A DNA stretch of 64,000 bases from Acidobacteriales bacterium 59-55 (GTDB lineage: Bacteria > Acidobacteriota > Terriglobia > Terriglobales > Acidobacteriaceae): positions 744,001-808,000 of the forward strand of contig MKSV01000007.1 of assembly GCA_001897435.1 (NCBI GenBank). Reading direction: 5' to 3'. Both the position numbers and the translations under genes were made by a program. The notes below the pieces were generated by a model. It saw only the letters and a program-made list of their open reading frames with translations, searched no databases and was not told the DNA's origin. Positions 1 through 64,000 of this stretch are shown here, in pieces (positions within the stretch are counted from its first letter, which is position 1; each line of letters begins with the position of its first letter).

Positions 1-285
1 CAGAAACAGGGTGAGACAAAGAATGGCGGCGGCGATGAGAATAATGATGGCGACGGTGCGAGAGGGGCGATAACCTCGAATCTCGAATTTGGTAATGCGG
101 AGGACGAGGGGAGTCAGAACCACGGCAAAGAGCGCGCTGACGTAAATAATCTCCAGCTCTTTGGCGAGCTGCCAGGCGATGTAGAGCGCGAGGAAGATGC
201 CGACACAGAAGAGGATGTGGCCTCGTACCGCTCTGCGGGATTGCTTTTCGCCGGGGCTTGGATCGAGCATCGAGGTGGCCAGCAC
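1..285 (-). CDS. AI-2E family transporter (PerM/DUF20), N-terminal part
   Basis: Only the first 95 codons are present; the rest lies beyond the left edge. After a short polar N-terminus there are hydrophobic segments (HILFCVGIFLALYIAW; ALFAVVLTPLVL; TVAIIILIAAAILCL) separated by charged turns, the usual N-terminal pattern of the AI-2E/PerM permease family. The GTG at 285 has GGAG four bases upstream; an in-frame ATG at 270 is the alternative but lacks a ribosome site. It lies 55 bases downstream of aroK on the same strand, so co-transcription is likely. The substrate is unknown; the family name does not prove autoinducer transport. Confidence 0.7.
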   Translation of the reverse strand, partial: MLATSMLDPSPGEKQSRRAVRGHILFCVGIFLALYIAWQLAKELEIIYVSALFAVVLTPLVLRITKFEIRGYRPSRTVAIIILIAAAILCLTLFL

Positions 286-340
286 ATTTCTCCAGTCAAT
301 TCCTGACGCGTTAGATGCAGATAGTATGCCCTGCGGCGGC

Positions 341-940
341 TCAAGGAAGACAGTATGGAGCCTGGTTCAGCGCGGCGATCAGAGTGGTGACAGTCTGATC
401 CGGAGTAAGCGCAGCGGTATCGACGGTGAGACGGGCGAGGCGGAGATAGAGGGGGTGACGGGCGGCGAAGCGAAGCTGTGCGGCCTCGGGATCTTCGAGC
501 ACGGGACGGGCGATGTTCTGCAACATGCAGCGGTCGAAGAGGGTGGGGAAGGGCGCGTCCAGGAAGATGGTGAACGTTGCCGGAGTTTGTTCGAGCAACA
601 GGCGATTGGTAAGGCCCTCCGGCGTTCCGCCGCCGAGCGCGAGGACGGTGTTGGGGCGTCCGAGAGCCGAGGCGAGCGCCGTAGATTCGAGGCGGCGGAA
701 GTGAGCTTCGCCATGACGCTCGAAAAGTTGGGGAATGGTGGCCCCGGCGCGTTGTTCCAGATGGGCATCGAGATCGAGGAAGGTCCAGCCGAGACGCAGG
801 GCGAGGATGCGCCCGATCGTCGATTTGCCGGCGCCCATGAACCCGGTGAGGACGAGGCGGCGAAGATGGGCAGGGATGATGAGTTCGCCGGACGGCTTTA
901 AAACCGGCTCGGCCAGCGTATCTGCTTCATTGGGTGTCAT
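341..940 (-). CDS. aroK: shikimate kinase
   Basis: This 199-residue cytoplasmic enzyme phosphorylates shikimate with ATP, the fifth step to chorismate. It has a Walker A motif GFMGAGKST at residues 33-41, the FLDLDAHLE substrate/Mg segment, the substrate-contacting FRRLE and the LALGGGTPE loop, in the order usual for AroK/AroL. There is an N-terminal extension of about 25 residues compared with the 170-175 residue family standard. It is preceded by a 120-base leader with a probable aromatic leader peptide and hairpins (see 1001-1189), which would tie its expression to Phe/Tyr/Trp supply. It is followed by the AI-2E permease. Confidence 0.93.
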   Translation of the reverse strand: MTPNEADTLAEPVLKPSGELIIPAHLRRLVLTGFMGAGKSTIGRILALRLGWTFLDLDAHLEQRAGATIPQLFERHGEAHFRRLESTALASALGRPNTVLALGGGTPEGLTNRLLLEQTPATFTIFLDAPFPTLFDRCMLQNIARPVLEDPEAAQLRFAARHPLYLRLARLTVDTAALTPDQTVTTLIAALNQAPYCLP

Positions 941-1000
941 AACTTCTCCTTTTTAGTGTAGTACGTCTGTTTTCTGGTCGATAGAGTTGGAAGCAAACAT

Positions 1001-1030
1001 GCAAAAGCCGCAACCTTTTGGGTTGCGGCT
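1001..1030 (-). terminator. putative attenuator/terminator hairpin upstream of aroK
   Basis: Read on the minus strand, AGCCGCAACC (1030-1021) pairs perfectly with GGTTGCGGCT (1015-1006) around a five-base loop and is followed by TTT and a looser T-rich run. It is about 60 bases before the aroK start and 35 bases after the stop codon of the small leader ORF, the position of an attenuator. It could instead simply terminate the upstream sigma/anti-sigma transcript. The U tract is short, so its efficiency is uncertain. Confidence 0.5.
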
Positions 1031-1043
1031 CGGGAAGTTCGAG

Positions 1044-1074
1044 GACTCTGAAGGTGGATGAGGTTCAGAGAGTC
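1044..1074 (-). other. second hairpin overlapping the leader stop codon
   Basis: On the minus strand GACTCTCTGAA (1074-1064) pairs with TTCAGAGTC (1052-1044) with one bulged base and an 11-base loop. The stem contains the TGA of the 28-residue leader ORF, so a ribosome terminating there would melt it. It lies between the aromatic codon run and the terminator hairpin and could act as a pause or alternative structure. This is inference from base pairing only. Confidence 0.4.
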
Positions 1075-1151
1075 ATGCGAGTGCTCCGCCGGGCCGCACA
1101 AAAGGGCCAGTAGCGGAAGGTAAAGCTGACGGTCTGGAGACGGCTCGACAT
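1065..1151 (-). CDS. putative aromatic leader peptide of aroK (28 aa)
   Basis: This small ORF codes for 28 residues, with codons 10-17 reading FTFRYWPF: five aromatic residues in eight, using all three products of the shikimate pathway. It sits between the anti-sigma gene and aroK, has a promoter-like sequence just upstream and two hairpins just downstream. There is no Shine-Dalgarno sequence, but the predicted transcription start is only a few bases before the ATG, so it could be leaderless. By analogy with trp/phe leader peptides, ribosome stalling at these codons would relieve termination before aroK. No homologue was searched; composition and position are the evidence. Confidence 0.5.
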   Translation of the reverse strand: MSSRLQTVSFTFRYWPFCAARRSTRMTL

Positions 1152-1154
1152 GCT

Positions 1155-1189
1155 GGATAGAAGATACACCGGATGCCGAGCCGTCGCAA
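1155..1189 (-). promoter_or_regulatory. putative promoter of the aroK leader
   Basis: On the minus strand TTGCGA (1189-1184) and TATCTT (1166-1161) are separated by 17 bases, each matching four of six positions of the sigma-70 consensus. The expected start is near 1154, only about 3 bases before the ATG of the leader peptide. It lies just past the anti-sigma stop codon, so aroK need not depend on the sigma-factor operon. Confidence 0.4.
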
Positions 1190-1194
1190 GTCCT

Positions 1195-1500
1195 TTATGA
1201 GTGAGATGGATTCTGGCCGGCTTCGTCAGTTCGGTCCGAGTTGAGGCCTTCCTGGATCTTCTTCCAGACGTTGTCGCTAGGCTCGTGCGTGGGTTGAAGC
1301 AGGAGACTGGCCTGATCGGCGATGTACTGCAGGTCCCGCACCAGGGCCGAACAGTTTTCGCAGGTCTTCAGATGGGCGACAAGACAGGGATCTTCGGGTT
1401 CACCGCTGCCGCCCGAGGCGAAGAGATCCGGCAGTTGCTCCTGGAACTCCGCGCAAGAAATGGTGGCAGGCGGTTTCGGATTCGAATTCTGCGAAGTCAT
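1195..1500 (-). CDS. zinc-finger (ZAS/HC2-type) anti-sigma factor
   Basis: This 101-residue soluble protein contains HLKTCENC near residues 43-50, the HxxxCxxC zinc-binding element of the ZAS anti-sigma domain, with a further Cys at residue 16 (SCAEF). Its start overlaps the end of the sigma-factor gene by four bases (ATGA), the arrangement of sigma/anti-sigma pairs. No membrane segment is visible, so it would be a cytoplasmic, possibly redox-sensing, regulator of the partner sigma factor. The assignment rests on motif and context. Confidence 0.75.
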
Positions 1501-2159
1501 TTGGCGGCCTCCTTGAGGCCCGCTTGCCGGATAGACTGCTCGGGTTGACGAAGCAGTTCGCGAAGCTTAAGTCGTGCCTTGTGTAGCTGGGATTTACTGT
1601 TTCCGGTTGAGCATTCGAGCATAGTCGCAATTTCATTATGCTCGAAACCCTCGACATCGTGAAGGACGAATACCATGCGGTAGCCGGGCGGCAGGGAAGC
1701 CACGGCCCGTTCCAGAGCGACGCGGTCGACCGAACCGGTCAACTGTGGATCGCGGCTGCCGAAGTCGCGCTTCGGCGCATCGTCATCCGACGGATTGATG
1801 GTCTCTTCGAGAGAGACGAGGTTCAGGCCCTTTTTGCGCAGATGCATAAGGACGAGATTAACGGTGAGGCGATGCAGCCAGGTGGAGAAGGCCGACTCGC
1901 CGCGAAAGCTGCCGATCTTGCGGAACAGGTGCAGGAAGGCTTCCTGGGTCATGTCCTCGGCTTCGGAGACATTGCCCAGCATGCGCAGGCAAAGGGTGTA
2001 CACGCGGCGCTTGTGAAGCGCGTAAAGCTTGGAAAACGCTTCGGCATCACCTGCCTTCGCGCTCTCGATCGCTTCAGCTTCGCCGGCAATAGGTGGATTT
2101 CGTTTAAAGAGGCTGGGACCCGGCTTGATTTCAGTCATTCGTAGGCCTTGCTGCTCCAT
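1497..2159 (-). CDS. ECF-family RNA polymerase sigma factor
   Basis: This 220-residue protein has region 2 ([15 protein letters not shown], then [18 protein letters not shown]), a linker, and region 4 ([25 protein letters not shown]) ending in the helix that binds the -35 element. It lacks regions 1 and 3, as expected for extracytoplasmic-function sigma factors of the RpoE type. It is coupled by a 4-base overlap to the anti-sigma gene downstream. A 10-bp palindrome GAACTTGTTC lies 16-25 bases before its start. Confidence 0.92.
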
Positions 2160-2322
2160 AGGCTAAAAACTCCGGAACTTGTTCGTGCAACGCTATCCTT
2201 TCGTCTGCCAGAAGACTGCTGCAAAACGAAGATGCTCTCATGGTTTCTTTCGTTTGACTGGAAAGCTTGCTCAAAGGTTGTGTCTGCCTCTTGATATAGC
2301 GGATTCCAAAGGGTTTCGGAAA

Positions 2323-3387
2323 TTATGATCCAATGAACCGGGCGTAGAGGGATCGCGCCACGGTGATGTCGGTTGTGCCCTGAACAATGGCGCGGCCATC
2401 GGCGAACAGGGTGAGGGTGTGGGGCGAGCGCTCGAAGCGGAGAAGCAGGTCGTTGAAGCGGACATTGCCGTGAGGAGCCAGGCGGTCGCGCATGGCGGCG
2501 AAGTCTACCGGGCGATGATGCTCGTGGATCTGAACAGAGTTGCGTCCGCAGAGCGTGATGTGAGGGCGGCCTTCACCGGCAAGATGGGTGAAGTGACGCT
2601 GGCCGCAGACGGCGCAGTCTGGCCGTGGCCGGGCGGTCGATATCTCCGATCTTTCGCTGGTCCACAGATCGAAGGAGAGCAGAGAGCGGCGCATGAGATT
2701 GGGCTGGCCGGTGAGGAACTTAAGGGCTTCAGTGACCTGAATGGAGGCGGCGAAGTTGACGGCAGTAGCAAGGATGCCGGAGGTATCGCAGGTCTCGACC
2801 GGGCCGCTGGGCGGCTTGGGAAAGATGCAGGCAAGGCAGGCTGTGGGATTTGCCGCGCCGGGCAGGACGTTCATGGTGGCGGCGTAGGCTCCAATGGCCG
2901 CGGCGTAGATCCAGGGTCTGGACTGCTGAACGGCGTAGTCATTAAGCAGATAGCGGGTTTCGAAGTTGTCCGTGGCGTCGAGGATGAGGTCGGCAGAGCC
3001 GAGAAGTTCGGCTATGTTGGCGGGAACAAGATCGGCAATGTGCGCCTGGACGGTGACAGCGGAGTTGAACAGGGCGATCTTGCGTCGCGCCGCCTCTGCC
3101 TTGGGGAGAGATTCAAGCGCGTCGGCCTCGTCGAAGAGAACCTGGCGCTGAAGATTGGAGGGCTCGACAAAGTCGCGGTCGATCAGGGCGAGAGTGCCTA
3201 CGCCGGCTCGGGCGAGCAACGAGGCCGATGCGGCTCCCGTTGCGCCGACGCCGATGACGGCGACATGAGCCGAGCCGAGCCGCTGCTGGCCAGCGGCTCC
3301 AATGCCCGGAAAGAGGATTTGACGGGAGTAGCGCTCCTGGTCGGCGATCAAAGTGTGAGGGACGTGTTGGCCTGGAGTCTCGGACAT
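2323..3387 (-). CDS. ThiF/MoeB-family adenylyltransferase for a ubiquitin-like sulfur carrier
   Basis: This 354-residue E1-like enzyme adenylates the C-terminus of ThiS or MoaD. It shows the nucleotide loop GVGATGAASASLLARAGVG at about residues 47-65, the IDRDFVEPSNLQRQ segment, DATDNFETR with the Mg-binding Asp, and zinc Cys pairs (CLAC near 193-196, CAVC near 259-262). The C-terminal 90 residues are not a rhodanese domain and resemble an extra beta-grasp-like tail. Genes for MoaD (18.8 kb) and ThiS (28.3 kb) are in the same window, but which it serves cannot be told. It is divergent from the Omp85 operon. Confidence 0.85.
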   Translation of the reverse strand: MSETPGQHVPHTLIADQERYSRQILFPGIGAAGQQRLGSAHVAVIGVGATGAASASLLARAGVGTLALIDRDFVEPSNLQRQVLFDEADALESLPKAEAARRKIALFNSAVTVQAHIADLVPANIAELLGSADLILDATDNFETRYLLNDYAVQQSRPWIYAAAIGAYAATMNVLPGAANPTACLACIFPKPPSGPVETCDTSGILATAVNFAASIQVTEALKFLTGQPNLMRRSLLSFDLWTSERSEISTARPRPDCAVCGQRHFTHLAGEGRPHITLCGRNSVQIHEHHRPVDFAAMRDRLAPHGNVRFNDLLLRFERSPHTLTLFADGRAIVQGTTDITVARSLYARFIGS

Positions 3388-3628
3388 GGGAAATGTGTTG
3401 CCACGCGTAAAAAATGGTCTGCTCTTTCGTAGTATAGGGAATGCGTGGATGGTTGACAGGGTCGACCGACCCGGTATGGCGTTTGAGCATCCAACTTTGC
3501 CAGACGGCCTGCTTGTTGTGATGACGGCTGTGGCGCAAGGTCAATATTGTTTCAGTTGGGTACAAAGAGGAAATGGCGGGGTGTGCTTGTCGGGGCAGAC
3601 TAAGGGAGGACGTGCGGCATGGTTCCGG

Positions 3629-6600
3629 GTGACAGCAGCACGCGCCGCCTCAGCCCGATGGGCGGGAGTGTTCGTCATGCTGTGCGGCTTTGCGTCCGCA
3701 CAGGCAGTTCCAGTTCCGGTTCCACCCTTGGCAAACGGGGCACAGGCGCCCGCGGCGCATTCAGGCGCGACGAAGGTACCGCAGGCCGCCGGGGCTGTGT
3801 CGCCGGCACCGGAACAGGCACGGCCAGATCTGGACACGTCGCTGGCGGATATCGGTCCGGGATTGTCTACAAGTGTCTGGGACTGGAAGGGGTTGCGTGT
3901 CGACAAGATTGAATTTGCCGGGGTGACTTTTGATGCGACCGACAGGCTGCCCGGACAACTGGAGCAGAAAACGGGAGAGCCTTTCGATCCGCAGAAGGTC
4001 CGCCAAAGTCTGCGCCGGCTATTTGACAGCGGACGCTATCGCGACATCGAAGTGCGCGGAGTGCGGCAGGGCGATGGCATGACGCTGATCTTTGCCGGCT
4101 CACCCCGGTATTACGTTGGGCGCGTAACGATTGAAGGCGTAAAGAGCGATCGGCTTAGCTCCCTGCTGGAGTATGCAACGAAGCTGAGCCCGGGAACGGC
4201 GTTGACGCGGTCCGCGGTTCCAGGGGGCACGGATGGAATCATTCAGACGCTGGCGCAGCAGGGATTCTATGAGCCGAAGGTATCGGTTAATACGGTGACC
4301 GATGACGTGGGGAATCAGGTCAATGTTACTTATACAGTTAGCATCGGCCCCCAGGCTCGCATTGGACAGGTGCAGTTGGAAGGGGATGATCCCGGGATGA
4401 CGGTGGAGGAGTTCAAAAAGAAAGGAAAGTTGAAGACCGGAAAGAAGGTAAACCGGGAGACGACCAGCAACGCCCTGACGCGACTGCGGTCGCAATACCA
4501 GAAGAAGGACCGGCTGGAGGCGGTGGTCACACTGCAGAAGCAGAGCTATGTGAAGCCGAGAAGGCAGCTGGACTACGAGTTTCATGCCGATCAGGGGCCG
4601 GAGGTCAAGGTGCTCGTCGAGGGGGCAAAGATCTCCAAAAGCCGACTCCACCTCCTGGTGCCGATATTTGAAGAGGGAACGATCGACAATGACCTCTTGA
4701 ACGAAGGCGTCTACAACATTCGCGACTACTTGCAGCAGAAGGGATACTTCGACGCCACGGTCAAGGTTCAGGTAACTGGAGATCATTCTAAGGCGGAGCA
4801 GGTTGTGTTTGCGGTTGATCGCGGTGAGAAACATAAGGTTCTGGCCGTCAATATCGATGGCAACCAATATTTCTCCGACGATCTGCTCCGGGAGAGGATG
4901 AGGGTGCAGAAGGCCAACGCCTATATGCGCAGCGGGCGGTATAGTCCCTCGCTTGTCGCCGGAGACGTCAACTCCATCGAAGCCCTCTATCGCTCCAACG
5001 GGTTCGATCAGGCAAAGGTGACGACGGATGTGACCGATGTCGACAAGGGCTCAAACGGCAAGCCGCTTAAGACGGCTCAGATTCGTGTGAGGTACACGAT
5101 TGCCGAGGGAAAGCAGCAGAAGTTTGGATCGATCGACCTCAACGGCGTCGATCCCAGCCGCACAAAGGAACTTCGGAGTTTGATGAACTCCCAGCAGGGA
5201 CAACCTTTTTCGCTGATCACGCTCTCCGGCGACCGCGACGCCGTGCTGGGATATTACCTGAGCCACGGCTTCGATCAGGCGAGAGTGGAGATCAGGCAGG
5301 AGAAGGACTCGGCCGACGCGACGAAGGTCAATGTTGCCTTGAACGTAACCGAGGGGCCGCAGGTCTTCATCAACCATGTGCTCTTGTCCGGCATCGAGAA
5401 GACCAAGCCGGAGGTCGTCCAGAAGAGAATCCTGGTGCATCCGGGCGATCCGCTTGACCAGAGCGCCTTGCTCGAGACACAGAGGAGCCTCTACAACACG
5501 GCTCTGTTCAACGAGGTTGTCGCAACAGTGCAGAATCCTGCCGGCGACGCGCCCACAAAGAACGTATTGGTTCAGTTGACGGAAGCCAAACGTTGGAATG
5601 TGACCTATGGCTTCGGCCTGGAGGCGCAGACGGGAACGCCGAGGCGCGGCCAGGTATCGGAGGCTTCCTGCATTCAGCTCGGCAATCCCAATTGCAACGA
5701 AGGACTTTCGCCAGAAGGAAGGACCGGTGTCAGCCCCAGGGTCTCGATCGACGTATCGAGAATCAATCTGAGAGGAACCGAGGACTCGCTGACGCTGCAC
5801 GGATCCTATGGGCTGCTGGAAGAGATTGGTACCCTTACCTTTCAGAATCCCCATCTGTTTGGAGCGAAAAATATGTCCGCGAGTCTGTCCGGCGGCTACT
5901 CCAATGTGCAGGACATCACAACGTTCGCGTCTTCGACCCTGCAGGGCGACTTTCGCGTCACGCAAAAGGTGAAGCGAGCCGACACGTTCATCTACGGCTT
6001 TCAATACCGCCGAGTCAAGGTCAATAATCTGCAAGTGTCGGCGGACCTGATCCCGCTGCTCTCTCTGCCGGTTCGCGTAGGCGGTCCGGGAGTGACGTGG
6101 TTTCACGACACGCGCTCGCCCAGCCCGCTGGATGCGGCAAAGGGGTCTTATACAACGATCCAGACGTTCGTTGCATCCTCGAAGTTCGGATCGCAGACCG
6201 ACTTCTACAAGGTCGATGGGACGAACTCGACCTACTACCAGTTTGGCAAGCAGAAGTATGTACTGGCGCGGAGCACGCGCATCGGCTACGAACGCGCCGC
6301 CGGGGAGAATCCGAATGCGGGCAGCGATGTCTGCAAGGGGGACCTGCTCACCACGAATCCCAGTTGCGACGCCGTTCCTCTACCCGAGCGCTTGTACGCG
6401 GGTGGCGCGAACTCACATCGGGGCTTTGGAATCAATGGAGCAGGTCCGCGAGACCTCCAGACCGGATTTCCTGTGGGCGGCAAGGCGGTGTTCGTCAATT
6501 CGCTTGAGTTGCGCCTGCCACCTCCGACGCTGCCCTATGTCGGCAACAACGTCAGCTTTGTCATCTTTCACGACATGGGCAACGTGTTCCAGAATCCCAG

Positions 6601-6877
6601 CGACATGTTCCCCAGCTTTCTCAACTTTCATCAGCCGGACAGAGAGACCTGCTCGGATGTGTCACAGAAAATAGGGACGTGCAGCTTCAATTATTTTTCC
6701 CATGCTGTTGGGCTGGGCGCGCGCTATAAGACGCCGGTCGGGCCGGTTCGCGTTGACTTCAGCTATAACCTGAATCCTCCGGTCTATCCGGTTATTGCCG
6801 ACTTCAACAACAATCCTCCGCATGTCGGACAAGCGGGCCACTTCAACTTCTTTTTCAGCATCGGGCAAAGTTTCTAA
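3629..6877 (+). CDS. Omp85-family outer membrane protein (BamA/TamA type)
   Basis: The mature protein has an N-terminal series of POTRA-like modules (for example LRVDKIEFAGVTF, YYVGRVTIEGV, HKVLAVNIDGNQYFSDDLL, QVFINHVLLSGIEKTKP), then a C-terminal 16-strand-type barrel ending in HFNFFFSIGQSF with the terminal Phe used for barrel insertion. The first 30 residues (ARWAGVFVMLCGFASAQA) form a signal peptide. At about 1080 residues it is longer than BamA, with additional POTRA units. The linked TamB-like gene suggests a TamA-like role in outer-membrane assembly or lipid transport. The start is uncertain: GTG at 3629 fits the signal peptide but has no ribosome site. Confidence 0.88.
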   Translation: MTAARAASARWAGVFVMLCGFASAQAVPVPVPPLANGAQAPAAHSGATKVPQAAGAVSPAPEQARPDLDTSLADIGPGLSTSVWDWKGLRVDKIEFAGVTFDATDRLPGQLEQKTGEPFDPQKVRQSLRRLFDSGRYRDIEVRGVRQGDGMTLIFAGSPRYYVGRVTIEGVKSDRLSSLLEYATKLSPGTALTRSAVPGGTDGIIQTLAQQGFYEPKVSVNTVTDDVGNQVNVTYTVSIGPQARIGQVQLEGDDPGMTVEEFKKKGKLKTGKKVNRETTSNALTRLRSQYQKKDRLEAVVTLQKQSYVKPRRQLDYEFHADQGPEVKVLVEGAKISKSRLHLLVPIFEEGTIDNDLLNEGVYNIRDYLQQKGYFDATVKVQVTGDHSKAEQVVFAVDRGEKHKVLAVNIDGNQYFSDDLLRERMRVQKANAYMRSGRYSPSLVAGDVNSIEALYRSNGFDQAKVTTDVTDVDKGSNGKPLKTAQIRVRYTIAEGKQQKFGSIDLNGVDPSRTKELRSLMNSQQGQPFSLITLSGDRDAVLGYYLSHGFDQARVEIRQEKDSADATKVNVALNVTEGPQVFINHVLLSGIEKTKPEVVQKRILVHPGDPLDQSALLETQRSLYNTALFNEVVATVQNPAGDAPTKNVLVQLTEAKRWNVTYGFGLEAQTGTPRRGQVSEASCIQLGNPNCNEGLSPEGRTGVSPRVSIDVSRINLRGTEDSLTLHGSYGLLEEIGTLTFQNPHLFGAKNMSASLSGGYSNVQDITTFASSTLQGDFRVTQKVKRADTFIYGFQYRRVKVNNLQVSADLIPLLSLPVRVGGPGVTWFHDTRSPSPLDAAKGSYTTIQTFVASSKFGSQTDFYKVDGTNSTYYQFGKQKYVLARSTRIGYERAAGENPNAGSDVCKGDLLTTNPSCDAVPLPERLYAGGANSHRGFGINGAGPRDLQTGFPVGGKAVFVNSLELRLPPPTLPYVGNNVSFVIFHDMGNVFQNPSDMFPSFLNFHQPDRETCSDVSQKIGTCSFNYFSHAVGLGARYKTPVGPVRVDFSYNLNPPVYPVIADFNNNPPHVGQAGHFNFFFSIGQSF

Positions 6878-7648
6878 ATGACCTTGACGGCACACAATGC
6901 GGGCTGGCGGCTGTTGCAGGGCGGAGTGCTGATGATCGCGGCTGTCCTCGTGCCGACGCGTTCGCTCTGGTCGCAGCAGCCCACGGTGCCGCTGGGGCCT
7001 CCTTCAACACTGCCCGGCGCGGGGCAGGGAGCGGTGCTCGACCGCGTGGTCGCGGTGGTGAACGGCGACCTGATTCTGGAGAGCGATATCGATGAGGAGC
7101 TGCGCTTTGAATCGATCCAGCCCTATCGCACAGCAAATGGGGAACAGTCTCGCGAACGCACCGTTCGCCGCCTCATTGACAGAACCCTGATTCTGCAACA
7201 GGCGGAGATGGAGCCGGAAGAGACCGATGTCTCGGACAAGGAACTGGACGCTCAGTTGGCAACGGTTCGCCGGGATATCCCGGCCTGCAAGCAGTATCAC
7301 TGCGAGACCGATGCCGGGTGGCAGAAGTATGTGGGCGATCGCGGCTTCACCGTAAAGGAGTTTCGAGAGCGGTGGCGGCAGCGGATGCAGTTGTTGAAGT
7401 TCATCGAGGTGCGTTTTCGCAACGGCATCCGTATATCGGATGACGACATCAAGAATTATTTCGAGAAGACGATGCTGCCGGAGTACGCAAAGCGGCATGT
7501 CACGCCACCGAAGCTGGAGACGGTATCTCCACGCATTGAAGAAGTGCTGTTGCAGCAGCAGGTGGGAAACCTGCTGCGAGACTGGTTGAAGTCGCTGCGA
7601 GCCCAGGGTCGGGTGCGAATCATGCGGGCCGATGAGGTGGCACCGTGA
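6878..7648 (+). CDS. SurA-like periplasmic chaperone (N-terminal domain type)
   Basis: This 256-residue exported protein begins immediately after the stop of the Omp85 gene (TAAATG). After a signal peptide (GGVLMIAAVLVPTRSLWSQ) it has the SurA N-terminal signature LDRVVAVVNGDLILESDIDEEL, then RRLIDRTLILQQAE and a helical region with KEFRERWRQRMQLLKFIEVRF. No parvulin-type PPIase domain is visible between the N-terminal helices and the C-terminal helix, so it is chaperone-only or degenerate compared with 430-residue SurA. Context places it in outer-membrane protein delivery. Confidence 0.8.
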   Translation: MTLTAHNAGWRLLQGGVLMIAAVLVPTRSLWSQQPTVPLGPPSTLPGAGQGAVLDRVVAVVNGDLILESDIDEELRFESIQPYRTANGEQSRERTVRRLIDRTLILQQAEMEPEETDVSDKELDAQLATVRRDIPACKQYHCETDAGWQKYVGDRGFTVKEFRERWRQRMQLLKFIEVRFRNGIRISDDDIKNYFEKTMLPEYAKRHVTPPKLETVSPRIEEVLLQQQVGNLLRDWLKSLRAQGRVRIMRADEVAP

Positions 7649-10600
7649 GCGACGCAGAGAAGAGGCCGGCGCCGGAGAGTCTCCCCGAGAAGATTGAAGA
7701 AAAACTTGCCTTGGTGAAGCGCTCCCTCGGTAGCAGGGTGGCGCACATCATCGCATGGATCTTCGCGGGGATCAGCGTACTTCTGCTGCTCCTCGTCGGA
7801 ACGTTTGCATGGTATTCGACTACGGCAGACTTCAATCGGCGTGTGGGGGGGGCAGTCGTCAACCTGCTCGAGAACGCGACCGGGGGGCGGGTGGAGCTGG
7901 GCAAGATCAGCTTCAATATGTGGCATCTTGCAGTCGAAGCCAATGGCCTGGTGATTCATGGACTGGAAGGGCCGGGAGAGGCTCCCTATCTCTCTGCGGA
8001 CAAGATCCAGGCGAGGGTGAAGATTCTCAGCTTCTTCTCGCACGCTGCAGGAACCGGTGTCGCATCGCATATCAGCTTGAGCTACCTGCGCGTCGATCAT
8101 CCCCAGGTGCATCTGATCATCGACAAAGACGGGAAGACGAACCAGCCCGTGCCGAAGCATCCCAGCACAAGTAATAAACCTGTAATCGACACGCTGCTGG
8201 ACCTCAAGGCAGGGCAGGTTGAACTGGCGAACGGCGTATTCCTTTTGAATGATCGCGCCATCCCCTTTGACCTTGCCGCGCGCGATCTCGATGCAGAGGT
8301 TCACTACATTGCATCGAGCGACCGCTACGGCGCTACAGTCGATCTGAAGGATCTTCGGACCAGGATGGGCAAGGAGCCGGAGGCAAACTCCACCCTGCAT
8401 GTCGAAGCCGAGGTAGGACGGAACGCCGCTGAGTTGAAGAAGCTGGTGCTGAACACGGGGACGGCTTCCCGCATCGAAGCCAACGCAAGTCTTCAGGACT
8501 TTGCGCATCCGGAGTGGAAGGCGAGTGTCGAAGGCAAGCTGGAGCTGAAACAGATCGCTGTATTGAGTGGTGTTGACGGCCTGAAGGCGGGCACGGTAGA
8601 CCTCAATCTGAAAGGACACAGTTGCGATATCTCTCCTGCGGTCGCTCAAAAGCGGCCGAAGTTCTGGGAGCGGCTTCATCCCCGGTCCGGCGCGAAGCCG
8701 AGCACCAAGGTGCTGCCGCCCGATCCTGACTGTGTTGCGGGATATCTTCTGGTCGGCTCGGCAAAGATATACAAGGCCGCCTATCGCGACGAGTACGTCC
8801 GTCTGCACGACGTGGACGGCAGCGCCCAGTTGCACATTACGCCGACGGACCTGCTGTTGACGACCATCACCGGCTATTTGCCGGGTGGCGGCAGCGCCTC
8901 CGGCGATCTGCGCATCACGAACTGGCTGGGCGAGGTGCCAAAGGATGCCCCCGAGGCTTCTCCAACGACCAGGGCAGCCGTGACCACGGCGAATACCACC
9001 GCCAAGACAGTTGGCGCGAAGCCTCCGGTAACCGGGAAGGCCGTCCTGCCCACGGTGCAGCCTGCCCACGCTTACCTAGTGGCGAAGATGAACAGAATTC
9101 CGCTCCGCACCATCATGGATGTAACCGCCCCGGAGAACTACGGCGATCTTGGCTTCGACACGGCCGTGAGCGGCCCGGTGAAGATGGAGTGGGGAGGTTC
9201 GGCCAAGGACATTGCCGATACCGTCGTTGCCGATGGGACTCTGACGTTTGCCCCAACCGGGGTGCGGCGCAAGGGCGCCCTATCCAATATTCCAGTGACG
9301 GGACAGGCTCAGGCGCATTACTCCGGGAGCAACGAGACGGTCCAGATTCAGCGCCTGACCTTGCAGACGCCACAGTCGGACATTGATGCCAGCGGAATCC
9401 TTGGAGTCAATATAGGAGACCCGCTCACGGCACTTCGCGTCGATACGACGGTTCGCGATCTGGGCGAGTACAACCAGTTGCTGCTGACTCTCGGCCTGGA
9501 GGGCAATGGGAAGAAAGGCGCGGCCGCAATCCCGGTCGTTCTGCACGGCGCGCTTCAGTTCAATGGAACGGCGCGAGGGCCGATCCTCGATCTTGATGTA
9601 AAGGGCCATCTCGAAGCCGCGAACGTCGAAGCGAAGATCGGTACCACGGACGCGCTGATCGATTCCGTGGTTGCCGATGCCGAGTATTCGCCCAACTCAG
9701 GGCTGATCGTCGCAACCTCGACGATCAAGCGCGGAACGGCAGTGCTGAACGTGACCGGCGCCCTGAAGCCGAGGAAGGCCGCCTCCCATCGCGGTGTCGC
9801 CACCTACCTGTGGGATGGAGGCATGGCCATTGACGCCAATGCGCAACTGGAAAATGGCGAACTGACGAATCTGCTGGAGATCACAGGGCAGCAACAGAAG
9901 ATCCCGGTAACCGGAACGGTTGCGCTGAACGCGCATGTCACGGGAACGCTGAAAGACATGAACGGCAATGGTCATGTCTCACTCCTGAAGGGCATCGCTT
10001 ACGGTGAGCCTTACGACTCTGCCATAGCCAACCTGGAGGTTCATGAGCAGGATATCGAGGCGACCAACGTCGTTCTAAAGCTGCATGGCATGCAGATCGC
10101 CGGCAATGGCGGCTATGACATAGCCAGCGAGCGCCTCCACGGTCATATCGAAGGACAGAATCTGGTCCTGTCCAAATTTCAGACCGTCCAACAGGCAAAC
10201 TCAGGCATCGATGGCGTCTTGAGCATGGTCGCCGACGCGAATGGCACTCTGAAAGAGCCTCAACTAAAGGCGAATGCGAAGCTGTCGAACGTCACCTTGA
10301 AGGGGCAGGCTCTTGGTGAAGCTGTCGCCGAGGCGCATAGCCAGGGCAAGGCGATGTACCTTACCGCCAACTCGACGCTGCTTGGCGCAAAGCTGAATGC
10401 GACCGGGCAGGTGCAGTTGGTCGATAACTACGAGGCCCAGGCAAAGCTGACCATAGCGGGCCTTGACATCGGCAAGCCTCTGGCGATGTTCGGCACGTCG
10501 AATATCAAGGCGCAGTCATCCATCAACGGCGTGGTGACCGTCAATGGACCATTGAAGACTCCGAAGGCACTGAGCGGAGCTGTCGAACTGAACAATGTCG

Positions 10601-12036
10601 ACGTGAAGCTGCAAGGGATTGAGCTAAAGGATGCGGAACCGCTGCGTGCCAGCCTGCGCGATGGGATCGCAACCCTCGACCAGGTTCATATCACCGGACA
10701 GGATACAGACCTGAAGATGAGCGGCACAGCCCAGTTGTTTGGAGCAACCGATCCCAAGGGCGGCAAGCTGAATATGAAGGGAAGCGGTAACGTCAGCATG
10801 GCGTTGCTGCAGAACTTCCATCCCGACATCCTCTCAAGCGGGAAGGTTGAGTTCACCGTCGCCGCGGGTGGGCAGGTGAAGAATCCCTCGCTTACCGGCA
10901 GGGTGAAGTTTGATAACGTGAATCTGGCGATGGACGGGATTCCGAATGGCCTGAACAAGATGAACGGGACGCTCGTCTTCAACGAAGACCGTCTGCAGGT
11001 CGAGAGTCTGACGGCGACTACCGGCGGCGGCCAGTTGAAGATTGGCGGCTACCTCCGTTACCGCAACGGTCTCTACGCCGATCTCACGGCCACCGGCGAC
11101 GCAGTCCGCGTGCGGTTGTATGGGCTGAGCGGGACGGCTACAGCCAAGCTCCGGCTACAGGGCTCGTCAAACAGCGCGCTGCTCAGCGGAAGCATTTTAT
11201 TGACGCGCTTTGGAATCGGTGCCGATGTCGATCTGGCGGCCTTCGCCTCGGCCGGGGGAGTCAGCGCGCCGCCGGACCCCAATGCCTTGTCCAATAAAAT
11301 TCGGCTTGAAGTCCGGGTCACCAGTTCTCCCCAACTCGACTTTCAGAACTCCTACGCGAAACTGGCGGGAACGGTGGACCTGACGATTCGCGGCACGGTG
11401 GCGACGCCCTCCGTGCTGGGACGGATTCAGATCACCGACGGCAATGCGACATTCGCGGGGACAAAATATCAGTTGCAGCGTGGCGACATCTACTTTACCA
11501 ATCCCGTCCGGATCGATCCCATCATCGATGTTGATGCCACCGCTCAGGTCGAGAACTACGACATTACCATCGGCCTGCACGGAACCATGACCAATCTCAA
11601 GCCGACCTATCGCTCCGAGCCGCCGTTGAGCGAGACGGACGTCTTCGCGCTGCTGGCGCTTGGGCGAACCCAGGAAGAGGCGCAGATCTACCAGGAGAAG
11701 CAGGCGCAGGCGGGAACCGATCCGACGACCAGCGCGCTGCTCGGCGGTGCTCTGAACGCGACCGTGAGCAACCGCGTGGAGAAGCTGTTCGGAGTCGGAA
11801 GCGTGAAGATCGACCCCGCGTTCGTGGGCACGCTGGGAAACTCAGCGGCAAGGATTACCGTTCAGCAGCAGCTATCGAAACAGGTCACAGCCACGTTTGC
11901 CACGAACGTGAACAGCTCGGCGCAACAGCTGATGCAGCTTCAATACGACCTGAATCACAATATGTCGATCGTCGTGACCCGCGACGAGTCGGGCGTCTTC
12001 AGCATTGTGTATAAGCTGCGGCAAAGGTATCGTTAG
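7645..12036 (+). CDS. TamB-like translocation/assembly module protein (DUF490)
   Basis: This 1463-residue protein starts at GTG, overlapping the previous stop by four bases. One transmembrane helix near the N-terminus (IIAWIFAGISVLLLLLVGTF) anchors it in the inner membrane; the rest is long, repetitive beta-strand sequence typical of AsmA/TamB bridges. The C-terminal 350 residues carry the DUF490 features (LEVRVTSSPQLDF, GRIQITDGNATFAGTKYQLQ, SETDVFALLALGRTQEE) and end in beta-barrel-like strands. With the upstream Omp85 protein it probably spans the periplasm as a Tam-type complex or lipid conduit. Confidence 0.9.
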   Translation: MSDAEKRPAPESLPEKIEEKLALVKRSLGSRVAHIIAWIFAGISVLLLLLVGTFAWYSTTADFNRRVGGAVVNLLENATGGRVELGKISFNMWHLAVEANGLVIHGLEGPGEAPYLSADKIQARVKILSFFSHAAGTGVASHISLSYLRVDHPQVHLIIDKDGKTNQPVPKHPSTSNKPVIDTLLDLKAGQVELANGVFLLNDRAIPFDLAARDLDAEVHYIASSDRYGATVDLKDLRTRMGKEPEANSTLHVEAEVGRNAAELKKLVLNTGTASRIEANASLQDFAHPEWKASVEGKLELKQIAVLSGVDGLKAGTVDLNLKGHSCDISPAVAQKRPKFWERLHPRSGAKPSTKVLPPDPDCVAGYLLVGSAKIYKAAYRDEYVRLHDVDGSAQLHITPTDLLLTTITGYLPGGGSASGDLRITNWLGEVPKDAPEASPTTRAAVTTANTTAKTVGAKPPVTGKAVLPTVQPAHAYLVAKMNRIPLRTIMDVTAPENYGDLGFDTAVSGPVKMEWGGSAKDIADTVVADGTLTFAPTGVRRKGALSNIPVTGQAQAHYSGSNETVQIQRLTLQTPQSDIDASGILGVNIGDPLTALRVDTTVRDLGEYNQLLLTLGLEGNGKKGAAAIPVVLHGALQFNGTARGPILDLDVKGHLEAANVEAKIGTTDALIDSVVADAEYSPNSGLIVATSTIKRGTAVLNVTGALKPRKAASHRGVATYLWDGGMAIDANAQLENGELTNLLEITGQQQKIPVTGTVALNAHVTGTLKDMNGNGHVSLLKGIAYGEPYDSAIANLEVHEQDIEATNVVLKLHGMQIAGNGGYDIASERLHGHIEGQNLVLSKFQTVQQANSGIDGVLSMVADANGTLKEPQLKANAKLSNVTLKGQALGEAVAEAHSQGKAMYLTANSTLLGAKLNATGQVQLVDNYEAQAKLTIAGLDIGKPLAMFGTSNIKAQSSINGVVTVNGPLKTPKALSGAVELNNVDVKLQGIELKDAEPLRASLRDGIATLDQVHITGQDTDLKMSGTAQLFGATDPKGGKLNMKGSGNVSMALLQNFHPDILSSGKVEFTVAAGGQVKNPSLTGRVKFDNVNLAMDGIPNGLNKMNGTLVFNEDRLQVESLTATTGGGQLKIGGYLRYRNGLYADLTATGDAVRVRLYGLSGTATAKLRLQGSSNSALLSGSILLTRFGIGADVDLAAFASAGGVSAPPDPNALSNKIRLEVRVTSSPQLDFQNSYAKLAGTVDLTIRGTVATPSVLGRIQITDGNATFAGTKYQLQRGDIYFTNPVRIDPIIDVDATAQVENYDITIGLHGTMTNLKPTYRSEPPLSETDVFALLALGRTQEEAQIYQEKQAQAGTDPTTSALLGGALNATVSNRVEKLFGVGSVKIDPAFVGTLGNSAARITVQQQLSKQVTATFATNVNSSAQQLMQLQYDLNHNMSIVVTRDESGVFSIVYKLRQRYR

Positions 12037-12081
12037 ATTCGGTCCGGATAGTTGAGGCGGGTTTGTGGGGAGGGAAGTTCG

Positions 12082-12888
12082 ATGTCAACGATCAAAGACA
12101 TAAAGTTTTTGAGCCTGATCGGGTTATCGTGTGTGCTGATCCTGCTGGTCTTCGGCACACCTGTCAAAGGCGTTGCTCAGAGTCCCTCGGCTGCCGCTGC
12201 CAGCAGCGACAACGACGTGCAGATTCAGGCCGACGTGGCCAAAGCCCTGGATAACAAGAGATTTAAAGATGTCACGAGCTCGGTGCAGGACGGCATCGTC
12301 ACACTGCACGGCACGGTGCGGGTCTACAGCGACAAGCAGGATGCCGACAAGCGGGCGCACCGGCGCAAGAACGTGAAGGGTGTCCAGAACCTGATTGAGG
12401 TTGCCGGCCCGCCGGTCGAAGACGCAACGCTGCGCAACAAGTTATCGGAGAAGCTGGCCTACGACCGCGTTGGCTACGGGACGACGGCCTTCAATGCGCT
12501 GACGATCGGGGTTCAGAATGGCGTCGTCACGCTGGGCGGAACGGCCTATGGGCCAGTCGACCGGGATTCGGCAGTCGGCCTCGTGTCCAACTATCCCGGG
12601 GTTAAGGATGTGGTGGACAACATCAGCGTCGCGCCCGTCTCTCCGATGGATGACCGCATCCGCCTGGCCGAAGCGCGGGCCATCTATGGCGCGGCGCAAC
12701 TGAACAAGTACGCGCTCGATCCGGCGAAGCCTATTCGGATTACCGTCGTCAATGGAAACGTCACTCTCTCGGGTGTAGTCGACAGCCAGGCTGACAAGGA
12801 CATCGCGAATATACAAGCGAGAGGCGTCTCCGGAGTCTTCAAAGTCACCAACAACCTTCAGGTAGCCGGCTCTTCCCAGGAGCGGTAG
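12082..12888 (+). CDS. secreted BON-domain protein (three BON repeats)
   Basis: The start at 12082 is chosen because GGGGAGGGA lies 6-8 bases upstream and the following residues form a signal peptide (FLSLIGLSCVLILLVFGTPVKGVAQ). Three BON domains follow, each with the pattern of a short helix and a VxLxGxV strand (GIVTLHGTVRVYSDKQDAD; GVVTLGGTAYGPVDRDSA; GNVTLSGVVDSQADKD). BON proteins such as OsmY bind membranes or lipids and protect the envelope in stress. The gene follows the tamB-like gene by 45 bases and is followed by a terminator. Confidence 0.88.
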   Translation: MSTIKDIKFLSLIGLSCVLILLVFGTPVKGVAQSPSAAAASSDNDVQIQADVAKALDNKRFKDVTSSVQDGIVTLHGTVRVYSDKQDADKRAHRRKNVKGVQNLIEVAGPPVEDATLRNKLSEKLAYDRVGYGTTAFNALTIGVQNGVVTLGGTAYGPVDRDSAVGLVSNYPGVKDVVDNISVAPVSPMDDRIRLAEARAIYGAAQLNKYALDPAKPIRITVVNGNVTLSGVVDSQADKDIANIQARGVSGVFKVTNNLQVAGSSQER

Positions 12889-12907
12889 CGCGTCTTTTAT
12901 ACGATTC

Positions 12908-12945
12908 GAGGCTGTGCTGTGACCCGGCGCAGCCTCAACTCTTTT
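12908..12945 (+). terminator. rho-independent terminator after the BON-domain gene
   Basis: GAGGCTGTGC (12908-12917) pairs with GCGCAGCCTC (12927-12936) with one G-U pair, followed by a CT-rich tract ending in TTTT. It ends the Omp85/surA-like/tamB-like/BON transcription unit. Confidence 0.65.
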
Positions 12946-12956
12946 ACGATGGTGCT

Positions 12957-13823
12957 ATGACCTCGTTGTGGAAGAGCACTGTCGTCACCCTTGAGATGAT
13001 CAAGTGGGAACACTCGATCTTTGCCCTGCCGTTCGCCCTGACCGGTGCGGTGCTGGCGGCAAATGGCTGGCCTGCGCTGCGGGTGCTGGGCTGGATCATC
13101 GTTTGCATGGTCGCGGCGCGGTCGGCTGCGATGGCCTTCAACCGGCTCGCCGATGCCCGGCTTGACGCGGCAAATCCCCGGACCGCCATGAGGGCACTTC
13201 CGGCCGGTGCCCTGAGTGAAAGATTTGTCGCCGGCTTTGTGGTGGTATCAATCGGCGTCTTTGTGCTTGGGGCGTGGATGCTGAACCCGCTGACTCTCAA
13301 ACTGTCTCCCGTCGCGCTTGCCGTCGTGCTGCTGTACAGCTATATGAAACGAGTGACGCGATGGTCGCATCTGGTGCTGGGACTGGCGCTCGGCATCGCT
13401 CCGGCGGCGGCATGGATTGCAGTAAATGGAAGTTTTGACGTGCGCATCGTGGTGCTGACCGGCGCGGTGCTGCTCTGGGTTGGCGGCTTCGACGTCCTCT
13501 ATGCCTGTCAGGACTTCGAACACGATCGCAAGGTGGGGCTCAACAGCGTGCCGCAGGCCTTTGGGATCGATGCGGCGTTCTGGATCGCCCGAGGAATGCA
13601 TCTGGGCATGTTGTTCCTGCTCGGCTGGCTGATCGTGCTTTTTGGCCTCGGGAAGGTAGCGGTGATCGGAGTCGCGCTGGTCGCTATCCTGCTGCTTTAT
13701 GAGCATTCGATCATCTCGCCGCGAGATATGCGCAGGATGAATGCTGCATTTTTTACCCTCAACGGGATCATCTCGGTGGTCTTTTTCGTCTTTGTCGCGG
13801 CGGATGTTCTCCTCAGGCGATAG
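12957..13823 (+). CDS. ubiA: UbiA-family prenyltransferase
   Basis: This 288-residue integral membrane protein has about eight or nine helices and both aspartate-rich motifs of the UbiA superfamily: NRLADARLD (about residues 61-69), where the first Asp of the classical NDxxDxxxD is shifted, and DFEHDRKVGLNSVP (about 186-199). The family transfers a polyprenyl chain to an aromatic acceptor. Sequence order is closest to 4-hydroxybenzoate polyprenyltransferase (UbiA) or its MqnP-like counterpart in the futalosine menaquinone pathway; acidobacteria use menaquinone, so the MqnP role is more likely. No other quinone genes are nearby. Confidence 0.8.
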   Translation: MTSLWKSTVVTLEMIKWEHSIFALPFALTGAVLAANGWPALRVLGWIIVCMVAARSAAMAFNRLADARLDAANPRTAMRALPAGALSERFVAGFVVVSIGVFVLGAWMLNPLTLKLSPVALAVVLLYSYMKRVTRWSHLVLGLALGIAPAAAWIAVNGSFDVRIVVLTGAVLLWVGGFDVLYACQDFEHDRKVGLNSVPQAFGIDAAFWIARGMHLGMLFLLGWLIVLFGLGKVAVIGVALVAILLLYEHSIISPRDMRRMNAAFFTLNGIISVVFFVFVAADVLLRR

Positions 13824-13832
13824 GGAGCCGCA

Positions 13833-13859
13833 AAAAACCCGCCGGATCGGCGGGTTTTC
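13833..13859. terminator. bidirectional terminator between ubiA and the CsbD gene
   Basis: AAAACCCGCCG and CGGCGGGTTTT form a GC-rich stem with A and T runs on the two flanks, so it works on both strands and separates these convergent genes. Confidence 0.85.
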
Positions 13860-13889
13860 TCGTTGCATATTCGAATTTGCCGGCGACGG

Positions 13890-14243
13890 TTAGTGGACCT
13901 GACGGATATCGTCATGCCCTTCATGTTTGATATAGTCCAGCTTGGCGTTGATCTTGTCCTTGACGTTCTGCGCGGTCGACGTAATCTTTTCGCGGACGTC
14001 ATGGGCCTTGTGTTCGCTGCGCTGCTTCAGTTCCGCGTTTTCAGCGTTGGATCGTGCGCGGGCATCGTCGCTCACTGAAGCCGCTGTATCCTTCGCGTTG
14101 CCCCAGGCTTCTTTCGCGGCGCCTTTTACCTGCTGGGCTGCTCCGGAGTTGGCCAGCTTCTGGTCTCCTACGGCTTCGCCGACCTTCTCTTTCACCTTGC
14201 CGGCAACCTGGTCGAGTTTTCCTGTGACTTTACTCTTGTTCAT
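13890..14243 (-). CDS. CsbD-family stress protein
   Basis: The 117-residue product begins MNKSKVTGKLDQVAGKVKEKVGEAVGD, the CsbD signature, and continues as a highly charged, Ala/Lys/Asp-rich helical stretch with no hydrophobic core. The start at 14243 has GGAG eight bases upstream; a longer reading frame upstream lacks such a site. CsbD proteins are small, general-stress-induced proteins of unknown mechanism. The extended C-terminal half, with LEA-like repeats (KEAWGNAKDTAASV; REKITSTAQNVKDKI), is longer than the usual 60-70 residues. The small membrane protein upstream may be co-regulated. Confidence 0.85.
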   Translation of the reverse strand: MNKSKVTGKLDQVAGKVKEKVGEAVGDQKLANSGAAQQVKGAAKEAWGNAKDTAASVSDDARARSNAENAELKQRSEHKAHDVREKITSTAQNVKDKINAKLDYIKHEGHDDIRQVH

Positions 14244-14405
14244 TCGATGACTCCATTCTTCTTTGTTGGCCGAATCTCTATCGTCGGCGGCTAGAGCGTT
14301 TTTCCTGTAGGTGTATTGCGGGGCCACGCTTTCAATGGGCGTTTTCCCCAATGAAAGCGCTGCTGAATGCCCATCTCGGGATGACCTTCAACAGAAAAAA
14401 CGCGG

Positions 14406-14555
14406 CTAAAGGGCTCGTCTGCCGGACATGAGGTTGAAGATCAGAACGATAATGGCGAGAACCAGAAGGATGTGAATCCAGCCCCCGAGGGTATAGCTGC
14501 TTACCAGACCTACGATCCAGAGGATGAAGAGGATAATGGTGATAGTCCAAAGCAT
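14406..14555 (-). CDS. small membrane protein of the lmo0937/DUF5670 type
   Basis: A 49-residue protein made of two hydrophobic segments (MLWTITIILFILWIVGLVSSYTLGG is the first region, IHILLVLAIIVLIFNLM the second) with a short Arg-rich tail. This is the size and pattern of the lmo0937 family of stress-associated membrane peptides. The start has AGGAGAACGACAA before the ATG, a good ribosome site. It lies 160 bases upstream of the CsbD gene on the same strand, and both are probably stress genes. Confidence 0.8.
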   Translation of the reverse strand: MLWTITIILFILWIVGLVSSYTLGGWIHILLVLAIIVLIFNLMSGRRAL

Positions 14556-14705
14556 TTGTCGTTCTCCTGATGATGTCCTGTAGGTTTGAATTTTTGCCGG
14601 TCGCAATCGTTGCTGCGGCAATTGGCCTTCCTGTTGTAAGTTGCCGTGTGGTACGGCGAGGTTGCCAGAGGGTAATAAAATACGGGTTTGCGGGGGGAAT
14701 CGGAT

Positions 14706-15527
14706 TTGAAGATTGCAATTCAGGGTGAGATGGGATCGAACAGCCACATGGCCGCTCTCGCGATGCTGGGCAAGGTCGAGATCGTTCCGTGTAACGTCTC
14801 GGCCGAAGTGATGGCGAAGGTGCTTTCGAGAGAGGTCGATGGTGCCGTCCTCCCCATCGAGAACAGCCTCCACGGGTCGGTCGCCGAGCACTATGACCTG
14901 CTTCTCGAACTCCCCGTGCGCATCGAGCGTGAGAGCCTGATGCATATTCGCCACAACCTGATCGCCATGCCTGGAGTCCCGATGGAAGACATTCGCCGGG
15001 TGATGTCCCATCCGGTGGCTTTGTCGCAGTGCCGCCATTTTCTGGCTGCTCATCCGGAGTTCGAAGTGGTGTCGTTCTACGACACTGCCGGAAGCGTGAA
15101 GCACCTGATGTCCGCCGGATTACGAGATGTAGGCGGGCTTGCCCCTGAGCTTGCCGCCGCTGAATATGGCGCGGAGGTTCTCATGGCCGGGGTTGAGGAC
15201 CATGCCGAAAATTACACCCGCTTCCACCTCATCCGCCGGGACGATGCTCCGCAGCCGGACGAACTCACGGTGGTTGCCGACAAGATGAGTCTGGCGTTCG
15301 CCATCGAGCACAGGCCGGGGACGCTGGTTGCCGCCCTCGAACGGCTGGCAGCCGCTGGCGTGGATTTGACCAAGATTGAGTCTCGCCCGGTGCCGGGAAG
15401 TCCCTGGGAGTATGTGTTTTACGTGGATATTCGGTTCGATCAGCCCGAAAAGGCCGCGTCCGCCGTGTCTTCGCTGCGCGACCACTGCCGAATGGTCAAA
15501 GTTCTGGGACGCTATCCGGCTGCCTAG
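14706..15527 (+). CDS. pheA: prephenate dehydratase
   Basis: This 273-residue enzyme converts prephenate to phenylpyruvate in phenylalanine synthesis. The catalytic domain shows IAIQGEMGSNSHMAA at the N-terminus, ADGAVLPIENSLHGSV-like sequence (GAVLPIENSLHGSV) and the TRFHLI active-site segment near residue 173; the C-terminal ACT domain has PGTLVAALERLAAAGVDLTKIESRP, with the ESRP motif for phenylalanine feedback. No chorismate mutase domain is fused. The TTG at 14706 is preferred because a GGGGGGA run lies eight bases upstream; a TTG at 14688 is the alternative. Confidence 0.93.
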   Translation: MKIAIQGEMGSNSHMAALAMLGKVEIVPCNVSAEVMAKVLSREVDGAVLPIENSLHGSVAEHYDLLLELPVRIERESLMHIRHNLIAMPGVPMEDIRRVMSHPVALSQCRHFLAAHPEFEVVSFYDTAGSVKHLMSAGLRDVGGLAPELAAAEYGAEVLMAGVEDHAENYTRFHLIRRDDAPQPDELTVVADKMSLAFAIEHRPGTLVAALERLAAAGVDLTKIESRPVPGSPWEYVFYVDIRFDQPEKAASAVSSLRDHCRMVKVLGRYPAA

Positions 15528-15719
15528 TTTTTATATTTATTGCCATACCTATCTCCCGCGGCATCTCAACAATGGGATGGGATGACTTATTGACCGCGCC
15601 TGTTGAGCCGATGACAAAGGCAGGGAGGCGCACGTCCAAAAGATGGGCGATTGGGGCAAGTGCGACCAACCAACATGCTGCCGCATCCAATATGAGAAAA
15701 TCTGATAGAGGTGCACTCA

Positions 15720-18170
15720 ATGCCGAACGACTTCGTTAGTGTAATTCAGCCCAAGGCTGCGAAATCTACTGAAAATAAAGGGGAAGAGGAGAGCAGATCT
15801 CGTCCGCTCCCGGTCCTGCCTGTCCGGGACACGGTTCTGTTCCCGCACGCAGTGCTCCCTCTCACCGTTGGCCGTGAAAGTTCCATCCAGCTGATCCAAT
15901 CCCTTGGCGAAGAGAAGACCATCCTTGTGGTGGCCCAGAGAGATGCGCGCCAGGACGCGCCTCAGAATGCCGATCTCTATGCTATTGGAACCCGTGCCAC
16001 CGTCCACAAAGTCGTGAAGATGCCTAACCAGAGCCTCTTTGTGTTCACCGAGGGCAACGAGCGAGTCCATCTGGGTGAGTTCTCTCAGTTGACCCCCTTC
16101 ATGATGGCCGAATGCGAGACGATCACGGAGATCGAGCCCAAGGTCTCTCCGGAGGCCGAGGCGCTGCTCAGGAACGTCGTCAGCCAGTTCCAGCAGATTG
16201 TGACCTCCTCGCCGACCCTGTCGGACGACCTGCAGACGATTGCCATCAACATCGAAGAGCCGGGCCGTCTGACCGACTTCATCGCTTCTTCCTTGCCATT
16301 TCTGACCACGACGGACAAGCAGGAACTGCTCGAAACCCCGGATATCTCGGCCCGGCTGGAGCGCATCAACAAGCATCTCGCGAAGGAGCTTGAGGTTCAG
16401 CAGCTTCGCAACAAGATCCAGAGCGAGGTTCAGGATTCCGTCCAGCAGTCGCAGCGCGACTACTACCTCCGCGAGCAGATGAAGGCCATCCAGAAGGAGT
16501 TGGGCGACCTCGACGACTCGCAGAAAGATATCGCCGAGCTGAAGGAGAAGATCGAAAACGCCGGAATGCCGGAAGAGGTCAAAAAGGATGCTCTCAAAGA
16601 ACTTGGCCGCCTGAGCCGGATGAATGCCATGGCTGCCGACTACAGCCTGACGCGCAACTACGTCGAGTGGCTCGCCGTCCTGCCCTGGGCGAAGAGCTCC
16701 GGCAGCGAGATCGACATCGCCAAGGCCAAGGAGATCCTCGACACCGATCACTACGGCCTGCAGAAGGTCAAGGATCGTATCCTCGACTACCTCTCCGTTC
16801 GCCGGCTGAAGCCGGACATGAAGGGGCCGATTCTGTGTTTCGTCGGACCTCCGGGCGTGGGCAAGACCTCGCTCGGCCGCAGCATCGCGCGTGCTCTTGG
16901 CCGTAAATTCTCTCGCATCTCGCTTGGCGGCATGCATGACGAGGCAGAGATTCGCGGCCACCGCCGGACCTACATCGGTGCGCTTCCCGGCCAGATCATC
17001 CAGAACCTGAAGCGCGTCGAGACCAACGACCCCGTCTTTATGCTCGACGAGATCGACAAGCTGGGCCGCGACTTCCGTGGTGATCCGGCCAGCGCTCTGC
17101 TGGAGACGCTGGACCCGGAGCAGAACAACACGTTCCGCGACAACTATCTCGATCAGCCGTTTGACCTCTCGAAGGTGCTTTTCATCTGCACGGCGAACCA
17201 GCTCGACACGGTTCCCGCGCCCTTGCTCGACCGCATGGAGATCATCGAACTGACTGGCTATACCGAGGAGGAGAAGGTTAACATCGCTGAGCGCTACCTG
17301 ATTCCGCGTCAGATTAAAGAAAACGGCATCAGCCCCGAGATGGTAGAGTTCCCGACCGATAGTGTGCACTTGATCTCGCGGCACTACACCCGCGAGGCCG
17401 GAGTCCGCAAGCTCGAACAACTTATCGGAACGGTCTGCCGCAAGGTAGCCCGCCGGGTCGCCGAAGGCAAGACGGAGAAGGTGATTATCACCTCGGAGAT
17501 CGTCCACGAGTTCCTTGGCGGCATCAAGGTTCGCGTCGACACGGAGATCGCCGAGCGCACCAAGCGGGCGGGCGTCGCTGTCGGCCTGGCATGGACGGCG
17601 GCAGGCGGTGACGTGCTCTTCATCGAAGCGAACCGGATGAAGGGCAAGGGCGGCTTCACCATCACCGGCCAGATCGGCGACGTGATGAAGGAGAGCATGC
17701 AGGCCGCGCTCACCTGGGTCCGCTCGAACGCTGCGTCGCTCGGCCTCGATGAGGACTTCACCAAGGACACCGACCTGCACATTCACGTGCCTGCGGGAGC
17801 GATCCCCAAGGACGGCCCGTCGGCCGGCGTGACCATGGCAACGGCGCTGGTCAGCCTGTTGACGGACACCCCTGTGCATCCGCTGACGGCGATGACGGGC
17901 GAGATTACGCTCAGCGGCAATGTCCTGCCGGTTGGCGGAATAAAGGAGAAGTTCCTCGCCGCCAAACGTGCCGGTGTTCGCGACGTCATCATGCCGACGG
18001 AGTGCAAGCAGCAGGTGGATGAAGACCTCACGCCCGAGCAAACAGAGGGCGTCACGATCCACTACGCCTCGCACATCGAGGACGTGCTGGCCGTCGCGCT
18101 GCCTCACACGAGGCGCGAGGCAGTCCAGGACGAGCAGGTCCGCGAAGAGGTGCTGCAAGAAGCTGTCTAA
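15720..18170 (+). CDS. lon: ATP-dependent protease Lon
   Basis: The 816-residue protein has the N-terminal substrate-binding domain ([22 protein letters not shown]), a coiled-coil middle, the AAA+ module with Walker [10 protein letters not shown] and Walker B FMLDEIDK, and a C-terminal peptidase domain with the Ser701 (PKDGPSAGV) and Lys744 (GGIKEK) dyad. It degrades misfolded and regulatory proteins in the cytoplasm. ATG 15720 has AGAGG eight bases upstream; the in-frame GTG at 15711 is less likely. The gene is monocistronic, with a strong terminator after it. Confidence 0.97.
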
Positions 18171-18191
18171 GCCTTGGCACGAATCAAACTG

Positions 18192-18226
18192 GAGCGGCTC
18201 CTGCAATGGAGCCGCTCGTTTCTTTT
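18192..18226 (+). terminator. rho-independent terminator of lon
   Basis: GAGCGGCTCC and GGAGCCGCTC form a perfect ten-base stem around a six-base loop, followed by GTTTCTTTT. It ends the lon transcript just before the DUF488 gene. Confidence 0.9.
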
Positions 18227-18244
18227 GCAAAGGAGGGTTGCAGG

Positions 18245-18796
18245 GTGATGACGATCGGCCATTCGACGCTGCCGCTCGAAGTCTTCATACAGGCGCTCAA
18301 GGACAATGGCTGCCGCCGGCTGATCGATGTCAGAAGCATTCCGCGCTCTCGCCATAACCCGCAATTCGAGCAGCCTGCGCTCTTTGCGGCGCTTGAGGTA
18401 GAGGGTATCTCTGCCATCTGGCGAAAGGAACTCGGCGGCCGCAGGCATACCCGCAAGGACAGCATCAACCGCGGCTGGCGCAACGCGAGCTTCCGCGGCT
18501 ACGCGGACTACATGCAGACACCGGAGTTCGCCGCGCAGATCGACTGGCTAATGGCACTCCCTCATCTCAACGCGACCGTCGTCATGTGTGCCGAGGCCGT
18601 TCCCTGGCGCTGCCATCGCTCCCTGATCGGCGATGCCGTGCTTGCACGCGGCGGCAGCGTAGATGACATCTTCGTTCCCTCAACGGGCAAGAGCTTTCGC
18701 AAACCGCATGAGTTGACGAATTTTGCCCGCATCGAGGGCCAGCGCGTCTGGTACCCGTCTCCGGAAGAGGAAGCGAATCCGCGTCTGTTCGACTAA
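18245..18796 (+). CDS. DUF488 family protein
   Basis: The 183-residue product has the DUF488 sequence pattern: TIGHSTLPLEVF at the start, LIDVRSIPRSRHNPQF, then VVMCAEAVPWRCHRSLIGD with the conserved Cys/Glu/His cluster near residues 118-131. The family is found in many bacteria; its function is not established. AGGAGG lies eight bases before the GTG at 18245 and eleven before the ATG at 18248, so either may be used. The frame extends up to 18206 but that part is inside the lon terminator. Confidence 0.85.
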   Translation: MMTIGHSTLPLEVFIQALKDNGCRRLIDVRSIPRSRHNPQFEQPALFAALEVEGISAIWRKELGGRRHTRKDSINRGWRNASFRGYADYMQTPEFAAQIDWLMALPHLNATVVMCAEAVPWRCHRSLIGDAVLARGGSVDDIFVPSTGKSFRKPHELTNFARIEGQRVWYPSPEEEANPRLFD

Positions 18797-18822
18797 ACTC
18801 GATGGCGCGGTATGCTACCGAT

Positions 18823-19089
18823 ATGCGCGTCAACGTACTCTATTTCGGGACCTTGAAGGATCTATTCGCGCTCCCGCACGAGCCTCTGGACGTGCCCGAC
18901 GGAGCGACGGTCGAAACCACTCTCAGCCTTTTGCGCGCCCGGACGTCTAAGCAGAGCGAGGTCTGGAGGGCGCTGGCGGTGGCGGTCAATCGGGAGTATG
19001 CCGGTCCGGCAACGGTGCTGCACGAGGGCGACGAGGTTGCTCTGCTGCCTCCTGTAAGCGGAGGGACGCAAGGCAGGTGCGAGAGATGA
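18823..19089 (+). CDS. moaD: molybdopterin synthase small subunit MoaD (C-terminally extended)
   Basis: This beta-grasp protein carries the thiocarboxylate that MoaE puts into molybdopterin. The core matches MoaD (MRVNVLYFGTLKDLF; EVALLPPVSGG). Unusually seven residues, TQGRCER, follow the Gly-Gly that must be C-terminal for adenylation. The gene overlaps moaE by four bases (ATGA). The start at 18823 matches the family; an ATG at 18802 would add seven residues; neither has a clear ribosome site. Confidence 0.85.
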   Translation: MRVNVLYFGTLKDLFALPHEPLDVPDGATVETTLSLLRARTSKQSEVWRALAVAVNREYAGPATVLHEGDEVALLPPVSGGTQGRCER

Positions 19090-19547
19090 GAGTGGAGCTA
19101 GGCACAGCGATCATTCCCTCGGCTCAGGTCCTTGAAGAGATGAAGGGATCGACCGACGGAGCGGTCTGCGTCTTCGACGGAATCGTCCGCGATAACACAT
19201 GCGGAAGGATGACTCTCTTTCTCGACTACGAGGCTTATGAAGAGATGGCTCTCAGCCAGATGCGCGTCCTCGCCGCCGAAGCGCTCACAAGGTTCCCCAT
19301 CCGCGATGTGGCCCTGCTGCATCGCCTGGGACGTCTCGAAGTCGGGGAGACAAGCGTACTGATCGTCGTTGCCTCGGCGCATCGCGGCGCGGCCTTTGAC
19401 GCCTGCCGGTGGCTGATCGATACGTTGAAGAAGACCGTGCCCATCTGGAAGAAAGAGCATTTCGCTGATGGGGTGGTCTGGGCCGCGGGCGAGCCCTTTC
19501 CCGATGAGATCGTAGCCGCCAGAGAGACGAGGGAGACGCACGAATGA
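19086..19547 (+). CDS. moaE: molybdopterin synthase large subunit MoaE
   Basis: This 153-residue catalytic subunit turns precursor Z (cPMP) into molybdopterin using sulfur from MoaD. It has GAVCVFDGIVRDNTCGR, the LDYEAYEEMALSQM segment, HRLGRLEVGETSVLIVVASAHR and the catalytic lysine region VPIWKKEHFADG near residues 123-134. The ATG at 19086 lies within the moaD stop (ATGA), so the two are translationally coupled; a GTG at 19077 in the same frame is less likely. Its own stop overlaps the following VWFA gene. Confidence 0.94.
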   Translation: MRVELGTAIIPSAQVLEEMKGSTDGAVCVFDGIVRDNTCGRMTLFLDYEAYEEMALSQMRVLAAEALTRFPIRDVALLHRLGRLEVGETSVLIVVASAHRGAAFDACRWLIDTLKKTVPIWKKEHFADGVVWAAGEPFPDEIVAARETRETHE

Positions 19548-20467
19548 AGCTCGCCGCGTTTCTGCTTGCCGCCGCGCTGCTGCCTCAGGCTCCCATTGAG
19601 CGGAGACCGCCGCCGCAGGTGCCGACCATTAAGGTCGAGACCCGTTTGGTCAACGTCGCGGTCAATGTTGTCGACGCCAATGGCGCTCCCGTAGCCGGGT
19701 TCAGTCGCGACGACTTCGAGATCAGCGAGGACGGCAAGCCGCAGAAGATAGCGTTCTTCGAGAAGGAGTCCTCGACGCCGCTCTCGATTGTGCTCGCCAT
19801 CGACGCCAGCGAAAGCGTGCTGGGGGACGAGCGGCTGGAGAAGGACGCCGCCAAGCACTTCGTCAATGCGCTTCTGCGCGACCAGGACGAACTCGATCTG
19901 ATGGACTTCTCCGACACAGTTCGCGAGATCGTGCCGTTCACCAACCAGAAGAAACTGATTGAGCGCGGTCTGAACCGGTTGGAGCGCGGCAATGAAACCG
20001 CCCTCTACGACGCGATCTACCTGGGCTCGCAGCGTCTTGCTGAGACTCGCGCCGATGCCGGGCGGCGGCGTGTCCTGGTGCTGATTACCGACGGCGGAGA
20101 CACCAAGGGCTCGCGCTACCAGCAGGCGCTGGAGCAGGCGCAGCGTGCCGGGGCCATGGTCTACTCGCTCATCATCGTCCCCATCGCCGCCGATGCCGGA
20201 CGAAATACCGGCGGCGAACACGCACTTATCCAGATGGCGCACGATACCGGCGGCAGATACTACTACGTGGAGGATCCGAAGGATCTGAGGCCCGCGTTCG
20301 CGCATGTGTCTGACGATCTGCGTACGCAGTACGTGCTCGGGTACTATGCTCCGAAGGGTGGCCGGGACTCCTCATTTCGAGCGATCAAGGTGCAGATGAA
20401 GGATCCCTCCCTGCGCGGCAAATATTCTCTGCGCTACCGCACCGGGTACTATTCGGATGCGCGGTAG
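19544..20467 (+). CDS. exported VWFA-domain protein (acidobacterial VWFA-related type)
   Basis: This 307-residue protein has a short hydrophobic signal (MKLAAFLLAAALLPQAP), a beta-rich lead-in (VNVAVNVVDANGAPVAGFSRDDFEISEDGKPQKI) and a von Willebrand A domain whose metal site is DASES (DxSxS) near residue 88, with DGGDT completing MIDAS. The C-terminal strand ends in YSLRYRTGYY. Such proteins are common in acidobacteria and of unknown function. The start overlaps the moaE stop (ATGA), so the gene is co-translated with molybdopterin genes, an odd pairing. Confidence 0.85.
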   Translation: MKLAAFLLAAALLPQAPIERRPPPQVPTIKVETRLVNVAVNVVDANGAPVAGFSRDDFEISEDGKPQKIAFFEKESSTPLSIVLAIDASESVLGDERLEKDAAKHFVNALLRDQDELDLMDFSDTVREIVPFTNQKKLIERGLNRLERGNETALYDAIYLGSQRLAETRADAGRRRVLVLITDGGDTKGSRYQQALEQAQRAGAMVYSLIIVPIAADAGRNTGGEHALIQMAHDTGGRYYYVEDPKDLRPAFAHVSDDLRTQYVLGYYAPKGGRDSSFRAIKVQMKDPSLRGKYSLRYRTGYYSDAR

Positions 20468-20505
20468 TCTTAGACTTGAAGAGATTGAATTGAGAGGTGC
20501 CCCCT

Positions 20506-21387
20506 GTGAATAAATTTGAGTTTGCCCACGTTGCGGACGGAATTGCACGGCAGGCCGGTTCATTGCTGCGGAAGTTCTATGAGAAGGGCGTTGCGACCGA
20601 GTACAAGGGCGACGTCGATCTGGTCACCGAAGCTGACCGCTCCAGCGAACAGCTCATCCGCGAAAAGCTCAAGGCAGCCTTTCCCGCGCACGGCGTCTAT
20701 GGCGAAGAGGGAACCCGCGACCAACTGGAGAGCGAGTATCGCTGGTATGTCGATCCGCTCGACGGCACCACCAACTTTGCTCATGGCTTTCCCGCCTTCT
20801 GTGTCATCCTCGGTCTGGAGCATCGTCCCGCGGGGCTGGCTGCCGACGCGGACGGCGAGATGGTCGCCGGGGTTATCTACGATCCGCTGCGCAACGAGAT
20901 GTTCTCGGCGGAGCGGGGCAAGGGAGCCTTTCTGAATGGGCGGGCCATCCACGTCTCGAAGACGAAGACCTTGCAGGAGTCGCTGACCGCGACCGGTTTC
21001 CCCAGCCAGAAGCGTCATGCGAGCCCAAACGTTCATCTCTACCAGCAGATCACGCTGCGCTCTCACGGCGTTCGCCGGGCGGGTTCGGCGGGCCTCGACC
21101 TGGCTTACGTGGCCTGCGGACGGCTGGACGGCTTCTGGGAGTTCAACCTGAATCCCTGGGACACCTCCGCCGGAGTTCTAATGGTCGAAGAGGCGGGCGG
21201 CACCGTGACTCACTTCGACGGCGGCAAGTTCACGCTCGACAGCCGCGAGGTGCTGGCCACGAACAAGCTGATTCTGCCTGAGGTAACGCACGTCTTCACA
21301 GAGATGTTCGCCGGCCGCGACCTCACGCCGATTCCGACACCGGCGGAGTTCGCGGCGCGACGAGCTGAAGCAGCCGCAAATAGCTAG
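20506..21387 (+). CDS. suhB: inositol-1-monophosphatase family protein
   Basis: The 293-residue protein has the metal-binding signature of the IMPase family: GEEGTRD (Glu pair) at about residues 67-73, DPLDGTTNFAHGFP at about 83-96 and WDTSAGVLMVEEAGG near residues 220-234. It hydrolyses inositol phosphates or related sugar phosphates; SuhB homologues also act in ribosome biogenesis. GTG 20506 is preferred because GAGAGG sits eight bases upstream; the frame begins at GTG 20497. No operon partner is close. Confidence 0.93.
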   Translation: MNKFEFAHVADGIARQAGSLLRKFYEKGVATEYKGDVDLVTEADRSSEQLIREKLKAAFPAHGVYGEEGTRDQLESEYRWYVDPLDGTTNFAHGFPAFCVILGLEHRPAGLAADADGEMVAGVIYDPLRNEMFSAERGKGAFLNGRAIHVSKTKTLQESLTATGFPSQKRHASPNVHLYQQITLRSHGVRRAGSAGLDLAYVACGRLDGFWEFNLNPWDTSAGVLMVEEAGGTVTHFDGGKFTLDSREVLATNKLILPEVTHVFTEMFAGRDLTPIPTPAEFAARRAEAAANS

Positions 21388-21512
21388 CTGTTACCGCGCT
21401 CTCTGTGCGGTGATCGAAGCCCGCAACGTTTCCGCGTGTAAGGATGCGGAATCTGCTGGTAGAATTAAATCTCGCGGCAAGATTTTTCAGGTTTGAGGAG
21501 AGAAGAGGCTTT

Positions 21513-21773
21513 ATGGCTTACGTGATTGCGGAACCGTGCATTGGTACAAAAGATACGGCTTGCGTCGATGCTTGTCCGGTGGATTGCATCCACCCGAAGA
21601 AGGATGAGGACGGCCACGCTGACTCAGACCAGTTGTTCATCGATCCGGTGGAGTGTATCGATTGCGGAGCCTGTGTGCCCGTCTGTCCCGTGTCGGCCAT
21701 CTACGCCGGAGACGATCTGCCGGAGAAGTGGGATAGCTATCGCGAGAAGAATGCGGCCCACTTCGGACGCTAG
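21513..21773 (+). CDS. 7Fe-type bacterial ferredoxin
   Basis: The 86-residue protein is a cytoplasmic electron carrier. It has CIGTKDTACVDACPVDCI near the N-terminus (the first cluster with the wider Cys spacing of a 3Fe-4S/4Fe-4S protein) and CIDCGACVPVCPVSAI (second 4Fe-4S). The C-terminal YREKNAAHF tail is typical of the FdxA type. The start has GAGGAGAGAAG upstream. It is alone between suhB and recO and is followed by a terminator. Confidence 0.92.
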   Translation: MAYVIAEPCIGTKDTACVDACPVDCIHPKKDEDGHADSDQLFIDPVECIDCGACVPVCPVSAIYAGDDLPEKWDSYREKNAAHFGR

Positions 21774-21798
21774 TTTTCCCGGAACAGATTCCCTTAAC

Positions 21799-21829
21799 GC
21801 GCGCGGCCATAGGCTGCGCGCTTTGTTTT
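21799..21829 (+). terminator. rho-independent terminator after the ferredoxin gene
   Basis: A stem of about ten bases (GCGCGCGGCC with GGCTGCGCGC, one mismatch) around an ATA loop is followed by TTTGTTTTG. It lies just before the recO start. Confidence 0.8.
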
Positions 21830-21851
21830 GCATCGGAATGGACAAGCGCGG

Positions 21852-22628
21852 ATGATACAGCGGCAGGGAGAGGCGATCGTGCTGCGGGTGTGGCCCTTCC
21901 AGGAGGCGGACCTTTTGGTCAGCCTCTTCACTCGCGAGCAGGGAAGAGTCAAAGGAGTGGCCCGCCACGCCCTGCGCTCGCGTCGCCGGTTCGGCGGTGC
22001 ACTGGAGCCGATGACCCACGTTCGCGCTACCTACACGGAGAGGCCCCGGCAGGAGCTCGTCCGCCTCGATGCCTTTGAGATTCTCTCCTCCCCGCTGAGC
22101 CGACCCATCGACTACGCCCGAACCGCCGGACTGCAACTGGTCGCCGAGGTGCTGGAGGAGGCGCTCCCGGAGCAGGCCCCCGAGGATGCCGTCTTCCGGC
22201 TGGCGCTGGCCGTGCTGGAGCAGATTCAGGTAGGCCGCGTCTCGGTTCCAATCACTTACTTCGCTCTCTGGATGAACCGGCTGATGGGCTGGATGCCCGA
22301 GCTTGGCCACTGCGTCGTCTGCGGGCTGGACCTGCGCGGCGGCACGGTCTGGTACTCGGCTACAAGCGACGGCGTTACCTGCCCGGACGACCGCCGGACG
22401 GAGAGCATGGCGCTCCCGGCGGAGGCGGTGACGATGGCGGGACAGATATTCCGAGGCAAGATTCAGGAGCTGGCAAAGGAACAATGGCAAAAGGGACCGC
22501 TCGCAAATCTCCAGCGGTTTGCTCTCGACACGCTGGAGCGTCATCTTGAACGGAGGCTGGCAAGCGCGCGTACGCTGTCGCGAATCGGACGAAACTCGTT
22601 GCCTCAGAGGCCGCGAAGCGAGCCCTGA
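21852..22628 (+). CDS. recO: DNA repair protein RecO
   Basis: The 258-residue protein has the RecO N-terminal OB fold (IVLRVWPFQEADLLVSLFTREQGRVKGVARHALRSRRRF), a helical middle, and a zinc-ribbon-like pair near residue 155 (CVVCGLDL) with CPDDRR later. With RecF/RecR it loads RecA onto SSB-coated DNA. The ATG at 21852 matches the family start MIQRQGEAIVL; one at 21828 overlaps the terminator. Its end faces the convergent gene at 22667. Confidence 0.93.
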   Translation: MIQRQGEAIVLRVWPFQEADLLVSLFTREQGRVKGVARHALRSRRRFGGALEPMTHVRATYTERPRQELVRLDAFEILSSPLSRPIDYARTAGLQLVAEVLEEALPEQAPEDAVFRLALAVLEQIQVGRVSVPITYFALWMNRLMGWMPELGHCVVCGLDLRGGTVWYSATSDGVTCPDDRRTESMALPAEAVTMAGQIFRGKIQELAKEQWQKGPLANLQRFALDTLERHLERRLASARTLSRIGRNSLPQRPRSEP

Positions 22629-22666
22629 ATCCGTTTATGGGTCAGGACTCGCCGAGAGGATGTTAT

Positions 22667-23386
22667 TTAAGGCTTTGTCACCTTCAGATTGGTGACCGTT
22701 CCCTCGGTGTTATGGGCGAAGCGAATCCCATAGACGCCGTCGGTGGACTTCAGCTTTCCAGCCGTGACCACCTCGTCCTTGGTGTAGGTCGCCACCACGG
22801 TGCCGTTGATCGAGCACTCCACCTGGCCGCCCTTCACCGACATGGCGATCTCCTGGGTGACCGGCTGGCCCGGCCCGGCGGCCTTGTGCACGGCATCCGA
22901 TTCGCCGCCGCGCCGCCCGTTCATCTGGAACGGCTCCGGGCCGAATCCGCGCACAATGAAGTTGCCGTTTCCGTAGGCCGCGCAGTAGAGGTAACTCTCT
23001 TGCGCCGTCCCCATATCGTTGCCGGCGATCACGATACCGTAGGGATGCGGATGGCTGTTCAGGTTCATGTACTTCGGCTCGTTGAAGGTCGCACTCACGG
23101 TGTAGTCGCCGGACGCCTTGTTGGCAGGGTTCCAGTACGTCACCGCCGGACCGGTTATGACGGAGAGTACGTTACCCTTCTTCGTGAGTTTTGCATCCTT
23201 GATCGTCTGTCCCGCCTTGGCTGCATTGGCGTCAATCGTTCCTGTCCAGCCGGGCGCGCTGATGCCGCCACCCGCGATGGAGCGCGAGGTCTCTGCCGGA
23301 GCTTTGGCCGGGGCCTGCGCATAGACCAGCGCCGGGGTGAGCAGTGCGAAGGCGACAGTAAGAGTAGAACCGTGAAGGAGGCGCAT
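22667..23386 (-). CDS. secreted protein with a DUF1080/lectin-like domain
   Basis: This 239-residue protein has a signal peptide (TLTVAFALLTPALVYAQA) and an Ala/Lys-rich linker. The rest resembles the beta-jellyroll DUF1080 (3-keto-disaccharide hydrolase-like) family: VTYWNPANKASGDYTVSATF, then YGIVIAGNDMG, QEIAMSVKGGQVECSINGTVV and the closing GVYGIRFAHNTEGTVTNLKV. No catalytic residues can be assigned. It is convergent with recO and downstream of thiD on the same strand. Function is unknown. Confidence 0.65.
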   Translation of the reverse strand: MRLLHGSTLTVAFALLTPALVYAQAPAKAPAETSRSIAGGGISAPGWTGTIDANAAKAGQTIKDAKLTKKGNVLSVITGPAVTYWNPANKASGDYTVSATFNEPKYMNLNSHPHPYGIVIAGNDMGTAQESYLYCAAYGNGNFIVRGFGPEPFQMNGRRGGESDAVHKAAGPGQPVTQEIAMSVKGGQVECSINGTVVATYTKDEVVTAGKLKSTDGVYGIRFAHNTEGTVTNLKVTKP

Positions 23387-23512
23387 GGAGAAGTCCTTTC
23401 AAAGACGAAGTCATCGGCAAACGGAATTATAAGAGTTTTTGTGTCGCCGCATGTGAAAGTTGAAGACGTGCCCATTTTTCGTGAACGAGCCGGCATCTTC
23501 CTCGTTCGTCCC

Positions 23513-24316
23513 CTAACGCCGCCCCAGGGTCCAGAGATGGTTCAGAGGACCGCGTCCCTTGCCTAGCCCCGGAGCCGTTCGTATCGCCTCGGCCACATAA
23601 AGCTTCGCCCCGATTGCAGCCTCGTAGGCCGACTTGCCCTGGACCAGCCCGCTGAGCAGAGCGCTCGAAAGCGCACAGCCTGTTCCATGGGTCGAGGTGG
23701 AATCGATCCGCACCCCCGGCAGCCACCATGTTCCTCCGTTTGCCGATAGCAGGAAGTCGTCGGGCGGGTCCAGATGCCCACCGGTAGCCAGAATATTAAG
23801 ATGCTCGTGCGACGCCTGGAGCAATCGGGCAGCCCCCGGCAGGTCTCCGCGCTCTCGGACCGATCTCCCGGTCAGGATTCCTAGCTCGTCCAGATTTGGC
23901 GTAACCCAGTCGACCAGCGGCAACAATCGCTCGCTAAGTAATTTTATTCCATCATCATAGAGGAGTTCGTGTCCTGAACTGGATCGTAAGACGGGGTCGA
24001 GAACCACTGGAACCCGTTCCTGCTGATGCCTCAGTTGCTCCAGAAAACCGGCCACGGCGGCAACGGTCTCCCCGGTGGCCAGCATCCCAATCTTTATGCC
24101 CTCTGCCGGGAGGTCCGCCTGCAGGCAATCGAGCGTAGCCCGCACCGTCTCCGGTCGTACCGGATGGGCTGCCTGCACTCCAGTCGTCGATTGCACCGTA
24201 AGACTGGTGATGCAGGAGGTCCCAAACAGACCATGCGCGGCGAAGACCATCAGGTCTGCCGTCGCACCGGCTCCGGAGGAGGGGTCAAGTCCGGCAATCG
24301 TCAAAACGGTCTTCAC
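23513..24316 (-). CDS. thiD: hydroxymethylpyrimidine/phosphomethylpyrimidine kinase
   Basis: The 267-residue ThiD phosphorylates HMP twice to HMP-PP in thiamine synthesis. It has the ribokinase-like start TIAGLDPSSGAGATADL, VLDPVLRSSSG, TPNLDELGILTG and the catalytic region STHGTGCALSSAL (anion hole GTGC, about residues 211-214). The first stretch matches the HMP kinase GLDSSGGAG pattern with PSS. No TPP riboswitch consensus is visible in the 260 bases upstream. Confidence 0.94.
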   Translation of the reverse strand: MKTVLTIAGLDPSSGAGATADLMVFAAHGLFGTSCITSLTVQSTTGVQAAHPVRPETVRATLDCLQADLPAEGIKIGMLATGETVAAVAGFLEQLRHQQERVPVVLDPVLRSSSGHELLYDDGIKLLSERLLPLVDWVTPNLDELGILTGRSVRERGDLPGAARLLQASHEHLNILATGGHLDPPDDFLLSANGGTWWLPGVRIDSTSTHGTGCALSSALLSGLVQGKSAYEAAIGAKLYVAEAIRTAPGLGKGRGPLNHLWTLGRR

Positions 24317-24529
24317 TGTCTTCCTTTTTGCGGGATAACCCTTAAAATCTGCCTTTTTTTACATTTTTACGAAAAAATCCAGCTTACCGCTGAATATGCC
24401 AAAAAGCTGTAAATCGAGCGTAAAAATAGCCTGATTTGGGCGGATAAAGAGTTATTCTAAGCCAGAATTCTTTAGCACACCGGCCCCTGTTCGAGCAAGC
24501 CTGATTTTCTGTTAAGTGGTTGCTGGCGT

Positions 24530-24558
24530 TTGACTTGCCTGGTTCAACCCAAGACAAT
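24530..24558 (+). promoter_or_regulatory. putative sigma-70 promoter of the RlpA-like gene
   Basis: TTGACT (24530-24535) and GACAAT (24553-24558) are 17 bases apart, with five and four matches to consensus. The predicted start, near 24565, leaves a short leader containing the GGAG that serves the ATG at 24578. Confidence 0.5.
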
Positions 24559-24577
24559 AATGACTGGAGCCAATTGC

Positions 24578-25105
24578 ATGAAGATGATTCCTTCCAAAAT
24601 ACGCGACCGCAAGGTCACTATGATGAAAGGCGGAGTTGCCATCATAACGCTGGTGCTTGCCCTGGGTGCAGGCGCGTCTGCCAGCGATCCGGCTCCGCCC
24701 GTCAAGAAGCCTGATTCCAAGCAAGCAAAACACACCAAAGCGCGGCACTGGTTTCAGGTCGGAACAGCCTCCTGGTATGGCCGCCACTTCCAGGGCCGCA
24801 CCACGGCCAACGGCGAATCCTACAACATGTTCGCCCTTACCTGCGCGCATCGCAGCCTTCCTATGGGGAGTTGGATCAGGGTAACTAACCTTCGCAACCA
24901 CAAGTCGATCTTCGTCCGGGTCAATGACCGTGGACCGGTCCCCGAAAACCGTGTCGTCGACCTGTCCTATGCCGCAGCCCATGCCGTCGGCATCCGCGGT
25001 ATCGGGAAGGTGAAGCTCGAAGCCGTTCGTGGTGGGGATCCCGAGATGGCAAAGGAACTGGTAGCCCAGCTCCGCATCCCCCTGCTCTCCGTGGCCGGCG
25101 AATAG
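24578..25105 (+). CDS. rlpA: RlpA-like septal ring lytic transglycosylase family protein
   Basis: The 175-residue exported protein has an N-terminal hydrophobic helix (KGGVAIITLVLALGAGASA) and the double-psi beta-barrel core with GTASWYGRHFQGRTTANGE, FALTCAHRSLPMGSWIRVTN and VRVNDRGPVPENRVVDLSYAAA. These include the catalytic acid region (DRGP) of RlpA. No lipobox and no SPOR domain is seen, unlike E. coli RlpA. The start is set by GGAG eight bases before ATG 24578. It is convergent with glyS. Confidence 0.85.
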   Translation: MKMIPSKIRDRKVTMMKGGVAIITLVLALGAGASASDPAPPVKKPDSKQAKHTKARHWFQVGTASWYGRHFQGRTTANGESYNMFALTCAHRSLPMGSWIRVTNLRNHKSIFVRVNDRGPVPENRVVDLSYAAAHAVGIRGIGKVKLEAVRGGDPEMAKELVAQLRIPLLSVAGE

Positions 25106-25116
25106 CCTCCCTGCTG

Positions 25117-27219
25117 CTATCCCGCCACCACAATCTCTGAAAGATCGGCGATCCGCCGAATATCGTCCACGATTGCAGCCAGCAGCACCAGTCTGGACTG
25201 GCGAACGGCAGGATCGGGGTCGAGCACCATGACCTCCTCGAAGAACTTATCGACATGAGGCCGCAAGGTGGCGATCGTCTCCAGCGCGGCAACATAGTCG
25301 CTTCGGCCCAGCAATTCGGTGACGCGAAGACGCGCGCCCTGAGCCTCATCCGCAAGCACCGCCTGCGCCGGATGGAGCGCAACTCCTTCTGAATGAGTCG
25401 CCTCGTCCGGCTCGCCGCTCCCTTCTGACTGGTGGAGGATGTTCTTCATCCGTTTGAACGCGGCCGAAACCGCGGCGAAGTCGTCCGATCCGCGCACGGC
25501 CGTTACCGCCTCGGCCCGGGCCACGGCATCCCGAACATCGTCAGCCCCGGCAGCGAGCACGGCCTTTACAACGTCATAGGCCTGCCCACGGGCCTCACGC
25601 AGGTAGAACTCCAGCCGTTCAGCCAGAAACCCGCGAACCTTCTCCGCCAGAGTGTCGTTCTGTCCGCAGGCGGCCGACGCGACTTCGCCAAGCGTCAGCG
25701 GCAGAGCAACCGCCGTCTCTGCCAGAATCTTCACTATGCCATTGGCAGCCCTGCGCAGGGCGAATGGATCCTTCGAGCCGGTAGGCTCCATCCCCAGCCC
25801 AAACATTCCGGCGATGGTATCTGCCTTGTCGGCGATGGCGAGCACCGCTCCCTCCGGGGTTCGAGGAACGGAGTCTTCCATGGAGACTGGCTTGTACTGG
25901 TCATAGATGGCGTCGGCGGTCGCCGCGCCGAATCCTTGCGCCCGCGCGTACAGTCCCCCCACAACACCCTGCAACTCGGTAAATTCCTTCACCAGCTCGC
26001 TGGTCAGGTCTGCCTTGGCGAGCAAGGCTGCCTCGTCCAGAGCCACAGGATTCAGCTCGCACCTGCGCTCGAGCGCCAGACCGGCAAGTGCGGAGGCAAG
26101 CTTCCTCACCCGGGTCGTCTTGGCGGCATAGCTTCCCAGGTCTTTCTGGAAGGTGACGTTCTTCAGCAGATCCACACGGTCTTTGAGAGAGAGCCGCTGG
26201 TCGAACTCCCAGAAGAACCGGGCATCGTTGAACCGCGCCCGCAGAACCCGCTCGTTTCCATGCCGGATGATGGCCAGCCCGGCCTCATCCGTCTCGGTAT
26301 TCAGCACGGCAAGGAAGTACGGCGCCAGCTTGCCATCTTTGTCCTCGACGGCGAAGTACTTCTGGTGGTCGCGCATCACCGTGACCAGAACCTCTTCCGG
26401 CAGCGTCAGATACTCGGCCTCGAACCCTCCCAGAACGACCGAAGGCCACTCCGTAAGCTGGGTCACCGTCTCCACCAGAGCCTCGTCCTCGCGCCAACGC
26501 AGCCCGGGGACCGTCCGGGTGACCTTGTCCAGCGCCTTGCGGATCTTCTGCCGCCGCACCTCCACATCGGCGACGACGAAGCTCTTCTCAAGCGCCTGTT
26601 CGTACTCGCCCGGCGATTTGAGCCTGATTGGCTTTTCGCCAAACAGGACGCGGTGGCCATAGGTCACGTCGCCGGCTTCATAACCGCCGAAGCTGACGTT
26701 TACCGGCTTCGACCCCAGCAGCGCCAGCAGCCACCGCACCGGCCGCACGAACCGCTCCGGCCGTCCCGCTCGCCAGTACATATTCTTTGCCCAGTAGATT
26801 CCGGCCAACTCTTTTGGAAGCTCTTCAGCAATCACCTCGGTGGCACTGCGTCCCTGCCGGATCGAGGTCGCTGCCAGATATTCGCCCTTGGGCGTCGCAA
26901 TCGTCTTCAAGGCATCAATGGCTATGCCCGCCTTTTTGGCGAAGGCCGCTGCCGCAGCCGTCGGGGCTCCGTCCTTATAAGCCACCTTCACCGAAGGACC
27001 CACCAGATCCTCAGTGATATCTTCCTGCTGCTCCGCCACATTCGCCACCCAGACGGCCAAACGGCGCGGAGTGGCGAAGCTCCGGCTCGCCGCTCCGGCG
27101 GCTACCAGGCGCTCCCGTTCCAGCATCGCTACCGCGCGGCGCTCCAACTCCGCCTGCGCTCCGGCGATCATCCGCGCCGGAATTTCCTCTAAACCGATCT
27201 CAAACAAAAACTCCGCCAT
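25117..27219 (-). CDS. glyS: glycyl-tRNA synthetase beta subunit
   Basis: This 700-residue beta subunit of the alpha2beta2 enzyme starts MAEFLFEIGLEEIPARMI, the family signature. The middle contains the HD-like domain (HQKYFAVEDKDGKLAPYFLAV region) and the C-terminus the anticodon-binding helical domain (FFEEVMVLDPDPAVRQSRL). It ends at 25117, eleven bases from the convergent rlpA-like gene. glyQ lies eight bases upstream, so both are made from one transcript. Confidence 0.97.
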   Translation of the reverse strand: MAEFLFEIGLEEIPARMIAGAQAELERRAVAMLERERLVAAGAASRSFATPRRLAVWVANVAEQQEDITEDLVGPSVKVAYKDGAPTAAAAAFAKKAGIAIDALKTIATPKGEYLAATSIRQGRSATEVIAEELPKELAGIYWAKNMYWRAGRPERFVRPVRWLLALLGSKPVNVSFGGYEAGDVTYGHRVLFGEKPIRLKSPGEYEQALEKSFVVADVEVRRQKIRKALDKVTRTVPGLRWREDEALVETVTQLTEWPSVVLGGFEAEYLTLPEEVLVTVMRDHQKYFAVEDKDGKLAPYFLAVLNTETDEAGLAIIRHGNERVLRARFNDARFFWEFDQRLSLKDRVDLLKNVTFQKDLGSYAAKTTRVRKLASALAGLALERRCELNPVALDEAALLAKADLTSELVKEFTELQGVVGGLYARAQGFGAATADAIYDQYKPVSMEDSVPRTPEGAVLAIADKADTIAGMFGLGMEPTGSKDPFALRRAANGIVKILAETAVALPLTLGEVASAACGQNDTLAEKVRGFLAERLEFYLREARGQAYDVVKAVLAAGADDVRDAVARAEAVTAVRGSDDFAAVSAAFKRMKNILHQSEGSGEPDEATHSEGVALHPAQAVLADEAQGARLRVTELLGRSDYVAALETIATLRPHVDKFFEEVMVLDPDPAVRQSRLVLLAAIVDDIRRIADLSEIVVAG

Positions 27220-27227
27220 AATCGTCC

Positions 27228-28184
27228 TTACTTTTTCGCCAGCTCGCTGATCTGTTGTCCCTGCGCCGCGTAAATCCGGGCGACACCCACTACCAGCGTC
27301 CGTATCCGGGCCATGACGCCGACTCGCTCGGTCACCGAGATGGCGCCGCGGGCATCCAGCAGATTGAAGACGTGAGAGCACTTGAGCGCCAACTCGTAGG
27401 CTCCCAGCACAGGAAAGCGCTTCAGCTTCAAGGCATCCATCTTTTCGAAGGTCTTAGCCTCTTCCAACAGGTGCAGGCACTCCGCTTCGTAGAGGTTCAG
27501 ATGCTCCCATAGCTTGGTAACATCTGCATAATCAAAGCTATACGCCGAAAACTGCTCCTCTTCCGCGAGCCTCATCTCTCTATACGTCACCTTGCGGCCC
27601 GTATCCGGTTCGACTGCCCAGACAATGTCGTAGATGGAGTCGACATCCTGCAGGAATCCGGCGATCCGCTCCAGCCCGTAGGTGATCTCGCCGCAGATCG
27701 GGTCGAGGTCCATGCCGCCGCATTGCTGGAAGTAGGTGAACTGCGTAATCTCCAGGCCGTCGAGCATGACCTGCCAGCCCACACCCCACGCGCCGCCGAC
27801 GGGCCACTCCCAGTTATCCTCTTCAAACTTGATATCGTGCTGGCTGAGGTCGATACCAATCGCTGTGAGCGACTCAAGGTAAAGCTCCTGAATGCGAACC
27901 GGTGGCGGTTTCAGGATTACCTGCAACTGCGTGTGGCGAAAGAGCCGGTTGGGATTTTCGCCGTAGCGGCCGTCCGCCGGACGCCGCGACGGCTGAGCGT
28001 AGGCAATGCGCACCGGCTTGGGTCCAAGCACACGCAGAAAGGTATCGGGCGACATGGTGCCCGCGCCAACCTCTACGTCATATGGCTGTTGCAGCACACA
28101 CCCCTGATCGGCCCAGAAGCGCTGCAAGGTAAACAAAAGCTCCTGAAATGTATGCGCTGCCTTCTTTTCAGCAATGGCCTGCAT
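27228..28184 (-). CDS. glyQ: glycyl-tRNA synthetase alpha subunit
   Basis: This 318-residue class II synthetase alpha subunit charges tRNA-Gly with GlyS. It has [37 protein letters not shown] (start and motif 2 region), [40 protein letters not shown] and [18 protein letters not shown] (motif 3). The ATG at 28184 has AAGGAAC just upstream; a TTG at 28199 is in frame and also possible. A 44-base imperfect hairpin precedes the gene (see 28226-28269). Confidence 0.96.
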
Positions 28185-28225
28185 GAGTTCCTTTTTCAAT
28201 GGATAAGTAGTGATTTGATTCTAAA

Positions 28226-28269
28226 CGCAAGAAATTGGAGAGCGGGGCATCGCGCTCTATTCTCTTGCG
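28226..28269. other. nested inverted repeat upstream of glyQ
   Basis: CGCAAGA (28226-28232) pairs with TCTTGCG (28263-28269), and inside it AGAGCG (28239-28244) pairs with CGCTCT (28253-28258). The hairpin lies about 40 bases before glyQ on its transcript and 77 before divergent thiS; it has no T tract for either strand. It could be a 5' untranslated structure of glyQS or a binding site; no T-box sequence is present. Confidence 0.4.
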
Positions 28270-28346
28270 GGGATGACTTGACCAATGCGCGGCCTGCAAC
28301 GCGCTCCGGAGATCTGTTTACAGTTATTTGCTACCCTTGAAATGTC

Positions 28347-28565
28347 ATGTCGCTTACGCTCGTTCTCAATGGTCAGTCCCGCACTTTTGCCGCGCTCACG
28401 CAGCCAGCCACGCTGGATCAGATCGTTGCCGAACTGGGGTTGCAGGGCGACCGCGTGGCGGTGGAGCATAACGGAGCCATCGTTCCACGAACGGCCTGGC
28501 CCGAGACGCCGGTGTCGGCTGGAGACGCGCTGGAGGTCGTCCATTTTGTGGGCGGCGGATATTAG
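28347..28565 (+). CDS. thiS: sulfur carrier protein ThiS (one residue past Gly-Gly)
   Basis: The 72-residue beta-grasp protein donates sulfur for the thiazole of thiamine after ThiF adenylation. It has LTLVLNGQSRTFA, DRVAVEHNGAIVPRTAWPE and ALEVVHFVGGGY at the end. The canonical end is Gly-Gly; here a Tyr follows GGG. It stands alone, without thiG or thiF, divergent from glyQ and convergent with the glycosyltransferase gene. Confidence 0.9.
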   Translation: MSLTLVLNGQSRTFAALTQPATLDQIVAELGLQGDRVAVEHNGAIVPRTAWPETPVSAGDALEVVHFVGGGY

Positions 28566-28575
28566 CGAGTAAAAG

Positions 28576-29736
28576 CTAGACTTTCCCGGTGAGATTCCGG
28601 AGCAGGCTCTCCCAGTCGTCTCCGTACTTCTGCCAGCCGCCCAGTTGGTGAACGCGCTGCAGTGCCGCTTCGCTCATTCTCTGTTGCAGGGCACGGTCTT
28701 CGGCCAGTCGCTGCATTCGGTCAGTGATTGCAGCCGGATCGCGGATGGGAACGACAAAGCCTTCGACGCCCTCGGTGAAGAGGTCTTCTGCGCCAGTATT
28801 GGTTGTTGCGATGATAGGGCAGCCGCAGGCAAGAGCTTGTCCCTGGACCAGAGCCATGCCTTCGTCCAGGCTGGGCATGACCATTACATGGCTACGGCTC
28901 ATCCACTCCTTCAACTTGACCTGCGGTACGGTGCCGGTAAAGGTGACGGAGTCCTGCGGCAGCTTTTCGAGCACGCTTTTCATATAAGGGAGAACGCCGC
29001 CGATCACGGTGAGGTGTTTGTTGGGCACGCGAAGGTCTGCGAACGCCTGCAGCAGGTAGGGGAATCCCTTGGGCAGGCTGATTCTGCCGACGTACAGCAC
29101 CTCAAACCGGTCGGACGGAGGATCGCCGACCTTCTGAAAGCGGTCAAGCAGGACGCCGTAAGGCAGTGTGTGGATCTTCTTCGCAGCGATGCCGCGGTCT
29201 ATATAGGTGCGACGGGAATAGGTTGATGGTACCGTGATGGCGTCAGCGGTATTGTAGATAGCCTCTTCCCGTGCGAGATCGCGGGGATCGTCCTTCGAAC
29301 CCTCGGCGATGCCCCAGCGGAGATGTTCCTCTTCAATCAACTCCGCGCGGTAGCGGATGTGGGTCGAGCCGCGATCGCAGATGAATTTGCCGCCGCGCTG
29401 CTGGACGAGTCGTCCGGTCTTCAGACCGGCTCCGGAGATGGCGATGAAGGCGTCGCAGGGAGGGATCCGGCGGAGGGTCCACTCATCGAAGGCCAACGCA
29501 TTCGCGTAGCCGATCTGGTCATAAAGCCACTGATTGCGAATGCCGCGGCGGTGCAGCAGAATCTCGGGCACATGGAACCAGGGAAATGTTTCAACCCTGC
29601 TGTGCGCCAATCCCTCCCGCTTGAGGCGCTGCCAGGGAAACGTGGAATAAATCGTCTCCAGATGGCCTCGGCGCTCGAGTTCGCGGGCCAGTTCAAAGTG
29701 GTGAAAGACGCCAAAGACAGCCTGGACAATTCGCAT
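28576..29736 (-). CDS. glycosyltransferase family 4 (GT-B) protein
   Basis: The 386-residue protein begins MRIVQAVFGVFHHFELAREL, shows the GT4 linker and the C-terminal nucleotide-sugar domain FEVLYVGRISLPKGFPYLL, KLPQDSVTFTGTVP and SLDEGMALVQGQALACGCPIIATTNTGAEDLF with the Glu-containing E-x7-E element. Donor and acceptor cannot be named from the sequence. It stands alone between thiS and the oxidase operon, so it may act in capsule or lipopolysaccharide synthesis. Confidence 0.85.
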   Translation of the reverse strand: MRIVQAVFGVFHHFELARELERRGHLETIYSTFPWQRLKREGLAHSRVETFPWFHVPEILLHRRGIRNQWLYDQIGYANALAFDEWTLRRIPPCDAFIAISGAGLKTGRLVQQRGGKFICDRGSTHIRYRAELIEEEHLRWGIAEGSKDDPRDLAREEAIYNTADAITVPSTYSRRTYIDRGIAAKKIHTLPYGVLLDRFQKVGDPPSDRFEVLYVGRISLPKGFPYLLQAFADLRVPNKHLTVIGGVLPYMKSVLEKLPQDSVTFTGTVPQVKLKEWMSRSHVMVMPSLDEGMALVQGQALACGCPIIATTNTGAEDLFTEGVEGFVVPIRDPAAITDRMQRLAEDRALQQRMSEAALQRVHQLGGWQKYGDDWESLLRNLTGKV

Positions 29737-29816
29737 GAGGACTCGGAAGGGAGGATTTAGACGATCTTACCAAAGGGGGAACAAGGCAGGATGAAAGGTA
29801 TACATGCCGGCATCCG

Positions 29817-30026
29817 TCAGCTTTGCCGCTTCAGCAGAACAAGCGTAGCGAGGAAGAGGGCGCATCCGGCGCCCCCCATGAGGAGGATGGCGTGGCGGTA
29901 GGCGCGGCGGGTCGCGGGTGGAGTGGAGGCGGCGTTGTCGCGGCATTGCGTGCATCCCTGTGCAAGGGCGGGTACGGGACTGAGGACAGCGAAGAGCAGG
30001 CACGCCGCGAGTGCCAGCCGCTTCAT
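29817..30026 (-). CDS. small CxxC membrane protein of the cytochrome oxidase operon
   Basis: A 69-residue product with a signal peptide (LALAACLLFAVLSPVPALA), then GCTQCRDN, a short polar stretch and a transmembrane helix (AILLMGGAGCALFLATLVLL). Its ATG overlaps the ctaE stop by four bases, so it is translated with the oxidase subunits. CTQC is a CxxC pair facing the periplasm. It has no clear match to ctaF-type subunit IV. It could be an accessory subunit or copper/thiol chaperone for the Cu(A) site; this is inference. Confidence 0.75.
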   Translation of the reverse strand: MKRLALAACLLFAVLSPVPALAQGCTQCRDNAASTPPATRRAYRHAILLMGGAGCALFLATLVLLKRQS

Positions 30027-30796
30027 TGGAAGAAGACCAGCAGGACAAACAGGAAGATCCAGAAGAGCCCCATGGAGTGCCAGTACCAGGAGGCGCAATC
30101 GACCATGATCTGGCGGCTTTCGAGCGAGCGCGAAACATACAGGCCGATCAGCGTGGCAATGAGGCCGAAGACGCCGAAGACGAGGTGGATGCCGTGGACG
30201 CCCGTGATCAGGTAGAAGAAATGGCTGCTGGGATTGGAGAGAAAGAAGACGTGTTGCAGCGCCAGTTGCTCCCATGCAATCCACTGTCCTACCAGGAAGA
30301 TGGTGCCGAGGACAGCGGTGACGGCGACCCAGGGAATAGCGCGGCGGGTGATAGGCTTGCCCAGGCCGAGCCACTCATCCATGGCATCGACTTCGTGGAA
30401 CATGCGCCGGCGGGCGATCTCCATGGTGATGGAGCTGAGGATCAGGACGAGGGTGTTGAGCCAAAGGATGGGCGGAATGGTCGTGGCAGACCACTCATTG
30501 ATGTAGTTGTTGTAAGCGTCGAAGTGGCCGGTGGACTGGTTGACGAAGAAGCTGCTGACGATGGCGACGAAGAACATCATGTCGCTGGCAAGGGCGAAAA
30601 AGATACCCATGCGATAGCGGACCAGCCGCTCGCGGGGCCCGTGATTGCCCCGGGGACGGTCTCCCCAGTTGTCGTTATCCCCACCGCCGCCAGTGCGCTT
30701 ATCGGTAGGCGGACGCCTGCCTGAACCGTTGTCGTGGTCTTCGACGTGACGCCTCGGCTTGGGTTCGGTACGGATTGGCGTGATGGTCGATGGCAT
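30023..30796 (-). CDS. ctaE: cytochrome c oxidase subunit III
   Basis: The 257-residue protein has an unusually long, charged N-terminal extension of about 55 residues, then seven helices including MGIFFALASDMMFFVAIVSSFF, HLVFGVFGLIATLIGLYV and the C-terminal SWYWHSMGLFWIFLFVLLVFF. ITGVHGIHLVFG and DCASWYWH are typical of the heme-copper subunit III family. It is third in a ctaC-ctaD-ctaE operon, 42 bases after ctaD. Confidence 0.93.
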   Translation of the reverse strand: MPSTITPIRTEPKPRRHVEDHDNGSGRRPPTDKRTGGGGDNDNWGDRPRGNHGPRERLVRYRMGIFFALASDMMFFVAIVSSFFVNQSTGHFDAYNNYINEWSATTIPPILWLNTLVLILSSITMEIARRRMFHEVDAMDEWLGLGKPITRRAIPWVAVTAVLGTIFLVGQWIAWEQLALQHVFFLSNPSSHFFYLITGVHGIHLVFGVFGLIATLIGLYVSRSLESRQIMVDCASWYWHSMGLFWIFLFVLLVFFQ

Positions 30797-30838
30797 GGCA
30801 CCCTTTCATCGCACGCGCTCGGGCCGCTTGAGATTAGC

Positions 30839-32614
30839 TTACTCCGGTTTGATGTCCGGATTGGTATCGGCGCTCCATTGCGGCAGGAATAATTCGCCGC
30901 CTGGAGTGGGTCGGTATTCGCACGGCTGGCGATAAACGACGGTAGCCTCCTCCAATGCTTCGGCGGGCGCGTTCGGATGCAGTGCTGGATGCCATTCGAG
31001 CGTGGTGGCTCGCCATGGGTTCGGCGGAGCGGAACGGCCCTTGCGAAGCGAGTGAAACAGGTTGACGAAGAAGACAAGCTGGACTGTCGAGAGGACGATC
31101 GCCGACCAGGTGATGAAGCGGTTGAGCGGAAGGGTTCCGGCGAGGAGTTGGCCGGCGGCGTTGGCGACGCCCGAGAGCTGCGCATAGTGACGGGGTTCGC
31201 CCATCAGCCCGGTGATATGCATGGGCAAAAAGGTCGCGTAGGCTCCGACGAGCGTTCCCCAGAAGTGCAGGCGGCCGAGCGACTCGGACATCATCCGTCC
31301 GGTCATCAGGGGGAACCAGTAGTAGGTAGCGGCGAAGAGGCCGAAGACGGCGGCCATCGCCATGATGAGGTGGAAGTGAGCGACGACGAAGAAGGTGTTG
31401 TGCAGGTATTCGTCGAGAATGGGCTGGGCAAGGACAGGACCGCTGAGGCCGCCGGTGATGAACAGCGAGATGAATCCGATAGAAAAGAGCATCGCCGTCG
31501 TATAGCTGGGGCGACTGCGCCAGACGGTCGCCAGCCAGCTCAGGACCTTTGCCGACGCCGGAATTGCGATGGCCATGGTCGATACGGCGAAGGCGGAGGC
31601 GGCAAAGGGGTTGAGCCCGGCGACGAACATGTGATGTCCCCAGAGCAGGATGCCGAGGAAGCCGATCAGCAGCGTAGTGACGATCATCGTCCGGTAGGCA
31701 AAGACGCGGCGACGGCTGAAGTTGGCTAGCAGCATCGAGGTCAGGCCGAGACCGGGGAGAATGGAGATATAGACCTCGGGATGTCCGAAGAACCAGAAGA
31801 GATGCAGCCAGAGCAGGGGTGATCCGTTGCCGGGATGCCCGCCGGAGTGAATGACGCCGCTGACGAGATCTCCGGCAGGGACGAAGAAGCCGGTTCCGGC
31901 GTGGCGGTCGCAGAACAGCAGCAACAGCGCGGCGAGCAGTACCGAAAAGGCAATGACGCTGAGCAGCGCTGCTGTGAACCAGCCCCAGACGGTGAGCGGC
32001 ATGCGGCCCCATGTCATGCCTTCGCAGCGGAATTTAATGATGGTGACAAGGATATTGATAGCCCCGATGGTCGAGGCGATGGCGAAGACGGCGATGCTCG
32101 CCAGCCAGAGATCCATGCCGAGTCCCTGGCCGGGACCGGCACCGGCGACGGCACTGAAGGGAGGATAGGCCGTCCAGCCGGAGATGGCGCTGCCGCCGGG
32201 AACGAAGGTCGAACTGAGTAGAATGACGAGCGCGACCGCGGTGAGCCAGAAGCTGACAGCATTGGCCACCGGAAAGGCCATGCGCCGAGCGCCGATCTGG
32301 GCGGGGAGGATGAGATTCCCAAAGCCTGCCTGCGGCGCCGTCGTCAGCACGAAGAACAGCATGATGGTGCCGTGAATCGTGACCATGGCGAGATAGTCTT
32401 CAGGCAGGATGGGGCCGTAGAAGGGAAGGACGCGGTCAGGCCAGACGAGGTGGATCCTCATCAGCAGCGAGAGGATTGCACCGATGGTGACGGAGGTCAG
32501 CGCGAGGATGAGGTATTCGATGCCGATGATGCGGTGATCGGTGGTGAAGATGCGCCGTCGCAGACTGGGCATTGTGGCGACGGGTTCTGACAATTTATCA
32601 GGGCGCGGAGTCAT
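30839..32614 (-). CDS. ctaD: cytochrome c oxidase subunit I
   Basis: The 591-residue heme-copper subunit reduces oxygen and pumps protons. It has FFGHPEVYISILPGLG (heme a3-Cu(B) histidine-tyrosine), WGHHMFVAGL (Cu(B) His pair), the K-channel lysine AKVLSWLATVW and HFHLIMAMAAVFGLFAATYYWF (heme a and a3 ligands). The GHPEVY glutamate marks an A1-type D channel. ATG 32614 overlaps the ctaC stop by four bases (ATGA); the frame extends further upstream but inside ctaC. Confidence 0.97.
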   Translation of the reverse strand: MTPRPDKLSEPVATMPSLRRRIFTTDHRIIGIEYLILALTSVTIGAILSLLMRIHLVWPDRVLPFYGPILPEDYLAMVTIHGTIMLFFVLTTAPQAGFGNLILPAQIGARRMAFPVANAVSFWLTAVALVILLSSTFVPGGSAISGWTAYPPFSAVAGAGPGQGLGMDLWLASIAVFAIASTIGAINILVTIIKFRCEGMTWGRMPLTVWGWFTAALLSVIAFSVLLAALLLLFCDRHAGTGFFVPAGDLVSGVIHSGGHPGNGSPLLWLHLFWFFGHPEVYISILPGLGLTSMLLANFSRRRVFAYRTMIVTTLLIGFLGILLWGHHMFVAGLNPFAASAFAVSTMAIAIPASAKVLSWLATVWRSRPSYTTAMLFSIGFISLFITGGLSGPVLAQPILDEYLHNTFFVVAHFHLIMAMAAVFGLFAATYYWFPLMTGRMMSESLGRLHFWGTLVGAYATFLPMHITGLMGEPRHYAQLSGVANAAGQLLAGTLPLNRFITWSAIVLSTVQLVFFVNLFHSLRKGRSAPPNPWRATTLEWHPALHPNAPAEALEEATVVYRQPCEYRPTPGGELFLPQWSADTNPDIKPE

Positions 32615-33360
32615 GGCTGCACCGCCCTTTGCCTTGCGGCGAGCCACGTTGCGAACTCGCTGGGGGGCAGAACGCGGAGGTTGGCGTTCATGCGGTAGTG
32701 GCCCAGGCCGCAGACCTGGGTGCAGAGGATGGCGTAGGTTCCGGGGACCTTCGGCGTGAAGTGGACGTGGATGGTCATGCCGGGGATGGCGTCCTGCTTG
32801 AGCCTCATCTCGGGAACGGAGAATCCGTGGATGACGTCCAGCGAGTCAATGCGAAGGTCCACCTGACGGTTCGCAGGCAGGACCAGTTCGGAGGCGACGA
32901 CGTCGTCCGCGCCGTGAGGGTCGGCGGGGTCGATGCCCAGCGGATTGCCGGCCCCCGCGTCCACCAGTTGCGGCCGGGTGATGCCGAAGGTGTAATCCGT
33001 TCCGGGATAGCGAAAGTACCAGGCAAACTGCTCGCCGACGACCTGCACTTGGAGCGCGGTGGGCTCGGCTCCTGTATAGCGGGCGGCAGCCCAGAGGCGT
33101 TCGGCCCGGACGCTGAGAAAGATGAAGAGCAGTGCCAGCGCCGCCAGGGGAAGGTATTCGATGAGCCAGTTCTTTGCCTCGGGGCGGCGGCGGGCGATGA
33201 GGCCGATGAAGAGAATGAGATGGGCAAGCACGGCGAGGGCGAGGATGATCCAGAGGTTCAGCAGCAGATGATGGTCGATGGCCGGTCCGTGGGCGGACGC
33301 ATCAAATGGGAGCAGAGACGCAGCGGGAAGCAGCGACGCGGCCTGGAGGGCAAGATCCAC
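32611..33360 (-). CDS. ctaC: cytochrome c oxidase subunit II
   Basis: The 249-residue protein has two N-terminal membrane helices, a linker (FAWYFRYPGTDYTFG) and a cupredoxin domain with the binuclear Cu(A) site CTQVCGLGHYRM (Cys-x3-Cys-x3-His-x2-Met) near residues 212-223, plus DVIHGFSVPEMRLKQDA. It receives electrons from cytochrome c; no fused heme c domain is visible. It is first in the operon, 92 bases from a divergent gene. Confidence 0.95.
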   Translation of the reverse strand: MDLALQAASLLPAASLLPFDASAHGPAIDHHLLLNLWIILALAVLAHLILFIGLIARRRPEAKNWLIEYLPLAALALLFIFLSVRAERLWAAARYTGAEPTALQVQVVGEQFAWYFRYPGTDYTFGITRPQLVDAGAGNPLGIDPADPHGADDVVASELVLPANRQVDLRIDSLDVIHGFSVPEMRLKQDAIPGMTIHVHFTPKVPGTYAILCTQVCGLGHYRMNANLRVLPPSEFATWLAARQRAVQP

Positions 33361-33452
33361 GTCTCAGGATATCGCGTGCATCTCGACCCTCTTCTGATCG
33401 GTGCGATATTCGAAAGAGACGGCAGAGCGCGGGATGTTAAGCTAGACCATCC

Positions 33453-33773
33453 ATGAACCTCAAGATTGCAGCGATTCGTTCCGGTACGGACCCGCTGGGC
33501 AAGCTGCCGGAGGCCGCGTTTCATCGCTGGCTGGAGACACCGCTGGGCTGCCCGAAGTGCGATGTGACCTACAACCTGGTTGTCGATTGGGACCGAGCCG
33601 CCGACCGCTGGTTCGCTGAGAGTTCCCGTCCTCTTATCACGCTTCTACGAAAAGCGATCTTCATGGGGCACAGCACTGATCATCGCGTGACGCACTTCGA
33701 GACGGAGGGCGTTGTGGTCAAGAGCTTTACTGCGGCGGATCGCAGGGAGGTTTCTCCGAAAAAATCCTCCTAA
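33453..33773 (+). CDS. hypothetical protein with a CPKC motif
   Basis: A 106-residue soluble protein with GCPKCDVTYNLVVDWDRA at residues 33-49, where the CxxC pair may bind zinc or iron, then a stretch resembling a short alpha/beta fold. No family is recognised. It sits divergent from ctaC and upstream of the UBP-type zinc-finger and CDGSH genes on the plus strand, three small proteins that each carry a Cys cluster. Confidence 0.55.
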   Translation: MNLKIAAIRSGTDPLGKLPEAAFHRWLETPLGCPKCDVTYNLVVDWDRAADRWFAESSRPLITLLRKAIFMGHSTDHRVTHFETEGVVVKSFTAADRREVSPKKSS

Positions 33774-33859
33774 GCGCGAGCCGATGAGTACCAAAAAGAT
33801 GGAACGGCTTTCTGATAACGTCGAAGACATCGTGAGAGGTAAAAGGAGAGGTGGACGCT

Positions 33860-34120
33860 ATGCAATGTACGCATCTCGATCAGATTCGAAATGTGAAGCC
33901 TTCGGCGAAGGGGTGTGAAGATTGCCTGAAGATTGGCGGCAGGTGGGTGCATCTGCGGATGTGCCTGATCTGCGGCCATGTTGGATGCTGCGATTCGTCT
34001 CCGAATCGTCATGCGACGAAACACTTTCACGCGACCGGCCATCCCATCATGCGATCGGTGGAGCCTGGCGAAGACTGGGGTTGGTGCTTCGTCGATGAGA
34101 TGGAAGTGGATGTCGATTGA
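33860..34120 (+). CDS. stand-alone UBP-type zinc-finger protein
   Basis: An 86-residue protein consisting of one ZnF-UBP domain: CTHLDQIR, GCEDC, RMCLICGHVGCCDSSPNRHATKHFHATGHP and a tail GWCFVDE. Cys/His zinc ligands are all present. In eukaryotes this domain recognises free C-terminal Gly-Gly of ubiquitin; in bacteria such single-domain proteins are of unknown function. ATG 33860 has an AGGAGAGG site 9-11 bases upstream. Confidence 0.88.
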   Translation: MQCTHLDQIRNVKPSAKGCEDCLKIGGRWVHLRMCLICGHVGCCDSSPNRHATKHFHATGHPIMRSVEPGEDWGWCFVDEMEVDVD

Positions 34121-34210
34121 ACGCGACCCGTATGTGGCTTCATCCGAAGTCTGTCTGAAGATTTGCTATGCTTGGCATACATTTCTTGAAGAGAGCGAGT
34201 ATTCCATTCC

Positions 34211-34432
34211 ATGCCAGAAGAAGCAGTCAAGATCACCGTACGCTGCAACGGCCCTTTGCGGGTAGAAGGACATATCGTATTAACCGATGCGGATGGCAAG
34301 GAGTGGGACCTGACGGGCAAGCCGGCGATCTCGCTTTGCCGTTGCGGCGCGAGCGCGAATCGCCCGTTCTGCGATGGCTCGCACAACAAGATCGGCTTTC
34401 AGTGTTCGGCCAGTCCTGTGCTTCTCACCTAA
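34211..34432 (+). CDS. CDGSH iron-sulfur domain protein
   Basis: The 73-residue protein has one CDGSH motif, CRCGASANRPFCDGSH, at residues 43-58, which binds a 2Fe-2S cluster with three Cys and one His. Its N-terminal half (ITVRCNGPLRVEGHIVLTDADGKEWDL) matches the MitoNEET-like bacterial form of unknown biological role. It stands 90 bases after the UBP-type gene and is probably expressed on its own or with it. Confidence 0.93.
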   Translation: MPEEAVKITVRCNGPLRVEGHIVLTDADGKEWDLTGKPAISLCRCGASANRPFCDGSHNKIGFQCSASPVLLT

Positions 34433-34525
34433 CCAGGTAAAACCGCGTGATCGAGAGTCCGTTCGTTCTTCAGCGGAAGGGACCGTGACTGGATTTGCGC
34501 ATCTTGTGATCAAGATGGAGATTCG

Positions 34526-36700
34526 ATGAAGATTCGCGGCTATCTTGGGGTAAAGCTTGCCGGGATTGTCCTGGCATCCACGCTGGTTGCGTGGGCGGGC
34601 CAGGCACCGCAGGCGCCTGTCGCTACGCCTGCGGTATCGGCGGCCCCACAGACTCTCGACCAATATGTGGGGCAGTATCGAGAACCGGCAGAACCGGATA
34701 CGGTCGATTCGGTCTACCTCGACGGCGGCAAGCTCTACATTGAGAGCGAGCGAACGGCGCGGATGGAACTGCGCCCCGAGTCCCCGGACCACTTCGACAC
34801 ACCCGGATCGCAGTTGCGCATGGAATTTCTGCGCGATGCGAAGGGGAAGATCACCAGCCTGAAGATGATCTACGGGCCGGACGTTGCATGGAGCCTGGAG
34901 CGCTTCAGCGACGTCGGCATCCGGCTCAATCATTCTCGCCCCTATTCAAGCAGGGAAGTGATGATCCCGATGCGCGACGGGATCAGGCTTCATGCCGTGA
35001 TCCTGCGGCCGGAAGGGTCGGAGAAGAGTGGGGAGGCGCTGCCGTTTCTGATGCAGCGAACGCCTTACGGCACGGATGCGAACAACTCCGAGAGTGTGAA
35101 CGGCAATAAGCCGGAGCTGGCGGAAAGCGGATATATCTTTGTATTCGAGGATATTCGCGGGCGATATCAGTCCGAGGGCAAGTTCGTGATGAACCGCCCT
35201 ATCGTCGCGCACAAGACCATCCACGACGTGGACGAGACGACGGACACGCGCGACACCATCGACTGGCTCTTGAAGAATGTTCCGAACAACGACGGCCGCG
35301 TCGGCGTGATGGGAGTCTCCTACCCGGGATTTCTGGCGATGATGGCGGGAATCGACGCACATCCGGCAGTGAAGGCGATCTCTCCGCAGGCTCCCATGAC
35401 CGATGTCTGGATGGGAGACGATTTCTTTCACAACGGCGCGTTTCGCGAGTCGTATGGATTCGACTATGTCCAGCAGTTGGAGGGACAGAAGACGGACAAG
35501 CCGGTGGAGGACAAGGAGGATATCTACGACTTCTTCCTGCATCACGTGAACTTTGCCGGAGCAGCGAAGTTCGCGCATATGAGCAAGCTGCCGACGGCGA
35601 AGGCCTTCCTGACGCAGCCGTCCTATACCGAGTTCTGGCAGAGGATGGCGGTACAGCCGCATCTGACGAAGGTGGAAGTTCCCACACTTGAGGTCGGTGG
35701 CTGGTGGGATCAGGAGGATATGTGGGGAACCCAGGCGCAGTATGCTGCCCTGAATCCGCACGATACGAAGCACGAGGTCTTTTTAGTGCTCGGGCCCTGG
35801 AATCACGGAGGATGGAACTGGACGTTGAGACACCTGGGAGCGATCGACTTTGGAGCGGCCACGGGGGGGCAGTATCGCAAGACCATCGAGGCTCCATTCT
35901 TTGAGAAGTATCTGAAAGATCGTCCGGGGTTCGACCTGAAGGATACGGCGAGTTTCCGTACAGGTATCGACCGGTGGGAGCGCTATGACGTGTGGCCGCC
36001 GAAGAAGGGATTTCGAGACGCGAAGATGTATCTGACCGCGGGGGGCGGCCTCAGTTTTTCAGCGCCCGCGGCCGGAGTTGCAGACGGAGGAGTTGCGGCG
36101 AAGTATGTCTCCGATCCGGCAAACCCGATTCCTTACCGTCACCGGCCCATTCAGCCGACCTATGGCAAGGGATCGAAGTGGAGGACGTGGCTGGTGGAAG
36201 ATCAACGCTTCGTAAGCAGCCGCAAAGACCTGGCGAACTTCTCCACTCCGGTTCTCGATCACGACGTGACCGTGACGGGCGATGTGATGGCCGATCTATT
36301 CGCATCGACGACAGGAAGCGATGCGGACTGGGTGGTAAAGCTCATCGACGTGTATCCCGATAACGCGGAAGGGGAGATGGCTGGATATCAGTTGATGATT
36401 GCGGACGAGATCTTTCGCGGGCGCTATGTGAAGAGCTTCGAAAAGCCGGAGGCCCTGGTGCCGGGGAAGGTGACTGAATTCAAGTGGAGCCTGCATGGGG
36501 TGGACCATACTTTTCTGAAGGGACACAGAATCATGGTGGAGGTACAGTCGAGCTGGTTTCCGCTGTACGACAGGAACCCACAGACCTTTGTGCCAAACAT
36601 CATGAGGGCTTCGAAGAAGGCCTATAAGGCCGAGACAATGACGATCTATGGGTCGGTGCAGTATCCTTCGCATCTGGAATTTTCTGTTCCCGCGCAGTGA
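34526..36700 (+). CDS. exported CocE/NonD-type (S15) hydrolase
   Basis: The 724-residue protein has a signal peptide (YLGVKLAGIVLASTLVAWAGQA), a 100-residue beta-rich N-terminal extra domain (DQYVGQYREP..), an alpha/beta-hydrolase domain with the nucleophile motif GVMGVSYPGFLAMMAG (Ser in GxSYxG) and His in LGPWNHGGWNW, and the C-terminal jellyroll (VTVTGDVMADLFASTTGSDADWVVKLIDV). Such enzymes cleave acyl esters, amides or X-Pro peptides. The N-terminal extension and export suggest a periplasmic or secreted acylase/peptidase. Substrate unknown. Confidence 0.88.
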   Translation: MKIRGYLGVKLAGIVLASTLVAWAGQAPQAPVATPAVSAAPQTLDQYVGQYREPAEPDTVDSVYLDGGKLYIESERTARMELRPESPDHFDTPGSQLRMEFLRDAKGKITSLKMIYGPDVAWSLERFSDVGIRLNHSRPYSSREVMIPMRDGIRLHAVILRPEGSEKSGEALPFLMQRTPYGTDANNSESVNGNKPELAESGYIFVFEDIRGRYQSEGKFVMNRPIVAHKTIHDVDETTDTRDTIDWLLKNVPNNDGRVGVMGVSYPGFLAMMAGIDAHPAVKAISPQAPMTDVWMGDDFFHNGAFRESYGFDYVQQLEGQKTDKPVEDKEDIYDFFLHHVNFAGAAKFAHMSKLPTAKAFLTQPSYTEFWQRMAVQPHLTKVEVPTLEVGGWWDQEDMWGTQAQYAALNPHDTKHEVFLVLGPWNHGGWNWTLRHLGAIDFGAATGGQYRKTIEAPFFEKYLKDRPGFDLKDTASFRTGIDRWERYDVWPPKKGFRDAKMYLTAGGGLSFSAPAAGVADGGVAAKYVSDPANPIPYRHRPIQPTYGKGSKWRTWLVEDQRFVSSRKDLANFSTPVLDHDVTVTGDVMADLFASTTGSDADWVVKLIDVYPDNAEGEMAGYQLMIADEIFRGRYVKSFEKPEALVPGKVTEFKWSLHGVDHTFLKGHRIMVEVQSSWFPLYDRNPQTFVPNIMRASKKAYKAETMTIYGSVQYPSHLEFSVPAQ

Positions 36701-36741
36701 CGCTGCCTTTGCACTGAGGGTAGGTGGTTGGGAGGAGTGGC

Positions 36742-37296
36742 ATGATTCGAAAGATCAGCAGCCGCGAGGTCTACCGGAATCCCTGGACCCGCGTGCGCGA
36801 GGACGTGATTGAGCGGTCGAACGGCGAGCGGGGAATCTACGGGGTCGTCGTTAAAGACCCCTCGGCGATCATTATTCCTCTGGAGAAGATAGGGGAAAAC
36901 GAGTTTGTTTACTTGATTGAACAGTTTCGCTATACCGTCGGTGGGCGGTTCTGTGAGTTTCCTCAGGGTGGATGGGAGATGGCGGAGGTGGATGCGGAAG
37001 AGATGGCGCGAGGGGAGCTGCGCGAGGAGACTGGCCTGCGCGCCGAGAGGATGACCCATCTTTCCACCTGGCAGATCGCCTATGGGGTTATGAGCCAGAA
37101 GCAGCATGTATTTCTGGCGGAGGGTCTGACGATGGGGACGGCCGAACCGGACGCGGAAGAGCATGATCTGATCGTGCGGCGGGTGAGCGTCGGTGAATTT
37201 GAGCAGATGGTTCTGGATAACGTGATCGTGGACAGTTGCTCTATCGCGGCCTGGGGGCTTTACCGCATGTGGCGAGAGCGGCAAGCTGCGGCATGA
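36742..37296 (+). CDS. Nudix hydrolase (ADP-ribose pyrophosphatase type)
   Basis: The 184-residue protein has a Nudix box GGWEMAEVDAEEMARGELREETGL near residues 72-95, close to the consensus but with Gly where the usual Arg-Glu-Leu begins (GELREE). The sequence before it (NEFVYLIEQFRYTVGGRFCEFPQG) is that of ADP-ribose/nucleotide-sugar hydrolases. GGAGGAG just upstream of ATG 36742 fixes the start. The exact nucleotide substrate cannot be told. Confidence 0.87.
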   Translation: MIRKISSREVYRNPWTRVREDVIERSNGERGIYGVVVKDPSAIIIPLEKIGENEFVYLIEQFRYTVGGRFCEFPQGGWEMAEVDAEEMARGELREETGLRAERMTHLSTWQIAYGVMSQKQHVFLAEGLTMGTAEPDAEEHDLIVRRVSVGEFEQMVLDNVIVDSCSIAAWGLYRMWRERQAAA

Positions 37297-37426
37297 TTCT
37301 TCCGCCGGTAAAAATCGTTCGCGCTGAAACGGATTTCCCGGTACATTGGAGGCCGTGACCGGAGGCGGTTTGGGCCGTGTCATGGTGCGCTTGCGATAAA
37401 GAAATGGCGGCGCCTGGAGAATTGAA

Positions 37427-38617
37427 ATGGCGGTTGAGGCAAAGTCGTCGCCGGCGGCTCGCGAAGGAGCGGTGACCCGGGTCAAACCCGGTAGACTGAT
37501 GTCGCTCGATCTGCTGCGCGGGCTCACCATCGGCTTCATGATTCTGGTGAACGACAATGGCAGCAGCGCGGCTTATGCGCAGCTCAAGCACTCGGTGTGG
37601 AACGGCTTTACGTTCACGGACCTGGTCTTTCCAACCTTCCTGTTTCTCGTCGGCATCTCGACGGTGCTTTCGACCGCGTCGCGGCTGGCGCGGGGAGACA
37701 GCAGGCAATCGCTCTTTCTGCATACGCTTCGACGCGCTGTGATCCTCTTTCTGCTGGGACTGCTGGTCAACAGCTTTCCGCACTTTCACTGGCATACGCT
37801 GCGGTTTTACGGAGTACTGCCGAGGATTGCGATCTGCTACTTCATCGCGGCTTCGTTGTATCTCCTCACCCCGAAGTGGCGCAATTATGCCGCGCTTGCA
37901 GTCGCTCTGCTGGTCGGCTATTGGGCGCTGATGCGATTCGTTCCCGTGCCGGGCTTTGGAACCCCGGGGCGCGATGTTCCGCTGCTTGACCCGGATCGCA
38001 ACCTGGTCGCATGGCTGGACCGGCATATCTTTGCCGCCTCGCACCTCTATGAGAAGACACGCGACCCCGAAGGCCTGCTCAGCACGCTGCCCGCGCTGGC
38101 GACAACCCTGATCGGTCTGCTCACCGGCATCTGGCTGCGAACGCAGCGGAGGTTGAACGAGAAGATAGGCGGCATTGCCGTTGCCGGTGTCAGTTGCCTG
38201 TTGCTGGGCTGGCTCTGGAACTTCTCTTTCCCCATCAACAAGAAGCTGTGGACGAGTTCGTTCGTTCTATTCGCGGTGGGGTTGAGCCTTTTGCTGCTGG
38301 CGCTTTCCATCTGGATATTCGATGGACGGACGGCAGAGGAGGCGAAGGGGAGCACGCCGTCTCTGCTCTTCACTCCGTTGCTGGTCTTCGGGACAAACGC
38401 GATTACGGCCTATGTCTTCTCCGAACTGCTGGCATCAACGTTCGGAAATATCTTTATCCATCCCCGCATGAATCTCCATCATTGGCTCTACGACACCATC
38501 CTTGGCGTCGTGCCCAATCCGGCGTTTGCTTCACTGCTCTATTCGCTGGGATTCGTCGCGGTGTGCTGGATACCGGTGTACTGGCTCTATCGGCGGCGAA
38601 TCTTTATCAAAATCTAG
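37427..38617 (+). CDS. HGSNAT-like membrane acyltransferase (DUF5009/DUF1624)
   Basis: The 396-residue protein has about ten transmembrane helices and the family entry motif SLDLLRGLTIGFMILVND near residues 26-43, then FTDLVFPTFLFLVGIST, LRRAVILFLLGLLVNSFPHF and a C-terminal LHHWLYDTIL. Relatives include human heparan-alpha-glucosaminide N-acetyltransferase, which moves an acetyl group across a membrane to a glucosamine. The bacterial acceptor is unknown. Its stop overlaps the convergent outer-membrane gene by four bases. Confidence 0.87.
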   Translation: MAVEAKSSPAAREGAVTRVKPGRLMSLDLLRGLTIGFMILVNDNGSSAAYAQLKHSVWNGFTFTDLVFPTFLFLVGISTVLSTASRLARGDSRQSLFLHTLRRAVILFLLGLLVNSFPHFHWHTLRFYGVLPRIAICYFIAASLYLLTPKWRNYAALAVALLVGYWALMRFVPVPGFGTPGRDVPLLDPDRNLVAWLDRHIFAASHLYEKTRDPEGLLSTLPALATTLIGLLTGIWLRTQRRLNEKIGGIAVAGVSCLLLGWLWNFSFPINKKLWTSSFVLFAVGLSLLLLALSIWIFDGRTAEEAKGSTPSLLFTPLLVFGTNAITAYVFSELLASTFGNIFIHPRMNLHHWLYDTILGVVPNPAFASLLYSLGFVAVCWIPVYWLYRRRIFIKI

Positions 38618-40032
38618 AAAAGCGAGGGACGAGCGGATGCGCCCAGCAGGACATTGCTGATGGTTGCGGCGGTATGGTGTCCCTCGTTGCCTCCCCAGGA
38701 GAAGAGTAGAGACACGACGGGTAGCCCTCCGGCGTGGACGGTGAGGCCCGCGGTGAAGGTATGGCTGAGGTGGTCGAAGGCGATGTCACCGCGGTTCATG
38801 CCGACCTTGCCTTCGTCGATGGAGAAGAGGAAGCCCGCGGGCAGCTTGCCGAGGGAGTGTTCGAAGGTCCCTCGCAGAAGCAGAAGGTTGGGCGCGCGGA
38901 AGCGGTAGTCGGGGTAGCTGGCGAGGAGGGGTTGGCCGTTGAGGTCAGAGCCGCCGATGGTGGGGTCGAAGTAGAAGGGAACCACGCTGCTTGCGTTGGC
39001 GATGGAGCCTGTCATCAACAGACGGACGCCGATGGAACCTTCGAGATTCTGTGTGAGCGAGACGCGCGGGCAGGCGGCAGTGGTGGAACTCGTGGAGCAA
39101 CTGTCGGGCCCGTTCTGGTCGCGCGCCGCAGTGAGGCGGACGTTGCGATAGAGAGGGAATTCGTGTCCGAGATCGGCGGTCCAGCGACGGAAGGAGTAGT
39201 GCGAGTCGGATGGCGCGATGAACTGCTGAAACTTGAAGAGATAATTAAGCCGGAGAGAGTCGCGAAAGAGCGAAGGTCGGAGGCGGAGACCTTCACCGGC
39301 CTGAAGAAAGCCGGGTTGGCGGGCGAGGCCGGGAGCGGTGGCCTCCGTGTACAGAGCTTCGATGGAAGGACTCGATTCGCCATTGTTGCCGCGCAGGGAA
39401 GGGATGCGGCCGTTGAACTCGCCGAGCAGCGAGAGTCCGGCCTTGCCTGCCAGCGGGATGATGGCACTGGCCCCGGCGATGGTCTGGGTGAGGCCGAAGA
39501 CGCTGCGATCGGCGGCGAGCGTGTTGGGGCCGAGGCCATAGTAGTAGATGCGGTTGAGCGAGGTGGTCTCGGCGTAGAGATTGAAGAGCGGCGCGGTGCG
39601 ATAGAGGGGCGCAGATTTTTTTGGACCAGAGGCTCCAGGGAAGACGACGACGATCTTGCCGCCCGGCTGGCGATAGGCCTTCATGTAGGCACCGGCCCGC
39701 CAGGAGCCATTACCGCTGGCCACGGCATCTAGGTTCCAGTTGAGCCGCCACTCATTGGCAAAGTTCTTGTGCTCGACGAAGGCAAGACCGGCAGCGATGC
39801 CATTCTGCGGGGCAATGCTGCCGACGGCGATGTGCATGGGCTGGCCGGTTGCCAGAGTCTGCGCGCAACTGGCGATGCTGCCGAGCTTGAAACTTTTACA
39901 CGCTTGCAGCTCTTCGGCTTCGCGACGAAAGTCGGAATGGATGCGGCTCTCATTGCCGGACTGCGGCAGCGCGGGCAATACTGCCAGACCGAAGGTGGCG
40001 AAGAGGAGGAGTGAGCGCGCTACGGCGATCAT
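38614..40032 (-). CDS. putative outer-membrane beta-barrel protein
   Basis: The 472-residue protein has a signal peptide (LLLFATFGLAVLPALPQS) and an amphipathic, aromatic-rich sequence with many short beta segments (ANEWRLNWNLDAVAS; FNLYAETTSLNRIYYYG; VRLLMTGSIANAS), ending in Phe as many outer-membrane barrels do. No homologous family is recognised with certainty. Its start overlaps the upstream gene by four bases (ATGA), so it belongs to the operon with the Lys/Pro-rich protein and the phospholipase-like gene. Confidence 0.6.
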   Translation of the reverse strand: MIAVARSLLLFATFGLAVLPALPQSGNESRIHSDFRREAEELQACKSFKLGSIASCAQTLATGQPMHIAVGSIAPQNGIAAGLAFVEHKNFANEWRLNWNLDAVASGNGSWRAGAYMKAYRQPGGKIVVVFPGASGPKKSAPLYRTAPLFNLYAETTSLNRIYYYGLGPNTLAADRSVFGLTQTIAGASAIIPLAGKAGLSLLGEFNGRIPSLRGNNGESSPSIEALYTEATAPGLARQPGFLQAGEGLRLRPSLFRDSLRLNYLFKFQQFIAPSDSHYSFRRWTADLGHEFPLYRNVRLTAARDQNGPDSCSTSSTTAACPRVSLTQNLEGSIGVRLLMTGSIANASSVVPFYFDPTIGGSDLNGQPLLASYPDYRFRAPNLLLLRGTFEHSLGKLPAGFLFSIDEGKVGMNRGDIAFDHLSHTFTAGLTVHAGGLPVVSLLFSWGGNEGHHTAATISNVLLGASARPSLF

Positions 40033-40445
40033 GATCTCTTCCTCGGATGTTTAGCGGGAGCATGCTTTTTTGCGTGGGACTTCTTTGGAACGGCGGATGT
40101 AGTCTTGGCGGTTCCGCGCGATTGGCGGGTTTGCTTATGGTGTGATTTAGGTGCCGATCTTCGGGCGGGTGTGGAATCCGGTTTTTTGGGAGGAGCGGCG
40201 ACGATGGGAACGGGGGCTTGCCGCACAGCGGCGGGGTCGCGGAGAGCTGTCGTCATCTCGGCGATGTATTGGGCAGCGGCGGCTTCGGTGGTGAGATCGT
40301 GCGGAGAGAACTTTGTCGGCAGATTGAGTTGCAACTTGTGTTCGAGATGCTGAAAGTGTCTGATCTGCGATTTGACGAGATCGGAGATCGGTCGATTCTT
40401 CCGGAAGGCTTGCGGCGAGGGAGCGGGGACGCGAATGATGGCCAT
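40029..40445 (-). CDS. hypothetical Lys/Pro/Ala-rich protein
   Basis: A 138-residue protein with a helical N-terminal half (ISDLVKSQIRHFQHLEHKLQLNLP..EAAAAQYIAEMTTALRD) and a low-complexity, strongly basic C-terminal tail rich in Lys, His, Pro and Ala. It has no signal peptide or membrane helix. It lies between the phospholipase C-like gene (14-base gap) and the outer-membrane gene (ATGA overlap). Basic tails of this sort bind nucleic acid or acidic surfaces; function is unknown. Confidence 0.65.
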   Translation of the reverse strand: MAIIRVPAPSPQAFRKNRPISDLVKSQIRHFQHLEHKLQLNLPTKFSPHDLTTEAAAAQYIAEMTTALRDPAAVRQAPVPIVAAPPKKPDSTPARRSAPKSHHKQTRQSRGTAKTTSAVPKKSHAKKHAPAKHPRKRS

Positions 40446-40459
40446 GGAAGCGGCTCCTG

Positions 40460-41683
40460 TTATTCGAACTCGAAGCTGGGGCAGTCCTCTTCGCTTCGCA
40501 TCGTCTTGAGCGAGAGCTGGTCGAGGAAGGTATTGGCCGTTTTCTCTCGGGGAGAGCGCGCATCATAGGCACCGAGGAAGAAGTCGGTAACGGTGGCGGG
40601 GATGGACGCGTGCTCGAAGACATCATTGATGACGGAGCCTTTTTGCACCCACGGAGAGATGAGAATAGCCGGGACGCGGACGCCGAGACGATCGAAGTGG
40701 AAGGAGTCGAGCGTGCCCGTATCCTTCGGCTGGGCAACGAAGCCGTCGGGCGTGCAGGGGGGCGGGGAGACGTGGTCGTAGATGCCGCCGTGCTCGTCGT
40801 AGACGATCAGAAGGGCGGTGCTGGCCCATAGTTGGGGATTACTGCGAATCTTGTTGTAGACGGTGGCGATGAACTGCTCGCCTGCGCGGACGTCATGGTC
40901 GGGATGCTGGTCGCAGGCGATGGCCTCGCCGCTGCCGTCGGGGGCGTCATGGTCTGTGTAGTTGGGCTCAATAAAGCAATAGTCGGGAAGCGCGTTCTGA
41001 TCGCAGGCGCGGAGAAAGTCGGGGAAGGTGCCGAAGAGGCTCGGCTCGTTCTGCAGAAGGTTGACGACCTCCATGGTCGAGCTAGCCTGGTCGTAATAGA
41101 AGAGCTTGACCGTATTGTTGGCCGCGAGCAAGCGCTCGTAGATGCTCTTATATTGCTTGCCGACGTAGAACAGGTCCATGCTCACCTGGCCGAACGAGGT
41201 TCCGTAGTGAGCGAAGGCGCGGTTGCAGATCGTTGGGCCGGGAATGGAGGAGAACCAGCGGTTGAAGACGGCAAACTCAGTTGCCAATGTAGAAAGGACA
41301 GGCAGCTTGTCGGGAGTGAAGTAGTAGAGGATCTTATGCGAGTGGCCGACGTTCTGCTGCTGGTTGTAGTAGCTGCGAACGAAGCCCTGCATGGAGGGCG
41401 GCAGCGGCGGGCCTTTGGCGGGATCGCCGAAGATCTGGAGATTGACGGCGGCGAAGTGATGATTGGGGTCGGGATCGAGCTGGCTCTGGTATTCGGCAAG
41501 CGGAAGGACGGGAACCTGCGCTCCGGTGGTGTCCGGATTGGACTCGTTGCCGGTCAACCCGTCGATGGCGGAGTTTTGCGCTTTGAGCCCACCGAGCATG
41601 TGATCGAAGGAGCGGTTCTCCATCATCAGTACGACGACGTGCTTGAGTTTCTTGATTCCGGGTTTGGATCGGTCAGGTGTCAT
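40460..41683 (-). CDS. phospholipase C/acid phosphatase-type phosphoesterase
   Basis: The 407-residue protein belongs to the PF04185 alkaline-phosphatase-like superfamily. It has VVVLMMENRSFDHMLGG at residues 16-32, NRWFSSIPGPTICNRAFAHYGTS, CDQHPDHDV, and IVYDEHGGIYDHVSPPPCTPDG with Asp/His metal ligands. The family cleaves phospholipids or phosphate monoesters. No signal peptide or twin-arginine motif is seen at the N-terminus, unusual as most members are exported. First gene of the three-gene operon; the ATG is divergent from the AsmA-like gene. Confidence 0.85.
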   Translation of the reverse strand: MTPDRSKPGIKKLKHVVVLMMENRSFDHMLGGLKAQNSAIDGLTGNESNPDTTGAQVPVLPLAEYQSQLDPDPNHHFAAVNLQIFGDPAKGPPLPPSMQGFVRSYYNQQQNVGHSHKILYYFTPDKLPVLSTLATEFAVFNRWFSSIPGPTICNRAFAHYGTSFGQVSMDLFYVGKQYKSIYERLLAANNTVKLFYYDQASSTMEVVNLLQNEPSLFGTFPDFLRACDQNALPDYCFIEPNYTDHDAPDGSGEAIACDQHPDHDVRAGEQFIATVYNKIRSNPQLWASTALLIVYDEHGGIYDHVSPPPCTPDGFVAQPKDTGTLDSFHFDRLGVRVPAILISPWVQKGSVINDVFEHASIPATVTDFFLGAYDARSPREKTANTFLDQLSLKTMRSEEDCPSFEFE

Positions 41684-41879
41684 AACGTTGGCATTGATGG
41701 GGGACGAAGTTCAACAAGTATGCTGTCAGATAAATATTTTGTCCACAAAAAAGGAAAAAATGGAAAAGATAGTGTCGGTGTTTTTCGAGGCTGCCAAGGG
41801 TGGCGGCGCAGAACGTATCCACCGGTTTTTGCATCTGAAAGATGGAGCTGAGAATCTCGATTGAGGAAAGAAGAAGCAA

Positions 41880-43448
41880 GTGGACGATCGCGGAAAGATA
41901 ACGCACAAGCGCGGGGTTTGGGGGTGGATTGCCGTATCAGGTTTGATCGCCGTCATCGTGCTGGTGATCGTAGCGGACATCATGCTCCGTCGAGCAGGCC
42001 CGATCATCCAAGGGCGCGTGGTTGAGACACTGAGCACAAAATTTCATAGCAGGGTCGATCTGGACAAGTTTGACGTATCCGTTTTGAAGGGGCTGGAGGT
42101 CTCCGGCGACGGGCTGCGGATCTTTCCCCCGGACGATGTCGTGGCTGCCGGAGCGACGAAGCCGCTGATCTCGCTGGCTCATTTTTCATTTCATGCGGCT
42201 TTGTCCGGATTATTTCTCAAGCCGATGCATGTGGGGACCGTGCGCGTGAGCGGGCTGGCAATCAATATCCCCCCGCGCGAGATGAGGCAGCAATCGCAAG
42301 GCCCAAAGCGGAAGATGGGGAAGATCAAGATCGTGGTCGACGAGATCGTCTGCGACGACTCAAAGCTGGTGATTGGAACGGCCAAGCCGGATAAGGATCC
42401 GAAGGTCTTCGAACTGAAGCGGATCGTCATGCATAACGTGGGCCCGAACAGCCCATGGAAGTACGACGCTACGCTGGTCAACGCGATTCCGCGAGGGGAT
42501 ATCCACTCCATAGGAACATTCGGGCCGTGGAATACGGAGAGTCCCGGCGACTCGTCGGTGACGGGGCACTACACCTTTGACCACGCGGATCTGGGAACAA
42601 TTAAAGGCATCGGGGGAATACTCTCGTCGGTCGGCGACTTCAAGGGGCAGTTGAATCGAATCGAGGTGAATGGCACGACGGAGACTCCGGATTTCTCCAT
42701 CGACACCGCGAACCATCCGATGCCGCTGCACACGAAATTTCATGCAATTGTCGATGGCACCAGCGGCGACACCTATCTGCAGCCGGTCGAGGCGAAGCTG
42801 GGAGAGACCGAGTTTTCAAGCAGCGGCGAGGTGGTGAACGTAAAAGGGAAGGGCCACATCATTGATCTGGAAACCAATGTGCCGGATGGCAGGATTCAGG
42901 ATTTTCTGCAACTCGCAGTAAAGACGGAGCCTGCGGTGATGACCGGCCGGGTGGCGATGAAGGCCAGGGTGCATATCCGTCCGGGCAAGGAGCGTGTCCT
43001 GCAGAAACTGGGGATCAAGGGAGCGTTTACGCTGCGAGAGATTCACTTTACCAATCCAAAGGTAGAAGACAAGGTGGACATGCTGAGTCTGCGCGCGCAG
43101 GGCGATCCGAAGAAGGCCAAGCCGGGCGCCGAGGATGTGCACTCCCATATGCAGGGAGATTTTGTGATGGAGAACGCGAGCCTGCGCTTCAGCAAGCTGA
43201 AGTACTCTCTGCCTGGAGCTTCGATAACCCTCAGCGGTGTGTACTCGCTCGACGGCAAGCAGTTCGACTTTGCCGGCAAGGTGCGAACGGAGGCGAAGCT
43301 GTCTGAGATGGTGGCGTCAAAGTGGAAGTCGTTGCTGCTGAAACCGGTCAATCCCTTCTTCAGCAAGGATGGTGCGGGGGCCGTCATCCCGGTGAAGGTG
43401 ACCGGAACCCAGAGCGCTCCAAAGTTCGGGCTGGATATCGGTAAATAA
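41880..43448 (+). CDS. AsmA-like/DUF748 inner-membrane-anchored protein
   Basis: The 522-residue protein has one N-terminal transmembrane helix (GVWGWIAVSGLIAVIVLVIVADI) and a long periplasmic part of beta-strand and short repeats (SRVDLDKFDVSVLKGLEVSGDGLRI; SFSFHAALSG-like region; GAFTLREIHFTNPKVEDKVDMLS), similar to AsmA and the TamB superfamily. A likely task is lipid or outer-membrane homeostasis, as for other AsmA family proteins. The GTG has GAGGAAAGAAG upstream. It is divergent from the phospholipase-like gene. Confidence 0.75.
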   Translation: MDDRGKITHKRGVWGWIAVSGLIAVIVLVIVADIMLRRAGPIIQGRVVETLSTKFHSRVDLDKFDVSVLKGLEVSGDGLRIFPPDDVVAAGATKPLISLAHFSFHAALSGLFLKPMHVGTVRVSGLAINIPPREMRQQSQGPKRKMGKIKIVVDEIVCDDSKLVIGTAKPDKDPKVFELKRIVMHNVGPNSPWKYDATLVNAIPRGDIHSIGTFGPWNTESPGDSSVTGHYTFDHADLGTIKGIGGILSSVGDFKGQLNRIEVNGTTETPDFSIDTANHPMPLHTKFHAIVDGTSGDTYLQPVEAKLGETEFSSSGEVVNVKGKGHIIDLETNVPDGRIQDFLQLAVKTEPAVMTGRVAMKARVHIRPGKERVLQKLGIKGAFTLREIHFTNPKVEDKVDMLSLRAQGDPKKAKPGAEDVHSHMQGDFVMENASLRFSKLKYSLPGASITLSGVYSLDGKQFDFAGKVRTEAKLSEMVASKWKSLLLKPVNPFFSKDGAGAVIPVKVTGTQSAPKFGLDIGK

Positions 43449-43510
43449 GGTAAAAGAAAAGGCCGTCTCTCGTTCTTCATTGGAGCAGGGAGCTGCCCGG
43501 CAGAGAAACG

Positions 43511-43912
43511 CTACTTCGATAGGAGTATGACCCCGGCGCAGACGAACAGCGCGGCAAGCCAGCGGCGACGGTCCACGTTTTCGTGCAGGAAGATCTTTGC
43601 GGCGGCGGCGTTGCCGATAAAGGTAAGCGACGCGCTGGCAGGGGCTGCGAGCGAGACATCGACCTTGCTCAGGGTGAACAGAAGCGAGAAGAAGCTGAGC
43701 GCCATGGAGAGAACGCCGAGCAGAAACATCTTGCTGCCGATGACCGCTTTGATTGCTCCCAGGATGCCGGAGTGGGCGCGAATGTCGTCGAGGTCGCCGA
43801 TGCGGCGCATGGCTCCCGCGGTGAGAACGTCGCCGGCGATGGCGGTAAGGGCAACGGTCAGGATCGTTGCCCAGGTCTCGAAGGTGCCCGCGTGGGGCGT
43901 CACGGGTGTCAT
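43511..43912 (-). CDS. half-size EamA/DMT family transporter subunit B
   Basis: A 133-residue protein with four transmembrane helices (WATILTVALTAIAGDVL; VIGSKMFLLGVLSMALSFFSLLF; SLAAPASASLTFIGNAAAA; WLAALFVCAGVILLS). It is the size of a single DMT repeat, as in small multidrug-resistance or ArnE/ArnF proteins. The ATG at 43912 overlaps the stop of the preceding half-size subunit (ATGA), so the two probably form a heterodimer. Substrate unknown. Confidence 0.75.
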   Translation of the reverse strand: MTPVTPHAGTFETWATILTVALTAIAGDVLTAGAMRRIGDLDDIRAHSGILGAIKAVIGSKMFLLGVLSMALSFFSLLFTLSKVDVSLAAPASASLTFIGNAAAAKIFLHENVDRRRWLAALFVCAGVILLSK

Positions 43913-44322
43913 TGGGCGTCGTCCGCGTGCGGGTGTTCGGTAAGCGATGGGCCATTGGCGACGAAGCCCACGCCGCAGACGATCAGGATGATGCCTGCCC
44001 ATCGGTAGGCGGAGATATGTTCGTGCAGCCAGAAGCGCGAGAGCAGAGCGACGACCACGTAGCCGAAGGCGGTCGAAGGCAGCACAAAGGTCAGATCAGC
44101 CCAACTGAGCGCGGTCAGGTAGCTGGCGAAGAATCCAAGCAGCAGCACAATGCCGCCGATCACCCACGGATTCCTGAGCGCAATAAACAGCGTTCCCAGA
44201 TGATGCAGCGAGACCGGTCCAACCTGGGTCATACCATGAGACAGAAGCGTGTCTCCGACCGATGCGGTAAGCATGACAGCGAGCAGGATGAGGTAACGCT
44301 GCGGGGATAAGGTATGCTTCAT
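43909..44322 (-). CDS. half-size EamA/DMT family transporter subunit A
   Basis: A 137-residue protein with four hydrophobic segments (YLILLAVMLTASVGDTLL; NPWVIGGIVLLLGFFASYL; LTFVLPSTAFGYVVVALLSRFWL; WAGIILIVCGVGFVA) and the EamA end-of-repeat pattern HEHISAYRWAGIILIVCG. It is paired with subunit B downstream. It lies 100 bases after hpnJ, separated by a strong terminator; a hopanoid or lipid-carrier flippase is possible but only inferred from the position. Confidence 0.75.
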   Translation of the reverse strand: MKHTLSPQRYLILLAVMLTASVGDTLLSHGMTQVGPVSLHHLGTLFIALRNPWVIGGIVLLLGFFASYLTALSWADLTFVLPSTAFGYVVVALLSRFWLHEHISAYRWAGIILIVCGVGFVANGPSLTEHPHADDAQ

Positions 44323-44371
44323 TGTCTTGAGATCGATGCGAAAGAAGATTGACTCAGGTCAGATCGTTCAA

Positions 44372-44408
44372 CAAAAAGGCGGCCAGCATCGCGGGATGCC
44401 GACCGCCT
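44372..44408 (-). terminator. rho-independent terminator of hpnJ
   Basis: On the minus strand, AGGCGGTCGGCATC pairs with GATGCTGGCCGCCT (two mismatches) around a short loop, followed by TTTTT. It lies 15 bases after the hpnJ stop and separates it from the EamA pair. Confidence 0.85.
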
Positions 44409-44422
44409 CGGATTGAAATTGA

Positions 44423-45910
44423 CTAAGCGTTCATGCTGACGGATTCCTGCTCCTTGGCGGCGTTGGCTTCCCTGACTGCCTTCACTGCCTTGTTGCGCTG
44501 GGAGCGAAGCTTCATAAAAGACTTGGCCTCCCCGTACAAACGGGGCACGTCGCGGTTGACGATTGCCTGCCAGACGACGCGGAAGGCTGCCTTGGGGCGG
44601 AAGTAATATTCGTCGTAGAACTTGTGAACCATCTCCATGACGTACTCGACCGGAAGGCCAGGATATTCAATGTGCGCCATCTGGTGGCCGCCGTCGTCGG
44701 ACATGGCCTCGTTGGTAATGAAGCCGTTCTCCTTGGCGAAGTCGAAGAACTCCGTGCCGGGGAAGGCGTGGGCGATGGAGACCTGGATGGTCTCGCAGTC
44801 GATCCGCTTGGCAAAGTCGATGGTGTTGCGGATTGATTCCTTCGTCTCGCCCGGGAGGCCGAGAATAAAGTCGCCGTGGATGACGAGCCCGAGCTTGTGG
44901 CAGTCGCGGGTGAAATCGAGCGCGCGCTGAACCGTAGCGCCCTTCTTGATGTTCTTGAGGATCTGCGGATCGCCCGACTCGTAGCCGACGATCAGCAGCC
45001 GGCAACCGGCTTCTTTCATCGCCTTCAATGTGTCGTAGTCGGTGGTGACGCGCGAGGTACAGGACCAGGTCAGGCCCAGCGGCTTCAGCTTTTCACAAAG
45101 CTCAATGGTGCGCGCCTTCTGGATGTTGAAGGTATCGTCATCGAAGAAGAACTCCTTGACGTTGGGGAAGAGTTCCTTGGCCTGCTTCATCTCTGCGGCG
45201 ACATCATCGGTCGACCGCTTGCGCCATGCGTGGCCGGAGAGCGTCTGCGGCCAGAGGCAGAAGGTGCACTGCGCCGGGCAGCCGCGAGTGGAGTAGAGCG
45301 CAATGTATGGATGCAGAAGAAAAGGGACGTTGTACTTGGTGACGTCGAGGTCGCGCTTGTAGATCTCGGTGGCCCAGGGCATCTCATCGAGCTGCTCGGG
45401 GGTGACCTGCGGCCGGTCGGGATTGTGGAGGATCTTGCCGGTCTCTTTATCCTTATAGCTGACGCCGAGAATCTCGTTGAGAGGCTTGCCGTTGGCAAAT
45501 TCGACGACAGAGAAGTCGAATTCGCGGCGGCAGATAAAGTCGATCGCCGGGCACTCGTTGAGTGCCTTGTCGGGCGAGGTCGTCACCGGAGGGCCGACGA
45601 AGGCGATCTTGATATTGGGATAGGTCTGCTTGATGACTTCGGCCATCTTCTGGTCGCCGGTCCAGCCCATGGTGCTGGTGAACAGGACGAGGAACTCGTA
45701 GTCCTTGAGGATTTCGACGACCTCCTGCCACTTGATATGGTGCGGCGGAGCATCGAGCAGGCGAGACCCTTCGAGCATGCCGGCTGGATAGGTGAGCCAG
45801 ACGGGATACCAGTAAGATTCGATCTCGCGGGTGGCAGGCCAGCGGGAGCTGGCACCACCGTCAAACTTCTCAAAGGAGGGCGGGTTCAGAAAGAGTGTCT
45901 TCAGTGGCAT
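44423..45910 (-). CDS. hpnJ: hopanoid biosynthesis radical SAM protein HpnJ
   Basis: The 495-residue protein has a cobalamin-binding-like N-terminal domain (LTYPAGMLEGSRLLDAPPHHIKW; AFVGPPVTTSPDKALNECP) and a radical SAM domain whose cluster motif is STRGCPAQCTFCLWPQTLSGHAWR (CxxxCxxC), the phrase of HpnJ. HpnJ converts the glucosamine of bacteriohopanetetrol to a cyclitol ether. No squalene-hopene cyclase (shc) or other hpn genes are in the window, so this copy is detached from the main cluster. It ends with a strong terminator. Confidence 0.88.
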   Translation of the reverse strand: MPLKTLFLNPPSFEKFDGGASSRWPATREIESYWYPVWLTYPAGMLEGSRLLDAPPHHIKWQEVVEILKDYEFLVLFTSTMGWTGDQKMAEVIKQTYPNIKIAFVGPPVTTSPDKALNECPAIDFICRREFDFSVVEFANGKPLNEILGVSYKDKETGKILHNPDRPQVTPEQLDEMPWATEIYKRDLDVTKYNVPFLLHPYIALYSTRGCPAQCTFCLWPQTLSGHAWRKRSTDDVAAEMKQAKELFPNVKEFFFDDDTFNIQKARTIELCEKLKPLGLTWSCTSRVTTDYDTLKAMKEAGCRLLIVGYESGDPQILKNIKKGATVQRALDFTRDCHKLGLVIHGDFILGLPGETKESIRNTIDFAKRIDCETIQVSIAHAFPGTEFFDFAKENGFITNEAMSDDGGHQMAHIEYPGLPVEYVMEMVHKFYDEYYFRPKAAFRVVWQAIVNRDVPRLYGEAKSFMKLRSQRNKAVKAVREANAAKEQESVSMNA

Positions 45911-46030
45911 ATTAATAACCTAAGTTTACCATTTTGATAAGGGCTATGAAGGTTTTTCTGTGGTTCTATCTGTGGTTCGCTCCTTGTAAATCAATCAGAT
46001 AGAAGAATCAGAGACAAATAGGCATCGACC

Positions 46031-47386
46031 CTACTCCGGTTTGAGGGTGGCCGAAGGCAGCACCGGGGACTGCGCAGGTACGGCCGACCTGACCCAGTCT
46101 TCGAGTTGACCGGTCTGACGTAGCAGGCTGATCTCAGCCTTCCGCATCTCGAAATCCGCATCGAGCACCTTCAAAAACTTCTCGCGCTCCGCGATACGCG
46201 AGGTCTGCTCGTCCTTGGGGGTCATTTGCGGGGCGGACGAATTTCCGCTGCCCGAGTTTAATTGCACCAGAAGGACATCGAGTTGCTGCTTCGCAAGCTG
46301 CTGATCGAGGCTGGCGACCTCGGCACGCGCTGCCAGTTCCGCCGTGGCATGGCGTATCTTCTGCCGGCCTTCTAAAAACTGGTCGCGGGCCAGATCCGCC
46401 TCGTGCTGCGCATGGACGGCGTCGGCCGCCGAAGCGCGAGCCTTGGCACGATGTCCGGCGTCGAAGACCGGCAGCGTGATCTGGATGCCGACTCCAAAGT
46501 TGTTGTGCTGAAAGTTGCGGTAGTAGAGGTCGTAGTTGTTGAACTTCGCAAAGCGATTGTATTGGGCCGCGAAGGTTATCTGCGGTCTCCATAGATAGTG
46601 CGCGTCGCCGTAAGCGATCTGCTGCTTGGAACGGGCCGTGGCATAAGCGGACGCGACCTGGGGGCTGTCCGGCATGGCGGCCGCCGTCGATGAGACTGTG
46701 GAGTCCGTGGAAGGCGGCGCGAATTGAGGAATGCTGTCGCTGACCACTCCCAGGCCCTTCTGCGGCAGGCTGATCAGCAGCGCCAGGTGGGCCTGGTCCT
46801 CTGCCGCCTGATCCTCGGCGCGCAGTCTTGCCAGCTTGATCTGTGCGGCGGAGAGGCGCGCTCCGGTCAGGTTAATGGGCGTATCCTGTCCGGCGTTCAG
46901 CCGCTCCTCGATAATTTCGATGAGCCGTGACGCGAAGCCTGCCTGCTCGGTCAGCGCGGCCTGCCGCTGAGTGTCCCTATCGAGGGCCATGTAGGTAAGC
47001 GCCACGTCCTCCGTGACGGCCAGTTGCGCGTCTTTCAGCGCCAGGTTTGCGGCATCGAGCGCGAAGCGGGAGCCGCGTATATAGTTTCGCTGCGAAAAGT
47101 TGAAGACCAGCGATTGCGCCGTGAAATTGAAGACGGAAGGCTGCCCGATCGGGAAGCCGTAGGAGTAGCCAAGTCCGGAGCCGCCGGCGACGCTGGGAAG
47201 ATAGACATCGCGAGCTTCGTCGAGCGAGGCCTTCGCCTTGGCCACATCGGCCTGCGCCATCAATACCTTGGGATTGCTCTTGAGCGCCAGACCAACGGCG
47301 GTGGAAAAAGAGATCTGCGCTGCGGCCGGCAGCCCGGCAGCGGCAAACGCAAAGCAAGCGGTAAGAAGAAGGCGAAGACGACTCAT
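46031..47386 (-). CDS. TolC-family outer membrane efflux protein
   Basis: The 451-residue protein has a signal peptide (RLRLLLTACFAFAAAGLPAAAQ) and the helical-hairpin repeats of the TolC family (ISFSTAVGLALKSNPKVLMAQADVAKAKASLDEARDVYLPSV, then RLIEIIEERLNAGQDTPINLTGARL, and GVGIQITLPVFDAGHRAKARASAADAVHAQHEADLARDQF). It forms the outer-membrane channel of an exporter. The ATG at 47386 is chosen; an in-frame ATG at 47425 would add 13 residues and has an AAGGA upstream. It is third after adaptor and TPR genes. Confidence 0.88.
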   Translation of the reverse strand: MSRLRLLLTACFAFAAAGLPAAAQISFSTAVGLALKSNPKVLMAQADVAKAKASLDEARDVYLPSVAGGSGLGYSYGFPIGQPSVFNFTAQSLVFNFSQRNYIRGSRFALDAANLALKDAQLAVTEDVALTYMALDRDTQRQAALTEQAGFASRLIEIIEERLNAGQDTPINLTGARLSAAQIKLARLRAEDQAAEDQAHLALLISLPQKGLGVVSDSIPQFAPPSTDSTVSSTAAAMPDSPQVASAYATARSKQQIAYGDAHYLWRPQITFAAQYNRFAKFNNYDLYYRNFQHNNFGVGIQITLPVFDAGHRAKARASAADAVHAQHEADLARDQFLEGRQKIRHATAELAARAEVASLDQQLAKQQLDVLLVQLNSGSGNSSAPQMTPKDEQTSRIAEREKFLKVLDADFEMRKAEISLLRQTGQLEDWVRSAVPAQSPVLPSATLKPE

Positions 47387-47441
47387 ACGTCCGGGGGGAT
47401 TCCTTCGAGATGGGCTATCTACCATGGTATCGCTCTTTCCT

Positions 47442-48443
47442 TCAGGAACCCTGCATTGCTTTGCGGGCGGGCGCATAGCTGCGGGCCAGACTCGCCGCCG
47501 CGGCATACTCGCGTCGCGCACCGGCAGCGTCGCCGTGCCGGGAGAGTAGATCGCCCAGTTGGATGTGGACTTTGAATGCCGGCGCGCCGTCCGATTTCGC
47601 CGAAGAGGCAAGGTACTGGCGAAGCAGATCCTCGGCGAGTTGCGGGGAACGGTTCATTGTCGTCAGAATACTTGCCGCGTCGACGAGCGTGGCGTCTTTC
47701 CGGTGATCGGCCTCTACTCCCGCCAGCAGCGCTTCAATCGCTTTTTCAGGCTGATGCCGGCTCTGATAAAAATGTCCAAGATCGATATAAGCCTCGGGCA
47801 TCCGTCCGGCCTGCACGGCCTTTTGGAACTCTGCCTCTGCCGTTGCCGGGTCCTTGCTTTCGTTTGCAATCAGCGCCCGAAGGCGGTGGGCCTGCGACGG
47901 GAAGCGAGGCTCCATGCGGCTTGCCAGATCGCGCGCCTTATCGAGACCTCCGCCGACAATGGCCGGGGCCTGCACATAGTATTCGCCAAGATCGCTCATC
48001 GCCTGGACATTTGTAGGGTCAAGCTGCACGGCGCGCTCAAAGGCGGCACGCACCTTGCGGGCGAAGGAAAACGCTATAAGAGGATTCGCTCGTGAGGCTT
48101 TCATACCGTAGGCGCGCCCCAGCCACATCTGGGTATTGCTGTTGCCGGGATCGATCGAGGCTGACAACTCACACTCACGGATGGCGGCGTCGGCAATCTC
48201 CTGCGCGTAATAAACGCGGCAGAGTAGTTGATGGGATTCGGCGTCTCCCGGCTGCGCTGACAAAGACTGCTGCAAGACATGGCGCGCTTCATCAACTCGT
48301 CCCTGCTGCAAAAGCGTGTTGGCCTGGGTGCCCTCGGCAGACAGGCGGATGCCGGAGAGAAGGACAAAAAGCAGCGCAATGCAGATCACGCCGAGCTTGA
48401 AAGAAGGCTTAAAGGAAGACCTGAAAGAAGACTTGGAAAACAT
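47442..48443 (-). CDS. TPR-repeat protein
   Basis: The 333-residue protein has a hydrophobic N-terminal segment (LGVICIALLFVLLSGI) after a Ser/Phe/Lys-rich repeat (SKSSFRSSFKPSFK), then six or more tetratricopeptide repeats (GDAESHQLLCRVYYAQEIADAAIRECELSASIDPGN; NPLIAFSFARKVRAAFERAVQLDPTN; PEAYIDLGHFYQSRHQPEKAIEALLAG). It is probably a periplasmic or envelope scaffold. Its start is two bases after the adaptor stop, so it works with the TolC/adaptor pair, perhaps taking the place of a pump partner. Confidence 0.85.
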   Translation of the reverse strand: MFSKSSFRSSFKPSFKLGVICIALLFVLLSGIRLSAEGTQANTLLQQGRVDEARHVLQQSLSAQPGDAESHQLLCRVYYAQEIADAAIRECELSASIDPGNSNTQMWLGRAYGMKASRANPLIAFSFARKVRAAFERAVQLDPTNVQAMSDLGEYYVQAPAIVGGGLDKARDLASRMEPRFPSQAHRLRALIANESKDPATAEAEFQKAVQAGRMPEAYIDLGHFYQSRHQPEKAIEALLAGVEADHRKDATLVDAASILTTMNRSPQLAEDLLRQYLASSAKSDGAPAFKVHIQLGDLLSRHGDAAGARREYAAAASLARSYAPARKAMQGS

Positions 48444-48445
48444 GG

Positions 48446-49690
48446 CTATTCGACGACTTTGACGGCAAGCCCATTGGAAAGATCGCGGTTACTGCTGGTC
48501 GCGCTTAAAGCAACCGTATCCTTCTCGGTGAGACCGCCGGTGATCTCCACCCGGGTCAGGTTGACTACGCCAACCTGGACCGGGGTGACCACAAGCTTGT
48601 TATTGATGACGCGGTAGACGAAATCGCGCGCTCCCTCCGTGTGCAGCGCCTCGCGGGGGATGCTCAGCACGTTAAACCGCTGTTGCGTCGTGACCGTCAC
48701 CGTTACATTCGTGTTAGGGAGCAGATCGCCGTTGGCATCGTCCACGGCAATGATGCACTCCCCGACACTCCGCGTTCCATAGGAGATCACCGTTGTTGGG
48801 ACACGACTGACGTGTCCATGCCAAGTCTTGTCAGGCTTGGCATCCCAGACGATCTTGACTCCCTGGCCAACCACCAGCTTGCCGATCTCCGGCTCGTCGA
48901 AGTAGGCGCGTATCTGGACCTTGTTGAGGTCGGCGACATCCACAAGATCTTCACCGGCTTGCACGAAATCGTATTGAGAGACGGGAATGGAGTAGACCGA
49001 CCCGGCCAGTGGTGAACGGATATTCGCGTTGGCATAACCATTCTGCGCCGCGGCCAGTCCGGCGCGAGCGTCGGAGAGTTGCGCCTCGGCACGCGCACGG
49101 TCGGGAGTGCTGTATCGCTGCGTGCTCCGCATCTGGATATTCTGAAGAGCATTGTCCATCGACTGGAGCCGTTGCTCCGCCGAAGCCACTTCACTGGCCG
49201 ACGCCGCGCCTTTCTGCTGAAGCTGCTTCAATGCGGCGAGATTCTTTGCAGCCTGTTCCTGCTGAGCCTTTCCACGGCTCAGATCGCCGGACAGAGCAAT
49301 TCTTTCATCCTGCGATCCGCCCTGCTCGATATCGTGCAACGAGGCCTGTGCAGCGCGGAGGGCAGACTTCGCCGAAGCGACTCGCGCCAGCGCATCGGCG
49401 TCGTCCATTTGCAACAGAAGTTCGCCGGACTTCACCTTTTGCCCAACCTTGACATAAATTTTAGCGACGACTCCGGGAGCCGCCGCATGAGCGCGGAAGT
49501 CCTTGATCGGCTCGACTTTTCCATTCGTTGGAACAGAGCTGACCAGGTTTTGATGGTTGACCGCGGCCGCGCGAATATCCACCACATCGCGCGTGAACGA
49601 GCGGACGACCAGCACCGCAAGCAACAGCGCGCCGAGCAGGATGCCTGTCAGCGCAAGGGGACTAAGGCGTCTTGTATCGGTTGTCGGCAT
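48446..49690 (-). CDS. periplasmic adaptor (HlyD/membrane fusion protein)
   Basis: The 414-residue adaptor has one N-terminal membrane helix (LTGILLGALLLAVLVV), a beta-barrel and lipoyl domain (GVVAKIYVKVGQKVKSGELLLQMDDAD), a long coiled coil and second lipoyl half (NANIRSPLAGSVYSIPVSQYDFVQAGEDLVDVAD), then the beta domains (NVTVTVTTQQRFNVLSIPREALHTEG). It joins a TolC channel to an inner-membrane pump; none is adjacent. TATACT lies 12-17 bases before the ATG at 49690 and may be the -10 element. An ATG at 49720 is the alternative. Confidence 0.88.
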   Translation of the reverse strand: MPTTDTRRLSPLALTGILLGALLLAVLVVRSFTRDVVDIRAAAVNHQNLVSSVPTNGKVEPIKDFRAHAAAPGVVAKIYVKVGQKVKSGELLLQMDDADALARVASAKSALRAAQASLHDIEQGGSQDERIALSGDLSRGKAQQEQAAKNLAALKQLQQKGAASASEVASAEQRLQSMDNALQNIQMRSTQRYSTPDRARAEAQLSDARAGLAAAQNGYANANIRSPLAGSVYSIPVSQYDFVQAGEDLVDVADLNKVQIRAYFDEPEIGKLVVGQGVKIVWDAKPDKTWHGHVSRVPTTVISYGTRSVGECIIAVDDANGDLLPNTNVTVTVTTQQRFNVLSIPREALHTEGARDFVYRVINNKLVVTPVQVGVVNLTRVEITGGLTEKDTVALSATSSNRDLSNGLAVKVVE

Positions 49691-49784
49691 GAATGAATTT
49701 TCAGTATATAAGACGCCCATGCACTGAAAACGGAGCAGAATGTTTTGTGCTGCCGCGAAAGGTGTATAGCTGGATGCGGGGTAT

Positions 49785-51596
49785 TCAGCTTGGCTTAAGG
49801 TCGATCAATTCAAGCTCCAGACCGGGGAACTGAGGGTTGTCTCCGGCCTTCAACCGATAGGCGATATCCACGGTCGATCCGCGATGCAGGGCGAGTTCCT
49901 CACATCGCCGCGCCCAGTTGGAATTGCGGCTCCAGCCCAGGGCGCTGAGCCGTACCGCTCCGTCGCCATTCTGGAGTTGCAGGCAGACATGCTTCTCTTT
50001 GATCAGGCGCACATCGCTCGCAAGAGTTACTCCCCGGGTTACAAATACGGGCTCCCGATTGCCGATGCCGAAGGGGCCGCACCGATTCATCCACTCAAAG
50101 AATCCCGCCGTCAGGTCTTCGAGCGAGACCTCGGCGTCGTACTCCAGCGCAGGCGCAAGCATCGTCGGAGTCAGCATTGACGCTCCATAGCTTTGCATTC
50201 GCTCCCGCAGGATTCCAACCCGTTCTGATGGCAGAGAGAAGCCCACGGCATGAGCGTGCCCTCCAAACCGCGTGAACAAGCCACCGTCAACGGCGTGAAC
50301 TGCGGTCAACGCATCCAGCAGATGAAAGCCCGCAACCGACCGCCCGGAGCCATGGGCATAGCCGTCTTCGTGCGTAAGCACAAGCGCAGGCCGTCCCGTC
50401 CGGTCGACGATCCTCGATGCCAGGATTCCCAGCACCCCGCGGTGCCACTCCGGATCGTCGAGCACGATGCATTCACACGGGAACTCTCCATCCTGCCCTC
50501 GCAGCGAAGCAAGTTGCGCCTCGATCGCATCGAGCGCCTGCGCCTCTGTCGCCCGCCGCTCGTCGTTTAATCGATTGAGTTTTTCGGCAAGTTCGGCGGC
50601 TCGCCCGGTGTCTCGTGTCAGGAATAGCTCAACCACGTCGCTCGCGATGTCCATCCGTCCCGCTGCGTTAATTCGGGGGGCGAGGCGAAAGCCAACCTCG
50701 GTTGACGTGGGTGGCCGGCTTGCCGGAATCTTCGCCACCTGCATTAAGGCCCGTAACCCCGGCTGAACCGGGTTCCGAAGCGCCTGCAATCCCAGCGCCG
50801 CAATGACGCGGTTCTCTCCTTCGAGCGGCACCGAATCCGCGATGGTGGCAATCGCAACCAGCTTCAGAAAGGAAGGAATCAGTTTGCGCCGCAGCTTCGC
50901 ATGTTCTTCTTCCGTCGTAGCGGCCGCGGCCAGAATCGCATGAGCCAGCTTGAATGCGACCCCCGCTCCACACAGCGATTTAAAGGGATAGCCGCAGCCT
51001 TCCTGCGCCGGGTTGATCACCGCCAGCGCCTCCGGAACACCAGCCACGTCGTCGGGCAGGTGATGGTCGGTGACGATCAGATCCAGCCCCAGGGCCTTCG
51101 CCTCTTCCGCCGCGGCAAACGCCCGGATTCCGGTATCGACGCTGATGACCAGCCGGACGCCCGAAGCAGCCGCAGCGCCGAGGACGCTCGTCTGCATCCC
51201 ATATCCTTCGCGCAGCCTATGGGGCACGTGGTAGGTTACCTTCGCCGGGCGGTCTTTAGCTGCGATCCGCTCGATCGCGGTCTTGAGCAACACCGTCGCG
51301 GTGGTGCCGTCCACGTCATAGTCGCCATAGATGAGAATGGGCTCGCCATCCCGGACTGCCTGCTCGATCCGTGCAACCGCCACGGACATCCCCAGCATCA
51401 ACAGAGGGTCGATCAGGTCGTCGAGAGAAGGGTTGAAGAAGCTCTGTGCCGCGCCCACATTGGTGATGCCGCGGGAGACGAGTATTGCGGCAATCGCCGG
51501 CGGACATCCCATCGCATCCGCGAGCGTGTTTACCTCGCCTGAGTCAGACGTATAGGTAGTCCATTCCGGTCGAAGCCCAGCCTGGGCAGAGATCAT
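49785..51596 (-). CDS. recJ: single-stranded-DNA-specific exonuclease RecJ
   Basis: The 603-residue DHH-family nuclease has motif I YGDYDVDGTTAT near residues 90-101, motif III DHHLP, the SLCGAGVAFKL segment, and the DHHA1 domain with GGHAHAVGFSL. It degrades ssDNA 5' to 3' in recombination and mismatch repair. The hypothetical 51605-52069 ends nine bases upstream on the same strand, so they are co-transcribed. Confidence 0.96.
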   Translation of the reverse strand: MISAQAGLRPEWTTYTSDSGEVNTLADAMGCPPAIAAILVSRGITNVGAAQSFFNPSLDDLIDPLLMLGMSVAVARIEQAVRDGEPILIYGDYDVDGTTATVLLKTAIERIAAKDRPAKVTYHVPHRLREGYGMQTSVLGAAAASGVRLVISVDTGIRAFAAAEEAKALGLDLIVTDHHLPDDVAGVPEALAVINPAQEGCGYPFKSLCGAGVAFKLAHAILAAAATTEEEHAKLRRKLIPSFLKLVAIATIADSVPLEGENRVIAALGLQALRNPVQPGLRALMQVAKIPASRPPTSTEVGFRLAPRINAAGRMDIASDVVELFLTRDTGRAAELAEKLNRLNDERRATEAQALDAIEAQLASLRGQDGEFPCECIVLDDPEWHRGVLGILASRIVDRTGRPALVLTHEDGYAHGSGRSVAGFHLLDALTAVHAVDGGLFTRFGGHAHAVGFSLPSERVGILRERMQSYGASMLTPTMLAPALEYDAEVSLEDLTAGFFEWMNRCGPFGIGNREPVFVTRGVTLASDVRLIKEKHVCLQLQNGDGAVRLSALGWSRNSNWARRCEELALHRGSTVDIAYRLKAGDNPQFPGLELELIDLKPS

Positions 51597-51604
51597 CGTG
51601 CTGT

Positions 51605-52069
51605 CTACTCGTCGCTGTCGCGGTCATCCAGAACGATGCCGCCAAGGTCAGACGCCGTCTCCAACAGGTCCTGAAAACGGTCATACCACTCGGTTGCGAC
51701 CTCAAAGACGAACATGACGCCCTGGTGCGCGAAGCCAAGCTGTAGGTACCCCACCTTGCCGACGTAGTTGACCAGGTACTCTGCATCGTCGAAGTCGATG
51801 GCCTCGTCGTCGGGAAAGCTCTGATCGCGAAGCTGCTCCAGCAGGATTGCGACATCGGACTTCTCCAGCACCACCTCGCTCATGGTTACAAAGGGCGCGC
51901 CCGCCGCCTTCGCGTGCTCGACGAAGTCTTTCCATCCGTCCGGGTTCTCTTCCTCGAACAGAACGGTCGGGACGTCTTCCGTAATATAGGCATTAAACCG
52001 GCGCATGCCGTGCCCGGCGATGAACGCCACCATGTCGTCTTTGAGCGAGATAAGATTGTCAGGTTGCAT
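51605..52069 (-). CDS. hypothetical acidic protein upstream of recJ
   Basis: A 154-residue acidic protein with no signal or membrane helix and a C-terminal run rich in Asp/Glu (DLGGIVLDDRDSDE). No family is recognised. Start 52069 is a choice (MQPDNLISLKDD); an earlier in-frame ATG at 52108 would add 13 residues, and no ribosome site marks either. It precedes recJ by eight bases, so it may be involved in DNA repair or be a lineage-specific conserved protein. Confidence 0.65.
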   Translation of the reverse strand: MQPDNLISLKDDMVAFIAGHGMRRFNAYITEDVPTVLFEEENPDGWKDFVEHAKAAGAPFVTMSEVVLEKSDVAILLEQLRDQSFPDDEAIDFDDAEYLVNYVGKVGYLQLGFAHQGVMFVFEVATEWYDRFQDLLETASDLGGIVLDDRDSDE

Positions 52070-52173
52070 CGATTTCACAATTGTCTCAGAAAGCCCTGTG
52101 CGCCGCACACAGAGCGGTTCAAAAGCATCAAAACGGAGAGACGCAAAAGCAGTAGACGGAAAGAAGGGCTCCC

Positions 52174-52539
52174 GTGCCGGAATTTCAACACCACCTCTTT
52201 ATCTGTACGAACGAGCGCGACAAGGACGCATCCCGCCCCAGTTGCCTGCCTCAAGGCGGCAAAAAGCTTAAGTCCGCCTTCAAGGACGCTGTGAAGGATG
52301 CGGGCCTCAAGCACCTGGTTCGCGCCAACGAGTCCGGCTGTCTCGACCAGTGCGAGCATGGCCCCGTGGTCGTCGTCTATCCCGAGGCGGTCTGGTACGG
52401 CTTCGTCAAGCTGGAAGACGTGGACGAGATCGTTTCCGAGCATCTTCTGCATGGCCGTCCCGTGGAGCGACTTCGCCTGCCGGGAACCTGCCTCAATACC
52501 GAGCATTGCCCGCATAAGCCCGCTCCGAAACATAAGTGA
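52174..52539 (+). CDS. thioredoxin-like (2Fe-2S) ferredoxin
   Basis: The 121-residue protein has the cluster Cys pattern of the thioredoxin-like 2Fe-2S ferredoxins: LFICTNERDKDASRPSC (two Cys 12 apart), then SGCLDQCEHGPVVVVYP (two Cys four apart), a fold shared with the NuoE subunit of complex I. It carries electrons in the cytoplasm; partner unknown. The GTG at 52174 has AAGAAGGG upstream. It precedes the DUF507 pair by 60 bases. Confidence 0.85.
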   Translation: MPEFQHHLFICTNERDKDASRPSCLPQGGKKLKSAFKDAVKDAGLKHLVRANESGCLDQCEHGPVVVVYPEAVWYGFVKLEDVDEIVSEHLLHGRPVERLRLPGTCLNTEHCPHKPAPKHK

Positions 52540-52599
52540 GAGTTCATCGCCGCCTGAGCGCAAGTCATAGACACGCATGATATATTCGAAGGAAAGTCA

Positions 52600-52878
52600 A
52601 TGATTTTTTCTAAAGATTACGTTGGATATCTGGCGCGCCAGACCCTCAGGCATCTTGTTGCCGAGAAGATGATCGAAACCGCCAAGCCCGCCATCCTCGA
52701 CGAGCGGGTGACGGCCGCCATGATCGAAGAGCTTGCCCTTGAAGATCGCATCAACGACGAGGTTCGCGTCATTCTCGAAGCCTTTCAGGATGACATGATC
52801 AAGACCGGCGCAAGCTATCCGGAGATGTTCAAGAAGGTAAAAAACGAGCTTGCCCGCAAGTACAAGGCGGTGCTGTGA
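52600..52878 (+). CDS. DUF507 family protein (first of a tandem pair)
   Basis: A 92-residue, largely helical protein with DUF507 features (DYVGYLARQTLRHLVAEKMIE; LEDRINDEVRVILEAFQDDMIKTGASYPEMFKKVKNELARKYKAVL). The function of DUF507 is unknown; it is widespread in acidobacteria and deltaproteobacteria. Its stop overlaps the start of a second DUF507 gene by four bases (GTGA). Confidence 0.88.
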   Translation: MIFSKDYVGYLARQTLRHLVAEKMIETAKPAILDERVTAAMIEELALEDRINDEVRVILEAFQDDMIKTGASYPEMFKKVKNELARKYKAVL

Positions 52879-53150
52879 GAATCTCGCGCGACAAACTCAA
52901 CAAACTGGCCCATACCGTGGCCGACACTCTTGCTGAAATCCCCGAGTGCGATTTTCTCGAAGATCGCAATACCATCCGCCAGGAAGCCCGCAAGGCGCTC
53001 GAAAAGCTTCTTCTCGAAGAGACTAAGATCGACGCGGCTGCCCGCCTGAAGATCGCCTCGCAGCGCAAGATCATTCTTGAGGGTTCGCAGGAGTGGGACA
53101 TTCTGTACCGCAAGTACTACAACGACGAGGTCAAAAAGCTGGGGCTTTAG
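52875..53150 (+). CDS. DUF507 family protein (second of a tandem pair)
   Basis: A 91-residue paralogue of the preceding protein, with matching end elements (LLLEETKIDAAARLKIASQRKIILEGSQEWDILYRKYYNDEVKKLGL). The GTG start overlaps the first stop by four bases, so the two are translated together in equal amounts and may form a heterodimer. It is followed by two tRNA-Glu genes. Confidence 0.88.
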   Translation: MRISRDKLNKLAHTVADTLAEIPECDFLEDRNTIRQEARKALEKLLLEETKIDAAARLKIASQRKIILEGSQEWDILYRKYYNDEVKKLGL

Positions 53151-53228
53151 TCACCCGGCAGCGTCCTCAATCGCAGTCTGAACTGATATACTCAACTCAT
53201 CGCAAACGGGACTTTTCTCTCGTGTTTC

Positions 53229-53305
<77 letters not shown>

Positions 53306-53327
53306 AATCTACTTGCGATCCCGTTTC

Positions 53328-53404
53328 GGCGCCATGGTGTAACTGGTTAACACGCGGCCCTTTCAAGGCTGAGAGTACGGGTTCGATCCCCGTTGGCGCT
53401 ACCA
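53328..53404 (+). tRNA. tRNA-Glu (anticodon TTC)
   Basis: A second 77-base tRNA highly similar to the first, with acceptor GGCGCCA/TGGCGCT, anticodon stem CGGCC/GGCTG (one G-U pair) around CTTTCAA (anticodon TTC at 53362-53364), TTCGATCCC and CCA at 53402-53404. It reads GAA and GAG. The pair probably arose by duplication and is transcribed together, with miaB 47 bases downstream. Confidence 0.95.
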
Positions 53405-53438
53405 AACCCCTCAAGATCTAGCCTCCAGTCACGGGCGA

Positions 53439-53450
53439 TATACTGTCTAA
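53439..53450 (+). promoter_or_regulatory. putative -10 element of a leaderless miaB promoter
   Basis: TATACT (53439-53444) is followed by six bases and then the GTG of miaB, and no Shine-Dalgarno sequence is present. Transcription would start at or one base before the codon. The -35 region (near 53416) is weak, so read-through from the tRNA transcript is also possible. Confidence 0.35.
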
Positions 53451-54770
53451 GTGAGCAAGACTTTCTATATCGAAACATTCGGCTGCCAGATGAACGCGCA
53501 TGACTCGGAAAAGGTCATCGGCACGCTCGAGCATGAGGGCTACGTCCGCGTCCAGGACGAAGCCGACGCCGGACTGATTCTCTACAACACCTGCTCGATT
53601 CGCGACAAAGCCGAACAGAAGGTCTTTCACCGTCTCAACGAATATAAAAAGCTCAAGGGCGAAGGCAAGAAGTTTGCCGTCCTCGGCTGCGTCGCCCAGC
53701 AGGAGGGCAACCACATCTTCGAGAAGGCGCCCTACGTCTCGCTCGTCTCCGGCTCCGCGTCCTATCGCAACCTTCCGCAGATGCTCGCTCGCCTCGAAGC
53801 CGGGGAAGAGCGCATCACCGGCCTTGACGACCGCCAGACCGACGAGACCTTCGAGACTCCCTTTATCGCCCGTACCAATCCTCATCGCGGCTACATCACC
53901 ATCATCGAAGGCTGCGACAAGTTCTGCGCCTACTGCGTCGTTCCATATACGCGGGGCAAGGAGCGCAGCCGCACGGCAAAGTCTGTGCTTGACGAGGCAA
54001 TTCGCATGGCCGACTCCGGCTATACGGAGATCCAGCTTCTCGGCCAGAACGTCAACTCGTATCACGACCCCTCGGCGAAGATGACCTTCGCCGAACTGCT
54101 CGCCGCGGTCGGCAGCATTCCGGGCATCCGCCGCGTCCGCTTCACGACGTCGCATCCCCGCGACTTCACCAAAGACATTGTTGACGCCATCGACGCCGTT
54201 CCCACGCTCTGCGACCACGTCCATCTTCCAGTTCAGAGTGGATCGACCGCTATCCTTCACGCCATGGCCCGCGAGTACACTCGCGACTGGTACCTGGAGC
54301 GCATCGCCTGGATCAAGGCCGCTCGGCGTGCCATCAGCATTACATCGGACATCATCGTGGGCTTTCCCGGCGAGACGGAAGAGGATCTCGAACAGACAGC
54401 TAGCCTGCTCGACGAGGTCGGCTACGACGCTATCTTTGCCTTCAAGTACTCGCCCCGCCCCAACACCCCGGCACTGACGATGGCCGACTCTATCCCGGAC
54501 GAGGTCAAGGCCAGCCGGCTCCAGATCCTCCTCGATCGCCAAAGGATCATCCAGCGCGTGAACTATGAGCGCCATTTAGGTGAAGTAATGGAGCTTATGG
54601 TTGAAGGCCACAATCGCCAACGTAATCAAGTCATCGGCCGCAGCAGCCAGAACAAGACGGTGAACTTCACCACCGATCAGCCGATTCTCCCCGCGCCGGG
54701 CAGCTATGTCTCTGTCCGTATCACGCAGACCTTCCCCAACAGCCTGCTCGGCGAAGCCTTGGTGAACTGA
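53451..54770 (+). CDS. miaB: tRNA-2-methylthio-N6-dimethylallyladenosine synthase MiaB
   Basis: The 439-residue radical SAM methylthiotransferase has the N-terminal UPF0004 domain with its own cluster cysteines (FGCQMNAHDSE; NTCSIRDKA; LGCVAQQ), the radical SAM motif EGCDKFCAYCVVPYTRGKERSR near residues 150-171, and a C-terminal TRAM domain (RHLGEVMELMVEGHNRQ). It modifies A37 of tRNAs that read codons beginning with U. GTG is the start. The stop overlaps the bifunctional nuclease gene by one base (TGATG). Confidence 0.96.
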   Translation: MSKTFYIETFGCQMNAHDSEKVIGTLEHEGYVRVQDEADAGLILYNTCSIRDKAEQKVFHRLNEYKKLKGEGKKFAVLGCVAQQEGNHIFEKAPYVSLVSGSASYRNLPQMLARLEAGEERITGLDDRQTDETFETPFIARTNPHRGYITIIEGCDKFCAYCVVPYTRGKERSRTAKSVLDEAIRMADSGYTEIQLLGQNVNSYHDPSAKMTFAELLAAVGSIPGIRRVRFTTSHPRDFTKDIVDAIDAVPTLCDHVHLPVQSGSTAILHAMAREYTRDWYLERIAWIKAARRAISITSDIIVGFPGETEEDLEQTASLLDEVGYDAIFAFKYSPRPNTPALTMADSIPDEVKASRLQILLDRQRIIQRVNYERHLGEVMELMVEGHNRQRNQVIGRSSQNKTVNFTTDQPILPAPGSYVSVRITQTFPNSLLGEALVN

Positions 54771-55309
54771 TGAAGCCCCACGACCAGTCCGCGACTCAGC
54801 AACCCGCCGATACCGGCTCTCAAGCCGAGGTCGAGATGCAGATTCGCGGCCTGATGATGGACCCCGTCACCAACATGCCCATCGTTGTCCTCAAGGACGT
54901 GGCCAGCGACCTTGTCCTCCCCATCTGGGTCGGCATCTTTGAAGCGAATGCGATTGCGTTGGAGTTGGAGAAGACTGCGACTCCGCGACCCATGACGCAC
55001 GATCTTCTGCAGAACCTCGCCCGCGGCCTCAACGCGCAGGTCAATAAGGTAGTCGTCTCCGAGCTGCGCGATGACACCTTTTACGCCGTCATCTGGATGG
55101 ATCATGCCGGAGAGACGGTCACGCTCGATGCCCGTCCCTCCGACGCCATCGCGTTGGCGCTGCGTTGGGACTGCCCCATCTACGTCAACCGCGATGTGCT
55201 CGAGAACTCAAAGCAGGCCGCCAGCGGCGCGCAGACCGTCAACGCTGACGAGATGCGGCGATGGCTCGAAAATCTCAACGACGACGACATGGGCCGCTAC
55301 AAGATGTAG
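54770..55309 (+). CDS. bifunctional nuclease (BFN/DUF151) family protein
   Basis: The 179-residue protein contains a BFN domain (VEMQIRGLMMDPVTNMPIVVLKDVASDLVLPIWVGIFEANAIALELEKTATPRPMTHDLL, and TVTLDARPSDAIALALRWDCPIYVNRDVLE) described in Thermotoga and plants as RNase/DNase activity. The start overlaps the miaB stop by one base, so it is co-translated. The coupling with a tRNA-modifying enzyme suggests a tRNA or RNA-linked task, but this is inferred only. Confidence 0.9.
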   Translation: MKPHDQSATQQPADTGSQAEVEMQIRGLMMDPVTNMPIVVLKDVASDLVLPIWVGIFEANAIALELEKTATPRPMTHDLLQNLARGLNAQVNKVVVSELRDDTFYAVIWMDHAGETVTLDARPSDAIALALRWDCPIYVNRDVLENSKQAASGAQTVNADEMRRWLENLNDDDMGRYKM

Positions 55310-55334
55310 GGAATCACGGGGAGAGCAACAGGGA

Positions 55335-56519
55335 ATGTCCTTGAAAAAGAACCTGGTGAATCTCTCTGCCGTCGCCATCACGGCATCGGAGCGCATCCTG
55401 CGCGGAGGGCGCATGACAACCGCCCCGGACGAGGCCCGGCATGTCCTCATCCTCGAATACCTGCTTCCACTGGGTTGCTGTGTTCACCTGACGCCTGTCT
55501 ACGAAGCGATCAAGCTTGCGCGCCCGGAGGCTACGATATCGGTGGCCACGCGTGGACTGGGACTGGCGCTGCTGCGTCATAATCCCTCAGTCGATCACCT
55601 CATCGAGACGCCTGACGCCTTACGCGATACCTTCGCGGGGGCAAAGACGCTGCGGGCGTGGTTGCGCCAACGAGGCCTGCGCCCTGACTGTACCTTGACC
55701 GGAGCGTCCGACCAGCGCACTCGCATCGCTTTGTTAGCTCTGTTGGCGGGCGCAGGATGGCGCGGCGGCTTTACTCTCGCTCCGGGACTCTACCGTTACC
55801 CATTGACGTATCAAAAGAGCCTCAGTCTGATCGATAACAATCTAAGGCTCGCAGAACTCACGGGTTGCAAGATTGGACACATGGAGCCTCGTGTCTTTTT
55901 CTCCAGAGCCGATGCGGCTGCCGCCGAGGCTTTGGCGCGGGAGGCCAATCCTCTGGGCAAGCCGCTCGTCATTATGGTGACGCAGAACAGCGGCGGCCAG
56001 AGCACCGGCTGGCACAGTGATCGCTTTGTGAAGGTTATCCGCCACGCGCACGATGCGCTCGGCTGTGCGGTCGCGTATGTCGGCACCGCAGCGGACGCGG
56101 ATGCCATTGAACGGCTGCATCAGGCTGCCGGAGGCATCGGCACATCGCTGGCGGGAAGGACGACGGTGACGGAGTTGGCAGCACTGCTTGCGGGCAGTGA
56201 CGCGGCCGTCTCGCTGGATACGGGCACCATGCATATCGGACGAGCGGTCGGCCTTCCGATGGTGGTCATCGGTCCGTCATGGCAGAAGCCGCTGGAGTGG
56301 CTACCTCTGAACGCCGCCAACGTCAGGATCCTGCGCGGCACGGATCGTAACGACATCCCCAGCGGTTACCAGCTTGACGAGGTGCAGGCGACGGATGTGA
56401 TCGCCGCACTGACGGAACTGCTGGAGGCCTATCCTCCCGATCCGCTGGAGAGAACGAAACGTCTCCAGGCGAGTATCTCGGATACGGACCACTGGAAGGA
56501 CCGGGATGGCTCTAGTTGA
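55335..56519 (+). CDS. glycosyltransferase family 9 (heptosyltransferase-like)
   Basis: The 394-residue protein has the GT9 pattern: LLPLGCCVHLTPVYEAIKLARPEA (nucleotide-heptose binding loop), LRPDCTLTGASDQRTRIALLALLAGA, and the C-terminal SLAGRTTVTELAALLAGSDAAVSLDTGTMHIGRAVGLPMVVIGPS. GT9 enzymes transfer heptose to lipopolysaccharide core in many Gram-negatives. Donor identity is not certain. It follows the nuclease by 25 bases, and its 3' end overlaps the convergent DUF4097 gene by eight bases. Confidence 0.85.
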   Translation: MSLKKNLVNLSAVAITASERILRGGRMTTAPDEARHVLILEYLLPLGCCVHLTPVYEAIKLARPEATISVATRGLGLALLRHNPSVDHLIETPDALRDTFAGAKTLRAWLRQRGLRPDCTLTGASDQRTRIALLALLAGAGWRGGFTLAPGLYRYPLTYQKSLSLIDNNLRLAELTGCKIGHMEPRVFFSRADAAAAEALAREANPLGKPLVIMVTQNSGGQSTGWHSDRFVKVIRHAHDALGCAVAYVGTAADADAIERLHQAAGGIGTSLAGRTTVTELAALLAGSDAAVSLDTGTMHIGRAVGLPMVVIGPSWQKPLEWLPLNAANVRILRGTDRNDIPSGYQLDEVQATDVIAALTELLEAYPPDPLERTKRLQASISDTDHWKDRDGSS

Positions 56520-57378
56520 TCGTGATCGAGCCGGAGCCGGTGTTGGCACGGATCGAAGGGCCGCCGCCGTTGACCGTGCCGGTGACGTGGTGCTTGTTGA
56601 TCTCGCCCCGAATGGCGATGGGCTGCGCGGTACGGATCGAGCCGGAGCCTGTACTGGCGTTGAGGGTGTAGTGAGCGGAGTTCCCCAGTGCAAGCTGAAT
56701 CGAGCCCGAGCCGGTATCGAGCTTCCAGTCGGCGGTGGGTTGGCCGCTTGCTTTAATGCTTCCTGAGCCGGTGCCTGCCTTGAGGCCGCCGGAGAGTCCG
56801 CTCAATTGAATGGAGCCGGAGCCCGTCTGGGCGCGAACATCGCCGCTCGCGGTCTGCTGGAGATAGATACTTCCGGAGCCGGTCTGGAGGTCAGCCGGTC
56901 CATGAATGCCCTCGGCGCGGACTGTGCCTGACCCGGATGTGGCCTTGAGGCTGGCTCCTACGTCCTGAATCTGGACAGAGCCGGAGCCAGTAGTGGCATT
57001 GATACTGGAGGCTCTGGGAAGCGAGATATCGTAGTCGATAGCAATGTTGCTGTAGAGGTCGCCGTTGTGACGCTCGGGACCGATAACGATGCTATTGCCG
57101 TTCTGAACAATGGGCGGGTGGTTGGCGATCTGCTCGACACGGGAGCTGCTGTCGCCGCTGAACCACGAATTGTTGGCATGAACGTGACCGACGATGTGAA
57201 TCTGTGAGTCGGAGCCGGGACTGAGGTGGATATAGCCGGAGCCGGTGGCGACCGAGACATTGGGCGCTGCGGCAACATTGAGCGTGCGTTCGAAGGTTTT
57301 GGTGAAGGGCTTGTCGGCAGCGAAGGCGGCGGTCACTGCGAGTGCAAGAGCGGCGGTGGTGAGAATACGGATGTTCAT
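56512..57378 (-). CDS. DUF4097-type beta-solenoid exported protein
   Basis: The 288-residue protein has a signal peptide (ILTTAALALAVTAAFA) and a beta-solenoid built of about nine TGSGS(I/V/Y) turns, one every 18-28 residues (ATGSGYIHL, TTGSGSVQI, TSGSGTVRA, QTGSGSIYL, QTGSGSIQL, GTGSGSIKA, DTGSGSIQL, STGSGSIRT, NTGSGSITI). This is typical of DUF4097/head-GIN domain proteins of the cell surface, with unknown function. It follows the MacA-like adaptor by 23 bases on the same transcript. Confidence 0.85.
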   Translation of the reverse strand: MNIRILTTAALALAVTAAFAADKPFTKTFERTLNVAAAPNVSVATGSGYIHLSPGSDSQIHIVGHVHANNSWFSGDSSSRVEQIANHPPIVQNGNSIVIGPERHNGDLYSNIAIDYDISLPRASSINATTGSGSVQIQDVGASLKATSGSGTVRAEGIHGPADLQTGSGSIYLQQTASGDVRAQTGSGSIQLSGLSGGLKAGTGSGSIKASGQPTADWKLDTGSGSIQLALGNSAHYTLNASTGSGSIRTAQPIAIRGEINKHHVTGTVNGGGPSIRANTGSGSITIN

Positions 57379-57401
57379 GAGGTCGAGTCCCTTATAAGTT
57401 G

Positions 57402-58610
57402 TTATTGCTGGAGGATGACTGTCTCGCCGGATTTGAGTCCGGAGAGAAGCTCGGTCTTGGTTCCGTTCGAGATCCCGGCCTTGATGGCCACTTTGCGGCG
57501 GCCATTCTTCTGCTTTGAATCGGGGACTTCGACAAAGGCGTTGCGGTTCTTGTCGTAGATGACGGCCTGCTCGGGAACGGTGAGCGCGTTCTTGTGCTCT
57601 TCAAGGATGATCTCGGCGTTGGCGGTCATGTTGGTCTTAAGCTCGCCGCCGGGATTGTCGATGGAGACGCGAACCTCGAAGGTGGTGACATTATCCTTCT
57701 CGACGCCGAGCGGCGCGATCTTGGTTACCTTGCCGTAGAAGGTTTTGTCCTTGAAGGATTCAACCTTGATCCGCGCGGGCTGGCCCATATAGACCTTGCC
57801 GATGTCGGACTCGTCGACCTTGCCCTGGACATAGACCTTGGTGGTGTCGCCGATGGTCATGACCAGCGTGGCCGTGGAACCAAGGACGAGGATCGAGCTG
57901 ACCGCATCGCCGACCTCGACGTCGCGGGAGAGCACGACGCCATCCATGGGAGAGGTGATGATGGTGTAACTGAGCTGCTCTTCCAGTTGCTTAAGAGACG
58001 CCTGAGCCTGCGCAACCTGTGCCTGCGCCTGGTGAAGCTTCGAGTCGTCGACGGCGATCTGGGCGACAGCCTTATCGCGGGTATTGCTGGCGAAGAGATA
58101 CTTCTGCTGCGCATCGTCAAGCGATTGCTTGGAGACGACGCCCTCTTTGGTCATCTGCAGGGCGCGCTCGTAGGTGTGCTTGTACATGGGCAGATCGGGA
58201 GCTTCGGCGCTGACCTTGTCGTATTTAATAGCAGCCGAGGCGGCGCGGGAGTTGGAGATTGCGGCGTTCAACTGGGCGCGCTGGGCAGCGACCTGCGCGA
58301 GAATCTCGATTTGGTCGAGCTGTGCGAGAACCTGTCCCTGGTGGACATGAGCATTGATGTCAACGTTGAGTTTGGTGACGATACCCGAGGCCTTGGACTT
58401 GACCTCGACCTTGGTGATGGGCTGGACCTTGCCGGTGGCAACCACCGAGCGGGCGATGTCTCCGCGTTCGACCTTCGCGAGTTGCGAAGGATCGAGCTTT
58501 ACGTCACTGCCGCTGGTAAAGGCGGTGATACCGAGAATAATGGCGACGATCAGGACGGAGGTCCCGCCCCAGATCCAGAGTCTGCGTCTGCCTTTGCGCT
58601 GTGTCGCCAC
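57402..58610 (-). CDS. MacA-like periplasmic adaptor (HlyD family)
   Basis: The 402-residue membrane fusion protein has one N-terminal transmembrane helix (LWIWGGTSVLIVAIILGITAF), a lipoyl domain (ASGIVTKLNVDINAHVHQGQVLAQLDQ), a long coiled coil (LDDAQQKYLFASNTRDKAVAQIAVDDSKLHQAQAQVAQAQASLKQLEEQL), and beta domains (GKVDESDIGKVYMGQPARIKVESF; MTANAEIILEEHKNALTVPEQAV). GGAG seven bases before the GTG at 58610 sets the start. No MacB-type ABC pump is adjacent; the DUF4097 gene follows. Confidence 0.88.
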   Translation of the reverse strand: MATQRKGRRRLWIWGGTSVLIVAIILGITAFTSGSDVKLDPSQLAKVERGDIARSVVATGKVQPITKVEVKSKASGIVTKLNVDINAHVHQGQVLAQLDQIEILAQVAAQRAQLNAAISNSRAASAAIKYDKVSAEAPDLPMYKHTYERALQMTKEGVVSKQSLDDAQQKYLFASNTRDKAVAQIAVDDSKLHQAQAQVAQAQASLKQLEEQLSYTIITSPMDGVVLSRDVEVGDAVSSILVLGSTATLVMTIGDTTKVYVQGKVDESDIGKVYMGQPARIKVESFKDKTFYGKVTKIAPLGVEKDNVTTFEVRVSIDNPGGELKTNMTANAEIILEEHKNALTVPEQAVIYDKNRNAFVEVPDSKQKNGRRKVAIKAGISNGTKTELLSGLKSGETVILQQ

Positions 58611-58811
58611 TTGATTGCTCCGAGAGTGCCGGTTGGTCTGAAATGCTAAACGTCTCGGAGGTGTTTACGCATGAGATTTGGATTTGGTTCCGTCGGCGGT
58701 GAAAAGTTGTCGGGCGATTGTTGCGGGATGAGCTTCTGACTCCCGGACAGTAGGAAAGCCGGGCGAAAGAGATCGGAAGTTCCTGCTGCGATTGCGATTC
58801 CGATGCAGGGG

Positions 58812-59417
58812 TCAGGCGTACTTGCGAAGCACGCCCAGGACTTTGCCCTGGATGCTGACGTTGGCGGCGGGCGCATAGATGGGCGCCATCTCGGTATTGG
58901 AGGGCTGAAGCCGAATCATGCTGCCTTCGCGATAGAAGCGCTTCAAGGTGGCGTCAGCGCCATCGATGAGGGCGACGATGATCTCTCCCTCGCGGGCGGT
59001 GCGGGTGCGCTCAACCAGCACATAGTCACCCGAGACGATGTGCTCGTCGCGCATGGAGTCGCCGCGGACCTCAAGGGCGAAGACCTCGCGATTGCCGATG
59101 ATGTCATTGAGCGAGATACTCTCGGCGGTCTCGATGGCCTCCACAGGCTGCCCGGCAGCAATGCGGCCAAGCAGGGGAAGGCGATCAGCACCTTTCTTGC
59201 CGCTGCGCGCGGGAAGAACGTCGATGGAACGGCTGCGATTGTGGGCGCGTTGCAGCAGCCCCTTGTTCTGCAGGTTGGTGATGTGTTTATGCACGGTGGC
59301 CAGCGAACTGAGGCCCAGGCCGCTGGCGATCTCCTCGTAGGACGGAGAGTAGCCGTTCTTCTGCGTGAAGCCGGAGAGAAAATCGATGACCTCTTTTTGC
59401 CGCCGCGTGATAGCCAT
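58812..59417 (-). CDS. lexA: LexA repressor (SOS regulator)
   Basis: The 201-residue protein has the N-terminal winged helix (RQKEVIDFLSGFTQKNGYSPSYEEIASGLGLSSLATVHKHI), the self-cleavage site Ala88-Gly89 (GRIAAGQPV) and the Ser121 (RGDSM)/Lys159 (ATLKR) catalytic pair. It represses SOS genes until RecA filaments promote self-cleavage. The ATG at 59417 directly follows a strong promoter, so the mRNA is likely leaderless; no ribosome site is present. Confidence 0.96.
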   Translation of the reverse strand: MAITRRQKEVIDFLSGFTQKNGYSPSYEEIASGLGLSSLATVHKHITNLQNKGLLQRAHNRSRSIDVLPARSGKKGADRLPLLGRIAAGQPVEAIETAESISLNDIIGNREVFALEVRGDSMRDEHIVSGDYVLVERTRTAREGEIIVALIDGADATLKRFYREGSMIRLQPSNTEMAPIYAPAANVSIQGKVLGVLRKYA

Positions 59418-59423
59418 GCCGAA

Positions 59424-59451
59424 ATTGTAGCGAATAAAAAGCGAATTGCAA
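59424..59451 (-). promoter_or_regulatory. leaderless lexA promoter with ATTC-N7-ATTC repeat
   Basis: On the minus strand TTGCAA (59451-59446) and TACAAT (59429-59424) have a 16-base spacer; the ATG comes six bases after the -10. Within the spacer, ATTCGC occurs twice (59446-59441 and 59435-59430) with a period of 11, giving ATTC-N7-ATTC, comparable to the GTTC-N7-GTTC direct repeat of alphaproteobacterial LexA boxes. A likely autoregulatory operator, by analogy only. Confidence 0.5.
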
Positions 59452-59637
59452 CAGCTTTTGTCGATTCTTTCTTTTTTGACCGTTATGAATGAGTAACCTC
59501 GGTGGTTCGCGATTCCCATTTTGAAATTGGCTTATGCAAAAACATTCACAGCCGTCTTGTCATGCCGGACGCGATCAACCATGGTGGTTACACGCCGTCG
59601 GAAGATGCGAACGGCGATCAGAAGTTGGGAGACGCGA

Positions 59638-60378
59638 ATGCAGGTATTGATCGTTGAAGATGATGCGGCCTTGGGATCGTTTCTACAGAAGGGGATGAAG
59701 CTGGAAGGCCATGATGTGACGCTGGTCACCGATGGGGAGGCGGCGCTGCTCCACGCAGAGGAGAACAGGCCGGACCTGATGGTGCTCGACCTGAGCCTTC
59801 CGCGAAAGGACGGAACGGAGGTGCTGGCCGAGATGCAGGGCCGGTTCGACGAGACGGCGGTGCTGGTGCTGACCGGCCGGAGCCAGGTGGAGGAGCGCGT
59901 CAAGTGCCTCAACCTGGGCGCGGACGATTGCCTGCTGAAGCCGTTCAGCTTTCACGAGCTTACCGCGCGATGCCGGGCGCTGCTCCGGCGGCGCGAACAG
60001 TTCGCCGATCCGATGCTGCGGCACGGCGAGGTCGAACTCAACCGGATGGATCGCAGGGTGACGCGCAGCGGAAGCCCGGTCGAGCTGACGGTCAAGGAGT
60101 TCAACCTGCTGGAGTTTTTAATGCTGCGCCGAGGCCGGTGTTGCAGCCGCAGCGAGTTGCTGCGGGAGGTCTGGCACATGTCGCCCGATGCGGGGACGAA
60201 TGTGGTGGACGTCTACATCAACTATCTGCGCAAGAAGCTGAGCGCGGACGAGGATATCGAGCAAGGCTACACCGTCATCGAGACGGTGCGGGGCGAGGGA
60301 TACCAGATGGGCAGCGCGCGCAAGCTGCCGCAGCGGGCCGAAGGATTTTCGCGCCGAACGGTCTTCGCCAGTGCGTAG
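59638..60378 (+). CDS. OmpR-type response regulator
   Basis: The 246-residue protein has a receiver (MQVLIVEDDAALGSFL; phosphoacceptor Asp in LMVLDLSLP; Lys in LLKPFSF) and an OmpR/PhoB winged-helix domain (LTVKEFNLLEFLMLRRGRCCSRSELLREVWH; VDVYINYLRKKL). The start at 59638 has GGGAG upstream; the reading frame extends 39 codons further without a site. No full histidine kinase is adjacent; the next gene is a DHp fragment, overlapping by eight bases. Confidence 0.92.
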   Translation: MQVLIVEDDAALGSFLQKGMKLEGHDVTLVTDGEAALLHAEENRPDLMVLDLSLPRKDGTEVLAEMQGRFDETAVLVLTGRSQVEERVKCLNLGADDCLLKPFSFHELTARCRALLRRREQFADPMLRHGEVELNRMDRRVTRSGSPVELTVKEFNLLEFLMLRRGRCCSRSELLREVWHMSPDAGTNVVDVYINYLRKKLSADEDIEQGYTVIETVRGEGYQMGSARKLPQRAEGFSRRTVFASA

Positions 60379-60646
60379 CGGGCCTCCGTTAGCCGAAGCG
60401 AGCCTGGCGGAGCGGATGGACGATGCTCTGCATGGGCTCTGCCAGCCGTTGACCGTGCTGCAATGCAGGCTCGCCATGGGCGAACTGGCGGGCGGCGAGT
60501 TGGTCGGCGGTATGGACACGCTGCGGCAGGCCATCGCCGATGCGCTGGTGGAGTGTACACGGGTCAACCTGGCAGTTGGCCTGATGCGGGAGATGTTGCA
60601 GCACGAGTTGCAGATGGATCGAGATCAGCAGGAAAGGACGAGGTGA
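60371..60646 (+). CDS. stand-alone histidine-kinase DHp-like protein
   Basis: A 91-residue all-helical protein starting at GTG within the response-regulator gene. It contains HGLCQPLTVLQ (His21), which fits the H-box HxLxxPLxxL of HisKA dimerization/phosphotransfer domains, followed by a long second helix (MDTLRQAIADALVECTRVNLAVGLMREMLQHELQMD). There is no ATPase domain. It lies between the response regulator and the sigma-54 activator, so it may be a phosphotransfer or dimerization module. The assignment is by motif only. Confidence 0.55.
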   Translation: MRSGPPLAEASLAERMDDALHGLCQPLTVLQCRLAMGELAGGELVGGMDTLRQAIADALVECTRVNLAVGLMREMLQHELQMDRDQQERTR

Positions 60647-60652
60647 ATTGTT

Positions 60653-61969
60653 ATGGAAACAGGTCGGGAGACATTGACAGGGATAGGCTCTGCTGACGCC
60701 GCGGTTGCGCGGACAGTCGTATTGGCGAGCGCGGATGTGGAGTTGCGGCAGAGATTGCGGCGGTCGCTGACGGGGCTGCGATGGCAGGTGAGGGAGGCGA
60801 CCGGTGGCGCGGAGGCGATGGCACAGTTGGAAGCTTCGCGCCCGGAGGCGCTTCTGGTCGATAGCTGGCTGCCGGATCTGGAGGTCGGCGAGTTCGCGGG
60901 GCAGGTGCGATCGATGTATCCGGCGATGGAACTGCTGCGCGTCGACGGCGGCGTCGACAGCGGGGCGCGAAGTCCCAGGAGGAATGAACTGCTGCATGCG
61001 CTGCGCGAGGCGCAGGAGTCTCCGCTCAACGATACGGCGGCATGGAGGTCGGCTCCGGCAGCCGTGCCCCGGGTGGCGAACAGGGCGCCGTCTGTGGTGA
61101 AGGACTTCGATCAGGAGGCTGCGCGGCGAGCGCTCTCGGTTCTGCTGGGACGCGAAGAGCCCTCACGAAGGGAGAGTGTCACGGAGATTCGGACGGAGGA
61201 GCGCGTGCTGCTGCCGGAGTTGGTGGGCGCGAGCGCACCGATGCGGGAGTTGGCGCGGCTGATCCGGCTGGTGGCTCCGCGATCGACCACGGTGCTGATC
61301 GAAGGGGAGACGGGGACGGGCAAAGAGGTTGTGGCCCAGGCGCTGCACCGGCTGAGCGAGCGGGCAGGGAAGCCGTTTGCCGTGCTGAACTGCGCCGCCA
61401 TCCCGGAGGCGCTGTTGGAGGCGGAGTTGTTCGGGCACACGCGAGGAGCGTTTACCGGAGCGGTGCAGTCGCGGACGGGAAGAATCGAGGCGGCGCATGG
61501 AGGAACGCTCTTTCTCGACGAGATCGGCGAGATGCCGCTGGCGCTCCAGGCCAAGATGTTGCGCTTCCTCGAGTGCGGCGAGTTGCAGCGCGTCGGCGAC
61601 AACGAGACGATGCGCGTCGATGTCCGCGTCATCGCGGCGACGCATCAGCCTTTATTGCAGAGGGCCGAGGAGCGGACGTTCCGGCTCGATCTGTACCATC
61701 GGCTCGCGGTCTTTCCCATCGAGGTACCGGCGCTGCGCGACCGGATGGAGGATATCGGCCAGCTCGCCGAACATTTTCTCGAAAAGATGGGCCACGAGAT
61801 GCCGCGCAAGCGGCTGAGTGTCGAAGCCGAGGCAAGGCTGCATGAACATCACTGGCCGGGGAATGTGCGCGAACTGATGCATGTACTCGAACGGGGGGCG
61901 ATTCTCTCCGGCGATCGGATGGAGATTGGCGCCGAAGAGATTCGCTATCGCCGGGCCTCGCGAGCCTAA
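60653..61969 (+). CDS. sigma-54-dependent activator without DNA-binding domain (FlgR-like)
   Basis: The 438-residue protein has a degenerate receiver-like N-terminus (Asp in LLVDSWLPD but no Lys or clear acidic pair) and an AAA+ domain with Walker A GETGTGKE, the sigma-54 contact GAFTGA and LFLDEIGEMPL and R-finger regions. It ends just after the AAA+ lid (EIRYRRASRA), without the Fis-type helix-turn-helix usual in NtrC proteins. H. pylori FlgR, which activates flagellar genes from solution, has the same truncation. It precedes flgB and a sigma-54-like promoter. Confidence 0.9.
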   Translation: METGRETLTGIGSADAAVARTVVLASADVELRQRLRRSLTGLRWQVREATGGAEAMAQLEASRPEALLVDSWLPDLEVGEFAGQVRSMYPAMELLRVDGGVDSGARSPRRNELLHALREAQESPLNDTAAWRSAPAAVPRVANRAPSVVKDFDQEAARRALSVLLGREEPSRRESVTEIRTEERVLLPELVGASAPMRELARLIRLVAPRSTTVLIEGETGTGKEVVAQALHRLSERAGKPFAVLNCAAIPEALLEAELFGHTRGAFTGAVQSRTGRIEAAHGGTLFLDEIGEMPLALQAKMLRFLECGELQRVGDNETMRVDVRVIAATHQPLLQRAEERTFRLDLYHRLAVFPIEVPALRDRMEDIGQLAEHFLEKMGHEMPRKRLSVEAEARLHEHHWPGNVRELMHVLERGAILSGDRMEIGAEEIRYRRASRA

Positions 61970-62004
61970 GGCTCAAGTAATACCGCAATCGGCCGATTGA
62001 TAAG

Positions 62005-62033
62005 AGCGCTCTCATCCGAGGGCGCTTTTGTTT
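62005..62033 (+). terminator. terminator after the sigma-54 activator
   Basis: AGCGCTCTC (62005-62013) pairs with GAGGGCGCT (62018-62026, one G-U pair) around ATCC and is followed by TTTTGTTT. Its T tract abuts the -24 element of the flgB promoter. Confidence 0.75.
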
Positions 62034-62048
62034 GGGTGTTGAACTGCA
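62033..62048 (+). promoter_or_regulatory. putative sigma-54 promoter of flgB
   Basis: TGGGTG (with GG at 62034-62035) and CTGCA (with GC at 62046-62047) give the GG-N10-GC spacing required by sigma-54, though the -24 lacks the C of TGGCAC. A start near 62059 leaves a 15-base leader containing GGAGG before ATG 62074. A sigma-54 activator gene is immediately upstream. Confidence 0.55.
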
Positions 62049-62073
62049 TGGGTAATCGCGTGGAGGTGAAGAC

Positions 62074-62436
62074 ATGGAAGTGACAACCCCGCTGAGCGAT
62101 GCGCTAAATCGCTATCTCGATCTGACCAGCGAGCAGATGAAGCTGACGGCCAGCAACATGGCCAACGTCGATACCCCGGGATACAGGGCCACGGGCTTTG
62201 ACTTTGAGCAGGCATTCGCCCGCGAGATGAACAGCAGCCCCGACGCGAACTTCAGCGCAGGCGAGCCGGTCGTCGAGGTCGATGGCCTGGTGTCGCGGCC
62301 GGACGGCAACGATGTCTCGATGGACCGCGAGGGTATGCAACTGGCCAAGTCGCAACTGCAGTTCCGGCTCGGCGTCGAGCTGCTGAAGCAGCAGTTCACC
62401 AACGTGATGGATGCGATTCACGCGGAGGCGAAGTAG
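62074..62436 (+). CDS. flgB: flagellar basal-body rod protein FlgB
   Basis: This 120-residue proximal rod subunit has the rod/hook signature NMANVDTPGYRATGFDFEQAFA near residues 28-49 and the C-terminal helix MQLAKSQLQFRLGVELLKQQFTNVMDAIH. It polymerises in the periplasm. GGAGG precedes the ATG. It is first in the flgB-flgC-fliE-fliF series. Confidence 0.96.
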   Translation: MEVTTPLSDALNRYLDLTSEQMKLTASNMANVDTPGYRATGFDFEQAFAREMNSSPDANFSAGEPVVEVDGLVSRPDGNDVSMDREGMQLAKSQLQFRLGVELLKQQFTNVMDAIHAEAK

Positions 62437-62439
62437 GCC

Positions 62440-62961
62440 ATGAATCTCTTTGGCGTGATGGATGTAAGCGCGTCGGCACTGAAGGCCGAGCGGATCCGGG
62501 CCGAGGTGGTCGCCTCGAATATGGCGAACGCCGAGACGACGCGGACGCCCGAAGGCGGCCCGTATCAGCGGCATCATGTCGTGTTCGAGTCCGAGGGCGG
62601 CAGCAGCAGCTTTGGGCACTCGCTGATCAGTCAGATGAATGGCGGCGCGTTCGGCGGCGGATTCAACGAAGGTCTGACAGGCGGCCTGGCAAGCGGTCTG
62701 CCGGGCAGCGTGACGGCGGCCAACGCCACCCCCGGTGGGGTTGCGGTGACCGGCGTCATCACCGACGAGAGCGCACCGTTGCGCCGATACGATCCCGAGC
62801 ATCCCGATGCCGGGCCGGACGGCTTTGTTGCCTATCCCGACATTAATCCTCTCACTGAGATGGTGGATCTGATGGGAGCGACGCGGTCGTACGGAATGAA
62901 CGCCTCGGCGGTTCAGGCGGAGAAGAACATGGTCACATCTTCGCTGGATATTTTGAAGTAG
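62440..62961 (+). CDS. flgC: flagellar basal-body rod protein FlgC
   Basis: The 173-residue rod protein starts with VSASALKAERIRAEVVASNMANAETTRTPEGGPYQRHHVVFE and ends in MVDLMGATRSYGMNASAVQAEKNMVTSSLDILK, both matching FlgC. A Gly-rich insert of about 35 residues in the middle (GAFGGGFNEGLTGGLASGLPGS) makes it longer than the usual 130-140 residues. Three bases separate it from flgB. Confidence 0.95.
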   Translation: MNLFGVMDVSASALKAERIRAEVVASNMANAETTRTPEGGPYQRHHVVFESEGGSSSFGHSLISQMNGGAFGGGFNEGLTGGLASGLPGSVTAANATPGGVAVTGVITDESAPLRRYDPEHPDAGPDGFVAYPDINPLTEMVDLMGATRSYGMNASAVQAEKNMVTSSLDILK

Positions 62962-62986
62962 AGCAGGCAACGGAGGGATAGAAGAC

Positions 62987-63325
62987 ATGATGGACCCGGG
63001 AGCAATAGCGGGAGTAATGAAGGGCGTGCAGGGAGTCGCCGGAACGGACGGATTTCTCGACGCGGCGATGAACGCGAGTGCAGGCACAGCGGCGTCAGCC
63101 GCGTCGGTTCCTTTTGCCGGAATGTTTCAGACCATGGTCGAGCAGACCAGCGATCTCGACAAGAAGGCGTCGCAGGCGGTCACCGGCCTGCTCAGCGGGC
63201 AGGGCGTAGAGATCCATGACGCGATGATCGCGACGCAGAAGGCGGACATGGCCTTCGAGTTGGCGTTGCAGGTACGCAACAAGGCAGTCGGCGCGTACCA
63301 GCAGATGATGGGCATGCAGTTCTAG
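62987..63325 (+). CDS. fliE: flagellar hook-basal body protein FliE
   Basis: The 112-residue FliE joins the MS-ring to the rod. It has FAGMFQTMVEQTSDLDKKASQAVTGLLSGQGVEIHDAMIATQKADMAFELALQVRNKAVGAYQQMMGMQF, the typical C-terminal half, which is complementary to FliF and rod proteins. The N-terminal 35 residues are Ala/Gly-rich. It follows flgC by 25 bases. Confidence 0.93.
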   Translation: MMDPGAIAGVMKGVQGVAGTDGFLDAAMNASAGTAASAASVPFAGMFQTMVEQTSDLDKKASQAVTGLLSGQGVEIHDAMIATQKADMAFELALQVRNKAVGAYQQMMGMQF

Positions 63326-63351
63326 ACAATCGGAAGAGATGCTGAGGCGAG

Positions 63352-64000
63352 ATGGCGGAGACGGAACAGGCAGGGCTACAGCGGGCTGGGCAGAGCAGCT
63401 CCGACGCGCCCGGCGGAGGAGCAGCCGGGAGGGCGATGGCCATGGTGTCGGCGTTGCGCGACCGGCTGATAGAGATGCCGTCGGCGAAGCGCACCTGGCT
63501 GATTGCATCGGCCGCGTTTCTGGCGGCGATATGTGTCGGAATGATGTGGTTTGCTCAGCGCCCGGATTGGAAGGTGCTGTTCAGCGGGCTCGATGGAAGG
63601 GACACGCAGCAGGTGTCGCAGGAGCTTGCCGCCGCCGGAATTCCCTTTGAGACGGGGACCGATGGGTCGAGTATCGAGGTTCCGGCAGACACGCTGGACA
63701 AGGCACGGATGGAGGTCGCGGCGAAGGGCATGCCGCAGAGCGGACGCCTGGGCTTCGAGCTCTTCGACAAGCCCAACTGGGTCGGCAGCGAGTTCGATGA
63801 GCGGGTGAATTATCAGCGTGCGCTCGAGGGAGAGTTGGAGCACACCATTGAAACGCTGGGTGTCGTACAGTCTGCGCGGGTGCATCTGGTACTGCCGCAG
63901 CCAAGCCTGTTTGCCACCGAGGAGAAAGCCGCGAAGGCATCCGTTGTGCTCAAGCTACGACGTCCGGTCGTCGATCCGGAGCAGGCCGATGCCATTCGCA
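63352..64000 (+). CDS. fliF: flagellar M-ring protein FliF (partial)
   Basis: The first 216 codons are present; the rest lies past the right edge. After a polar start there is a transmembrane helix (TWLIASAAFLAAICVGMMWFA), then the YscJ/FliF RBM domains (WKVLFSGLDGRDTQQVSQELAAAGIPFE; ARMEVAAKGMPQSGRLGFELFD; YQRALEGELEHTIETLGVVQSARVHLVLPQPSLF). FliF forms the ring in the inner membrane. GAGG six bases before ATG 63352 sets the start. Confidence 0.95.
   Translation, partial: MAETEQAGLQRAGQSSSDAPGGGAAGRAMAMVSALRDRLIEMPSAKRTWLIASAAFLAAICVGMMWFAQRPDWKVLFSGLDGRDTQQVSQELAAAGIPFETGTDGSSIEVPADTLDKARMEVAAKGMPQSGRLGFELFDKPNWVGSEFDERVNYQRALEGELEHTIETLGVVQSARVHLVLPQPSLFATEEKAAKASVVLKLRRPVVDPEQADAIR

Follow-up and report, generated by a model that had tools for sequence, protein, structure and literature searches.

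A known attenuator of an aromatic amino acid pathway is the Escherichia coli trp leader, in which a short ORF with Trp codons is followed by mutually exclusive antiterminator and terminator hairpins that act on trpE. Phe leader attenuators of gamma-proteobacteria (pheA, pheST) place a Phe-rich leader before aromatic genes, and Rfam holds families named Trp_leader and Phe_leader. The ilvGMEDA and thr leaders are cases in which one leader senses several amino acids (the branched-chain ones, or Thr and Ile), and to our knowledge there is no aromatic example of such a multi-amino-acid leader. Excerpts from PMC1262725 mention Phe leader attenuators and describe classical trp attenuators in Actinobacteria (Corynebacterium, Streptomyces), with a leader peptide, a GC-rich terminator, and conserved triple complementary segments. 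According to the same excerpts, these trp leaders carry double or triple UGG codons, C. diphtheriae has a trp attenuator before trpB2A, and no conserved structures stand before Phe or Tyr operons (PMC1262725). An excerpt of PMC7298713 states that rnTrpL of Sinorhizobium meliloti begins with the ATG of trpL, and a table entry in PMC2864571 gives the pheA motif of Actinobacteria as a candidate cis-regulatory RNA.

In this study, we analysed a 64,000-nucleotide stretch of DNA from Acidobacteriales bacterium 59-55 (the window), in which a leader carrying Phe, Tyr, and Trp codons precedes aroK. Like the enterobacterial Trp leader and like S. meliloti trpL, this locus has a short ORF with regulatory codons and exclusive hairpins. 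It differs from the Trp leaders, with their Trp codons and trpE genes, in its mixed Phe/Tyr/Trp codons, its phylum, and its targets, which are aroK and, for homologous copies, DAHP synthase and chorismate mutase/pheA. The gamma-proteobacterial Phe leaders are similar in placing a Phe-rich leader before aromatic genes, but the leaders here are not Phe-only and have no Rfam match. Sensing of several amino acids recalls the ilvGMEDA and thr leaders, which respond to branched-chain amino acids or Thr/Ile, whereas the set here is aromatic. With S. meliloti trpL our leader also shares a leaderless start, predicted in our case (compared with an excerpt of PMC7298713). The trp attenuators in the excerpts from PMC1262725 share the leader peptide, terminator, and complementary segments but have double or triple UGG codons where ours are mixed F/Y/W, and the actinobacterial pheA motif, compared by its table entry alone, also precedes pheA but belongs to another phylum (PMC2864571). 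The class of mechanism is known; what appears to be new is mixed aromatic sensing, the presence of homologous leaders at multiple steps of the same pathway, and the probably (near-)leaderless layout of the aroK and trpB leaders. The first-pass annotation knew of no account of mixed aromatic attenuation of shikimate kinase, and the literature we searched likewise held no description of an aroK attenuator or of an acidobacterial aromatic attenuator; subscription work, for example that of Lopatovskaya et al. on bacterial attenuation, may hold predictions.

Results

All features of the locus lie on the minus strand of the window, where the gene order was read as ECF-type sigma factor gene, anti-sigma-like gene, leader, and aroK. 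The putative regulated gene, aroK (341..940), encodes shikimate kinase (Pfam PF01202 SKI, 129.4 bits; matches to NCBIfam shikimate kinase models were below the model cut-offs) and has a Shine-Dalgarno sequence, AGGAG, at 946..950. The upstream neighbour of the leader, the anti-sigma-like gene (1195-1500), gave a sub-threshold anti-sigma match and no match in Pfam. Direct reading recovered the promoter pair, the 28-codon ORF, the stop hairpin, and the terminator that the first-pass annotation had placed between these genes. The -35-like hexamer TTGCGA (1184..1189) is followed, after a 17-nt spacer, by the -10-like hexamer TATCTT (1161..1166), which is kept as TAnnnT and lies 9 nt 5' of the leader ATG. 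The leader peptide ORF, MSSRLQTVSFTFRYWPFCAARRSTRMTL, occupies 1065..1151 (28 codons, ATG at 1151 to TGA at 1065) and lacks a Shine-Dalgarno sequence, and its putative sensor codons, codons 10-17 at 1101..1124, read FTFRYWPF (F10, T, F12, R, Y14, W15, P, F17). The 257 nt up to aroK, promoter included, folded 5 s.d. below dinucleotide shuffles, and a simple promoter/terminator scan of the window listed neither the leader promoter nor the terminator. The promoter and the beginning of the leader also fall within a 13-bp hairpin (GACGGCUCGGCAU/AUGUCGAGCCGUC, 1139-1185), which would form only in RNA reading through from upstream and had no evident counterpart among aligned relatives.

The predicted RNA elements follow one another from the sensor codons to the terminator. 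Region 1 (codons R13-W15, 1107..1116) is the 5' arm of a candidate 1:2 protector hairpin, weak in the window, and region 2 (TGCGGC, CGGAG; 1084..1098) is, from folding and pair counts, the partner of either region 1 or region 3. The stop-codon hairpin (1046..1070), formed by CTCTGAA at 1070-1064 and TTCAGAG at 1052-1046, is the inner helix of the predicted antiterminator. Region 3, CTTCCCGAGCCGCA (1024..1037), serves as both the 3' arm of the antiterminator and the 5' arm of the intrinsic terminator (1003..1030), which has a 10-bp stem, a 5-nt loop, and a U-tract. The stem is perfect (AGCCGCAACC at 1030-1021, GGTTGCGGCT at 1015-1006) and is followed by TTT; the U-tract is short, UUUU then GC, and 65 nt separate the end of the stem from the aroK ATG (940). 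TGCGGC at 1098-1093 is complementary to GCCGCA at 1029-1024 on direct reading, as had been claimed, and this pairing turned out to be the outer helix of a longer antiterminator. Folding of window fragments gave -28.7 kcal/mol for the antiterminator, -19.8 kcal/mol for the terminator, and -8.0 kcal/mol for the 1:2 hairpin.

We searched related genomes by BLASTN (E<=0.01) with a 271-nt block from upstream of aroK. Matches were found in 46 of 62 genus genomes (40 of the 47 good genomes), several of the weaker ones among these 46 being to the terminator alone or to the trpB copy. We read the context of 50 genus match loci: the element stood immediately 5' of aroK in 40, and the other 10 comprised four trpB leaders and six terminator-only matches. 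A sigma/anti-sigma pair lay upstream in 26 of the 40 aroK loci, a layout that includes the window, and 14 of the 40 (L006, L007, L011, L013-L019, L021, L022, L030, and L071) had no such pair directly upstream on the same strand within the roughly 1.5 kb read. In named GTDB records, the element was immediately 5' of aroK in 13 of 13 Acidobacteriaceae loci, which are not independent, since at least 10 appear to have been searched already and most of those had been used to build the model; they include Edaphobacter lichenicola strains, Granulicella, and Bryocella, and the genus itself lies around Edaphobacter. None of 35 other named loci (Bradyrhizobium, Thermoanaerobaculia, one Acidobacteriales MAG, and others) had the element before aroK.

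Coding of the leader was assessed in alignment A1, which holds 38 aroK leaders, and alignment A2, which holds trpB leaders. Two codons were invariant columns in A1 (38/38), namely TTT for Phe10 and TGG for Trp15. The start codon was ATG in 37 leaders and GTG in one, and 37 of 38 leaders had Tyr-Trp in the frame of the start codon, at distances differing by multiples of three only; the exception, L025, reads YCFW. F17 was not conserved in A1. Among 34 gap-free aroK leaders, codon 12 was F, L, Y, or C and codon 13 was C, S, R, or G, and in 32 of 32 gap-free trpB leaders codon 13 was R. The Phe codon at position 10 was TTT, mostly followed by A, in all 34 aroK and all 32 trpB gap-free leaders, and never TTC. 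Mean entropy at codon positions 1-3 was 0.80, 0.92, and 0.78 in aroK leaders and 0.81, 0.81, and 0.93 in trpB leaders, so that third positions showed no extra variability over first and second positions in the former and only slightly more in the latter. The rows of this third-position test had been preselected for in-frame Tyr-Trp, and conservation at Y14 and W15 was judged from the A1 columns instead. Because there is little general synonymous signal, it is the ATG, the conserved frame, and the aromatic codons, where selection is visible, that speak for coding.

The aromatic content itself was above chance. F, Y, and W occurred together in 74 of 74 aroK leader ORFs (73 distinct places, L343 being the same place as L062) vs 12.8% of dinucleotide-shuffled ORFs, and within 8 codons of each other in 74 of 74 vs 3.4%. 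The leader ORFs had first been chosen with an aromatic requirement; a repeat by the nearest-ATG rule without it, which dropped three loci lacking an ATG in range and the masked locus L332, returned the same ORFs. A predicted leader ORF with codons for the pathway end products, as expected of an attenuator, is present. Downstream of the sensor codons the pattern of conservation was of another kind: most bases of region 2 were invariant or close to invariant in A1, and a 1-nt indel 3' of region 2 changed the frame in many relatives while GCGGCC, GGAG, CGCATG, and CTCTGA were largely kept. The alignment indicates that the first half of the leader is kept as codons and the second half as RNA.

The RNAalifold consensus of the gapped alignments was poor, and per-sequence folding was used. 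In A1, 99.2% of the terminator cells were paired, with three pairs changed on both sides; in 31 further aroK leaders the values were 98.4% and four doubly changed pairs, and in 46 trpB leaders 98.6% and three. The stop-codon hairpin was paired in 89.4% of A1 cells, with five rows resembling an alignment slip. For the terminator and stop hairpin together, the A1 paired cells, double-change cells, and covariation score were above all 500 shuffles, and the doubly changed pairs exceeded 478 of 500. These results point to a putative intrinsic terminator between the leader and the structural gene. The first-pass annotation had suggested looking upstream of aroK in relatives for an F/Y/W-rich ORF and a covarying terminator hairpin, and both proved to be conserved.

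With the terminator 3' arm omitted, the GYGGC/GCCGC helix of the antiterminator folded in 36 of 38 genus aroK leaders, usually enclosing GGAG/CUUCC, UCG/CGA, and CUCUGA/UCAGAG, and the outer helix folded in 41-42 of 46 trpB leaders. In A1, 94.3% of antiterminator cells paired vs 25.7-54.3% in slid controls. Antiterminator covariation was scarce because the arms hardly vary: A1 had one doubly changed pair, which 423 of 500 shuffles equalled, and in a further test the shuffle count was 173 of 500. The folding predicts a mutually exclusive antiterminator that borrows the terminator 5' arm. The 1:2 hairpin, in which the RYW codons pair with region 2, was paired in 98.6% of cells in trpB leaders, with three doubly changed pairs (1 of 500 shuffles as high) and 25 double-change cells (0 of 500). 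At its third base, the Tyr codon paired as C-G in 23 of 46 trpB leaders and as U-A in 22, and in the two trpB leaders that had lost Tyr, L170 (RTW) and L146 (RSW), the hairpin partner had changed as well. In 31 further aroK leaders, 74.4% of 1:2 cells were paired and the covariation signal was absent. The predicted 1:2 hairpin would complete the classical 1:2 / 2:3 / 3:4 logic, clearly so in trpB leaders and not convincingly in aroK leaders.

The promoter pattern, TAnnnT placed 6-13 nt ahead of the leader ATG with a TTG hexamer 15-19 nt further 5', was present in 72 of 74 aroK leaders and 58 of 61 trpB leaders, and at 5 of 2840 control ATGs within the downstream sequence of the fetched loci. 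A Shine-Dalgarno-like motif before the leader ATG was found in 0 of 74 aroK and 5 of 61 trpB leaders. With the promoter pattern this close and the motif absent or rare, the mRNA of the aroK and trpB leaders probably starts within a few nucleotides of the leader ATG, i.e., it would be (near-)leaderless. Of the other leaders, only 2 of the 18 before DAHP synthase and 6 of the 16 before chorismate mutase/pheA showed the pattern, and it was found in none of the 5 remaining ones; the layout is therefore not general in the wider family.

A second copy of the leader, MTTFSSRFWFSFRYWHTVAASAE, was found in the same genome with its own terminator, 5' of trpB (G000:C3:417394-417539; adjoining trpB, TIGR00263, 613.9 bits). 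We built two covariance models, R1 from aroK leaders and R2 from 55 mixed leaders. R1 matched 147 of 398 family genomes, usually in two places per genus genome, and in 396 phylum genomes this narrow model matched 31, all within the window's family. The broader R2 matched 218 genomes in the family set of 398 and 116 in the class set of 399, where 37 of those matched belonged to other families; its further matches per genus genome were, by their coordinates, largely antisense to the same terminators. We fetched 140 listed matches, mostly from the tops of the lists and leaving out the weakest other-family matches (f2), and all 140 preceded aromatic genes: trpB in 62, aroK in 36, and DAHP synthase or chorismate mutase/pheA in 42. 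These genes were assigned by tblastn and by ORF and motif reading, and Pfam/NCBIfam confirmed five chorismate mutases, one prephenate dehydratase, two DAHP synthases, and one trpB. The order of the aromatic residues varied across genera (FWYRYCF, FTYPCLWW, FSYYRW, FSYRGYWW). The aroK attenuator of the first-pass annotation was supported in its F/Y/W ORF and RNA layout; it is not specific to aroK, given the homologues at trpB, DAHP synthase, and chorismate mutase/pheA.

Several trpB leaders (L329-L331, L334, L338, and L341) had a rearranged order or altered motif (FTYRSWW, FTFRYGAT, FTTRYGAT, or FTYRYWFQ then stop) and are useful cases of sensor drift. A weak R2 match outside the 140, L357 (G038:C11:197648-197782 plus downstream sequence, E 7e-4), was not before an aromatic gene and had a Cys-rich ORF, MTTISNTLSLRCCCCGCLAGVRG, and a hairpin with a T run before a peroxiredoxin-like gene; it is possibly a separate cysteine attenuator. 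A search of 31 genus genomes for an L357-like pattern gave 13 matches in 11 vs 9 for a reversed-pattern control, and among the 12 pattern-search loci read there was no second copy of the layout.

Codon content differed by target gene. Trp codons were present in 74 of 74 aroK leaders, in 61 of 61 trpB leaders after removal of one masked locus, and in 18 of 20 leaders before DAHP synthase. Among chorismate mutase/pheA leaders the count was 4 of 17, and among a further set of the pheA type 2 of 5, together 6 of 22; all 22 had Phe and Tyr codons. Under the nearest-ATG rule without an aromatic requirement, Trp was found in 16 of 18 DAHP synthase and 3 of 16 chorismate mutase/pheA leaders. One DAHP synthase leader, L308, probably has a wrong start. 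Since every leader used for model training contained Trp, the search was not biased towards Trp loss. Phylogeny confounds the Trp contrast, yet the contrast holds both inside the window's family (13 of 15 DAHP synthase vs 0 of 7 chorismate mutase/pheA leaders) and outside it (5 of 5 vs 6 of 15). The trpB leaders had, besides Trp, a Phe codon in 61 of 61 and a Tyr codon in 60 of 61. Phe and Tyr would be superfluous for a pure Trp sensor; trpB may respond with derepression when any of the aromatic amino acids is short, or Tyr may be retained for hairpin pairing.

Discussion

We propose that a ribosome-mediated transcription attenuator very probably couples aroK to the supply of charged tRNA for Phe, Tyr, and Trp. 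The conserved ORF, the covariation of the terminator, and the folding of the antiterminator in 36 of 38 leaders all support the attenuator-like structure with an F/Y/W leader that had been suggested at the outset. We infer the start site, translation, stalling, termination, and amino acid response from the sequence. Points against the proposal are the near absence of antiterminator covariation, the weak 1:2 hairpin in aroK leaders, the short U-tract, the low third-position signal, the Phe and Tyr codons kept in trpB leaders, the infrequent promoter pattern at targets other than aroK and trpB, and the weak match L357. Transcription would start at or just 5' of the leader ATG, and a ribosome would translate FTFRYW. 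If a cognate charged tRNA were scarce, the ribosome would stall over region 1, leaving region 2 (GCGGC..CGGAG) free to pair with region 3 (CUUCCCGAGCCGC); this pairing, closed inside by the CUCUGAA/UUCAGAG hairpin, would block the terminator, and aroK would be transcribed. If Phe, Tyr, and Trp were all plentiful, the ribosome would reach the stop codon and cover the inner CUCUGAA helix, region 2 would return to region 1 or be masked, and region 3 would join the terminator. The edge of a ribosome is some 15 nt away from its P site and, for an A site placed at Phe10, Phe12, Tyr14, or Trp15, would fall before or at region 2, so that region 2 could pair with region 3, and F17 would sit too far downstream for a role in stalling.

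The hairpin might instead be a mere terminator of the upstream ECF sigma/anti-sigma operon, with the ORF a chance frame, and such an operon does precede the element, both in the window and at 26 of 40 aroK loci of the genus. Synteny led us to reject this reading, which we regard as extremely improbable: at the 14 loci without an adjoining pair in the roughly 1.5 kb read the block is still with aroK, it has a promoter pattern of its own, and homologous blocks stand before trpB, DAHP synthase, and chorismate mutase/pheA. Nor is it at all probable that the ORF is incidental to a protein- or metabolite-binding RNA switch (T-box, riboswitch, or TRAP-like). A compact structured 5' RNA ahead of a biosynthetic gene would suit such a switch, but the in-frame aromatic codons are conserved and vary with the target gene, and a transcript beginning at the ORF would have no upstream aptamer. 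Moreover, no Rfam family, Trp_leader and Phe_leader included, matched at the gathering threshold in leaders L002, L190, L290, and L152, window 300-2400 gave only an unrelated snoRNA model at E<=1, and the Rfam T-box covariance model had no match in the window or the leaders tested; identity with an Rfam family, T-box, or riboswitch was rejected for want of a match.

A further possibility is nascent-peptide arrest, in which a specific FxFRYW peptide stalls the ribosome, alone or with a free aromatic ligand. The recurrence of a short F(T/S)FRYW-like motif in aroK and trpB leaders, with R in all 32 gap-free trpB leaders at codon 13, speaks for it, but the residues between the aromatics vary in aroK leaders (C, S, R, or G at codon 13) and the aromatic order changes across genera. 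Such shuffling fits codon content and not a fixed arrest peptide, which is disfavoured by both kinds of variation, and ligand-induced arrest that favoured expression would oppose feedback on a biosynthetic gene. We therefore consider arrest quite improbable and prefer tRNA-dependent attenuation at aroK.

Beyond aroK, it is reasonably likely that an aromatic attenuator family extends over the class Terriglobia and acts on DAHP synthase at the entry of the pathway, on aroK in its middle, and on chorismate mutase/pheA and trpB at its branches, with the sensor retuned for each target by codon swaps within a pairing-constrained hairpin, and with Trp retained at aroK and trpB and largely gone from chorismate mutase/pheA. 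Annotation of this leader family can draw on the alignments and covariance models. The leader system offers a specific, testable case in a major soil phylum, a mixed Phe-Tyr-Trp leader with homologues at several points of the pathway, where the RNA structure and the sensor codons covary and the choice of codons appears to match the branch under control. If true, the class-wide family would be a mixed three-amino-acid attenuator regulon coordinating the whole aromatic pathway.
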